IMG/VR virus record: IMGVR_UViG_3300027747_000892
Span: 1 to 42,348 of that record
Strand: one strand, 5' to 3'
Source: a virus
Length of the DNA: 42,348 nucleotides
The translations under genes and the position numbers were made by a program. Positions 1 to 42,348 of this stretch are shown one piece after another. Positions within the stretch are counted from its first letter, which is position 1; the number at the start of each line of letters is the position of its first letter. A model generated the notes under the pieces. It was not told where the DNA came from, did not search any database, and was given only the letters and a program-made list of their open reading frames with translations.

Positions 1-13
1 CTTGCTCCATCAT
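1..13 (-). CDS. Start of a gene running off the left edge (partial)
   Basis: Only the first four codons are inside the window: two consecutive ATG codons read M-M-E-Q on the minus strand. It is called because the preceding 65 bases have no other gene and carry the same TATTTAT-type element, 15 nt upstream, that precedes other virion genes here. It would continue the minus-strand series of structural genes. The product cannot be identified. Confidence 0.4.
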
Positions 14-28
14 TTTTTTTGTTTCTTA

Positions 29-39
29 TTATAAATATG
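29..39 (-). promoter_or_regulatory. Candidate late promoter element (TATTTATAA)
   Basis: Reads CATATTTATAA on the minus strand, 15 nt before the partial gene at the left edge. It belongs to the recurring TATTTATWA family described in the findings. It is the reverse complement of the T4 late core TATAAATA, so orientation is uncertain. Confidence 0.4.
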
Positions 40-79
40 TTTATCTTTTAAGTTATTTAGTTTTTATGTTAATTTTATT

Positions 80-865
80 TTAATAAAATCGATAAGAACA
101 AGTTATCTTACTCCAACTAGGAGGTGCGATTTTGAAAGTTATAGTTTTACCTGAAATCGTATAGTCATTATCATTTCCAAAATCTTGTAATAAACCATTC
201 AAATAAATGTGTTCACTTCCTGTTTTAGGAAGAATTGACAACTCAAATGATTTATTTATCCCATTAATTTCACCAACAGGATATTCATGATCGATAAAAT
301 TAATTTCACTATAAGTTCTATAAGAACAAAGAAGTTTACTATTAATTTTTGGTGGATTATTAAATGTGATTGTTTTTCCACTTATACTATAATCAAGATC
401 CGATCCTTTATCTTGTAAAAGACCATTATAGTATATATGTTCTGAATTTAATTCAGGTGTAAAACGAAGGGTATATGTTTTATTTACACTATCAATTGAA
501 CCTGTAATTAATTCACGATCAATAAATGTTGATGAGTTAACGCCAGGGACTACTAATTTATTTGGTAAATTATTTAGTACTTCTAATTGTGGAGACGTTA
601 AAAAAAATATTTCGTCCCAATCTAAAGGGCTAAAAGACCAAAAATCGTTTTTAAGTTTAAAAAATCGTTGACCACCTTCGATTCCTACGATCATACCAGG
701 TCTTCTTCGATCGTAAGGTATTGAATTTAAATCGTCTTCATTGTCTACATTACGTAGTCCATCAATACCATATAAGGGATCAATTACTGCGTAGGTATCA
801 AGGGTGTCCATTGGTGAAATGAAACCCATAATTCCCACTCCACCAACTTTACTAAAATCGGTCAT
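80..865 (-). CDS. Virion fibre/tail-type protein with two tandem repeat domains
   Basis: A 261-residue protein, last complete member of the left minus-strand structural series and 25 nt after the preceding gene. Residues about 38-75 (RNVDNEDDLNSIP, then GMIVGIEGGQRFFKL) resemble the short entry segment seen in many phage fibre and appendage proteins. Residues 114-184 and 190-261 are two copies of a beta-rich module sharing SEHIYxNGLLQD, YxISGKTITF and a closing CSYRxY. Such VNGLLQ/DYTISG modules are common in phage tail fibre proteins and are typically beta-sandwich units. No enzymatic motif or signal peptide is visible. A role at the virion surface or in host contact is inferred from the modules and neighbours; the exact structure it belongs to is unknown. 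Confidence 0.7.
   Translation of the reverse strand: MTDFSKVGGVGIMGFISPMDTLDTYAVIDPLYGIDGLRNVDNEDDLNSIPYDRRRPGMIVGIEGGQRFFKLKNDFWSFSPLDWDEIFFLTSPQLEVLNNLPNKLVVPGVNSSTFIDRELITGSIDSVNKTYTLRFTPELNSEHIYYNGLLQDKGSDLDYSISGKTITFNNPPKINSKLLCSYRTYSEINFIDHEYPVGEINGINKSFELSILPKTGSEHIYLNGLLQDFGNDNDYTISGKTITFKIAPPSWSKITCSYRFY
83..526 (-). repeat. Tandem protein-domain repeat in the fibre-type protein
   Basis: Codons 114-184 (about 314-526) and 190-261 (about 83-298) encode two homologous modules of about 70 residues. Shared segments are HIY(Y/L)NGLLQD, (D/N)DY(S/T)ISGKTITF and CSYR. The DNA copies have diverged, so this is an old duplication rather than a recent one. Confidence 0.75.
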
Positions 866-890
866 TTAAAAAATCAATATACATATAATA

Positions 891-2435
891 TTATACACAT
901 AACCATACATCTACACCAGCTGAAGTCGAGACGTATGACCTATATACAGAATAAATAGTCGTATTTCCTAAATTGTCAATTATATTGACATCAGGTTTTG
1001 TGATTATTGGAATGACATTTCCATTACAACCCCAATTACTATTTCTAAATATTGACGGTTGATTTGTGAATTTCGGAATTAAAATATAAACGTATCCACT
1101 TCCTGATACAATATTTAAATATTGATTTGTGGTTTGATTTGTTTGAATCAAGTTCAAATTGATTTCATCACCATTATCAAAATTAACTTTTGATGATTTA
1201 CCATAATAAATTATTGGTATAATAACAGGAGTTGTTGTTGGTGTTACTGTCGGAGTTGGTGTTGTTGTTTGTGTAGGAGTGTTAGTTGGGGTATTTGTAG
1301 GTGTTGTTGTTGGGGTGTTTGTTGGTGTGTTTGTAGGGGTTGGGGTGTTTGTTGGTGTGTTTGTAGGTGTATTACTTGGAGTGTTAGTTGGGGTATTTGT
1401 TGGTGTTGAGGTAGGTGTAATAGTAGGAGTTGGAGTGTTAGTTGGGGTATTTGTCGGTGTGGTTGTAGGTGTTGGGGTATTTGTTGGAGTTGGGGTTTGT
1501 GAAGCACCAATACTTGGGGTCACTGTTGGTGTAGGTGTATTAGTTGGTGTAGGCGTATTAGTTGGTGTGTTAGTTGGTGTAGGCGTATTAGTTGGTGTGT
1601 TAGTTGGTGTAGGTGTATTAGTTGAATTGTTAGTTGGGGTTGGAGTGTTAGTTGGAGTGTTAGTTGGTGTAGGTGTATTAGTTGATGTTGGCGTTGGTAT
1701 AATTTGTTTTTGTGTATGAACTTGGAATTTTGGATTAATAGTTGACCCATCGATTCTACTATTCTCGACTATAACTACGTCTTTTAATAAATTAAAATCC
1801 ATGTCTAATCTTGTCTCAAACACACCCATCATTGATCCAGCATTAATTAAAATTTCTTTTGGAACTACAATTTTTTCATTTGTTTTTGTTGTTAATATTG
1901 CATCAAAACAAATATATGTGTCATTTGGTAAACCTTTATTATATGATACCGTTGCTTTTAATATTACCGATCCTGGCATTATCTCTAACAAAATATTTAC
2001 AATAAGTTGTGGTAATGGTGTTATACACGGATTCCAAGTAGGAGTAGGTGTCGGTGTTAAACTAATTGTAGGTGTTGGCGTCGGTGTTGATGTAGATGTT
2101 GGTGTTGGACTTGGTAGTTTACATGGGTCTAATGTAGGTGTCGGAGTGTTTGTCGGTGTTGGTGTCGGTGTTAAAGTTCTTGTTGGACTTGGTGTCGGAG
2201 TCGGTGTAGGTGTCGGCCTTGGCACGTTTAAAAAGTATGGGCAATTAGCAACAACAGGTTTAATCGTATATGTTCCATATATTTCTCTTGGTGGATACAA
2301 AAGACTTGGTTCAAATAAAAATGGTAATGTTATCTGGTCAAAGTTTAAGACAACATCATCATTATCCGGTTTGAATAAAACTTCTGCTAATTCGCCATCA
2401 AAAAAAACACTTTTTATTAATATATTTTGACTCAT
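891..2435 (-). CDS. Pro/Thr-rich, mucin-like virion protein
   Basis: A 514-residue protein between two other putative virion proteins, only 5 nt after the upstream gene, so probably co-transcribed. Residues 1-70 form a short N-terminal domain. Residues 72-134 and 247-403 are almost entirely Pro and Thr with some Asn and Ser, mostly in a TPTPTNTP register. A compact domain lies between them (about 140-245) and another at the C-terminus (about 405-514). No enzyme motif is visible. The tracts should be extended, flexible linkers or stalks and offer well over 80 Thr residues as possible O-glycosylation sites. Its placement in the virion is inferred from neighbours. The repeat tracts may vary in length by slippage. 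Confidence 0.7.
   Translation of the reverse strand: MSQNILIKSVFFDGELAEVLFKPDNDDVVLNFDQITLPFLFEPSLLYPPREIYGTYTIKPVVANCPYFLNVPRPTPTPTPTPSPTRTLTPTPTPTNTPTPTLDPCKLPSPTPTSTSTPTPTPTISLTPTPTPTWNPCITPLPQLIVNILLEIMPGSVILKATVSYNKGLPNDTYICFDAILTTKTNEKIVVPKEILINAGSMMGVFETRLDMDFNLLKDVVIVENSRIDGSTINPKFQVHTQKQIIPTPTSTNTPTPTNTPTNTPTPTNNSTNTPTPTNTPTNTPTPTNTPTNTPTPTNTPTPTVTPSIGASQTPTPTNTPTPTTTPTNTPTNTPTPTITPTSTPTNTPTNTPSNTPTNTPTNTPTPTNTPTNTPTTTPTNTPTNTPTQTTTPTPTVTPTTTPVIIPIIYYGKSSKVNFDNGDEINLNLIQTNQTTNQYLNIVSGSGYVYILIPKFTNQPSIFRNSNWGCNGNVIPIITKPDVNIIDNLGNTTIYSVYRSYVSTSAGVDVWLCV
1227..1697 (-). repeat. Long low-complexity Pro/Thr codon tract
   Basis: About 470 bases encode residues 247-403 of the mucin-like protein as imperfect TPTNTP/TPTPTN repeats. 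On the plus strand it shows as recurring GTTGGTGT units separated by variants such as GTAGG and GTATTAG. Unit order is irregular, so it is a degenerate repeat rather than a clean array. Confidence 0.85.
2034..2222 (-). repeat. Second Pro/Thr codon tract
   Basis: Encodes residues 72-134 of the same protein, mainly TPTPTP with two short interruptions that each contain a cysteine (LDPCKLP and, at the end, WNPC). It is shorter and more varied than the C-terminal tract. Confidence 0.8.
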
Positions 2436-2440
2436 CTTTT

Positions 2441-4627
2441 TTATGTATTAATAATGGTGTATGTGAAATCATTAGGATAACAAGACGACAAATCACAATT
2501 TGGACAATCAGGATCAAACATAAAAAATGTGTCCCTTAATAATTTAAAATTGTGTTTTACTTCAGGAGAAGACAAAGGTTCGGTATAAAATCTAAATTGA
2601 GATATTGCCCCATCAAAAGTTCCTGCGAAATTTTCTTCTAATAATATATGTGTTTTTAACTTATTAAGTGATGTGTTGTTTAGAATGTTTTCAGGGAAAC
2701 ATTCTGGATCTTGAATATATAATCCTTGAGTGGTCGCAGTACAAGCAGATAATGTTAGATTTTCGTGAAGTCCTTGTGTCCCCCCACCCCAAGAAATGTT
2801 AAAAGGAACACCAACTTGTTTTTCTTTGTCAGTGTCTAATCCTCGAGGAATTACTTCTTCGAAATCTTCTATGGTATAAAATATACGACCATTAATGTAT
2901 ATTTTCAATCGACCCATTCTAAACTTTGTGTCGTCTAACCATCTTTGATTTAATTGAACAATTGTTACGGTTTCAGGAACTTTATATCCATTTGTATATG
3001 GGGGAGCAATTAAAGACGCCGTGTTGTTTGCCAAACTTTGAAGAAGTTCAACTCTTGTAATATCGTCTAATCCACCAAACCATTTCAAATCACAATAGTC
3101 CAAATAAGTGTATCTTTCCCAAACAACATTAATTAAAAACCAATGTCTAAAAGTCAACCAACCTGGATTTACTTGTAAACAATAAGGATAAATTGGTGGA
3201 GTACAAATATCAACTATTGTATATCCTGTGGTATATGTTTGTCCTGTAACACAAGATCCCGTTGTAATACAATCTCCCGTTAGTTTGATTGCTCTTACAC
3301 CAATACCAGGGTTATGTGGATCACCACATAATCTAAATGAAATGTTGTTTGATAATGCATCCCATTTTGGATCTTTTTCACAAGTGTCTTCTATTGATGA
3401 AAAAATTGTCGGTGGACTTGATGGTGGACAACCGCACGTGTCACAACCACAATCAGGACAAGACGTGCAACATGGTGGTGTTGGATCACAAACTATTGTT
3501 GTTGGATATGTATCACAAGGAACAGTTGGTGTGGGAGTTGGTGTTGGTGTAGGTGTTGGAACAATAATAGAAGAACAAGCGTGTTCAAAACACATCCACC
3601 CACAAGTATCACAAGGATCTAAATTACAACCACAACCACAAGTTAATTTTGTTTCAGGATTTCCATTACATAAATTACATCCGTAATTTAAATGTGGATC
3701 ATAAACACCACCAATAGGTCTTGGTGGATATACATATATACATCTACTATTTGTTATACCATAATCACAACAAGCACAAGTTTCTTCACAAGTTAATCCT
3801 GAAGTTACTCTAACATAACTTGGATCACATTTTGGAGATCCATCTGCGTAATGATAAAATTTATTTTCCGCCCTTGTTCCCATATAAAAAAATGTGTTTT
3901 TATTATTTGGGTATATTTGATTTAATGTGGTATAACCAGGTGGTGGTGTATATTCATCAACAAATCTTGGATTTAATAACATTTCAACTGACCACCCTTT
4001 ATTCATTCGTTCAGGTAAGATGTCATAGTCATAACCAAATAATTTATAAAATCCTTGATAAAAACCACCATAAAGTTCAACGTATCTTCCAAAATCGGGA
4101 TTGAACTTTGAAACCATTTGATATGTTGTATATAAAGGAATACCCGAAAAAATATGATTAGATGGAACATTCGTTGTTGTTTGAATAAATTTCATTCTTC
4201 TATCATAATAAAATCTATCAAATTTTTCGGTGTCGTTAAATAATCCGTTGGTAAAGTTTAAATAATCTCCTTTAATTCTGTAAGTTAAACCATTATCAAT
4301 TCCTGTAAGACCAACATCACAAGTTGTTCCTGCACTAAAACAACTAAAATTTAAATCTTCTGGTTGATAAAAATTTTCTGAAATAATAACATTACTATAA
4401 TTGTAATCACCATAATTTAAAGTTAGATTTTGTGTTGTTAAGGGACTATTAAGATTAAGAGATATTGGTAATTTTTTTCCGTCATCAATACCTATAATGT
4501 AAGGTGAGAATATAACTTCTTGGTTAAAATCAACTTCATCAGATGCCAATGACATATCTTGCCCGTCATAAATGACTTGCATTTTTAATTTCTGATAATT
4601 ATATTGATTTATATTTTGGTATGCCAT
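2441..4627 (-). CDS. Large virion protein with a Cys-rich insertion and LamG-like segments
   Basis: About 728 residues when started at the ATG at 4627 (MAYQNINQYNYQ). An ATG eight codons upstream exists but would lie on the promoter element at 4637-4647. The fold looks like a concanavalin/LamG lectin: tracts such as WSVEMLLNPRF, LKIYINGRIFYTI and, near the end, GAISQFRFYTEPLSSPEV match the typical strand pattern. Inserted at about residues 267-416 is a segment with 25 cysteines, many in CxC or CC pairs, and a short PTPTPT linker. Lectin-like domains in phage surface proteins often bind glycans; that role here is inference. It is the first gene of the left minus-strand series and diverges from the gene at 4681. 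Confidence 0.7.
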   Translation of the reverse strand: MAYQNINQYNYQKLKMQVIYDGQDMSLASDEVDFNQEVIFSPYIIGIDDGKKLPISLNLNSPLTTQNLTLNYGDYNYSNVIISENFYQPEDLNFSCFSAGTTCDVGLTGIDNGLTYRIKGDYLNFTNGLFNDTEKFDRFYYDRRMKFIQTTTNVPSNHIFSGIPLYTTYQMVSKFNPDFGRYVELYGGFYQGFYKLFGYDYDILPERMNKGWSVEMLLNPRFVDEYTPPPGYTTLNQIYPNNKNTFFYMGTRAENKFYHYADGSPKCDPSYVRVTSGLTCEETCACCDYGITNSRCIYVYPPRPIGGVYDPHLNYGCNLCNGNPETKLTCGCGCNLDPCDTCGWMCFEHACSSIIVPTPTPTPTPTPTVPCDTYPTTIVCDPTPPCCTSCPDCGCDTCGCPPSSPPTIFSSIEDTCEKDPKWDALSNNISFRLCGDPHNPGIGVRAIKLTGDCITTGSCVTGQTYTTGYTIVDICTPPIYPYCLQVNPGWLTFRHWFLINVVWERYTYLDYCDLKWFGGLDDITRVELLQSLANNTASLIAPPYTNGYKVPETVTIVQLNQRWLDDTKFRMGRLKIYINGRIFYTIEDFEEVIPRGLDTDKEKQVGVPFNISWGGGTQGLHENLTLSACTATTQGLYIQDPECFPENILNNTSLNKLKTHILLEENFAGTFDGAISQFRFYTEPLSSPEVKHNFKLLRDTFFMFDPDCPNCDLSSCYPNDFTYTIINT
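3380..3829 (-). other. Cys-rich insertion domain (25 Cys in about 150 residues)
   Basis: Within the lectin-like virion protein, this stretch encodes clusters such as CEETCACC, TCGCGC, CDTCGWMC and CCTSCPDCGC. Spacing is irregular, so no known zinc finger or EGF pattern fits cleanly. Either metal binding or disulfide cross-links outside the cell is possible. Confidence 0.7.
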
Positions 4628-4636
4628 CTGTTTTAC

Positions 4637-4647
4637 TAATAAATACA
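4637..4647 (-). promoter_or_regulatory. Candidate late promoter element for the left structural genes
   Basis: Reads TGTATTTATTA on the minus strand and ends 9 nt before the ATG at 4627. It matches the TATTTATWA family and, with the element at 4657-4667, forms an inverted pair between divergent genes. Confidence 0.5.
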
Positions 4648-4656
4648 ACAAATCAA

Positions 4657-4667
4657 AGTATTTATTA
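4657..4667 (+). promoter_or_regulatory. Candidate late promoter element for the 4681 gene series
   Basis: Reads AGTATTTATTA and ends 13 nt before the ATG at 4681. It is the mirror partner of the element at 4637-4647; AATAAATAC and GTATTTATT are exact reverse complements. Confidence 0.5.
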
Positions 4668-4680
4668 AGAAAATTAAATC

Positions 4681-5562
4681 ATGATTAAATTAAACCATGA
4701 GTATTACAACGAACCATATTATTTCTTTTTAAAAGATAAGGGAAATAAAATTGCTGTTTATTATTCGGTTTCAAATACTATTAGTGAGTCAAGGAAACAA
4801 GATGACGTTATTGTTGTCGATAAAGAAGTTTTTGAAGAAATTCAAGATATTATTTCAAAAATATTAAACTCGGGAAAAAAATTAACAAAAAGACAAGTTC
4901 ATAAACTTTTGGATTCAAGAGCAAAAAGAACGGAAACACCTGACGGAGAATTGGGTGAATTGGTAAATCCTGACGGATCTGTAATTGGGTCAAGTATTCC
5001 TATTTTGAATCAAAGAAATTTGGCAAAGAAAACTACGGATCAAACGGTTCGTATGACAAAAGCAAATCAATTTCCATTCATCCGTGTTTATTATGGTGAA
5101 TCACAAGAAGGACAAACACCTTTATCAGAAGTTGATCAATCTGAATCATTTGGTTTTGAAGAAACGGAAGATGCACCAACTTATGATGTTGCAAACAAAA
5201 TCTTAAAGAAAATGGATGTTGAAGATCCAATTGAAAGAGATGAAAGATTAAAAAGATTAGGTTTTGATAGAAAATTGGACAAACAATTAAAACAAGAAAA
5301 AAGACAAGGAAAATGTGTAAATTGTTTTACAAAAAGAAGATTGTCCGAACTTGAAAAACAAAAAATGGAAAAAATGATTGATGAAATTATTATTTCAAAA
5401 AAATCTAAAGACAAAGAAGTTGTTAAAAAATATAAAGATGAAGATGATGATAACATCGTTTCAAAAATCTTAATGAGAAATATTGAAGCAATAAAAAAGT
5501 TGGCAGAAAAAGAAAACATTAGCATAGAAAAATTAATCAAACATTTAAGAAATAGTGAATAG
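4681..5562 (+). CDS. Conserved-type phage protein of unknown function, Lys-rich
   Basis: A 293-residue protein opening a plus-strand run of five genes. The N-terminal half is mixed; the C-terminal half is highly charged and probably helical, with KRLGFDRKLDKQLKQEKR and a CVNC pair near residue 220. No enzyme signature is recognised. It is preceded by a TATTTATTA element and overlaps the next gene by 8 nt, which suggests translational coupling. The late-type promoter suggests a virion or assembly role, but that is inference. Confidence 0.6.
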   Translation: MIKLNHEYYNEPYYFFLKDKGNKIAVYYSVSNTISESRKQDDVIVVDKEVFEEIQDIISKILNSGKKLTKRQVHKLLDSRAKRTETPDGELGELVNPDGSVIGSSIPILNQRNLAKKTTDQTVRMTKANQFPFIRVYYGESQEGQTPLSEVDQSESFGFEETEDAPTYDVANKILKKMDVEDPIERDERLKRLGFDRKLDKQLKQEKRQGKCVNCFTKRRLSELEKQKMEKMIDEIIISKKSKDKEVVKKYKDEDDDNIVSKILMRNIEAIKKLAEKENISIEKLIKHLRNSE

Positions 5563-6025
5563 TAGTTTATACAATAAAACGATTACATTACCAAAAGAGA
5601 TGATGGAATATCTACAAACTTGTTTTGATGAGATACCAAACTCCGATTCTTCAATTGAAGGTCACAAAAGAAATGAAGAGTTGAGAGATAGTGGATATGT
5701 GACTTATCAACAATTAGGTAGAATAAAAAATTGGTTTGATAATTATGAAGGTGATGGAACGGACGCCCCTTTTATTTTAAATGGTGCTGACTATATGAAA
5801 AATTGGGCTGAAACTACAATTCAACAATTAAGAAATAACGATTCGTTAGAAACAAGAGTTGATGATGAGTTTATGCCAGATCAAATTGATGTTAACACAA
5901 TCAAAGATATTGGACCATATGCCGATATGATAAGACCATCAAAAGATCATAGTACCTTTACACAAGATGTTAGAATTAAAGAAGATGTTAACAGAATAAA
6001 CCAAATAATTAAAAAAATAATTTAA
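5555..6025 (+). CDS. Unknown small protein with C-terminal amphipathic helix
   Basis: A 156-residue protein with a GTG start overlapping the end of the preceding gene by 8 nt; GTG is chosen because the reading NSSLYNKTITLPKEMM fits the preceding junction and leaves no gap. The body is acidic and has no recognised domain. The last residues, VNRINQIIKKII, closely resemble the N-terminal helices of the proteins at 36047-36763 (MNRLNQIIRKVI) and 34571-35038 (MDKLDRIIKRIL). Whether this is a shared head-targeting element or chance is open. Confidence 0.6.
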   Translation: MNSSLYNKTITLPKEMMEYLQTCFDEIPNSDSSIEGHKRNEELRDSGYVTYQQLGRIKNWFDNYEGDGTDAPFILNGADYMKNWAETTIQQLRNNDSLETRVDDEFMPDQIDVNTIKDIGPYADMIRPSKDHSTFTQDVRIKEDVNRINQIIKKII

Positions 6026-6026
6026 A

Positions 6027-6311
6027 ATGCAAACAGAAAGATTAGATTTTAGTCAACCAGCAAATGATTTAACAGCAATTGCTGATCTACAAAGAAAAAG
6101 TTTGATAGTAAAAAATGATTACAAAACCGTAAATCCTTATTCATCTGTAAATCCTGATGCAATATCAGATGGTGATGAATCAGGAAAAGGAACGGGAATT
6201 TTTCTTGACACAATAAATGGTGGGTCTTCTACTGATATTGTTGAAAGAAAAAACGAAATCAAAGTAAATGAATATCAACCAAACAAACCTTATACCACTC
6301 CATCAGCATAA
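6027..6311 (+). CDS. Small protein of unknown function
   Basis: A 94-residue hydrophilic protein, one base after the preceding stop codon and sharing its last base with the start of the next gene. It is rich in Asn, Asp and Ser with no hydrophobic segment, so it is probably soluble or partly disordered. No family is recognised. Tight packing and typical AT-rich codon use support it as a real gene. Confidence 0.6.
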   Translation: MQTERLDFSQPANDLTAIADLQRKSLIVKNDYKTVNPYSSVNPDAISDGDESGKGTGIFLDTINGGSSTDIVERKNEIKVNEYQPNKPYTTPSA

Positions 6312-6691
6312 TGAAACTTTACAACACCCTTAATGATCTTATATTAGAGGTAGCATCAAGAGATCAAATTATTGATGCAATAAAAAATAGAAGAGTGTGT
6401 GTAATTTATTACGATGGTGATGAACCAGGAGGAAGAGGGTTAAGGGTTATCGAACCTGTTGCCTTTGGAAATACAAAAAGAGGCAACCCTGTTTTAAGAG
6501 CATGGGACAAAGAAGGAGCTTCACATACGGGGTATTTAGGAAAAAAACCATTACCAGGATGGAGGTTCTTTAGAGTTGATAAAATGCAATTCATAAGACC
6601 AACTCAAGAAACGTTTGATACACCAAGACCGAATTATAACCCAAATGGGGATAAAAGTATGGAAAGAGTAATAATAAACGCAGTATTTTAA
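6311..6691 (+). CDS. WYL-like small domain protein
   Basis: A 126-residue protein. Residues about 26-97 (IKNRRVCVIYYDGD, RVIEPVAFG, VLRAWDKEG, WRFFRVDKMQFI) follow the beta-strand layout of WYL-type SH3-like domains, which often sense ligands or nucleic acids, but no DNA-binding domain is attached. The N-terminus MKLYNTLNDLILE ends in an LxxE tetrapeptide compatible with prohead-protease cleavage, as in T4 capsid-targeting peptides. The start overlaps the previous stop codon by one base. The WYL call is by fold pattern only. Confidence 0.5.
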   Translation: MKLYNTLNDLILEVASRDQIIDAIKNRRVCVIYYDGDEPGGRGLRVIEPVAFGNTKRGNPVLRAWDKEGASHTGYLGKKPLPGWRFFRVDKMQFIRPTQETFDTPRPNYNPNGDKSMERVIINAVF

Positions 6692-6705
6692 TAATTTAAA
6701 TTAAT

Positions 6706-7311
6706 ATGAATTCAGAAGCAGAACTACTACAAAAACTCATGGTTTCAAAAAAAATCATGGATAAACATAATGAAATTGGAAGAGGTCAAGTAAGAGAAAT
6801 GTCATCCCCTGTTGTAGAAGGATATGACGCAGTTCCTGCAACTTACAATATCCCACAAGAGTTTATGGCAGAACAACCAAAACCAATTGTGAATCAAAAC
6901 TCAAACATTCCTATTGAAGATAGGATTTCAAAATCAAAACTTCCCGATGAGATAAAAAGATTAATGATGGAACACCCAATTCAACAACCAACAATGGGAG
7001 TTGGGTCAGGAGCTGTTTTAAGCAATGAGTTAGTCGAAAAAGCATCAAGATTGATGAATACAAACGCTAAAGGCGATATTATCGGAGAACAAAAACAAGT
7101 AAGACAACCACAACAACAAACACAACAATCGATGGTTGGTTTATCAGCAAACGAAATCAAACAAATTGTTAGAGAAACAATGGAAGATGTATTGTCTGAA
7201 AATGGTTTATTGATTGAATCAGAAACAAAAAGTTCCGAAATGTTCAAATTCAGAGTAGGTCAACATCTATTTGAAGGTAAAGTCTTGAAAGTTAAAAAAA
7301 TGACAAAATAA
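6706..7311 (+). CDS. Unknown phage protein, Gln-rich with conserved-looking C-terminus
   Basis: A 201-residue protein ending the 4681-7311 series just before a terminator. Residues about 130-145 are a Gln-rich stretch (QPQQQTQQS) that looks like a linker. The C-terminal section pairs a helix (NEIKQIVRETMEDVL) with a small strand unit (MFKFRVGQHLFEGKVLKVKK) that resembles an assembly or interaction tail. No catalytic motif is visible. The role is unknown. Confidence 0.6.
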   Translation: MNSEAELLQKLMVSKKIMDKHNEIGRGQVREMSSPVVEGYDAVPATYNIPQEFMAEQPKPIVNQNSNIPIEDRISKSKLPDEIKRLMMEHPIQQPTMGVGSGAVLSNELVEKASRLMNTNAKGDIIGEQKQVRQPQQQTQQSMVGLSANEIKQIVRETMEDVLSENGLLIESETKSSEMFKFRVGQHLFEGKVLKVKKMTK

Positions 7312-7329
7312 TACTTTTATAATTCTTTG

Positions 7330-7358
7330 AAACCTCCATTTAAAGTGGGGGTTTTTTT
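7330..7358 (+). terminator. Intrinsic terminator after the 4681-7311 series
   Basis: AAACCTCCA (7330-7338) pairs with TGGGGGTTT (7346-7354), with one G-T pair and a 7-base loop, followed by a run of seven T. It sits 18 nt after the stop codon at 7311. Confidence 0.85.
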
Positions 7359-7366
7359 GTGTCTTT

Positions 7367-7504
7367 ATGATTTTATTTTTATCAAAAAACAAGATTGACT
7401 TAATAAGAGAAAAAGGTTATAATTTAGAGATAGTGTGGGAATCTGATTTAAAAAAAGACCACACATTAATTAATAAACTAATAAAAAAATATGACACAAA
7501 ATAG
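7367..7504 (+). pseudogene. Remnant C-terminus of a Vsr-like (homing) endonuclease
   Basis: A 45-codon ORF with the sequence pattern IREKGYNLEIVWESDLKKDH. This resembles the C-terminal end of Vsr-like and other PD-(D/E)XK phage endonucleases, where a GY-x-V-x-x-IWE-x-D segment is typical. The zinc-binding loop and catalytic core are missing; upstream, the reading frame runs only into the terminator hairpin and a stop at 7328. It overlaps the start of the next gene by 14 nt. It may be a decayed mobile endonuclease or a small ORF that resembles one. Confidence 0.45.
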
Positions 7505-8735
7505 CCCCATGAACGGTCGTGAGAGAATCAGAGTATTGGTTCTCCCAAGTGATCGATCTGGGGTTGGCTGAGGTAAATTTCGATCAGTCGACCCCCACAT
7601 CAAATTACAAAACTTATACTCCGAAGATTTTCATGTTGATATAGATTATGAACCAAAAATTAACGATATAAATTATTGGAAAAAATACCAAATAGTTCAT
7701 TTTCACAGAAGTTTTGGCCAAATTGAGCAATGTCCAAACATCATTAATAGTTTAAAAAGTTTGGGAATTGTTATGATTGCCGACATCGATGATTATTGGT
7801 TACCAACAAAAGAGCACCCAATTCATCAATTAATTATTGAAAACAAACTCCACCAAAAGATTGTTGATAATCTAAAGGCAGCGAGTTATGTTACAACAAC
7901 CACAGAATTATTTGCAAATGAAATTAGAAAGTTCAATAAAAATGTAATTGTTTTACCAAATGCGATTGATCCAAGTGAACCACAATTTACACAACCAACA
8001 CCACCATCAGATAAAATCAGAGTTGGATGGTTGGGAGGATCTTCACATTTACACGATTTGAAATTATTAGATGGTATGGTTTCAAAACTTAATCCTGTTC
8101 AAGACAAATTACAATATTATGTTTGTGGGTTTGATATTCGTGGAAGTGTAACAGAAATCAACAAAGAAACGGGTGAACAAAAACAAAGACCAATTAAACC
8201 TGAAGAAACCGTTTGGGTAAGATATGAAGAAATATTTACAAATAATTATAAAATCATTTCACCCGAATACAAAACGTTCTTAGATAAATTCCAAGAAGGA
8301 GATTATCCGGCAATTCAGAATGAGAACTATGTTAGAGTTTGGACAAGACCTGTTGATCAGTACGCAAGAAATTATTCAAACTTTGACATTTCGTTGGCAC
8401 CAATTAAAAATCATATTTTTAATAGAATGAAATCACAATTGAAAGTTATTGAAGCAGGATTTTATAAAAAGGCTTTGATTGCTTCAAATGTTGGACCATA
8501 TACAATCGACTTGAAACATGCTTTAGATAAGGGTCAATTTACAAATGGAAATGCTTTGTTGGTAAATGAAAATAATAATCATAGTGATTGGGCTAAAAAC
8601 ATCAAAAAATTGGTTGACAATCCAAATATGATTACCGATCTTGGTGAGAGACTTTATGAAACGGTGAAAGACAGATATGATCTTAATAAGGTTACGGCCG
8701 ATCGCGCATCTTTTTACAAATCTTTAATTAAATAA
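7491..8735 (+). CDS. Glycosyltransferase (GT-B, GT4-like) interrupted by an in-frame TGA
   Basis: From the ATG at 7491 the frame reads IRVLVLPSDRSGVG, meets TGA at 7569-7571, then continues GKFRSVDPHIKLQ without other stops to 8735. The part before the TGA is the glycine loop that opens GT-B transferases; the rest has the UDP-sugar domain (IRVGWLGGSSHL and, near the end, VIEAGFYKKALIASNVGPY). The next in-frame ATG, at 7761, starts inside the N-terminal domain (MIADIDDYW), so a protein starting there would lack its first strands. Readthrough would give about 414 residues. Skipping TGA from GGC to the synonymous GGT would give GVGKFR. TGA ends other genes here (for example the dUTPase), so the code is not reassigned. 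A sequencing error or a recent mutation is equally possible. Confidence 0.75.
7559..7597 (+). other. Strong hairpin enclosing the in-frame TGA
   Basis: TGGGGTTGGCTGA (7559-7571) pairs with TCAGTCGACCCCCA (7584-7597): 13 pairs including two G-T, one bulged C and a 12-base loop. The TGA codon forms the top three pairs of the stem. It is not a terminator (no T run). The surrounding 100 bases (7501-7600) are 50% GC, well above their neighbours. Confidence 0.75.
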
Positions 8736-8738
8736 TAT

Positions 8739-9464
8739 ATGATTAACATTCCAATAACAAAAATTTTATTTTTAGATATTGAAACCGTTGGTGGTTGCAA
8801 AGATTATCAAACGTGTATTAATTCTAATCCAATAGTTGCCGATCAATTTGATAAGTATTTTGATTGGTTTTTGAAAAGATTTCCCGAAGATAAAGAATGG
8901 GAGAAAGATAGATCGACAGAAGAACATATGGATATTGTTTTTAGAAAAAGAGCGGCACTTGTTCCTGAATTTGCTAAAATCATATGTGTTTCTATGGCAT
9001 TTGTTTTGGATAACGGTGAGATTAAAAAACAAACATTTTCAGGTGATGATGAAAAACAACTTCTAGTAGATGTAAGAAACTTATTGGATCGTTGTCATAA
9101 ATTAGATTTTTATCTATGTGGTCATAATCTTAAAAACTTTGACATTCCCATGTTGGCAAAACGAATGATTATTAATGAAATTATGCCATCAAAGATTCTT
9201 CCTTCATATGATACAAAGCCTTGGGAAGTAAAAGCAATTGACACAAAAGAAATTTGGCAATATGGAGCATATACCGCAATTGGGTCATTAGATCTGATGT
9301 GCGCTTGTTTGGATATTCCAACACCAAAAGATGGTGAAATAAATGGGGGTATGGTACACGAAGCGTATTGGAATCACAATAGAATAGATGAAATTTCAAA
9401 ATATTGTGAGAAAGATGTTGATGTGTTGGTTACGGCAATAAAAAAATTAAAAAGTTTAAAATAA
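8739..9464 (+). CDS. DEDDy-type 3'-5' exonuclease
   Basis: A 241-residue protein with the three exonuclease motifs of the DNA polymerase B proofreading fold: FLDIETV (D13, E15), GHNLKNFD (about 128-135) and YCEKD (Y222, D226). These acidic residues bind the two metal ions that cleave the terminal nucleotide. There is no polymerase domain, so this is a free-standing exonuclease, probably acting in phage DNA repair, recombination or end processing. It starts 3 nt after the glycosyltransferase and its last base is shared with the start of the dUTPase gene, so the group is likely one transcript. Confidence 0.8.
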   Translation: MINIPITKILFLDIETVGGCKDYQTCINSNPIVADQFDKYFDWFLKRFPEDKEWEKDRSTEEHMDIVFRKRAALVPEFAKIICVSMAFVLDNGEIKKQTFSGDDEKQLLVDVRNLLDRCHKLDFYLCGHNLKNFDIPMLAKRMIINEIMPSKILPSYDTKPWEVKAIDTKEIWQYGAYTAIGSLDLMCACLDIPTPKDGEINGGMVHEAYWNHNRIDEISKYCEKDVDVLVTAIKKLKSLK

Positions 9465-10063
9465 TGAGTGAAATTGACGATAATATAAATGACGAAGAAT
9501 TGGAGGATTTATTAAAAATCTTGGATGACATTTCAAATGACGACATTGATTATAATCTTATAATGGATTCTTTTGGATTGGACGTTAAAGAATTGGAACA
9601 AGATTTAGAAGATTATGTTCCACAAATTGATTTGTCGTTTAAAAAATCAAAAGTTGATGCAACAACTCCTTCTTATGTATACCAATCAGATTCTGGTTTT
9701 GATTTATATTCAACAGAAGAAGTTTGGATTCATGGGTTTGATCGAAAATTAATATCGACAGGATTACATTTTGATATTCCTGATGGTTACGAAATACAAG
9801 TAAGATCAAAAAGTGGTTTGGCGTTAAAACAAGGTTTAATGGTATTAAACTCACCTGGCACGGTAGATCAAGGATATTTGGGTGAAATAAAAGTAATTTT
9901 GTTCAACACAACAAAAGAAAAAGTTAAAATAGAAAAAGGTCAAAAAATTGCTCAAGCAGTTCTTTGTCCAGTAGTTTCAGGAAAATGGGTTAATTTAGTC
10001 GAGAAAGAAGATTTAGAATCCAAAGATAGAAACGATAATGGATTTGGATCTACTGGTTTATGA
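9464..10063 (+). CDS. dut: dUTPase (dUTP diphosphatase) with acidic N-terminal extension
   Basis: Hydrolyses dUTP to dUMP and pyrophosphate, which keeps uracil out of phage DNA and supplies dTMP synthesis. All five trimeric dUTPase motifs are visible: DSGFDLYS (76-83), RSKSGLA (114-120), NSPGTVDQGYLGE (129-141), KGQKIAQ (158-164) and the C-terminal NGFGSTG (192-198). The normal enzyme is about 140-150 residues; here about 55 extra residues, strongly acidic (DDNINDEELEDLL), come first. This extension has no known domain and could be a binding arm. The stop TGA overlaps the next start as ATGA. Confidence 0.92.
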   Translation: MSEIDDNINDEELEDLLKILDDISNDDIDYNLIMDSFGLDVKELEQDLEDYVPQIDLSFKKSKVDATTPSYVYQSDSGFDLYSTEEVWIHGFDRKLISTGLHFDIPDGYEIQVRSKSGLALKQGLMVLNSPGTVDQGYLGEIKVILFNTTKEKVKIEKGQKIAQAVLCPVVSGKWVNLVEKEDLESKDRNDNGFGSTGL

Positions 10064-10233
10064 ATACCAAAGAAGAAATATTAAAAGAATTATTTAAAGT
10101 TAATTCTGAAATTATTATGTCTGACTATAATGATGGTTGGTTTAAACAATACATGGAAGAAAGAAAATTAATTTTGGAAAAAATATTAAAAGAATTAGAA
10201 TCAGATGATAACGATAGTATACTCAACACATAA
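10060..10233 (+). CDS. Small protein of unknown function (57 residues)
   Basis: Begins in an ATGA overlap with the dUTPase stop and ends 29 nt into the next gene. The sequence is mostly helical and charged (EEILKELFKVNSEII, then LILEKILKELESDD). Coupled start, typical codon use and helix-forming composition support it. No function is recognised. Confidence 0.55.
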   Translation: MNTKEEILKELFKVNSEIIMSDYNDGWFKQYMEERKLILEKILKELESDDNDSILNT

Positions 10234-11722
10234 AAATCAAGAATATAATAACAAGTTCAAACAACATTTATTACAAAGCGTTGGTGTAAAAGATGTTCAA
10301 ATTTTAGAATACGTTAACCACAATCAATATTCTTTGGCTCAAGTTTATAATAGCGGAATCACAGAATCAATTTATGATATTGTTGTTTGTTGTCATAACG
10401 ATATAAAGTTAGAAAAAAACTGGGGTAAAAAACTTTTAGAAGATTTTTCAAATAATAATGACTTCTCTATAATTGGAAAAGCAGGTTCTTGTTATTTTCC
10501 CGAGTCAGGAGTATATTGGGAAAGAATGAATAAAACAATGGTTGGTCAAGTTTATCACCACCCTGAAGGTCAAAAAAAATGGATTAATAGATATTCAGTT
10601 AAATTACCATACTTAATTCCTGTTGTAACAATTGATGGACTTTTTATTTCTTTTGACAAGACCAAAATTAAACATCAGTTTGACGAAACGATTGGTAAGT
10701 TCCATTTTTACGATCATGGATTTTGTTTACCAAATTATTTAGATGGTGTTAAATTAGGTGTTACTTCTTCTTTTGAAATCACTCACGAATCGGTAGGTCA
10801 ACCAAATCAAGAATTTTGGGAGAGTAAAGAAAAATTTGTTCAAAAGTGGGGAGATAAATTACCATTGGATTTAAAACCATCAGAAGTTTATGTTCCTATA
10901 ATTAAGGAAAAACCATTAAAAAATATTGGCAAAGTTGCTGTAATAATACCGACAAAAGGTAAAGTTGATATGTTATATGATTGTGTGAAATCATTATATG
11001 ATAATTGCAATTCAAATTTGTTTGATGTATTTATTGCCGATACAGGATCAACAGATGACGAAAAAAATCAAATTAAATCTCAAATTTTACCATTAGGTAA
11101 TGTTAATTTAATTGAATACGATTATTACAATTTTGCCAAGATTAATAACGATGTTGTTAAAAATCATATAAATGATGATTATGAATTTTTATTATTCTGT
11201 AATAATGATATTAAGATATTAAATAATGTAATTTACCATATGTTAAAAGTTTTTAAAACTAAAAAAAACGTTGGTACTGTTGGGGCTAGATTACATTTTG
11301 AAAATAATACACTTCAGCATGATGGGGTAAATATAATAGTTAACGTTAATAAAAAATCGGTAATCACAACTCATTTAAAAAAAGATTCATACTATAATTA
11401 TGAAATAAATGAAAAGGAAGTTGCTGGTAACACAGCAGGTTTGATGATGATAAGAAAAAATGTTTTTAATAAGTTTGACGGTTTTAATGATAGTTTCAGA
11501 CATTGTTTTGAGGATGTGTATCTAAATTTACTTCTAATAACAAAAAATTATATTAATATAAATTTAGGTTATTGTGTTGCATATCATTACGAATCACAAT
11601 CAAGAGATATTGATAAAACAGAAACTGAAATGATTGAAGATTATAATAACATCTTAGTAAGATTTATAACCGAAAAAGAAAATTTTGAAAAAATAAAAAA
11701 ATATATTTTAACAGAGAATTAG
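10205..11722 (+). CDS. Two-domain GT2-type glycosyltransferase
   Basis: A 505-residue protein with two GT-A fold modules. Residues 1-235 begin MITIVYSTHKN and include CCHNDIKLEKNW, a shortened GT-A domain. Residues about 238-505 are a fuller GT2 domain: VAVIIPTKGKVDMLYDCVKSL, IADTGSTDD, FCNNDIKIL as the DxD-like metal site, and GTVGARLHF. The second half resembles rhamnosyltransferase-type GT2 enzymes, though the donor cannot be read from the sequence. It is the first gene of the dense glycan island. Confidence 0.8.
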   Translation: MITIVYSTHKNQEYNNKFKQHLLQSVGVKDVQILEYVNHNQYSLAQVYNSGITESIYDIVVCCHNDIKLEKNWGKKLLEDFSNNNDFSIIGKAGSCYFPESGVYWERMNKTMVGQVYHHPEGQKKWINRYSVKLPYLIPVVTIDGLFISFDKTKIKHQFDETIGKFHFYDHGFCLPNYLDGVKLGVTSSFEITHESVGQPNQEFWESKEKFVQKWGDKLPLDLKPSEVYVPIIKEKPLKNIGKVAVIIPTKGKVDMLYDCVKSLYDNCNSNLFDVFIADTGSTDDEKNQIKSQILPLGNVNLIEYDYYNFAKINNDVVKNHINDDYEFLLFCNNDIKILNNVIYHMLKVFKTKKNVGTVGARLHFENNTLQHDGVNIIVNVNKKSVITTHLKKDSYYNYEINEKEVAGNTAGLMMIRKNVFNKFDGFNDSFRHCFEDVYLNLLLITKNYININLGYCVAYHYESQSRDIDKTETEMIEDYNNILVRFITEKENFEKIKKYILTEN

Positions 11723-11758
11723 TATGAAAATTATAATAAAATATTTAAATAAATAATA

Positions 11759-12631
11759 ATGAAAGTATTAATAGGTTGTCTATTATTTAGAGAATACACA
11801 GGTTCAGAAATGTATGTTTTTGAATTAGCAAAAAACTTAATTGATTTAGGATGTGATGTTACGGTAACATCACCGAATATTGGTGGTCCATTAACGGATT
11901 TGGCAAGAAGTTTTGGGATTAAAACCCATAATTTATCATCAACATTTCAAAATAAAAATTACGATATTATTCACTCACAACATTATCCAGTTACCGAAAC
12001 ACTATTAAAAATTTTTCCAAACAAAAAAATGATATGTTCAATCCATTCTGAAATATATCAATTAGAAAATCCCATTTTACATCCTAACATAAAAAAATAT
12101 ATTGCGATTAGACCCCAAATTAAAAATCATTTAGTAAATAATTTTTGGATTTCAGAAGAAAAAATTACAGTTATATATAATCCAATTGACATTGACAAAT
12201 ACAATACATTAGGTACAAGAGATGATGGTTATACTTTATTTGTTGGAACAATAGATTATACAAGACAAAATACTATTTTCGATTTGGTTGAATATACAAG
12301 AAACGAGAATAGAGAATTATGGTTAGTTGGTAAAAATCACGGAAAATATTTACCCCATATTTTAACAAACTCACATGTTAAATATTTTGATTCAACTTAC
12401 GATGTGAATCATTTTGTTAAAAATTGTAAAGAAACCGCAGGTATTTTATTAGGAAGAACTACAATTGAAGGTTGGTTAACTGGTAAACCTGGATGGATCT
12501 ACGATGTAGATGGAAATGGGAATATTAAAAGTAAGGAATTACATCAAGTACCTGAAGATTTAGATAGGTTTAACTCTAAATTAGTTGTTAAACAAATAAA
12601 AGAAGAATATTATAAAATTTTAACACAATGA
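11759..12631 (+). CDS. GT4-like glycosyltransferase (GT-B)
   Basis: A 290-residue protein. The N-terminal domain has MKVLIGCLLFREYTGSEMYV and DVTVTSPN, as in GT4 enzymes; the hinge is VIYNPIDIDKYN, a signature segment of that family. The C-terminal domain (LFVGTIDY, LWLVGKNHG, then TTIEGWLTGKPGWIYD) is shorter than usual, and the usual E(x7)E donor site is reduced to TIEGWLTGKP. It may be a compact phage version. It overlaps the next gene by 4 nt (ATGA). Confidence 0.75.
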   Translation: MKVLIGCLLFREYTGSEMYVFELAKNLIDLGCDVTVTSPNIGGPLTDLARSFGIKTHNLSSTFQNKNYDIIHSQHYPVTETLLKIFPNKKMICSIHSEIYQLENPILHPNIKKYIAIRPQIKNHLVNNFWISEEKITVIYNPIDIDKYNTLGTRDDGYTLFVGTIDYTRQNTIFDLVEYTRNENRELWLVGKNHGKYLPHILTNSHVKYFDSTYDVNHFVKNCKETAGILLGRTTIEGWLTGKPGWIYDVDGNGNIKSKELHQVPEDLDRFNSKLVVKQIKEEYYKILTQ

Positions 12632-13359
12632 AATTAATAATTTTAACTACAAGTTATAATTGTGAAAACTACATAAATAAGTGTCTTTCAAGTATAATGT
12701 CACAAACTTATAAAAACTTTATATGTTATATAACCGATGATATGTCTACAGACAATACCGTTAATAAAATTAAAAATTTTATTAAAAATGATGAAAGATT
12801 TGTTTTAATTGAAAATAAATCAAAAATGTATCAGCCAGGTAACTACGATCAAGTAATTAGAGGTGACTATGATGTTAATGATAAAGACATTTGTGTTGAG
12901 GTTGATGGAGACGATTGGTTACCGGATTCTAAAACATTTCAAAGAGTTGTAGACACATATTCCTTGGGGGATATTTGGTTAGCAAATGGTAGTTTTAAAT
13001 ATCACGATGGCAGACCTGGGTTTGCACAACCACATAAAGATTTTGTAAATATTAGACAAAAAGTGTTTACATTAACCCATTTGAGAACTTGGAAATCTTT
13101 TTTATGGAGACAGATAAAACAAGAAGATTTAAAAGATGAAAATGGGGATTATTGGAGTGTTGCTGGAGACTTATCATTTATGTTTCCTATGGTTGAAATG
13201 TCTGGCCCTGAACATTATAAATTTATGAGTGATATAAATTATATATACAATGAAAGTAATCCATTAAACGATCATAAAGTTAATATGTTTAAAGTTACTG
13301 AGGTTGTTAATAAAATAAGAAGTCTTAAACCTTATGAATTATATAACAACAAATCATAG
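12628..13359 (+). CDS. GT2 family glycosyltransferase
   Basis: A 243-residue GT-A enzyme: LIILTTSYNCENYINKCLSSI at the start, TDDMSTDNT for nucleotide binding, and VEVDGDDWLPD containing the DxD metal site. The length fits a single-domain GT2. The ATG overlaps the previous stop, and its end overlaps the fucosyltransferase start by 26 nt. Donor and acceptor cannot be read from sequence. Confidence 0.85.
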   Translation: MKLIILTTSYNCENYINKCLSSIMSQTYKNFICYITDDMSTDNTVNKIKNFIKNDERFVLIENKSKMYQPGNYDQVIRGDYDVNDKDICVEVDGDDWLPDSKTFQRVVDTYSLGDIWLANGSFKYHDGRPGFAQPHKDFVNIRQKVFTLTHLRTWKSFLWRQIKQEDLKDENGDYWSVAGDLSFMFPMVEMSGPEHYKFMSDINYIYNESNPLNDHKVNMFKVTEVVNKIRSLKPYELYNNKS

Positions 13360-14125
13360 AGGTGGTATTGGTAATGTAATGTTTAAACTTGCCGCAACAA
13401 TAAGTATGGCAATTGATAATAATATTGATTACATTTTTTCTAAAGAATTTATAAGACCTAATATAGATCCAAACTATGATACATACACCAATAATCTTTT
13501 AAGAAATATTAAATTCATAAATTCACTTCCACAAAATTATTTTGTTCATACGGAAACCCAATTTAATTACCAAGAAATAAAATACAATAAAGGAATTAAT
13601 TTATTATTAGATGGATACTTTCAGAGTGAAAAATATTTTATAAATAACAAACAAACTATTATAGATATTTTTAAACCTACGGAAGAAATTAAAAACGATA
13701 TATTAAAAACCTTACCTGAAGTTAATAGTTATGTATCAATACACGTTAGACGAGGAGATTATTTAAAATATCCAAACCATCATCCACAACAATCAAATGA
13801 ATATTTCAAAACCGCAACTGAAATAATTGGTATAAATAAAACATATTTAATTTTCAGCGATGATTTAGATGGTATTAAAAATATGTTTGATTATTTACCC
13901 AATAAAATATTCTACACAACAAAAAAAGATTGGTTAGATTTGTATACGATGAGTTTATGTAAAGACAACATAATTTGTAATAGTACATTTAGTTGGTGGG
14001 CGGCATACTTAAATCAAAACAAAAATAAAAAAGTAATAACAACAAATAAATGGTTTGGTTCTGCAAACGCCAACCATAACACATCAACTCTATTCCCACC
14101 TGAATGGATAGTTTTAAATAAATAA
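13334..14125 (+). CDS. GT11 alpha-1,2-fucosyltransferase-like protein
   Basis: A 263-residue protein with the GT11 hallmarks: GGIGNVMFKLA near the N-terminus, HVRRGDY at 137-143 (GDP-fucose binding), and NSTFSWWAAYLN with a final PPEW. These match bacterial FutC/WbsJ-type enzymes, which transfer fucose from GDP-fucose to a galactose. The length is at the short end of the family. No GDP-fucose synthase (fcl) is in this window, although GDP-mannose dehydratase is, so GDP-fucose may come from the host. Confidence 0.88.
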   Translation: MNYITTNHRGGIGNVMFKLAATISMAIDNNIDYIFSKEFIRPNIDPNYDTYTNNLLRNIKFINSLPQNYFVHTETQFNYQEIKYNKGINLLLDGYFQSEKYFINNKQTIIDIFKPTEEIKNDILKTLPEVNSYVSIHVRRGDYLKYPNHHPQQSNEYFKTATEIIGINKTYLIFSDDLDGIKNMFDYLPNKIFYTTKKDWLDLYTMSLCKDNIICNSTFSWWAAYLNQNKNKKVITTNKWFGSANANHNTSTLFPPEWIVLNK

Positions 14126-14129
14126 AAAA

Positions 14130-14540
14130 ATGGAAAAAATATATTCAAAAATAGAAACTGAAAAACTATTACACATAATTAATCGTTTAGATGAGATTGA
14201 TGGTAGATCTGAAGTCATACCTGAAAATAATTTTATTCAATGCGCAACATTGAAAATGGAAAAGAATAAAACTTTTCCTCCCCATAAACATATTACTAAA
14301 GATAGACACTATAAGGAACAAATTGCTCAAGAATCTTGGGTTGTTATTAAAGGTAGTGTTAAATGTATATTGTTTGATATCGATGATCAAATTATTGCAA
14401 CTCCAATTTTATATCCTGGAGATGCAAGTTTTACCCTTTATGGTGGTCACACATATGAAATACTTGAGGAAGACACTATTGTTTACGAATATAAAACAGG
14501 TCCATATGAAGGACAATCTTTAGATAAAACATTTTTATAA
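14130..14540 (+). CDS. Cupin-fold protein in the glycan island
   Basis: A 136-residue protein with cupin motifs: FPPHKHITKDRHY (His ligands) and, later, ILYPGDASFTLYGGHTYEIL, the second beta-barrel motif. Related small cupins such as WbuC are found in polysaccharide clusters; whether they act on sugars is not established. It lies 4 nt after the GT11 gene. Confidence 0.65.
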   Translation: MEKIYSKIETEKLLHIINRLDEIDGRSEVIPENNFIQCATLKMEKNKTFPPHKHITKDRHYKEQIAQESWVVIKGSVKCILFDIDDQIIATPILYPGDASFTLYGGHTYEILEEDTIVYEYKTGPYEGQSLDKTFL

Positions 14541-14541
14541 T

Positions 14542-15156
14542 ATGGGTAATTTAACTTTAAATAGTAATGAGATAGGTAGATGGTTTAATGATAGGGGAGA
14601 TTATACCCATAACATAACATATGATTTAAATGAAAACTCAATCATTATGAATTTGGGCGGATACACTGGTGTTTGGGCACAACAAATGGTTGAAAAATAT
14701 AACCCAAACGTTTATATTTTAGAACCTGTTCATAGTTTTTATGATGGTATGGTTTCCAAATTTGAGAATAACCCCAAAGTTAGATTATTAAATGTTGGTG
14801 TTGGAATTGAAGATATAGATGGTGTTATCTATATGGGAGGAGATGGGACTTCATCTAATTTAATTAATGAGAATGGGATAAATGTTAAATTTAATACTAT
14901 TGATACTATCCTAAATAATTTTGGTTTAGAATACGTTGATCTTATACAGATTAATATTGAAGGTGATGAATACCCACTTTTAGAAAATATGATATTAACA
15001 GGGTCAATTAATAAATTTAAAAACATACAAATACAATTTCATTTAGGTATTGACAACAATGTCGATAGACGAAATAAAATTCAAGAAGGCTTTATAGCCA
15101 ATGGATTCAAAAATAATTTTGATTACCCATTTGTTTGGGAATCATGGGGTAAATAA
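14542..15156 (+). CDS. FkbM-type methyltransferase
   Basis: A 204-residue SAM-dependent methyltransferase. IIMNLGGYTGVWAQQMV is the SAM-binding motif I, NVYILEPVHSF motif II, and FNTIDTILNNFGLEYVDLIQINIEGDEYPLL is the FkbM signature around the acidic active-site region. FkbM-type enzymes often O-methylate sugars in glycan clusters. It follows the cupin by 1 nt. Confidence 0.85.
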   Translation: MGNLTLNSNEIGRWFNDRGDYTHNITYDLNENSIIMNLGGYTGVWAQQMVEKYNPNVYILEPVHSFYDGMVSKFENNPKVRLLNVGVGIEDIDGVIYMGGDGTSSNLINENGINVKFNTIDTILNNFGLEYVDLIQINIEGDEYPLLENMILTGSINKFKNIQIQFHLGIDNNVDRRNKIQEGFIANGFKNNFDYPFVWESWGK

Positions 15157-15166
15157 AAAATATATA

Positions 15167-16027
15167 ATGAAAGTTTTATTCAACTATGCAAATTTAAAAT
15201 TTTATAATTCACAAAAATTAAACTCTGAAACTGGATTGAGTATTGGTGGTTTTGATAAAGTATTTGAATTTAGAAAAGAAGATATTGATCAAGAGTTTTA
15301 TCAAAAAAATAGGCATATTTTAGATTATCCAAGAGGTGCGGGATATTGGTTGTGGAAATTTCATTTTGCGATGAGATTATTAAATGATGATACAATTCCA
15401 GAAGATAGTTATATTTTTTATGCTGACTCTGGGTCTAAATTTATCGGGTCAATTGATGAGTTGATTAAAGTTTTTGAAAGAGATAATTTATCCGTTATGA
15501 CGTTTAGACAAAATCATTTAAGTTATATTTGGACAAAACGAGATGCGTTTATTTTAACAGGTACGGATTCTCCAGAATATACACATACTGGTGCTAGAGT
15601 TGGTGGTTGGTTTTTGCTAAAAAAAAATGACTTCAGTAGAGAATTTATGGGTAAATGTCATGACTACGGTTGTGATCATAGAATCATAACTGACTCACCA
15701 AATGAATTAGGTGTACCAAACTACGAAGGATTCATAGAAAATAGACATGATGAAACAATCATTACATTAGTTAGTAAGAAGTATGGTCTATTCCCATACA
15801 GAAACCCATCACAATGGGGTTTTATTGGTGATGTTAATTTTACCGATAACTTGTATGGTGAAGAAGCGACAAAAAAAATGGTTGAGAAATTTGGTGAATT
15901 ATCAACATGGGGTAATAAATATGGTAATTATTTCCACGGTGAGTCATTAAACCAATACCCTCACTTTGAATTCGATAATAAATCAACGTATCCAACAATA
16001 ATGGATTTACACAAAAGCCCAGCATAA
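15167..16027 (+). CDS. Putative glycosyltransferase (GT-A-like, YPRGAGYWLWK type)
   Basis: A 286-residue protein started at the ATG at 15167 (MKVLFNYANLKF); an upstream ATG at 15101 would overlap the methyltransferase by 56 nt. Motifs: DYPRGAGYWLWKFHFA, IFYADSGSKF (metal site position) and ENRHDETIITLVSKKYG. This combination occurs in poorly studied glycosyltransferases of capsule and lipopolysaccharide clusters. The specific reaction is unknown. Confidence 0.65.
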   Translation: MKVLFNYANLKFYNSQKLNSETGLSIGGFDKVFEFRKEDIDQEFYQKNRHILDYPRGAGYWLWKFHFAMRLLNDDTIPEDSYIFYADSGSKFIGSIDELIKVFERDNLSVMTFRQNHLSYIWTKRDAFILTGTDSPEYTHTGARVGGWFLLKKNDFSREFMGKCHDYGCDHRIITDSPNELGVPNYEGFIENRHDETIITLVSKKYGLFPYRNPSQWGFIGDVNFTDNLYGEEATKKMVEKFGELSTWGNKYGNYFHGESLNQYPHFEFDNKSTYPTIMDLHKSPA

Positions 16028-16028
16028 T

Positions 16029-16565
16029 ATGATTAAAACACTCGGTAACGATATTATTATTGATGATGATATTGTTGTAAAACAAGAATTAACCATAAAC
16101 GGTTCACACGTAGCAATAGATAAGGGGTTTTACTGCACAACAAACGCTACCATTGGTGATTACGTTCATATTGGACCATACGTAACTGTAATAGGTGGTA
16201 AAGAAGGTAGTTTCAGAGCAGTTGGTTTTAATAATATCATGGCTGGGGCTAGAATTGTTTGCGGGTCTGATAGATTTGATGATAGTGGGTTATTTGGTGC
16301 CATGATACCAAAAGAGTTAAAAGGTACTCAAATAATAGTACCAGTAGTTATGGAAGAATTTTCTAATATAGGTACAAACGCTATTGTTTTACCTGGTTCG
16401 ACACTTAGAAAAGGTGTGTTATTAACTGCTGGTAGTTTACTAATGGGTGACACCGAAGAATGGGGCGTTTATAAAGGAAATCCAGCAGTATTAGTTAAAA
16501 AAATCAACCCAACAAAAATAATTGAAAACGCTAAAAAATTAGGTTATGATTTATATAATTGGTGA
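16029..16565 (+). CDS. Left-handed beta-helix acyltransferase
   Basis: A 178-residue protein built of hexapeptide repeats (ATIGDYVHIGPYVTVIG, IGTNAIVLPGSTLRKGVLL), ending with the GNPAVLVKKI motif typical of WbbJ/NeuD-like sugar O- or N-acyltransferases. Such enzymes form trimers and use acetyl-CoA at the interface. With the neighbouring transferases it probably acylates a sugar. It overlaps the next gene by 20 nt. Confidence 0.85.
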   Translation: MIKTLGNDIIIDDDIVVKQELTINGSHVAIDKGFYCTTNATIGDYVHIGPYVTVIGGKEGSFRAVGFNNIMAGARIVCGSDRFDDSGLFGAMIPKELKGTQIIVPVVMEEFSNIGTNAIVLPGSTLRKGVLLTAGSLLMGDTEEWGVYKGNPAVLVKKINPTKIIENAKKLGYDLYNW

Positions 16566-17244
16566 TAGTCACGTATCTATATTTTCTGGTGTGGATACAA
16601 TGGAAAACGGAAACATGCACATGCAACCAGAATTCGGCACGTGTTACACTTTATCACAAGGTCAGTTACGACAAATAATAAATCCATTTCAAAAAAACCT
16701 TATTGATTTTTTAGCGATAAAAGTGGGATCATACACTGCTTATAATTCGTTTAATAAAATACCCAAAATAGAACAAGTAATACTTGAATATAATATTGGG
16801 GTTAATGATTATATTTTTATGTGTTTTGGTCAAATAGATGTCCAAAATCATTTAATACCAAATGCGTTAAAAAACAACCACACAATTATTGACACGATAG
16901 TAATATGTGTTGATAGATATATACAAACTTTAAACTATCTAAAAGAAAAATACCCTAATATTAAAATTGGGGCCTATGGTGCACCATCTACATCGATTGG
17001 GTGTGGTAACCAACCAAAGATAAGCAAAGACGAATCAATAGAATACAATAAGATAACATTACTATTTAATGATTACCTTAAATCAATGTGCGAAAAAAAT
17101 GGTATTTTATTTAAAGAAATTTCTAAAAAATTATTACTACCAGACGGGTCAACTAATAATACTTTTGTTATTGATGACATACACCTATCAGTAAATACAA
17201 TCCCTTTTATCTTAGATGAATTTTCAAATTTAATAAATAAATAA
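16546..17244 (+). CDS. SGNH-hydrolase-like protein A
   Basis: A 232-residue protein. It opens MIYIIGDSHVSIFSG, an SGNH block I (GDSx) with Ser in place, has FMCFGQIDVQNH at block III and ends with DDIHLSVNT, the DxxH of block V. SGNH proteins in glycan clusters often act as O-acetyl or sulfate-type esterases or transferases. The substrate cannot be told. It is paralogous to the next gene. Confidence 0.7.
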   Translation: MIYIIGDSHVSIFSGVDTMENGNMHMQPEFGTCYTLSQGQLRQIINPFQKNLIDFLAIKVGSYTAYNSFNKIPKIEQVILEYNIGVNDYIFMCFGQIDVQNHLIPNALKNNHTIIDTIVICVDRYIQTLNYLKEKYPNIKIGAYGAPSTSIGCGNQPKISKDESIEYNKITLLFNDYLKSMCEKNGILFKEISKKLLLPDGSTNNTFVIDDIHLSVNTIPFILDEFSNLINK

Positions 17245-17246
17245 CA

Positions 17247-17888
17247 ATGATACAATTCCACACATACGGTGATAGCCACGCATCTGAGCATGGTGGTTGG
17301 ACCAATATCCAAATAGATGGTTTAAGTGTAGTTATTAACTGGCTTGGACCTAAATTAATGTATAGTTTTGGTAGAGATAAAAATTTTATATTAAACTATG
17401 AACAAATAAATAATGGTGATTATGTTTGTTTTTGTTTTGGAGAGATAGATTGCAGAGCTCACGTTAACAAATACGAACCAGATTGGAAAGAGTCGATTGA
17501 TAGTTTAGTATCTGAATACTTCATAGCGATATCAACTAATGTTTCAAATTTAAACGTAAAGACATGTGTGTATAATGTTGTACCCCAATTAGAAAGAGGG
17601 TTACCTGAGAACATGTGGATATCCGAATGGGATGAGGCAAATGCGCACAACCCAAATGTATTACCAGCGTTGGGTACAAATGAGGATAGAGTTAGGTATA
17701 GTCTTTATATGAATGAAAAAATAAAAGAAAATTGTGTAAAATATGGTTTTATATTTTTTGATATCTATAATAAGTACACAAACGAAAAAGGATTTTTAAA
17801 TCCTTTATATTCTGACACTAATTGTCACATAAAAGATCCTATTTTTATTAAGGAAGAATTAATGAAATTAATAAATAATGAATTATAA
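17247..17888 (+). CDS. SGNH-hydrolase-like protein B
   Basis: A 213-residue relative of the preceding protein: FHTYGDSHASEHGGW at block I, CFCFGEIDCRAHV at block III and SDTNCHIKD near the C-terminus in the position of the DxxH dyad. The GEIDCR variant is typical of a phage and polysaccharide-cluster SGNH subgroup. It starts 2 nt after its neighbour and overlaps the next gene, which points to a duplicated pair in one transcript. Confidence 0.7.
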   Translation: MIQFHTYGDSHASEHGGWTNIQIDGLSVVINWLGPKLMYSFGRDKNFILNYEQINNGDYVCFCFGEIDCRAHVNKYEPDWKESIDSLVSEYFIAISTNVSNLNVKTCVYNVVPQLERGLPENMWISEWDEANAHNPNVLPALGTNEDRVRYSLYMNEKIKENCVKYGFIFFDIYNKYTNEKGFLNPLYSDTNCHIKDPIFIKEELMKLINNEL

Positions 17889-18681
17889 TTTAAAATTTGT
17901 ACCTCTTTTCCCAGAATCACCGATATCTGGTGTTGGAATGGCAGGTAATATGTTGATAGTCATCAATGAACTACTAATAATGAATGAGGGTGATAGGGCT
18001 TGGGTAGATATGGGTTCTTATAAGTCTATTTGTTATGATAACTTAGATTACACTAATAATGCTTGGGAATACTACTTCACCCAAAATGAAAAATTTGTAG
18101 ATGGGAAGGAGATATTATTGATGCCACCTAGACCTGCGATTATTAATTATAACCATCCATATTCACAAAACGACAGTTTAATATTAAAATCAAAAAAGTT
18201 GTTCTACAATAATTTTAAAGTGAAAGATGACATATTAAATGAAGTGAACCAATTCTATGAAACTAATTTAAAAAATAAAACGACATTGGGTTGTCAGATT
18301 AGATTGGGTGATATGGTTAAGACACACGATGTTCCAAACATTGATAGGTATTGGAACAAGATTTTAGATATTTTAAGAGAAGAACCACAGATAGAACAAA
18401 TATTTTTAGCCACTGACGATGATGAGGCAATAGAGTACCTATCTAAAAAAACCCCAATACCTATAGTTTATCAAAAAAATATATATAGGACTTCAAGTGA
18501 ATCTCCTTACGAAAGACTTAATTCTGAAAGAGAAAATCATGGACATAATTTATGTAGAGAAGTTTTAATTGATATGTTATTATTAAGTAAATGTGACTAT
18601 TTTTTAAGATCTAAAATATCGGCAGTTTCATTAATAACTACAATTTTATCTGAAAATATTAAAAAAATATATATACCGTAA
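17878..18681 (+). CDS. O-fucosyltransferase-like protein A (GT-B)
   Basis: A 267-residue protein. GCQIRLGDMVKTH corresponds to the HxRxGD/E loop of O-fucosyltransferase and NodZ-type enzymes; IFLATDDDEAIEYL and the C-terminal LLLSKCDYFLRSKISAVSLI match the GDP-sugar binding end of that fold. In the fucosyltransferase motif the His is replaced by Gln, so activity should be tested. It overlaps the preceding gene by 11 nt. Confidence 0.65.
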   Translation: MNYNLKFVPLFPESPISGVGMAGNMLIVINELLIMNEGDRAWVDMGSYKSICYDNLDYTNNAWEYYFTQNEKFVDGKEILLMPPRPAIINYNHPYSQNDSLILKSKKLFYNNFKVKDDILNEVNQFYETNLKNKTTLGCQIRLGDMVKTHDVPNIDRYWNKILDILREEPQIEQIFLATDDDEAIEYLSKKTPIPIVYQKNIYRTSSESPYERLNSERENHGHNLCREVLIDMLLLSKCDYFLRSKISAVSLITTILSENIKKIYIP

Positions 18682-18682
18682 T

Positions 18683-19540
18683 ATGGAGACATTTTATAAC
18701 ATTACACCAACAAATCACGGATGGGGTTATGGTTACGGTTTTTTTTCTAACTATAGAATATGTTTAGAACAATTAATTCATCATCATGAAACAGGTGGTC
18801 AAGGAACACCATATATTGATTGGGGTGAGACAACTTGGGTTGAGGGTTTCAACCCTTTTGAATCGGAAATGTTAATACCAAATGGTAATCCGTTTGACTT
18901 TTGGTTTGACCAAAAAATTCCATCTTTCGATGATTCTGTAATTGTGTGTAAAAATTCCCCAAGACCAGATTTGATAGATCATAGTAAGCATTATTTTGAT
19001 GATCCATCTCAATTAGCGAGACAAAAAACAATAGATCAGTTATATATTAAACCAAAACAACATATACTAAATAAAATTAATGACATTTATAATCAAGAGT
19101 TCAAAAATCATGTAGTTTTGGGTGTTATGGCTCGTGGGACTGAATATAATTTACATCACCCTATGTATGGTGTATTTGATGTTAATGATTATATCTTAAA
19201 AATAAGAAAAATATTAGCCGATAATCCACAAATAAATAAATTATTTATTGTCAGTGAAGATAGTGAATATGTTAATGCCATACATGCAGAATTTCCATCC
19301 TCTTATTTTATACCAAATGTTTTTAGACGAACAGATGAAACTATGGAATACGTTAATAGAGTACATTGCTGGCCAAATGTTAGCACAAAAAGATTGGATC
19401 ATTGTAAACTTTTAGGTGAAGAAACCATAATCCAAACTAAATTATTAGGTAAATGTGATTATCTTTTTGGTAGACTATCAGGTGTTTTAACTGGTGCCAT
19501 TCTATGGAATGAAAATATAAAAGAATTATTTAAAATATAA
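18683..19540 (+). CDS. O-fucosyltransferase-like protein B (GT-B)
   Basis: A 285-residue homologue of the preceding protein: VVLGVMARGTEYNLHHP for the donor loop, LFIVSEDSEYVNAI, and TKLLGKCDYLFGRLSGVLTGAILW at the C-terminus. It is 1 nt downstream, so the two probably arose by tandem duplication and then diverged strongly. The donor is likely a GDP- or similar nucleotide sugar; this is inference from the fold. Confidence 0.65.
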   Translation: METFYNITPTNHGWGYGYGFFSNYRICLEQLIHHHETGGQGTPYIDWGETTWVEGFNPFESEMLIPNGNPFDFWFDQKIPSFDDSVIVCKNSPRPDLIDHSKHYFDDPSQLARQKTIDQLYIKPKQHILNKINDIYNQEFKNHVVLGVMARGTEYNLHHPMYGVFDVNDYILKIRKILADNPQINKLFIVSEDSEYVNAIHAEFPSSYFIPNVFRRTDETMEYVNRVHCWPNVSTKRLDHCKLLGEETIIQTKLLGKCDYLFGRLSGVLTGAILWNENIKELFKI

Positions 19541-19542
19541 GT

Positions 19543-20172
19543 ATGAAATCTCTACTAATACAGGCTAACGGTAACAATATTCGTTTAGGTAAATATTTTA
19601 AACAACCTAAATACGAATTGTATTATAATAATGAAAGAATAATTAATACAATAATAAATAATGCTTTTAAATGTGTTGATAAAGTATTTGTTGCGGTTAG
19701 AAAAGATTTTGAAATTAAATTTGACACATCAAAAGTATCCATAATATTATGTGAACAAACAACTAGTAGATTGGATACACTAAAACAATGTATCCCTTAT
19801 CTAAAGGGGTTTGAGTCCACTATTATTCACGATTGTGATACTATTATTGAATCTTACGTTTTGAATAAATTAGAAAATAACTCCTTAGCAATAACTAATT
19901 ATAAATCAGATGGTTTAAAATATGGATTTGTTGAATTAGATCAAAATTTTAAATATGTAAAAGGTAACGAAAAAGAAATGGAAACTGGGCATATAACAAT
20001 AGGTGCGTATAGTGTTAATAATAAATCTTTTTGTGAATATCTAGAAAATGCGAATGAAGAAAGTTTATTAGTTTATTATAATCAAATTAAAAATGTTAAT
20101 GTGATATATTCTAAAAATCACACCAATTTAGGTGATATTAAATCTTATATTGATAATTTATGGTTATTGTAA
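19543..20172 (+). CDS. Sugar/alcohol-phosphate nucleotidyltransferase-like protein
   Basis: A 209-residue protein resembling small NTP transferases: LLIQANGNNIRLGKYFKQPKY stands where these enzymes have the GxGxR...PK loop, IIHDCDTIIE supplies a DxD-type metal site and METGHITIGAYSV is the usual late strand. The G-rich loop is degenerate. Its gene overlaps the HAD-kinase gene by 13 nt, an arrangement like LicC/LicA-type pairs that activate and transfer phosphorylated alcohols. Confidence 0.6.
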   Translation: MKSLLIQANGNNIRLGKYFKQPKYELYYNNERIINTIINNAFKCVDKVFVAVRKDFEIKFDTSKVSIILCEQTTSRLDTLKQCIPYLKGFESTIIHDCDTIIESYVLNKLENNSLAITNYKSDGLKYGFVELDQNFKYVKGNEKEMETGHITIGAYSVNNKSFCEYLENANEESLLVYYNQIKNVNVIYSKNHTNLGDIKSYIDNLWLL

Positions 20173-21149
20173 TTGATTTTGATGGTACGTTAGCACTAGG
20201 TGATACTAATAATATAAAAACCATGACATTAAACATTAAATTAGCCCATATGATTAATAAAATGTATGATGATGGTAACTGTATAAAAATTGTAACTGCT
20301 AGAGGTTCTAAAACGTGTAAAACTATATTAGAAAGGGAAGAAAAATATAGAAATATAATAACTAATTGGTTAATAACTAATAATGTTAAATTTAACGAAC
20401 TATCCTTTAATAAAGAATATGGTGATGCTTATATTGATGACAAGTGTTATAACATAACAGATGATATTGAATATGAAAAACTAGATTCAAAATTTACAAC
20501 TAATAAAGTTAGAAGGATTAATAATTGTGTTGTTAAAAATAGTGACGAAGTTAAAAATGAATATGAATGGTACTCTAAAGCAACAGAAATTGGTTTGGAT
20601 ATTCCTAAAGTATTAAGTTACGATAAAGATACTATTAGTACCACTTATATTAATGGTATATACTGTGATAATGTAGATTTATTAATTAATACGTTACGCA
20701 AATTTAAAAATACTAAACCAACAAATAAAGTTAATTTCAACTCGTACATCGAAAGAATTGAAAACCATATTGATAACAATAATTTGATTAAAAATGGTGA
20801 TAAATTATTACTTAAATTAAATGAGATAAACCCATCAAACACCTTTAATCACGGTGATTTTTCCGTACATAATCAAATTATGTGTAATAATAAATTATAT
20901 CTTATTGATCCAATATATTCCGAAGATGTATATCAATCATATATTATCGATGCAGCAAAACATTTATATAGTATTTTATATTATAATTTAGATGCCACTT
21001 TTTATAATTTATGTTATAATGAGTACATATTAAATTTAGATATAAAAGACAAAGAATTAGATATTTTAATTGCGTGTGAATCTATAAGAGTTTCTAATAG
21101 AAAAAGACAATTAACAGATATCACAAATAATTTAATTGATGTGTTATGA
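20160..21149 (+). CDS. HAD phosphatase - choline-kinase-like fusion
   Basis: A 329-residue two-domain protein. Residues 1-110 are a HAD domain: VIDFDGTLALGD (motif I), TARGSK (motif II), GDAYIDDK (motif IV). Residues about 115-329 are an APH/choline-kinase-like domain: FNHGDFSVHNQIM is the Brenner motif with the catalytic Asp and LYLIDPIYSEDVYQSYI is the metal-binding DxD-type motif. Such fusions next to a nucleotidyltransferase appear in clusters that add phosphorylated substituents to glycans. The small substrate is unknown. Confidence 0.75.
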   Translation: MVIVIDFDGTLALGDTNNIKTMTLNIKLAHMINKMYDDGNCIKIVTARGSKTCKTILEREEKYRNIITNWLITNNVKFNELSFNKEYGDAYIDDKCYNITDDIEYEKLDSKFTTNKVRRINNCVVKNSDEVKNEYEWYSKATEIGLDIPKVLSYDKDTISTTYINGIYCDNVDLLINTLRKFKNTKPTNKVNFNSYIERIENHIDNNNLIKNGDKLLLKLNEINPSNTFNHGDFSVHNQIMCNNKLYLIDPIYSEDVYQSYIIDAAKHLYSILYYNLDATFYNLCYNEYILNLDIKDKELDILIACESIRVSNRKRQLTDITNNLIDVL

Positions 21150-21820
21150 AAACAATGATAGTAATAACATGTAAAAACTCAAATATTAATTACATAACAA
21201 ATTGTGTTAAAAGTATTAGAAATTCAGGTAATAAAGATATCATCTGTGTTATTGATAGCGGTTCTACAGATAAAAGTTACTTCAACCAAATTATAGAATA
21301 TGATGTTATAATAGAAGATATAAACAATCAAAATTACATAGATGGTGCTATATGGTATTGTTATGAAAAATATACAGATATCGATTATTTCTTTATATTA
21401 CATGATAGTATGGTAGTCAATGAAAATTTAACACCAATAACTAATTATGATTTTACTGTTTTTAGTTATTTTGAGGGATTACCGTTTGATTCTGAGCAAC
21501 AATTAAAATATTGTATTGATATGGTAAATTCGGTAAATTTAGATATTAATAATATTCAATTAAATACATTGGCAGGGTTATTTGGAACTAGTTTTTATTG
21601 TAAAAGAAAAATACTAGATGATTTAAAAAAATTAGGTTTAAATCGTATTTTACCAAAAAATAAATTAGAAGCCTGTGCCAGTGAAAGAATATGGGCAATA
21701 TTTTTACATAAATTAGGTATTGATATTAGATTAAACTATTTGCGTACATTTATTAATCAAAACACTGAATTTGATAATAAAACAAACTATATAACAAAAA
21801 TATTTGCGGGTAGAAGTTAA
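21146..21820 (+). CDS. GT2-like glycosyltransferase
   Basis: A 224-residue protein opening MIVITCKNSNINYITNCVKSI with VIDSGSTDKS for nucleotide binding. FILHDSMVV occupies the metal-site position but has HDS rather than DxD. It overlaps the previous stop as ATGA. Function as a transferase is likely but the metal site is atypical. Confidence 0.65.
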   Translation: MKTMIVITCKNSNINYITNCVKSIRNSGNKDIICVIDSGSTDKSYFNQIIEYDVIIEDINNQNYIDGAIWYCYEKYTDIDYFFILHDSMVVNENLTPITNYDFTVFSYFEGLPFDSEQQLKYCIDMVNSVNLDINNIQLNTLAGLFGTSFYCKRKILDDLKKLGLNRILPKNKLEACASERIWAIFLHKLGIDIRLNYLRTFINQNTEFDNKTNYITKIFAGRS

Positions 21821-21821
21821 A

Positions 21822-22622
21822 ATGAATAAAATTAAAATTAATATGATTGGTGGAGGTTTCCAACATAGTATCTCAACAAATGATTTACCCCCAAAATTTA
21901 TTGAGTGGATTAAAGACGGATCTGCTTCAATATCAATACATATCGATAATGGTTTACACTTACCATTTAATTATCAAACTAAAAATTATGGGTGGTTATG
22001 TGAATCAAAAACGATAATACCACATTTATATGAATGGGCTAAAAATAATATTGAATTATTAAAGAATAAATTCATAAAAGTTTTTACACATGATGTAGAG
22101 TTATCCAAGTCATCAGATATTTTTCAACTTACCCAATGTAGTGCTAAATCTTATTTATCTCACGGTGAAATATATCCAAAAACTAAATTGGTTTCTATGA
22201 TTGCATCAAACAAAACCATGTGTTCGGAACACATTTATAGACAACATATGATTCATAAATTTTCTAAAGACTGTGATCATTTTGGCAGAGGTTATAACCC
22301 CATAAATAATAAAGAAGATGGGTTAAAAGATTATTGTTTTTCATTTGCAATGGAGAACGCAACATATTCAAATATGTTTACGGAAAAAATTACAGATTGT
22401 TTTATGACAGGAACGATTCCAATTTATTATGGGATTAGTAATATTGGGGATTACTTCAATACGGATGGAATAATAATATTAGATGATAACTTCAAAATTG
22501 AAGATTTATCATTTGAACTGTATCATAGTAAAATTGATGCGGTAATAGATAACTTAAAAAGATCAATTGACTTTCCTCATGCGGAGGACTACATTTTTAA
22601 AACCTTCATTGAAGATAAATAA
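21822..22622 (+). CDS. GT10-type alpha-1,3-fucosyltransferase-like protein
   Basis: A 266-residue protein started at the ATG at 21822, 1 nt after the previous stop (a TTG at 21804 also exists). The C-terminal half carries the GT10 signature: DYCFSFAMENATYSNMFTEK, then FMTGTIPIYYGISNIGDYF. This block binds GDP-fucose in bacterial and animal enzymes. HIYRQHMIHKF and HFGRGYNP fit the family too. With the GT11 enzyme it suggests a fucosylated product. Confidence 0.85.
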   Translation: MNKIKINMIGGGFQHSISTNDLPPKFIEWIKDGSASISIHIDNGLHLPFNYQTKNYGWLCESKTIIPHLYEWAKNNIELLKNKFIKVFTHDVELSKSSDIFQLTQCSAKSYLSHGEIYPKTKLVSMIASNKTMCSEHIYRQHMIHKFSKDCDHFGRGYNPINNKEDGLKDYCFSFAMENATYSNMFTEKITDCFMTGTIPIYYGISNIGDYFNTDGIIILDDNFKIEDLSFELYHSKIDAVIDNLKRSIDFPHAEDYIFKTFIEDK

Positions 22623-22634
22623 AAACATTTTACT

Positions 22635-23234
22635 ATGTCATTTGAAATTATAACTACATTTGAAAATAAAATTTCTAATTTTTTTGGGTCTAAATATGCT
22701 GTTGCGGTTGATAGTTGCACGCACGGTATTGAGTTGTGTTTAAGGTATACTAAAACAAAAAAAATAAATATACCAAAAAGAACATATCTGTCTGTACCAT
22801 TTTTAGCAGAAAAAATGGGTTTAGAACGAGAATGGAGAGATGAGGTGTGGGAAGATTATTACACCCTTAATTATGATGAAAAAAGAATAATTGATGCTGC
22901 GGTTCTATGGAAAAAAGATAGTTATATCCCGCACACGTTTATGTGTCTTAGTTTCCAATACCAAAAACATTTGTCTTTAGGAAGAGGTGGTATGATTTTA
23001 CTTGATGACAAAAATGATTATATTAATTTAAAAAAAATGTCGTATGATGGTCGATTACCTGACATTCCTTGGAGGGACCAAGATATTGATTGTATTGGTT
23101 ATCATTATTATATGACACCCGAAACAGCACAATTAGGGTTAGACAAATTAGAAAAGGCAATCAACACACCACCAAGAAAATGGGTATATAATGATTGGCC
23201 AGATTTAACGCAGATGTCAATTTTTAAAAAATAG
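22635..23234 (+). CDS. Short DegT/DnrJ-type PLP aminotransferase-like protein
   Basis: A 199-residue protein, about half the length of the DegT/DnrJ/EryC1/StrS family. AVDSCTHGIELCLRY is the phosphate-binding segment of the cofactor site, and LSFQYQKHLSLGRGGMI contains the expected Schiff-base lysine. The C-terminal domain is missing or strongly shortened. Such enzymes aminate keto-sugars; directly beside GDP-mannose dehydratase it would suit a GDP-perosamine-type product. Short phage forms may still be active, so it is not called a pseudogene. Confidence 0.7.
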   Translation: MSFEIITTFENKISNFFGSKYAVAVDSCTHGIELCLRYTKTKKINIPKRTYLSVPFLAEKMGLEREWRDEVWEDYYTLNYDEKRIIDAAVLWKKDSYIPHTFMCLSFQYQKHLSLGRGGMILLDDKNDYINLKKMSYDGRLPDIPWRDQDIDCIGYHYYMTPETAQLGLDKLEKAINTPPRKWVYNDWPDLTQMSIFKK

Positions 23235-23258
23235 AAAATAAAAAATAAAAATAGATCA

Positions 23259-24233
23259 ATGAAAAAAGCATTTATTACAGGCATAAATGGACAAGATGGT
23301 TCATATTTATCGGAATATCTTTTAGGGTTAGGATATGAAGTTCATGGAATAATTAGAAGAAATTCAGTTTCTGAAAACCAACAAAGTAGATTTACTGATG
23401 AAATTAGAAATAAATTACACATTTATTATGGAGATCTTTTAGATCAAGGTAGTTTAGAGAGATTGTTAAGTGATATACAACCAGATGAAATCTACAATTT
23501 AGCGGCTCAAAGCCACGTTAGAATTAGTTACGATATTCCACAATTTACCGTTCAAACAAACGCAATAGGTGTTATTAATATTTTAGAGGCATATCGAAGA
23601 TCTTGTCCTCAATCCAGATTTTATCAAGCAAGTTCGTCTGAAATGTTTGGTAGCTCAGTGGATAAAGATGGGTATCAAAGAGAATCCACACCTATGACTC
23701 CAGTATCACCATATGGTTGTTCAAAAGTGTTTGGGTATAACATCGTAAGAAACTACAGAAATGCATATAAATTACACGCATCTAATGGAATTTTATTTAA
23801 TCATGAATCCCCAAGAAGAGGTTCTAATTTTGTTACAAATAAAGTAGTTAAAACTGCGGTAGAAATTAAATTAGGATTAACAAATCAATTAGTTTTGGGT
23901 AATATGGACTCTTATAGAGATTGGGGACATTCAAAAGATTATGTTAGGGCAATGCACTTAATAATAAATAACGACACTCCTGATGATTTTGTTGTATCAA
24001 CAATGATTACTCACTCAGTTAGAAATATGGTAGAGTACGTTTTTAATAAATTAGAATTAGATTATTCAAAATATGTAAGCCAAGACCATAAGTTCACTAG
24101 ACCAGAAGAACTTGATTATTTAAAAGGGGATTCAACAAAAATTAGAACCCAATTGGGGTGGGAGCCTGAATATACTTTTGAGACTATGTTAGATGAGATG
24201 GTAGAATATTGGCTTAATTTTTTTAAAAAATAA
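23259..24233 (+). CDS. gmd: GDP-mannose 4,6-dehydratase
   Basis: A 324-residue SDR enzyme that converts GDP-mannose to GDP-4-keto-6-deoxymannose, precursor of GDP-fucose, GDP-rhamnose and GDP-perosamine. TGINGQDGSYL is the NADP-binding glycine motif, QASSSEMFG carries the catalytic Ser/Glu, SPYGCSK the YxxxK, and NHESPRRGSNFVT the GDP-sugar binding loop. Length and motifs match the family well. Separate from the neighbours by 24 nt upstream and 79 nt downstream, it ends the main glycan island. Confidence 0.95.
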   Translation: MKKAFITGINGQDGSYLSEYLLGLGYEVHGIIRRNSVSENQQSRFTDEIRNKLHIYYGDLLDQGSLERLLSDIQPDEIYNLAAQSHVRISYDIPQFTVQTNAIGVINILEAYRRSCPQSRFYQASSSEMFGSSVDKDGYQRESTPMTPVSPYGCSKVFGYNIVRNYRNAYKLHASNGILFNHESPRRGSNFVTNKVVKTAVEIKLGLTNQLVLGNMDSYRDWGHSKDYVRAMHLIINNDTPDDFVVSTMITHSVRNMVEYVFNKLELDYSKYVSQDHKFTRPEELDYLKGDSTKIRTQLGWEPEYTFETMLDEMVEYWLNFFKK

Positions 24234-24312
24234 TAGGTATAACGTTTTTAAAATCAAGTTTGAGACAAAGAATTTATAACCAAGAATCAAATAAAAGATT
24301 CGTTAAATAAAT
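24234..24312. other. Intergenic region between gmd and phoH
   Basis: 79 bases with no gene. It contains a small GAATC-GATTC hairpin (loop 8 bases) at about 24284-24301 and an AAATAAATATG start context for the next gene. No clear terminator or tRNA is seen. Confidence 0.5.
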
Positions 24313-25050
24313 ATGACAAGAAGAAAACCAACCCCTCCTATTGAGGAACAAACAAACAAACCATTAACCAAAAAAGATTATATTAATTCAGTAATAAAAA
24401 GAAAAAGTAAAAGTAAATTTTTAACTGAAAATCAAAAAGATTATTACGACATATTAATATCAAAACAGATAACCATATGTTCAGGACCTGCTGGCGTTGG
24501 TAAATCATATATCGCAATGAAAGCGGCTGTTGATTTACTAATGGAAACAAACAATGGGTATGAAAAAATTATTATTGTTAGACCAGCGGTAGAAGCCGAA
24601 GAAAAATTAGGTAGTCTTCCAGGAAATTTAGAAGAAAAATTAGATCCGTATATATTTCCGTCATATTATCTTTTAAATAAAATAATTGGAAAAGAATCGA
24701 GAGAAAAATTAAAGGATGCTGAAATCATCGAAGTTTTTGCTTTGGCTTATATGAGAGGAATGAACATTGATAATTCAATTTTAATATTTGAGGAAGCTCA
24801 GAACGCAACTCCAAATCAAATGAAATTACTATTGACAAGAATTGGGTATAATAGTAAATTCTTTATATCTGGTGATTTGGAACAAACCGATAGATATAAA
24901 GACAAAAAACAATCGGGTCTTTATGACGCATTACAAAGATTTAGTGGTATTGATGATATTGGTGTTTATGATTTTAGAAATGCCAAAAACGTTAGAAACC
25001 CATTAATTTCAAAAATATTAGAAAAATACGACGATGAGAATAGGAATTGA
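24313..25050 (+). CDS. phoH: PhoH-like ATPase
   Basis: A 245-residue P-loop ATPase. Walker A is GPAGVGKS (58-65), with a following IIVRPAVEAEEKLGSLPG segment typical of PhoH, and Walker B is ILIFEEAQN (156-164). PhoH proteins are frequent in T4-like and other phages; they are ATPases with likely RNA or helicase-related roles that remain poorly defined. It overlaps the next gene by 17 nt. Confidence 0.92.
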   Translation: MTRRKPTPPIEEQTNKPLTKKDYINSVIKRKSKSKFLTENQKDYYDILISKQITICSGPAGVGKSYIAMKAAVDLLMETNNGYEKIIIVRPAVEAEEKLGSLPGNLEEKLDPYIFPSYYLLNKIIGKESREKLKDAEIIEVFALAYMRGMNIDNSILIFEEAQNATPNQMKLLLTRIGYNSKFFISGDLEQTDRYKDKKQSGLYDALQRFSGIDDIGVYDFRNAKNVRNPLISKILEKYDDENRN

Positions 25051-25696
25051 TATTAATGGTGTGTTAAGAGACACAATAGGAAAATTTGAACAATTGTATG
25101 AAAAACATTTAATTGATAAAGAAGAAGATCAATTTTTGGGACAAACATATGAATTGGATGTGTCAGGGAATACTGAACTAATTGAATCTTCAAAAGAAAT
25201 TTTTGAATATAAAAAAATATCGGATGTTACAAGTCTTGATTTATTCGGTCATTTTGCGTTTCAAAACAAAGAAGAACTTTTCAACTTTATGTATGAAGAA
25301 TACGCAATGGAATTGTTTGGTCATGCTCCGTCGACAGAGATGACCACATTTAACATTTTAAATGATTTATATCACGAATTAAGGGATGAAAACGAATTGT
25401 TAATTGTTTCAAGTGAGATTGGAAAATCAAAACCATCATCTCTTTTCTTTTTATCCAAATTTGGTTGTTTATTGGAAAAAGTAGTTTTTTTTGGTGAAAT
25501 AACTAAAAATAATATGTGGGATCAAGTAGACATTTTACTTACAGCAGACCCTGGCTTATTATTAGAAAAACAAGTAGGAAAAATTGTTGTTAAATATAAC
25601 ACAATCTACAATAAACACATTTCTTCAGAACTCGAAATATCTTCACTTTCTGAGTTTCAAGAAATAATTAAAAATTTAAAACATAATGCTGTTTAG
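25034..25696 (+). CDS. HAD-like protein with altered motif I
   Basis: A 220-residue protein resembling deoxyribonucleotidase-type HAD enzymes: GIDINGVLRDT at the N-terminus is motif I, LIVSSEIGKSKPSSLFFLSK covers motifs II-III and QVDILLTADPGLL motif IV. The second motif I aspartate is Asn (DIN instead of DxD), which usually impairs acid-base catalysis. It may be inactive or a binding protein. Confidence 0.55.
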   Translation: MRIGIDINGVLRDTIGKFEQLYEKHLIDKEEDQFLGQTYELDVSGNTELIESSKEIFEYKKISDVTSLDLFGHFAFQNKEELFNFMYEEYAMELFGHAPSTEMTTFNILNDLYHELRDENELLIVSSEIGKSKPSSLFFLSKFGCLLEKVVFFGEITKNNMWDQVDILLTADPGLLLEKQVGKIVVKYNTIYNKHISSELEISSLSEFQEIIKNLKHNAV

Positions 25697-25943
25697 TCTT
25701 TTTGGTGAAAATTACTACCTAGATTTAGATAAAATTGAAAAAGAAGTTGAGTTGTCAAACACCACAGGAGAAAGTCAATTTCATTTAATAAAATATGAAA
25801 TGGTAAAAATGATGGTAGAAACAATTCTTACAGAATCAGAACCTGTTGATGAAAAGTTGGGACCTAGTAATAGTGAACTCACAATACCATTTAAAATTTC
25901 TTTCAATACTTTAAGAGTTAAAAACATAATAAATAAACTATAA
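25686..25943 (+). CDS. Small protein of unknown function
   Basis: An 85-residue protein overlapping the HAD-like gene by 11 nt. LFSLFGENYYLDLDKIEKEV and KYEMVKMMVETIL look like one strand and two helices; the C-terminal SELTIPFKISFNTL is beta-like. No family is recognised. Coupled translation supports it as a real gene. Confidence 0.6.
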   Translation: MLFSLFGENYYLDLDKIEKEVELSNTTGESQFHLIKYEMVKMMVETILTESEPVDEKLGPSNSELTIPFKISFNTLRVKNIINKL

Positions 25944-25951
25944 ATAAAAAC

Positions 25952-27010
25952 ATGAACAACGATCAATTTGACAAATTAGAAAGGTCCATAAATAACATGA
26001 AAGAAAAACTTTCAAGGATTTATTTTATGGCACAAGACACAAAAGGAAATGTAAAAGCATCTGTTAGATACATCTATCAGATGGCAATGACTTTGAAGAA
26101 GAATGGTTATAATGCCATTATATTACATGAAAAACCTGATTATTTTGGGGTATCATCTTGGATGGGTGAAGAATACATGACAGAACTTGATCATAGATCC
26201 ATTGAAGGAACAAGTTTGGAGATTTCTCCTGATGATTTAATTATCATTCCTGAGATTTATGGTTTTGTAATGGATCAAATTACAAAACTACCTTGTGGTA
26301 AAATTGTATTAAGTCAGGCATTTGACCATATTTTTGAAACATTACAACCAGGACAATCTTGGAATCAATTAGGTTTCTACAAATGTATTACTACATCAAA
26401 CAAACAAAAAGAACTAATTGAATCTGTTATGAGAAATGTATCAATAGATGTTATTGAACCATGTATTTCTGACAATTTCAAAAAGAATGAATTTCCACCA
26501 AAAACAATTATTAATATTCACACAAGAGACCCAAGAGACACGGCAAATTTAATTAAAAGTTTTTATATTAAATTTCCACAATACAGATGGATCACTTTTA
26601 GAGACTTAAGAGGTTTAAGTGAAATTGAATTTGCTGATGCGATGAAAGATAGTTTTGTTTCTATTTGGGTCGATCAAACAAGTTCTTTTGGAACATTTCC
26701 ACTTGAATCAATGAAAATGGGTATTCCAGTATTAGGATTAGTTCCTGATATTACACCTTCTTGGATGAACGAAGATAATGGTCTTTGGGTTAATAATAAA
26801 ACAATCATTATTGACGTATTGTCAGACTTTATTCAAAATTGGTTAGAGGACAACTTAAATCCAACTTTATTTGAACAAATGGAAAAAACTATGGAAACAA
26901 TTAGTACGGTCGAAAAATTTGAAAATGATACTATTAAATTATTTTCAGAAATTTTTGAAAAACGTATAGCTTCTTTTGAAGATCAACTTTCTAAATTTGA
27001 AACAATTTAA
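25952..27010 (+). CDS. GT-B glycosyltransferase outside the main island
   Basis: A 352-residue protein. The N-terminal part (RIYFMAQDTKGNVKASVRYIYQM) and the donor-side block SFGTFPLESMKMGIPVLGLVPD, equivalent to the E(x)nG-PV segment of GT4-like enzymes, identify a GT-B fold. A C-terminal helix (about 310-352) looks coiled. It and the next GT2 gene lie between phoH and the late sigma factor, separate from the main glycan island. Confidence 0.75.
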   Translation: MNNDQFDKLERSINNMKEKLSRIYFMAQDTKGNVKASVRYIYQMAMTLKKNGYNAIILHEKPDYFGVSSWMGEEYMTELDHRSIEGTSLEISPDDLIIIPEIYGFVMDQITKLPCGKIVLSQAFDHIFETLQPGQSWNQLGFYKCITTSNKQKELIESVMRNVSIDVIEPCISDNFKKNEFPPKTIINIHTRDPRDTANLIKSFYIKFPQYRWITFRDLRGLSEIEFADAMKDSFVSIWVDQTSSFGTFPLESMKMGIPVLGLVPDITPSWMNEDNGLWVNNKTIIIDVLSDFIQNWLEDNLNPTLFEQMEKTMETISTVEKFENDTIKLFSEIFEKRIASFEDQLSKFETI

Positions 27011-27012
27011 TT

Positions 27013-27819
27013 ATGAACACAAAAAACACAATATCTATTATTTTACCGATTAAATCGGGAAAAGCGATTGGGTTCGAGGACTTTTTTGATAAGTGCATCC
27101 AATCAGTTAAAAATCAAAAAGAATATGTAAATGAACTTATCATTGTACATGGAGATGAAGACCTTTTAAAAAATCATTTAACTTCATACAACTTTGAAGG
27201 TTTAAATGTTATTTTTGAAACTTGGTCTGATCAACCAAATTTCGCTAAACAAGTTAATCACGGAGTTGAAATTGCAACTTCTAACTGGTGTTCTATTTTG
27301 GAGTTTGACGATGAGTATTCAAACATTTGGTTTAAAAACGCATTAAATTACATGGACATTTATAAAGATGTTCACGCATTTTTACCAATCGTTGTAGATG
27401 TAGACGAAAAATTGGTTTTTGCTGGATTTACAAATGAAGCAACATTTGCGGCAAATATATCTTCCGATATTGGGATTTTGACAAATGAAACATTACAAAC
27501 ATTCCAAAATTTCCAAACATCAGGTATGGTTTTCAAAAAAGAAAAATATCAAGAAATTGGTGGAATGAAATCAAATTTAAAGTTAACTTTTGGATATGAA
27601 TTGTTTTTACGTTTGACACACAATTCAGCTAAAATTATGACAATTCCAAGAATTGGTTACAAACACATGAATTTGAGAGAGGGATCAATTTTTTGGAATT
27701 ACAAAAATGGTGAAAACAAAATGAACCAAGATGAAGCTAGATTTTGGATTGAGACTGCGAAAAAAGAATACCTGTTCTCAACCGAGAGAGAAATAAATTA
27801 CGAACCTCAAGAAGTTTAA
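27013..27819 (+). CDS. GT2 family glycosyltransferase
   Basis: A 268-residue GT-A enzyme with ISIILPIKSGKAIGFEDFFDKCI at the start, a pattern like PNFAKQVNHGVEIATSNWCSILEFDDEYS with the DD metal site, and the late GYELFLRLTHNSAKIM segment. The last base overlaps the start of the sigma factor. It may act with the preceding GT-B enzyme on a virion or host acceptor. Confidence 0.82.
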   Translation: MNTKNTISIILPIKSGKAIGFEDFFDKCIQSVKNQKEYVNELIIVHGDEDLLKNHLTSYNFEGLNVIFETWSDQPNFAKQVNHGVEIATSNWCSILEFDDEYSNIWFKNALNYMDIYKDVHAFLPIVVDVDEKLVFAGFTNEATFAANISSDIGILTNETLQTFQNFQTSGMVFKKEKYQEIGGMKSNLKLTFGYELFLRLTHNSAKIMTIPRIGYKHMNLREGSIFWNYKNGENKMNQDEARFWIETAKKEYLFSTEREINYEPQEV

Positions 27820-28562
27820 TGTCTATTAATGAAAATGAGATAGTAGTTGAAAAGAAAAAGAAAGGTAGAAAACCAACATCTAATAATTATTTTGATGAAA
27901 GAGAAGAAACGGCGGTTAGAAATTTTTTAATCGCCGAATCTTATGAAGAAAAAAATAAGATTTACAACGAGTTTTTAAAAGAACCTTTAGATAAGATGAT
28001 ATCTTCAATAATTAGAAGATATAAATTGTATAGGAAAGACATGAACTACGAAGAGATACATGTGGATACACATTCATTTCTTATGACAAAAATAGACAAG
28101 TTCAAACCATCGAAAGAAAAAAAGGCTTATTCTTATTTTGGGACTATTTGTAAAAACTATCTTATGGGTCAAATTATGAAAGACCAAAAAGAAATGAACA
28201 GAAAGATATCATATGAAGATATTTCTTCTGATTTATGTAATAGAGAAGAAATGTCATACACCATAGATGAAGATATATTAAGTTCAGAATACATTATAAA
28301 AAAATTTTTAGAAAAATTAAAAGAAGATATTGATAATGTTGACATTGATGAGCAAGAACATAAATTAGGTGCGGCAATATACGATCTTTTTGAGAACTAT
28401 GGAACAATTTTTCCTGACACTAACAATAATAAATTTAATAAAAATATTATTTTGTTTGAATTAAGGGAAATGACAAATCTTTCAACAAAAGAAATTAGAA
28501 ATTCAATAAAAAAATATAAAAAATTGTATTTTGATTTGATACAAGAATTAGTTAAGACTTAA
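27819..28562 (+). CDS. Late-transcription sigma factor, T4 gp55-like
   Basis: A 247-residue protein. The central block KFKPSKEKKAYSYFGTICKNYLMGQIMKDQKE with KISYED corresponds to sigma-70 region 2 as retained in T4 gp55 (compare the gp55 pattern of KY-NPHAYITQACFNAF followed by a KERKE helix). In T4, gp55 directs host RNA polymerase to the TATAAATA late promoter. The C-terminus ends in a helix-turn-helix-like LREMTNLSTKEIRNSIKKYKK, absent in T4 gp55, which may read an additional element. It is placed just before the structural genes. Confidence 0.78.
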   Translation: MSINENEIVVEKKKKGRKPTSNNYFDEREETAVRNFLIAESYEEKNKIYNEFLKEPLDKMISSIIRRYKLYRKDMNYEEIHVDTHSFLMTKIDKFKPSKEKKAYSYFGTICKNYLMGQIMKDQKEMNRKISYEDISSDLCNREEMSYTIDEDILSSEYIIKKFLEKLKEDIDNVDIDEQEHKLGAAIYDLFENYGTIFPDTNNNKFNKNIILFELREMTNLSTKEIRNSIKKYKKLYFDLIQELVKT

Positions 28563-28571
28563 TATTTATTA
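28561..28571 (+). promoter_or_regulatory. TATTTATTA element before the 28575 gene
   Basis: Reads AATATTTATTA, overlapping the preceding stop codon and ending only 3 nt before the ATG at 28575. It fits the recurring motif, but the distance is too short for a normal promoter, so it may be chance or serve downstream genes. Confidence 0.3.
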
Positions 28572-28574
28572 ATC

Positions 28575-28946
28575 ATGGCAAGACCACCAAAAAAAGAAAT
28601 TAACTTAAGTAAAGAATCAATGTTATCTTTGATGCAAGAAATCTATAATGAACTTGTGGAACAAAGAAATACCGCCATCAGAATTCAAAATAAAATGTTA
28701 ACAATGATGAAGGAACCAGAAGATATGACTCTTATTGGTCCTGTTATTGAAAAACAACAAAAAATCATCAATGATTGTGTGGAGAAAAAATTAACCCTTT
28801 CAAAATTACAAGCACAAATTTGGCAAAAAAATACCGAAAAAGAAGAGGATTTTAAATTGTCTGATTTGGATATCGATGATGAAACTTTTCAAAATTTATT
28901 GAAAAAAGACATAAGTAATGATGGTACATATAAAATGAAAAAATAA
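28575..28946 (+). CDS. Small helical protein next to the sigma factor
   Basis: A 123-residue mainly helical protein (MLSLMQEIYNELVEQRNTAI, EKQQKIINDCVEKKLTLSKLQ) with an acidic tail. No motif is recognised. Its size and position right behind the gp55-like gene are like T4 gp33, the late co-activator, but no sequence similarity was seen. Other options are a tail chaperone or assembly factor. Confidence 0.6.
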   Translation: MARPPKKEINLSKESMLSLMQEIYNELVEQRNTAIRIQNKMLTMMKEPEDMTLIGPVIEKQQKIINDCVEKKLTLSKLQAQIWQKNTEKEEDFKLSDLDIDDETFQNLLKKDISNDGTYKMKK

Positions 28947-28952
28947 CACAAT

Positions 28953-30881
28953 ATGGCAGTTGATATTGATAACGAATTAAAAAAAGCGGCAAATAAAACT
29001 AATGTTTATAAAACCTATAAACAATATAAAAAAGGTTACGAAGATCTAAAAAAGAAAGCCGGAAATTCACAAGAAAAGTCGAATAAATATGTTTCGAATC
29101 AATTGGGTGATTTTGTTAAGTGGAGAAAAAAACATACCGCAAACGCAAAAACTTTTACCGATGAATTAATTACACAATTAAAAGAAATAAAAGGATCAGG
29201 TCTTGAAACAGATACTTTTATCAAAAGAGTTTTTGTAAATTCACTGAAAAAAATAAAACCAGAAGTTAAAAATTTAATTATTGAAACTGTTAAGTCGGCA
29301 TTGGCTTGTAGTAATGTGCAAGGATATCAATTTAACACAACATATTATATTCCGGTTAAATCTGTGGATTTGTTTGGTGTTTTAGAATCTTCTATTGATG
29401 ACAGAATTGGAAAATTATTCTATGAAGAAAAACCCGTACAATATGGTGTATTTCCTTTTTCAATGAATCGAGAATTATATGATAGAACTCAAAACTTAAA
29501 TCAACCATATTCGTCTGTTGCTGGTAATAATTATGTGGGAACATCTTTTCAAAATTTATTTGATATTTCTTATATTGATTCATATGTTGATCCAGTTACA
29601 TCTCAAACAATACAAGGAAGTTTTTTCAAAGTAGATTTAAAACCAAGAACAAATTTTCCAACTATAGATGAATTTTTAAATGACTACTATAGTTCAATCG
29701 ACATATTAAATTATAAAACTTTTTTTACCAATTTAGTTGATTACGTTACGGGAGCAATTTCTTTTGGTAGAGGTGATGGTAAATTGAAATTAGAATCGAT
29801 TCAAAAATCTTTATTGATTATGCAAAGAGTTTTAGGACTTTGTTCTGATTCGAATAAAGAAATAAACGTGGGTGGAACATCTAAAGTTTCTGAAATTGAT
29901 AATGTAGATGAATCATTTTATGAGTTTAATGATATTGATTTAAGAATTATTAATCAAATAACTTCCGATATAAAATTAGGTGTTATTGAGTTTGAGGAAT
30001 GTGATAATGTAAAATTACCAATGAACTTAGATGCGGTATTAACAGCATTAGACGATTTACAATTTAATGAGGACACTTCGGATATTAACGAGATAAATGC
30101 AGCATTAGGTATTATATATCCTGTAGTTGATGATGATGCGACTTATAAATTATCGGTGGATGAAGGGTTTTTTGAACAATTTGTAAAAGCATTAGTAAAT
30201 ACTGTTTTATCACCTAAAGCGGTTTTACCAATTATGATATCTGCAGGAATGTTAAATCAACCAATATTTAATCAAATTGATAACATCCAAGATTTTTTAA
30301 AAAAGTTTAAAAATTTTTTCAATGAGTTTTTAACAAAAGTTTCCGCAATATTTACAAAAGCAGTTTTTAATGAATTAAAAAAAGAAATAAAAGCTCTTGT
30401 TGCATTATTACTAAAAGATATTACGGACGAAAAAAAGAAAAAAAATTATCAGATGATTTTATCTATTGTAGCTTTAATACCCGCTCTGGTGAAAGTTGTT
30501 AAAGATTTTAGAGAATGTAAGAGTGTTCTTGATGAGTTATTACAATTATTAAATATTGGTGTTAAAAAACGATTGGATAAATTAAAAGAATCCGGATCAG
30601 ATTTACCTCTACCTTTATTATTATCTGCAAAACTTTTAGATGGGTATTCGCCGACAAGATCATTTTTAAATACCGTTCAAAATTTACAAGAATTAGGAAT
30701 TCCAACAGGACCGATGCCAGACGGTAGTCCAAATAAATTTTTAGCCTCAATTAAAGCGATGATTGATGGAAATTCTCAAGAAATTGCTGAAAATGGAAAA
30801 GTTGCAATAGGAATAGGCCCATTAACAATTACTCCAGCGGGGATTACAATACCAAAAGACGCATATGGAAAATTCATTTAA
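28953..30881 (+). CDS. Large putative baseplate/tail protein
   Basis: A 642-residue protein just upstream of the OB-fold baseplate protein. The first 130 residues are Lys-rich and helical. Two strongly hydrophobic helices occur late (VLPIMISAGMLNQPIF and MILSIVALIPALVKVV), followed by a Gly/Pro-rich tail (GPMPDGSPNKF, GIGPLTITPAG). Neither a signal peptide nor an enzyme motif is seen. A tail or baseplate role follows from position; a membrane-contacting or tape-measure-like role is possible but unsupported. Confidence 0.6.
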   Translation: MAVDIDNELKKAANKTNVYKTYKQYKKGYEDLKKKAGNSQEKSNKYVSNQLGDFVKWRKKHTANAKTFTDELITQLKEIKGSGLETDTFIKRVFVNSLKKIKPEVKNLIIETVKSALACSNVQGYQFNTTYYIPVKSVDLFGVLESSIDDRIGKLFYEEKPVQYGVFPFSMNRELYDRTQNLNQPYSSVAGNNYVGTSFQNLFDISYIDSYVDPVTSQTIQGSFFKVDLKPRTNFPTIDEFLNDYYSSIDILNYKTFFTNLVDYVTGAISFGRGDGKLKLESIQKSLLIMQRVLGLCSDSNKEINVGGTSKVSEIDNVDESFYEFNDIDLRIINQITSDIKLGVIEFEECDNVKLPMNLDAVLTALDDLQFNEDTSDINEINAALGIIYPVVDDDATYKLSVDEGFFEQFVKALVNTVLSPKAVLPIMISAGMLNQPIFNQIDNIQDFLKKFKNFFNEFLTKVSAIFTKAVFNELKKEIKALVALLLKDITDEKKKKNYQMILSIVALIPALVKVVKDFRECKSVLDELLQLLNIGVKKRLDKLKESGSDLPLPLLLSAKLLDGYSPTRSFLNTVQNLQELGIPTGPMPDGSPNKFLASIKAMIDGNSQEIAENGKVAIGIGPLTITPAGITIPKDAYGKFI

Positions 30882-31101
30882 TATTAACGAAAAAAAAATA
30901 AAGGCAGGAGAAATACTTCTGATTATTAAAGAACATAAAGAAAGATCAAACAAAGATCTTCAGTTGGCAATGGATTTTATACAAGAAGATTTCAAAATAA
31001 CAAAAGAGTCTTTGATAAAGTTGACACACCATTTAGATAAATTAGAAAACACTTATAATTTATTACATAAAGAATATTCAGATAGAATTAAAATAAAATG
31101 A
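30865..31101 (+). CDS. Small coiled-coil protein
   Basis: A 78-residue protein overlapping the preceding gene by 17 nt and the next by 4 nt. Almost wholly helical with heptad-like spacing (LQLAMDFIQEDFKITKESLIKL, LDKLENTYNLLHKEY). Probably a tail or baseplate assembly helper; function unknown. Confidence 0.6.
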   Translation: MENSFNINEKKIKAGEILLIIKEHKERSNKDLQLAMDFIQEDFKITKESLIKLTHHLDKLENTYNLLHKEYSDRIKIK

Positions 31102-32648
31102 ATGGAGATAAAAACATATTTCAAGGATTTGTAATAAATAATCAAGATCCTTTGATGCTTGGTAGAGTAAGAGCAGTCCCAATCGATCAGGTTGAATCGG
31201 CTTTATTACCTGAAAATTGGAATCCTGAAAAAGATATTTGGACGGAAAAAGATCCTATAATTTATCTACCTCTTTTACCGTATTATATTAGTCAAGTACC
31301 AGAAGTAGATGAATATATTCACATATTTTACTACAATAAAACACAAATAAACGATAATACCAAATTTTACATACAAGGCCCAATAACAAGACCTCAAAAT
31401 AATAAGTTTGAAAATTGGCACAACTCAGAATCAATGCTTGCTAGTGGTGTTTTCTTAAAACAAGCAAATAACATTAAAGACCCAATAAGTTTAGAACTAA
31501 AAGGTCAAACAAAAGGTATTTATCCTGAACCAGGAGATAATGCTTTATTAGGTAGAGGAACTGCTGATGTTGTCGTAAAAGAAAGTGAAGTTTTAATAAG
31601 GGCCGGAAAAAACATACCAACACAAACATCAAGTTTTAATTTACCAACACCAAGACAAAATAGGGGATTTTTACAAATATCAAACTTTGATTTAGAAAAA
31701 AAACAATTAGACCCAATTAAAAAAACATTATTTTCCAACAAACCACAATTAGTTAAAAAATTAATAGAATGGGAAATAACAACCGAGATTCAAATTACAG
31801 GATTTACATCAGGAGGTGGAACAACAGGATCAACTTTTTACAATGGTAACATATCACTTTATTCGTTACTCCCTAAAGATAAAACTAAAAGTACTGAAAT
31901 TAATATGAACACACCACTTGATCAATATAAAAGTGGCGTTGAATATAAATTAGAATTTACCGGTAAAACTCAAGATGAGGGTGTTAAAATAATTAACCAA
32001 TTTATAAATGGAGTTAATAGTGGGAAGATAAATATTGATGGGTATGATCAATTTCCCTTAGAGAATGATTCAAGATTAGAAAAACAATTTCCATTCTACT
32101 TTAGACCAACAAAAAACAATATAGACAAATTATCTTCTTCAGCATCCACAGATTTTAATATGGTTAATAATTTCTTTAAAAAAATCAAATTATTACCTTC
32201 AGACAGACAATTTGGAAGCGTATTGGTGTGGTCAAAAAATGTTGTTGGGGAACAATTAAGTTCAGATAAAATTACATTAAAACAAAGTATTTACACACCA
32301 AATCCTGTTTCATACGGAACTATGGCATCAGATTTTATTTATTTTCTTTCTCATAAAACAGATATACCTTCTAAATCAAAAATAAATCTACAACCAAAAG
32401 AAACTTTGTATGGTATTGAACAAGAGTATTTTACACAAAATGTATTACCAAATACAGATCCAATGGTTAGAGGTAACGAATTAATGAAACTTTTAAGTTT
32501 AATTGTTCGATTTTTAGGGTCACATGTTCATAATATAAATGAAGCTCCAATTCCAATCGGAGTTGATGGAACTCAATTAGATGAAATCAACAAAATCCTA
32601 CAAGACGCAGATAATTCAATATTAAATCAAAATATTAGAATTAATTGA
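31098..32648 (+). CDS. Baseplate hub protein with gp5-like OB fold
   Basis: A 516-residue protein. The N-terminus FQGFVINNQDPLMLGRVRAVPIDQ matches the OB-fold opening of T4 gp5/VgrG-like proteins, and KGIYPEPGDNALLGRGTADVVVKESEVLIRAGK continues that fold. The C-terminus NELMKLLSLIVRFLGSHVHNINE is the conserved final helix with an HVH motif seen in phage baseplate proteins. No lysozyme domain is visible. It probably forms the hub at the tail end that contacts the host envelope. Confidence 0.78.
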   Translation: MNGDKNIFQGFVINNQDPLMLGRVRAVPIDQVESALLPENWNPEKDIWTEKDPIIYLPLLPYYISQVPEVDEYIHIFYYNKTQINDNTKFYIQGPITRPQNNKFENWHNSESMLASGVFLKQANNIKDPISLELKGQTKGIYPEPGDNALLGRGTADVVVKESEVLIRAGKNIPTQTSSFNLPTPRQNRGFLQISNFDLEKKQLDPIKKTLFSNKPQLVKKLIEWEITTEIQITGFTSGGGTTGSTFYNGNISLYSLLPKDKTKSTEINMNTPLDQYKSGVEYKLEFTGKTQDEGVKIINQFINGVNSGKINIDGYDQFPLENDSRLEKQFPFYFRPTKNNIDKLSSSASTDFNMVNNFFKKIKLLPSDRQFGSVLVWSKNVVGEQLSSDKITLKQSIYTPNPVSYGTMASDFIYFLSHKTDIPSKSKINLQPKETLYGIEQEYFTQNVLPNTDPMVRGNELMKLLSLIVRFLGSHVHNINEAPIPIGVDGTQLDEINKILQDADNSILNQNIRIN

Positions 32649-32657
32649 TATTTATAA
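32647..32657 (+). promoter_or_regulatory. Candidate late promoter element
   Basis: GATATTTATAA ending 11 nt before the ATG at 32669. Identical to the element at 34142-34152, with the same spacing. Confidence 0.5.
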
Positions 32658-32668
32658 AGAAAAAATAA

Positions 32669-34138
32669 ATGTCAATTATTAACTCCTACTTTAGTAGAAA
32701 CAACACAATAGTATATAATAGTTATGTGAATACGGGAAGAAACCCTGTAATGCAACTCTATTATGGTGATGGGGGAATTGCTAACCCTGTTGGATATTCA
32801 AGATTTATATTTGATTTAAATTTAGATTTATTAAAAGAAAAAATCGCAAACGGAACAATTTCAACAAATTGTCAAAATAGTGAAATAACTCACGTTTTGA
32901 AGATGACAAACACATCGTCATTTAATGAGGAATTACTTAATACATCTATGCCCGATGGAAGTATGAGGGCAACATCTTTTGATTTAATACTTTTTAGAAT
33001 ACCACCAGTAAATTTTGATCCGGCTTTTCCACAATATTGGGATGAAGGTGTTGGTTATGATTTTTATGATGTTCCTGATGTTTTAGGACCAAACAGGGCT
33101 TATTCTGACAGACCTTCAAATTGGTTTCAAACAACAACAATCAATAATTGGGAACAAGCAGGGATTTATAATAATAGAAATGTTGGTTTAGTTCCGTTTT
33201 CAGCAATTACCATTGTTGACATTCAGCACTTTGAATTTGGAAATGAAGATATTGAATTTGACATGACACAAGAAATTAATGATGTGTTAAATGGGGTTAT
33301 TCAAAATCCAACAGGGTGGGGAATTGCTTATTTACCACAAGTAGAGAATTTATCAGGTACAACTGGATCATATTCAGTTGGGTTTTTTACTCGTCATACT
33401 CAAACTTTTTATGAACCATACCTTCTAACAACATACAACGATTTAATTGAAGATGATAGAAATAATTTTTCTATGGGTAGATCAAATAAATTATATTTAT
33501 ATATATACGAAAACGGTGATTTTATTAATTTGGATCACACTCCTTTGGTTTCAATTTCGGATTCACAAGGAACTCCAATACAAGGTCTTCAAAATCTTCA
33601 AACATGTTTAAGAACAAGGGGGGTTTATGAAGTTACATTACCACCACTAATAGGGTATCACACACCATGTATGTTTACAGACACTTGGTCTAATATAGAA
33701 TTAAATGGTTTTAATTTACCAAACCAAATTAATGAATTTACCGTGTACCCATTTAAAAAATCCATTCAAATTGGAACAAATACAAATGATCCTGCACAAT
33801 ATGGTTTTTCTTATTATGGATTAAAACAAAATGAGAAAATATTAAACACAGATGTTAGAAAAGTTGGGGTTATTATTAAACAAGCTTATACCACAAACAA
33901 ACAATTACCAAACGTTGATGGTCAATATAGAGTTTATGTTAAAGAAGGGACTACTGAGGTGATTGTTCAAGATTGGACTACTTTAAATAGAACACCAAAT
34001 GAATATTATTTCATATTTGACACAAGAGATAAAATACCAAATGAATACTTTGTGGATATTAAAGTAACAACATCAGGTCAAATAAATGTTTATAAACAAC
34101 AAATTAATTTCTTTATTGTGAATGTTAAATCAGAATAA
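32669..34138 (+). CDS. Putative virion protein with DNRLRE-like fold
   Basis: A 489-residue protein. SRFIFDLNLDLL, later FDMTQEINDVL, GWGIAYLPQVENL and FFTRHTQTFYEPYLLTTYND follow the pattern of DNRLRE/CBM-type beta-sandwich modules found on cell-surface and phage appendage proteins. The second half (about 270-489) is another beta-rich region without recognised motifs. It is preceded by its own late-type element. A surface or fibre role is inferred. Confidence 0.65.
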   Translation: MSIINSYFSRNNTIVYNSYVNTGRNPVMQLYYGDGGIANPVGYSRFIFDLNLDLLKEKIANGTISTNCQNSEITHVLKMTNTSSFNEELLNTSMPDGSMRATSFDLILFRIPPVNFDPAFPQYWDEGVGYDFYDVPDVLGPNRAYSDRPSNWFQTTTINNWEQAGIYNNRNVGLVPFSAITIVDIQHFEFGNEDIEFDMTQEINDVLNGVIQNPTGWGIAYLPQVENLSGTTGSYSVGFFTRHTQTFYEPYLLTTYNDLIEDDRNNFSMGRSNKLYLYIYENGDFINLDHTPLVSISDSQGTPIQGLQNLQTCLRTRGVYEVTLPPLIGYHTPCMFTDTWSNIELNGFNLPNQINEFTVYPFKKSIQIGTNTNDPAQYGFSYYGLKQNEKILNTDVRKVGVIIKQAYTTNKQLPNVDGQYRVYVKEGTTEVIVQDWTTLNRTPNEYYFIFDTRDKIPNEYFVDIKVTTSGQINVYKQQINFFIVNVKSE

Positions 34139-34141
34139 AGA

Positions 34142-34152
34142 GATATTTATAA
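34142..34152 (+). promoter_or_regulatory. Candidate late promoter element
   Basis: GATATTTATAA ending 11 nt before the ATG at 34164. Confidence 0.5.
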
Positions 34153-34163
34153 AATAAAATATT

Positions 34164-34553
34164 ATGGCATTAGTAAATTTTGAATTATGTTCCCAACCAG
34201 GTGTTTTTGTTGCGGTAAATGATCTTGGAGTAACTCCTGCTCCAACCACAGGTGAAACTTATTCTATCACTTTATCGGGAACAACATATTGCGCAACCTT
34301 AGTTAGTGGATCACCATCAGGACCTGTATATGATTTAGGAACTCTTTTTGATTCTTGTTCTTCATGTTTTCAAAGTATACCAGTAACAGCAAATACAATT
34401 TATGAAAGTTGTGTTATCTGTGATCCGTGTTTATCGGGAGGAACAGCAACCGCAACTGCAGTTCCCCACCCTGTATGGACTGGTTTATACGGAAATGATG
34501 TTATTCAAGGAAATGCAGTTCAATTAGGAGGACAAAACGGATTATATAGTTAA
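34164..34553 (+). CDS. Small Cys-containing virion protein
   Basis: A 129-residue protein rich in Gly, Thr and Ser, with nine cysteines, five of them clustered as CSSC and CVICDPC. YGNDVIQGNAVQLGGQNGLYS at the end looks like a beta-tail. Together with the Cys-rich segments in the fibre and capsid proteins it suggests cross-linked or metal-bound virion parts. It has its own late-type element upstream. The role is unknown. Confidence 0.6.
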   Translation: MALVNFELCSQPGVFVAVNDLGVTPAPTTGETYSITLSGTTYCATLVSGSPSGPVYDLGTLFDSCSSCFQSIPVTANTIYESCVICDPCLSGGTATATAVPHPVWTGLYGNDVIQGNAVQLGGQNGLYS

Positions 34554-34570
34554 AAAATAAAAATAAAAAT

Positions 34571-35038
34571 ATGGATAAGTTAGATAGAATTATTAAAAGA
34601 ATTTTAAAAGAAAGTAACGATAAAGAATCTTCAAGGTATATGTTCTTTTCAAATTTAGAACAAATGAGAAGACAATGTGATATATTATTAGATTTTGACC
34701 AATCTATGATTGAGGACATTTTAGAAAATGGTCACGATTGGGCTCAGGATCACATTGCAGAAGCCAAAAACAATATGGATCAAGTTTTTGATTTTTTAAT
34801 GAATGAATCAAAAAAAGATGGTATGGAACTCTCTATGAATATTGACGATAGAGATATGGTTATGATGGAAGGTAGAAAAAAAACAGGAACAAAGTTATGT
34901 GCTAGAGGAAAGGCATCGGCTAAAGCAAAATATGACGTGTACCCCTCAGCTTATAGTAATGGCCACGCTGTTCAAGTATGTAAAGGTAAAATAAAAGGAC
35001 TTGATGGTAAAAAAAGGTGTTCCCCCCCTTTCTGTTAA
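34571..35038 (+). CDS. Candidate internal head protein with DUF5872-like C-terminus
   Basis: A 155-residue protein. The N-terminus MDKLDRIIKRILKE is a short amphipathic helix ending in an ILKE tetrapeptide, like the T4 capsid-targeting peptide cleaved by gp21. The middle is helical and acidic. The last 55 residues are basic, with TKLCARGKASAKAKYDVYPSAY, VQVCKGK and KKRCSPPFC, resembling the DUF5872-type module of phage and large-virus proteins. Possibly a packaged DNA-associated protein. A terminator follows. Confidence 0.65.
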   Translation: MDKLDRIIKRILKESNDKESSRYMFFSNLEQMRRQCDILLDFDQSMIEDILENGHDWAQDHIAEAKNNMDQVFDFLMNESKKDGMELSMNIDDRDMVMMEGRKKTGTKLCARGKASAKAKYDVYPSAYSNGHAVQVCKGKIKGLDGKKRCSPPFC

Positions 35039-35044
35039 AAAATT

Positions 35045-35070
35045 AAAAAGAGGAATTAATTCCTCTTTTT
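35045..35070 (+). terminator. Palindromic terminator
   Basis: AAAGAGGAATT followed directly by AATTCCTCTTT is a perfect palindrome flanked by A and T runs, so it can stop transcription in either direction. It closes the structural series that ends at 35038. Confidence 0.85.
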
Positions 35071-35091
35071 TTAGTTTTTAATGTTTTCCCA

Positions 35092-35099
35092 TATATTTA
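35092..35099 (+). promoter_or_regulatory. Candidate promoter (-7 TATATTTA) of the HNH gene
   Basis: TATATTTA, one base from the Bacteroidetes -7 consensus TAnnTTTG, ending 5 nt before the chosen ATG at 35105. No clear -33 TTG was seen, so it is a weak call. Confidence 0.3.
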
Positions 35100-35104
35100 C
35101 ATGT

Positions 35105-35587
35105 ATGGAAAAACAATGTAGTAAATGTAAAATGTTAAAACCTGAATCAGATTTTTATATTTCACAAAGAGGAAATAGATGTAAAGAATGTATCTTAAAA
35201 GTTACTAGAGAACATAAAAGAAGATATAGACTAAATCCTGAATTTAAAAAAACTGAAAGTTTAAAACAAAAAGAAAGAAGAGTTAGACTATGGCAAAACA
35301 CGTTAATTCACGATTCTAAAAGAAATAAAGAACATACTTTATCAGTTGATGATGTTAATGAAATGTTTGATAACCAAAATGGTTTATGTTATTGGTTTAA
35401 AATACCACTCATACCCTCTGATAAAACAAAACATCCCCAACAACCGTCGTTAGATAGGTTAGATAGAAATAAAGGATATACCAAAGATAACGTTGTTTTA
35501 TGTTGTTACTCTGCAAATATTGGTAGAAATGAAAATGATCAAGAAACTTGGGAAAATTTTTTAAATATATTGTTTAATAAAAAATAG
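35105..35587 (+). CDS. HNH-like endonuclease with N-terminal zinc ribbon (free-standing)
   Basis: About 160 residues from the ATG at 35105 (MEKQCSKCKMLKPESDFY); an ATG at 35081 also exists. N-terminal CSKC and CKEC form a zinc ribbon. GLCYWFKIPLIP, PSLDRLDRNKGYTKDNVVLCC and the final N are the core of the HNH-related family in which the central His position reads SLDRxD. Such free-standing genes act as homing endonucleases and move between phage genomes. It lies between a terminator and a host-type promoter, as expected of an inserted unit. Confidence 0.75.
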   Translation: MEKQCSKCKMLKPESDFYISQRGNRCKECILKVTREHKRRYRLNPEFKKTESLKQKERRVRLWQNTLIHDSKRNKEHTLSVDDVNEMFDNQNGLCYWFKIPLIPSDKTKHPQQPSLDRLDRNKGYTKDNVVLCCYSANIGRNENDQETWENFLNILFNKK

Positions 35588-35600
35588 TTTCATATATTTG
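35570..35600 (+). promoter_or_regulatory. Bacteroidetes-type host promoter
   Basis: TTG at 35570-35572 and TATATTTG at 35593-35600 with 20 nt between them match the -33 TTG and -7 TAnnTTTG consensus used by the main sigma factor of Bacteroidetes. The -33 part lies in the end of the HNH gene. It should drive the gene at 35621 early in infection. Confidence 0.6.
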
Positions 35601-35620
35601 TAGAACAATAAAACAAACGT

Positions 35621-36046
35621 ATGAAAAAATTATTCAACAGGTTCTACAAACGATTTAAAGTCAAAATGGCTCGATACATGAGAAACAATATGAAAACTTA
35701 TGAAGAAGTTGAGCCGCATGAAAAAACTGGATTTAAAATTTGTATTAAATTAATATCGGATAAAGATTCTGATTTTATGATCGCTCCGATGTCTCAAAAA
35801 AGATTTATTGTTAATGAAAAATTGAACATTTTTATAATCATTGATTATGGACGTGTTGAGATAACAAATCATATTTTTCATTACGATGTTAAATTAAGTA
35901 TTCGTGATTATGAAAGATTAATATATATCTATGACACAGAAACCGAAAAAAGAAGGGTAAACACCGAGAAAGAAGTAAAATCAAATATTAAAAATTCTCT
36001 TGAGACGGTGTTAGAAAGACTAACAGAAAATATTAATAAAAAATAA
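35621..36046 (+). CDS. Small basic protein of unknown function, host-type promoter
   Basis: A 141-residue protein with a strongly basic start (MKKLFNRFYKRFKVKMARYMR) and a beta-rich middle (NIFIIIDYGRVEITNHIFHYDV), then a Lys/Glu helix. No family is recognised. With a host-type promoter it may be expressed early. Its stop codon directly abuts the stop codon of the opposing gene. Confidence 0.65.
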   Translation: MKKLFNRFYKRFKVKMARYMRNNMKTYEEVEPHEKTGFKICIKLISDKDSDFMIAPMSQKRFIVNEKLNIFIIIDYGRVEITNHIFHYDVKLSIRDYERLIYIYDTETEKRRVNTEKEVKSNIKNSLETVLERLTENINKK

Positions 36047-36055
36047 TTATTTTTT
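36038..36055. terminator. AT palindrome at back-to-back stop codons (possible weak bidirectional terminator)
   Basis: AAAAAATAATTATTTTTT is a perfect palindrome; its centre TAATTA contains both stop codons (36044-36046 plus, 36047-36049 minus). It lacks G-C pairs, so termination would be weak. Confidence 0.4.
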
Positions 36056-36763
36056 TCTTGGTTTGTAACTTGTCATTACAGGTTTTTGACCTTTTCCTGT
36101 TTGAGTATCTTTCTTTTCAGCACTTCTTTTTTGTTGACAAGCAGATCTTTTTTGTGAATCACTCATCTTAGATGCAACACCTGAAGCACGACATTTAGGA
36201 TAAGCACCCTTACTTGTATCCGTTCTACCACAAGGGGGGTGTTTTCCGTCGACTTTACGACAAATGTTAACCCATGGCCCTTTTGGTTGAGAAGATCCTT
36301 TAGGTTTCTTCTTTGTCCCAAACCAAACGGCTAAATCTTCATTTAAAACACCTTTATCGGCAACTTCAACCCACTCATTAAATGGAACTTTTTCAGTATA
36401 AGGTTCCATCCTTTCTTTAAAGGATGCTTCTTTACTATTTTCAAAGTATTGATTGATAATATTTCCATCATCATCAGAAAATGTTGAATATGGGTTATGT
36501 TTAATATAATCTTGTATTTTAGCGGCAGTTCTTTCTAATTCACGAATTTGATTTCGTCTTAAATCCCAACTTTGATCATAACTATCATATTGGACTAATG
36601 GACTTTTATATTTTGAAACCGCCTGTGTAAACGGTTGTAAAGACTCTCCTGACCAAGGTCTTAATCCTGGTTGAATTGGAGCGATATAACTTCCCCTCCC
36701 ACCACTACTGTCGCCAGATGCTTCTCTAATTACTTTTCTAATGATTTGATTTAATCTGTTCAT
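36047..36763 (-). CDS. Candidate internal head protein with Cys/Lys-rich DUF5872-like C-terminus
   Basis: 238 residues when started at the ATG at 36763 (MNRLNQIIRKVIREASG); a 40-codon longer reading exists, but it would run across the divergent gene at 36798 and past the promoter element. MNRLNQIIRKVIRE mirrors the N-terminus of the 34571 protein and ends in VIRE, a gp21-type cleavage tetrapeptide. The C-terminal 75 residues (GPWVNICRKVDGKHPPCGR, YPKCRASG, SACQQKRSAEKK) are basic with Cys pairs, a DUF5872-like pattern. Likely a packaged DNA-binding protein; inference. Confidence 0.7.
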   Translation of the reverse strand: MNRLNQIIRKVIREASGDSSGGRGSYIAPIQPGLRPWSGESLQPFTQAVSKYKSPLVQYDSYDQSWDLRRNQIRELERTAAKIQDYIKHNPYSTFSDDDGNIINQYFENSKEASFKERMEPYTEKVPFNEWVEVADKGVLNEDLAVWFGTKKKPKGSSQPKGPWVNICRKVDGKHPPCGRTDTSKGAYPKCRASGVASKMSDSQKRSACQQKRSAEKKDTQTGKGQKPVMTSYKPRKK

Positions 36764-36773
36764 TTTATTATTA

Positions 36774-36784
36774 TTATAAATATC
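36774..36784 (-). promoter_or_regulatory. Candidate late promoter element
   Basis: GATATTTATAA on the minus strand, ending 10 nt before the ATG at 36763. Confidence 0.5.
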
Positions 36785-36797
36785 ATATAATTTAGTT

Positions 36798-37007
36798 ATG
36801 GAAGAAGAAAATAAAAATTTTGGCAATTTATTCAACACAATAGAGTTACTAAATGAAGACCATTTAGAGTTAATTTTAACCACAATGGATAACGAACACT
36901 CTCTATACTATTTAATTGAAGCCGTTAAATCCGCACATAGAAAAGGAGCTTTTTCTATTGGAGAAACCGAAGTGATTTCAAAATCAATTAGAACTTTATT
37001 AAAGTAA
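36798..37007 (+). CDS. Small acidic protein of unknown function
   Basis: A 69-residue protein divergent from the 36763 gene, separated by 34 nt. Helical composition with AHRKGAFSIGETEVISKSIRTLL at the end, which looks like a conserved helix pair. Codon use is typical of neighbours, and the free start region supports it. Function unknown. Confidence 0.55.
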   Translation: MEEENKNFGNLFNTIELLNEDHLELILTTMDNEHSLYYLIEAVKSAHRKGAFSIGETEVISKSIRTLLK

Positions 37008-37035
37008 ACCAAAAAATCAACTATTAAAATTAATA

Positions 37036-37066
37036 TATAAAAAAAGGGACAATTTCTTGTCCCTTT
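37036..37066 (-). terminator. Terminator after the major capsid gene
   Basis: On the minus strand AAAGGGACAA pairs with TTGTCCCTTT across a 4-base loop, followed by a T run. It is 23 nt past the capsid stop codon. Confidence 0.85.
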
Positions 37067-37088
37067 AATGTTATTTTTAAGATTTTGA

Positions 37089-39002
37089 TTATCTCAATTC
37101 TCTTAAGTCGAATGTTCTAACACCATCTACGGTAATTCTTCCGTAAAATCTGTTGTTCACCATCTTCTTCGCGTATCTGGTCATAATACCTTTGATTGGC
37201 GTGAAGTTGAATGGGTTATACATTGTAGGTGTCAATTGTAGAGGTACATACGGTGCGTAGATGTAACCTGTGTCTAACAATGATGTTCCTTTGTGTCCAA
37301 TCAAAACTTGGTTTGCTGGGAAGTAAGGATCACGATAAACTTGGTAACGTCCAGACAATGTACCAACTCTTTCAATACCCATGTTGTATTGGTCTTGATC
37401 AGGAGCCGCGTTAGATACGTGGAAGTATTCTAAATCGTCAAAGATAGCAGAAACCTCAGAAGAAACAACGATCCAGTTAGCACCACCTCTCAAAGTAGAT
37501 TTGTGGATTTGTGCTGACAATTGGTTAATTGCTGTAATCAAAGTTTGGTTCCAGTCTTTTTGAGTGTAAGATGTAGTAGCGTTAATTCTTCTCCATCCGT
37601 TGTAGTCCCAACGTAATTGCCATGCTGCACCTTTACGTAGGTCACGTAAGATCTCACGGTCAATTTCAGCAGCAACTTGTTCTGACAACAACGCTGTCAA
37701 TTCAGCTTCAGCATCGATGTTATGGAATGCAGCAACGTCTTGTGCTAATTCAGGAGACCATTGTGCTCTTAGTTTTCTTTCTGTAACAGATACAGTTACT
37801 GACTCAAGGTCAAAAGAAACCTCACCAATTTGATCTTCAAATTCCATTTCAGCATATCTTCTATACCAAGCCAAGAATGAACCACCAGAAGTACCTGAAT
37901 AGATAGTAGTTCCTGTGTAACCATCTAATGATGTTGCGTCACAATCAGCACATACTGGACAAGATAAATCTACTTCAAGATAGATACATCCGTCTTGAGA
38001 ACAAATATTGTTGTAGTTACCACCATCACCAGTATTAGTACCAGTTGCATTACCACTGTTTCCAAATACAGTTGACGTGTTAGTACTTGTAGGTGTAACA
38101 ATTCCTTGTCCGTAAATTTGAGTTACAACTCTAAACAATAGAGGAACAAATACAGTTTGACCGTTATAAGTACTTGTAAACACATTACAAGGTGTAGTTG
38201 CTGCAGAAATTACTGAAGTTCCATAGATTCTTAAATCAGAAAGGAAAGATTCAGTATCCATTTCATTTCCATCAGGACCAATAAGTTTTCCTGTACCAGC
38301 GTTAGCAAAACCACAAAGTTTCATAATAACTTTTCTTGTGTTACCAGAGTAAGTATCTAATGAGGTATTAACAAGTGAAGAACCTGCCCATGCTTGAACA
38401 GTAGTGTTTGCTGTAACAGCAGTCCACTTACCTTTAGAGTAATCAAACAATCCTGGAGGATCTAAAGAAGCTTCATTTCCTTCATAGAACAAGTCATACA
38501 AGTCTTTTTTGTAAGGATAGTTAGGTGCAGTTCCACCTGGATAACCTGAGTTAACGTCAGTTGGTCCGTTAGGTGATCCTATTGGTGCGTAGTGTTGACC
38601 ACCAGCAGTTCCAACTCCTGTTTGAGGATATGCGTTTGCCAATTCAGAAGATGCGTTTGAATATCCTTGTATTCTTGGTACAAAGAAGAACAATTTACCG
38701 ATAGGTAAGTTCATTGCTTGTACAGATACGATGTCGTTAGCCAACAATTTAGAGAATACACGTCTTACGATTGGGAAAACAACTGTTTCAAATGCTCCGT
38801 TAGAAGAACCATCTGAAGTTGCTTCGTTAATCAAGAAAGATGCTTGGTTCTCATATAATTGAGCTACGTTTTCTTTTAGGTGGCCTTTAAGACCTTCAAG
38901 GAACCCTAATTTGTCCCATTTGTTAATTGTGTCTTCTTTGATAACTTTAAGGTGTTTTAACCCGATGTTACCTACAAGACCTGATTCTAATAATGCTCCC
39001 AT
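37089..39002 (-). CDS. Major capsid protein, T4 gp23-like
   Basis: A 637-residue protein that forms the head shell. Matches to T4 gp23: PIVRRVFSKLLANDIVSVQAMN at about 77-98, then VSFDLESVTVSVTERKLRAQ and SPELAQDVAAFHNIDAEAEL around 395-436. FLINE at 56-60 followed by A is in the same place as the T4 cleavage site FLTE/A, so the first 60 residues are probably removed by the prohead protease. T4 gp23 has 521 residues; the extra length includes residues about 300-375, with Cys334, 339, 348, 351 and 354. GC content is visibly higher than the neighbours, as expected of a highly expressed gene. Confidence 0.95.
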   Translation of the reverse strand: MGALLESGLVGNIGLKHLKVIKEDTINKWDKLGFLEGLKGHLKENVAQLYENQASFLINEATSDGSSNGAFETVVFPIVRRVFSKLLANDIVSVQAMNLPIGKLFFFVPRIQGYSNASSELANAYPQTGVGTAGGQHYAPIGSPNGPTDVNSGYPGGTAPNYPYKKDLYDLFYEGNEASLDPPGLFDYSKGKWTAVTANTTVQAWAGSSLVNTSLDTYSGNTRKVIMKLCGFANAGTGKLIGPDGNEMDTESFLSDLRIYGTSVISAATTPCNVFTSTYNGQTVFVPLLFRVVTQIYGQGIVTPTSTNTSTVFGNSGNATGTNTGDGGNYNNICSQDGCIYLEVDLSCPVCADCDATSLDGYTGTTIYSGTSGGSFLAWYRRYAEMEFEDQIGEVSFDLESVTVSVTERKLRAQWSPELAQDVAAFHNIDAEAELTALLSEQVAAEIDREILRDLRKGAAWQLRWDYNGWRRINATTSYTQKDWNQTLITAINQLSAQIHKSTLRGGANWIVVSSEVSAIFDDLEYFHVSNAAPDQDQYNMGIERVGTLSGRYQVYRDPYFPANQVLIGHKGTSLLDTGYIYAPYVPLQLTPTMYNPFNFTPIKGIMTRYAKKMVNNRFYGRITVDGVRTFDLRELR

Positions 39003-39028
39003 TTTTTTTGGTTTTTATTATTTATTGT

Positions 39029-40573
39029 TTATTTTATTTTTGTCATCAAATCCTTCATTCTTAAGAATTGTGGATTTTCGTAAGTTTTTGATTCAATTAA
39101 ATTTGCTGATGACCCTGTTGAAACAGATTTATTCACAGTTCTTTCAATTGATTCGTTTATTGAGTTTTCTTTACTTACACCATTTCCTAATTCATTTTTA
39201 ATGGCTCTGTATAGATTTTTCGATTCTTTCAAAGATTCAACATTATCAAATCTTCTTAAGATGTTTATTTTTTCTTGTTTTGTGGTTGAATGTTCAGTAA
39301 ACAATCTTGTAGAATAAGCCAAGTTAGAATTAAAAACTGCAACTTCATTCAATTTCGTTCTAAACACATCAAGAGCTTTTCTGTATTCTTCATTTTTCTC
39401 TCTTAACGAGTTTACTTCATTAGATTCCGAAATTTTAAATGGATTGTATTCATAATTTCTGTTGTTTGTTCTTGCCTTTCTTAAACCACGGCTACCATTT
39501 TTAGATCCATTACCATAAGTTCTTGACGCTTCTTTGGTCTCAACTTTTTTCATAGATCCTTTTTTCATGTTTTCGCCTTCTTTATATTCGAATTTGGCTT
39601 TTCCTGTTCCCATCGCTTTAGTTCCTTTTCCAAAAGCTTCTTTTCTTTTGGAGTTAAAACCTCCATTCATATTAGGTTTTTTGTCGTAACTAAACTTAGG
39701 ACCTTTTCCAATACCAACACCTTTAGTTTTAATGGCTTTTTTAACGGATTCCATAACTGAGTCAAAATCTTCATCATCCATTTCCATCATTTCCATATCA
39801 TCCATTTCCATCATTTCCATATCATCCATTTCCATCATTTCCATATCATCCATTTCCATATCATCCATTTCCATGTCGTCCATTTCCATCATTTCCATGT
39901 CGTCCATTTCAAGTTCATATATAGTTTCTTCTTCACCAAGACCTAAACCACCTGTGATTGCTCCCATTGCAGCTCCGCCCCAATTAAATTCAGAAACTTC
40001 AGAACCCATTTCATCATCCATTTCGATCTCATAGAGTGTTTCGTTATCAAAACCTTCCATAAACTCATCATCCATTTCCATCATTGAATCTTCTTCTGAT
40101 TCACCCAAATGGATCATGTATTCGTTATCTCCATCAGTAAAATGAATATTTTCACCTTCTTTTTTCACAACGATTCCGTCTTGATCACCCATAGCTTTAA
40201 AAACTCTTAAAACTTCCGCATCTGACGCTCCCGTCATATCGATAGTTTCTTCCTCATCTTCCATATCGTCAGAACCCATTTCATCATCCATTTCCATTTC
40301 ATCATCCATTTCCATGTCCTCATCGTCCATTTCCATTTCATCTTCCATTTCCATGTCGTCATCCATGTTTTCGTCCTCAACTTCAGTTTCAGTGTCAAGT
40401 TCATCTGTGTCAACCTCTTCTTCATCTTGTTCTCTAAGAGATTCTTTTACTAGTTGTCTGATTTCTTCACTCATCGTAGAATGAAGTATTCCTTTTGCAT
40501 TTTCTTGTAGAGTCTCCTCCAAATTCTTGATTTGGAAAAGAGCGTCTTCTACTACATTTTTGTTGTTTGTCAT
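39029..40573 (-). CDS. Prohead scaffold (core) protein, T4 gp22-like
   Basis: A 514-residue, very acidic protein directly before the capsid gene, as gp22 is in T4. Acidic repeats of the MEMDD type occur at about 64-104 and 221-268. The C-terminal third (KNEEYRKALDVFRTKLNEVAVFNSNL, then INILRRFDNVESLKE) is helical and resembles the conserved end of T4-like core proteins. T4 gp22 has only 269 residues. The core forms inside the prohead and is degraded by gp21. A glycine- and lysine-rich middle (about 275-375) is unusual. Confidence 0.82.
   Translation of the reverse strand: MTNNKNVVEDALFQIKNLEETLQENAKGILHSTMSEEIRQLVKESLREQDEEEVDTDELDTETEVEDENMDDDMEMEDEMEMDDEDMEMDDEMEMDDEMGSDDMEDEEETIDMTGASDAEVLRVFKAMGDQDGIVVKKEGENIHFTDGDNEYMIHLGESEEDSMMEMDDEFMEGFDNETLYEIEMDDEMGSEVSEFNWGGAAMGAITGGLGLGEEETIYELEMDDMEMMEMDDMEMDDMEMDDMEMMEMDDMEMMEMDDMEMMEMDDEDFDSVMESVKKAIKTKGVGIGKGPKFSYDKKPNMNGGFNSKRKEAFGKGTKAMGTGKAKFEYKEGENMKKGSMKKVETKEASRTYGNGSKNGSRGLRKARTNNRNYEYNPFKISESNEVNSLREKNEEYRKALDVFRTKLNEVAVFNSNLAYSTRLFTEHSTTKQEKINILRRFDNVESLKESKNLYRAIKNELGNGVSKENSINESIERTVNKSVSTGSSANLIESKTYENPQFLRMKDLMTKIK
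39770..39909 (-). repeat. 24-base repeats coding for acidic Met-rich units
   Basis: Tandem copies of about 24 bases (plus strand TTTCCATCATTTCCATATCA plus TCCA) encode repeated DDMEMMEM units in the scaffold. At least three near-identical copies are followed by shortened variants. The regular unit and few mismatches suggest recent expansion. Confidence 0.8.
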
Positions 40574-40594
40574 ACTTTTTATAAAATATTTTTC

Positions 40595-40605
40595 TAATAA
40601 ATATC
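40595..40605 (-). promoter_or_regulatory. Candidate late promoter element of the scaffold-capsid unit
   Basis: GATATTTATTA on the minus strand, ending 21 nt before the ATG at 40573, between that gene and the terminator at 40639-40678. Confidence 0.5.
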
Positions 40606-40638
40606 ATCAAAAAGTAAAAAATTGTTTTTTTGACACAA

Positions 40639-40678
40639 TAAAACAAAAAAAAAGGGAAAAGACTATTGTCTCTTCCCA
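40639..40678 (-). terminator. Terminator between the 40705 gene and the scaffold gene
   Basis: On the minus strand GGGAAGAGAC pairs with GTCTTTTCCC (one G-T) around an AATA loop, followed by nine T. It separates gp21-type protease transcripts from the strongly expressed scaffold-capsid unit. Confidence 0.88.
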
Positions 40679-40704
40679 ATTTTTAAACTAAATTAAATGA
40701 TTTT

Positions 40705-40917
40705 TTATGATTCAATAACCTCATCAATTTTACTTTCAGAAATTGAAGTGATTCTCCAATCCATCGTGTAATTTTCATAAACTTTGGTTACTTTGGCCTC
40801 AACATCGGTAGGTGAGTATCCTCTAACCAATTTTTCTTCTCTCATTTTTTTAACTTTTCCAGTTTCAGTATCAACCATATCGGTTGTAATCTTTGCGATA
40901 AAATATTTTTCGTCCAT
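40705..40917 (-). CDS. Small DUF4494-like protein
   Basis: A 70-residue protein between the protease and scaffold genes, 6 nt after the protease stop codon. YFIAKITTDMVDTETGK, then EEKLVRGYSPTDVEAKV and DWRITSISESKIDEV follow the layout of DUF4494, a small domain seen mainly in Bacteroidetes. T4 has small head genes (67, 68) in this region too, but no similarity was seen. Function unknown. Confidence 0.6.
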   Translation of the reverse strand: MDEKYFIAKITTDMVDTETGKVKKMREEKLVRGYSPTDVEAKVTKVYENYTMDWRITSISESKIDEVIES

Positions 40918-40923
40918 AATTTA

Positions 40924-41652
40924 TTATTTATTCAAATAATCGGACAATCTATTCATTAAGTCAAGCGATTTTGATCCTGTTTCACCAATTTGTCTTTCGG
41001 CGTTAATTCTTTTTTCTTCGTCAAGATTTTCTTCAAAGTTTAATCTTTCTTTTGGGTCACTAAAAAGATATGCTCCTGGCGTTGATGGTGAAGATACTAA
41101 GTCAAAACAGATTAATTCAAAATCATCTTGAACCTCATTTTGTTCTCCAACCTTTTTAAGTGATCCCACACCACGAGAAGATATACCCAACGTTACACCT
41201 TGTCTTAAATAGTTTGCTGCCAAATCACCTTTGGTTGATACAATACCTCTTTCGTGAAAACCTGGACTTGTTAATAATTTTAACTTACCTAAAAGAACTG
41301 GACCTTCCCACCATATTTCGGTAATAAGATGAGAAACTCTATCAAGGTCGATTAAAGATGATTCAGGGTGATTCAACTCAGAAAGAGAAGTTCCTTTATC
41401 AATTATTTTTTTATAATTCTCAGATTCTCTTTTAAGAATTTTTTCGGGATATATTCTTCCGTTTCTATTTGGGGTGTTATATTTTTGAAGAACCGCATAA
41501 AACTCAAATGGTTTTGAATGATCCAACATATTTTTACTTTCTCTAATCATTTGAAGATTTCTTCTTTCGTTTGGATCGATATATCCAGCGTCATATTCAA
41601 CAAGAATTCCTTTTCCTGATTCTCTTGGTCCTAAAATTTTATAATTTTCCAT
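40924..41652 (-). CDS. Prohead core protease, T4 gp21-like
   Basis: A 242-residue serine protease that matures the prohead by cutting scaffold and capsid precursors after [LI]xxE. Conserved blocks: NTPNRNGRIYP (59-69), LSELNHPE with His95, HLITEIWWEGPVLLGK (108-123) and GISSRGVGSLKK with the Ser at 158/159. FDLVSSPSTPGAYL follows as in the family. The length matches T4 gp21. A late-type element lies 13 nt upstream. Confidence 0.93.
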   Translation of the reverse strand: MENYKILGPRESGKGILVEYDAGYIDPNERRNLQMIRESKNMLDHSKPFEFYAVLQKYNTPNRNGRIYPEKILKRESENYKKIIDKGTSLSELNHPESSLIDLDRVSHLITEIWWEGPVLLGKLKLLTSPGFHERGIVSTKGDLAANYLRQGVTLGISSRGVGSLKKVGEQNEVQDDFELICFDLVSSPSTPGAYLFSDPKERLNFEENLDEEKRINAERQIGETGSKSLDLMNRLSDYLNK

Positions 41653-41665
41653 TAAGTATTTTTAT

Positions 41666-41676
41666 ATATAAATATT
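41666..41676 (-). promoter_or_regulatory. Candidate late promoter element of the protease gene
   Basis: AATATTTATAT on the minus strand, ending 13 nt before the ATG at 41652; it overlaps the last codons of the upstream gene. Confidence 0.45.
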
Positions 41677-42142
41677 AAATAGTTTCAATTTCTTTTTTTA
41701 TTGGTTTTTGATTACCATTTTTTGTTAGATAACATTTGAAATATTTGTTTTTTGCCAACACATCACCATATACATTTTTGATTAAACTTTTTACATATTT
41801 TTTTAATTTTGGTGATTTGAAATCCATAGATTCTAATAAAAATAGATTAATTTCTAAATTCATAAAAGATTTCTTTTTTGGTTGAAGTCCGCTTGTTCTA
41901 AGATCTAGATCAACTATAAATTTTGTGTCGAATACTTCTTTGTTTATTTTATCTAAAACTGTGTGTTTGACTGATCTTGACATATTTAACACAACTCGAT
42001 TCCAATTTTCTACCTCGTCTTTTGGTTCAACCCATGTTTGTATGTTTATAAAAATCGATTTTAGATTTTGAGAGTCTATTGTCCCATAATTAGATTTAAA
42101 TGTTCGGTAACCAGTTAATTTGGTAGTTTTTCCTTTTTTCAT
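41675..42142 (-). CDS. Unknown protein at the start of the head cassette
   Basis: A 155-residue protein preceding the protease. Segments such as LKSIFINIQTWVEP, VLNMSRSVKHTVLDKI and FIVDLDLRTSGLQ look like a mixed alpha-beta fold; no family is recognised. In T4 the small core proteins gp67 and gp68 lie upstream of gp21, so a head-assembly role is a guess from position. Confidence 0.6.
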   Translation of the reverse strand: MKKGKTTKLTGYRTFKSNYGTIDSQNLKSIFINIQTWVEPKDEVENWNRVVLNMSRSVKHTVLDKINKEVFDTKFIVDLDLRTSGLQPKKKSFMNLEINLFLLESMDFKSPKLKKYVKSLIKNVYGDVLAKNKYFKCYLTKNGNQKPIKKEIETI

Positions 42143-42194
42143 ATATTTTTTCCATATGCTAATTGTTTATTTTGTTATAATTGTAATCAATTAT

Positions 42195-42205
42195 TATATT
42201 TATAT
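42195..42205 (+). promoter_or_regulatory. Candidate promoter of the bS21 gene
   Basis: TATATTTATAT ending 18 nt before the ATG at 42224. The first eight bases, TATATTTA, are also one base from the host -7 consensus TAnnTTTG, so late or host-type use cannot be told apart. Confidence 0.4.
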
Positions 42206-42223
42206 CAAACAAGAAAAAAAATT

Positions 42224-42348
42224 ATGTTAATTGTTGAAGTTAAAAATGGGAACATCGAAAAATCTTTAAAAAATTTAAAGGGAAAAATAATTCGTACCAA
42301 ACAAAATGTTATTTTATTTGACAGAAAAGAATTTGTTAAACCATCGGT
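42224..42348 (+). CDS. rpsU: Phage-encoded ribosomal protein bS21 (partial)
   Basis: The first 41 codons read MLIVEVKNGNIEKSLKN, then LKGKIIRTK and DRKEFVKPS. This is the layout of bS21: the MxIxVxxGExIxxALxxxK opening, a basic helix, and an RRxxFxKPS block at about residue 36-42 (here DRKEFVKPS). The rest is beyond the window. bS21 binds the 30S platform close to the anti-Shine-Dalgarno end of 16S rRNA. A phage copy could replace the host protein and favour phage mRNAs. The gene is divergent from the head cassette. Confidence 0.82.
   Translation, partial: MLIVEVKNGNIEKSLKNLKGKIIRTKQNVILFDRKEFVKPS

Follow-up and report, generated by a model that had tools for sequence, protein, structure and literature searches.

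The window, an entire virus record of 42,348 bases that is possibly a fragment, ends within a real, intact phage gene for ribosomal protein bS21 that is under selection. As judged from leader sequences, this gene and its phage relatives are outside the Shine-Dalgarno (SD)-based control typical of host rpsU, because phage bS21 leaders had a median pairing energy with the 16S tail of -1.7 kcal/mol, compared to -21.0 kcal/mol for Flavobacterium rpsU and -15.8 kcal/mol for rpsU across the Bacteroidota.

An intact bS21 gene at a published phage locus

The bS21 reading frame (42224-42346, plus strand) is open to the contig end, which cuts the gene after its 5' 41 codons (42224-42348). The Pfam family PF01165 recognised this fragment with an E-value of 1.1e-5 and 21.8 bits, which is below the 27-bit curated cut-off and comes from profile positions 2-40 of 55. 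Near-identical contigs supplied the rest of the gene. Contig L004 (IMGVR_UViG_3300027777_001479), recovered by a scan with the adjacent prohead protease, shares 99.97% identity with the window over positions 30927-42348 (11,422 bases), extends past the window's last base and contains the complete gene. Two other contigs (L089 and L090) match all of the gene's first 125 nt in the window exactly and encode the intact 62-aa protein MLIVEVKNGNIEKSLKNLKGKIIRTKQNVILFDRKEFVKPSVKIREGKKKAVYIQKLKSNKD. A full-length copy with one residue different scored 31.6 bits and passed the PF01165 cut-off. The median dN/dS was 0.095 for 18 ungapped bS21 representatives, with synonymous sites near saturation. An artefact or a pseudogene was rejected because of the identical intact copies and this dN/dS. 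A sequence-only reading of the window had recognised the bS21 layout in the partial frame, and the PF01165 match and the complete copies confirmed it. The full frame that it had asked for is 62 aa long with no disruption beyond the window, and the KPS-RR block on which it had staked the assignment is present as KPSVKIR, which retains one of the two usual arginines.

The closest solved chain by sequence was the bS21 of Flavobacterium johnsoniae (7JIL, E-value 1.3e-6). An AlphaFold model of the phage protein showed three helices with a mean pLDDT of 82, and a Foldseek search with it gave no significant match, which is unsurprising for a protein this small and extended when it is modelled without its RNA. 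A genome scan with the phage bS21 alignment recovered zero bacterial relatives, and the same scan with F. johnsoniae bS21 as the query yielded 80 loci.

The bS21 gene lies alone on the plus strand beside a block of minus-strand genes. These encode the major capsid protein (Gp23, PF07068; 37089-39002), an acidic repeat-bearing protein (39029-40573), a DUF4494 protein (PF14902; 40705-40917), the prohead core protease (Peptidase_S77, PF03420; 40924-41652), and a divergent 155-aa hypothetical protein that is a conserved neighbour (41675-42142). The acidic protein had no Pfam match and is scaffold-like by its position between protease and capsid only. It carries MEMDDMEM-type repeats and is 514 aa long in the window and 493 aa in the close relative L134, so the repeat copy number varies. 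To the right of bS21 in L134, a 238-aa gene lies tail to tail with it at a 4-base overlap, followed by a 151-aa gene and the portal gene (phrog_213), all on the minus strand.

Of 63 related contigs with sufficient length for a judgement, 60 had the bS21 gene at the same site. Three relatives (L066, L068, and L069) kept both flanking genes and had a short spacer instead of bS21. This spacer between the 155-aa and 238-aa genes contains a terminator-like inverted repeat, the head-gene block is whole, and the three represent natural bS21-free comparison phages. The neighbour of bS21 was considered as its partner (the bS21_CN of Chen et al.) and rejected, since both flanking genes persist in these phages and neither is strictly dependent on bS21 here. 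In Chen et al., by contrast, bS21_CN was absent from the two bS21-free outgroups.

The locus has the architecture published for Bacteroidota lake phages (Chen et al. 2022, PMC9723584), and the window adds another such phage. The match was pieced together from the left side in the window and the right side in L134, with the terminase lying outside the window. As in the lake myoviruses, a lone antisense bS21 gene is flanked on either side by a hypothetical gene, and the protease, capsid, and portal genes are only a few genes away. The N-terminal half of its protein is likewise divergent, and an aromatic residue occupies position 54 of the F. johnsoniae numbering. PhoH, dUTPase, DegT-family aminotransferase, and polysaccharide genes are further features in common, and Bacteroidota are the hosts predicted for the lake phages. 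A Bacteroidota host is probable, as suggested by the DUF4494 gene (a family that, of 14 control genomes, only Bacteroides carried), the Flavobacterium protein as the closest solved bS21, and an SD-less genome. The Bacteroidota host implied by the sequence-only reading was judged right as a probable assignment.

Leaders of phage bS21 and host rpsU

The phage genome does not use SDs. A core SD was found in none of the 51 window genes, while shuffled leaders gave 0.9; pooled relatives had 12 in 524 genes against 12.1 expected, and the T4 control had 23 in 38 genes against 3.7 expected. The earlier view that the genome avoids SDs is right in that the genome is SD-less. Active avoidance was not established, since chance alone predicts 0.9 of 51 and the relatives match their expectation.

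We expressed SD strength as the pairing energy of a leader with the 16S tail GAUCACCUCCUUUCU and defined an extended SD as one below -13 kcal/mol. The bS21 leader in the window (42204-42223, plus strand) is A-rich and has no SD; its best pairing was -2.5 kcal/mol, short of the extended SD of autoregulated Bacteroidota rpsU. All 32 distinct Flavobacterium rpsU leaders were below -13 kcal/mol, as were 46 of 66 leaders Bacteroidota-wide, while 20 of the 66 were not. Among 104 phage bS21 leaders, one was below -7 kcal/mol and none was below -13 kcal/mol. The one below -7 kcal/mol, from the 735-kb phage LR756501 (-12.1 kcal/mol), was considered as a case of a kept host SD and discounted, because strong pairings in that stretch match chance (10 of 82 genes below -8 kcal/mol, 9.0 expected). 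The viral contig L361 (IMGVR_UViG_3300002520_000085) encodes a bS21 77% identical to that of F. johnsoniae, and its leader is the same as those of two bacterial genomes (L401 and L402), which may reflect host DNA in the viral record or a recent transfer.

Because its start site lacks a strong SD, phage bS21 is probably produced outside the host's feedback. Since every gene of the phage is without an SD, selection need not have acted on bS21 specifically to remove it. We found no mention of SD-less phage bS21 leaders in the open-licence papers searched, PMC9723584 among them, and we believe that the contrast between phage and host leaders has been unreported there so far.

A second feature of the bS21 leader is a TATTTAT element within TATATTTATATCAA (42195-42208, plus strand; TATAAATA on the reverse strand), located at -27 from the bS21 ATG. 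Across the phage group, 109 of the 322 non-redundant leaders contained TATTTAT, compared to 11.6 in dinucleotide shuffles. Of the window-type bS21 leaders, 36 of 83 had it (3.8 in shuffles), and of the 63 Flavobacterium rpsU leaders, none did. Within the window, TATTTAT[AT] lies 18 to 30 bases upstream of 8 of 52 genes (shuffles: mean 1.26, largest 7), including bS21, the protease and acidic-protein genes, and late-type genes at 32669 and at 34164; none of the genes between 5.6 and 32.6 kb was preceded by it. This pattern suggests that TATTTAT is probably a late promoter common to bS21 and virion genes, with putative activity and direction, which agrees with the late transcription of a related phage bS21 reported by Chen et al. 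(PMC9723584). That paper does not discuss the SD-less leader, the contrast to rpsU, or the TATTTAT element.

Possible roles of the phage bS21

In F. johnsoniae, bS21 helps to close the anti-SD, and ribosomes without intact bS21 are more efficient on rpsU and less so on SD-less mRNAs, so that the extreme SD on rpsU results in bS21 autoregulation (McNutt et al. 2023, PMC9976891). Tyr54 of the protein is reported to stack on A1534 of the anti-SD, and its mutation to Ala frees SD-dependent translation (PMC9976891). The phage protein resembles F. johnsoniae bS21 in family, length, the Tyr54 equivalent, and the C-terminal KA-YIQ region, which is retained. It differs in overall sequence (44% identity), in its replaced middle, and in its leader (-2.5 versus about -21 kcal/mol). 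The equivalent of Tyr54 is Tyr53 in the phage protein, which was invariant in a 14-sequence alignment including the host-type protein; a few further relatives outside this alignment have His or Phe at the position. The middle region reads GKIIRTKQ in the phage and RKFDKTGT in the host, a replacement common to the whole phage group.

The sequence-only reading had noted this divergent middle and proposed that it alters anti-SD masking. The divergence itself was upheld. The proposed change in masking was not, because the masking tyrosine is retained and the divergent middle is a group-wide signature of phage proteins, overlapping positions whose divergence Chen et al. had already described (PMC9723584). 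With Tyr53 as the contact residue compared, the evidence points to masking being kept rather than altered. A role of bS21 in favouring phage mRNAs is possible and has already been proposed (PMC6375957, PMC9723584).

The best explanation, which we hold with moderate confidence, is that this T4-like (Gp23/S77) phage of Bacteroidota produces a functional late bS21 that enters the 30S subunit, keeps the anti-SD closed, escapes the host feedback, and lowers host rpsU. The phage bS21 would be made most likely in late infection, its SD-less mRNA being translated by ordinary bS21-containing ribosomes, and would join host 30S subunits by replacing or adding to host bS21. There it would hold the anti-SD tail closed, and the ribosomes would stay tuned to SD-less mRNAs like the phage's own. 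Lacking an SD, the phage bS21 mRNA would escape the host loop, where the best translators of rpsU are ribosomes deficient in bS21. With phage bS21 filling the deficient subunits, SD-dependent host rpsU would be turned down, and host bS21 would be progressively replaced.

This explanation builds on features read directly in the DNA: an intact selected gene, its head-gene context, the missing SD, the upstream element common to virion genes, and the retained masking tyrosine. Late expression in this phage, incorporation, feedback escape, and rpsU shut-down are what we infer, with support from published late transcription (PMC9723584), the rpsU loop (PMC9976891), and ribosome entry (PMC6375957). 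Against it, the SD is absent genome-wide and its absence at bS21 need not be specific to this gene. The host may lack the loop, since 20 of 66 Bacteroidota-wide rpsU leaders were not below -13 kcal/mol. Exchange in late infection on pre-made ribosomes may be limited, and three close relatives live without bS21. The sole phage bS21 tested, that of pelagiphage HTVC008M, was incorporated into E. coli ribosomes and severely impaired translation, leaving ~5% activity in vitro (Mizuno et al. 2019, PMC6375957). HTVC008M is also a myovirus-type phage with a bS21, and its incorporation was demonstrated in E. coli; its protein differs from the one studied here, with 40% identity over the window fragment and the greatest similarity to the protein of its own alphaproteobacterial host.

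A stronger version of the preferred explanation is tentative and somewhat doubtful. Freed from SD-dependent autoregulation, phage bS21 might turn off rpsU via the host's own loop, take over the ribosome pool, and lock an SD-blind state with no protease needed. Neither this version nor the preferred explanation would call for the protease that, as McNutt et al. speculated (PMC9976891), phages might deploy against host bS21.

Three other readings assign different roles to the protein. In a phage-selective ribosome, the divergent N-terminal half near the mRNA path would give a direct preference for phage transcripts, as put forward by Chen et al. 2022 and close to the idea of the sequence-only reading. 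The group-wide concentration of divergence in the N-terminal half and middle fits such a role, as does the location of the N-terminal helix where mRNA would bind (PMC9723584). However, we found no signal specific to phage mRNAs for bS21 to recognise: the leaders are SD-less and A/T-rich like the host class, the enriched TATTTAT is better read as a promoter, and the divergence may be mere drift or a fit to host variants. We consider a direct preference rather unlikely. Plain supplementation, in which phage bS21 tops up a protein that becomes limiting once host expression stops and leaves regulation and selectivity unchanged, agrees with bS21 being loosely bound and exchangeable (PMC6375957), and purifying selection and the kept C-terminal region would fit a conservative replacement. 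The group-wide divergent middle and the SD-less, feedback-free leader would be superfluous for a top-up, though neither excludes it, and we regard this reading as unlikely. Very improbable in our judgement is a protein that inhibits host ribosomes, or one carried in the virion and active at the onset of infection. The ~5% activity of E. coli ribosomes points towards inhibition, but that result may be a species mismatch only, and a late brake would harm the synthesis of the phage's own virion proteins; the position of the gene among head genes would suit packaging, which Chen et al. raised (PMC9723584).

The extreme SD of host rpsU and its absence from about a hundred distinct phage leaders make escape from, or exploitation of, the rpsU feedback addressable by a direct reporter experiment. 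Mutants in bS21, reporters with and without an SD, and a ribosome structure are already available for F. johnsoniae.

Other genes in the window

 Between 7761 and 24233 on the plus strand, there is a long series of glycosyltransferase, FkbM-like, and sugar-nucleotide genes, including those for a two-domain glycosyltransferase (10205-11722), the DegT-family aminotransferase (22635-23234), and a GDP-mannose 4,6-dehydratase (23259-24233), these three being assigned by Pfam matches. This gene run probably serves glycan or surface modification. Long tracts of Thr-Pro repeats (TPTPTNTPTPT) mark proteins of the virion region encoded on the minus strand at 891-2435 of the window and at 7249-8073 of L134, and these proteins are possibly glycosylated linkers or fibres.
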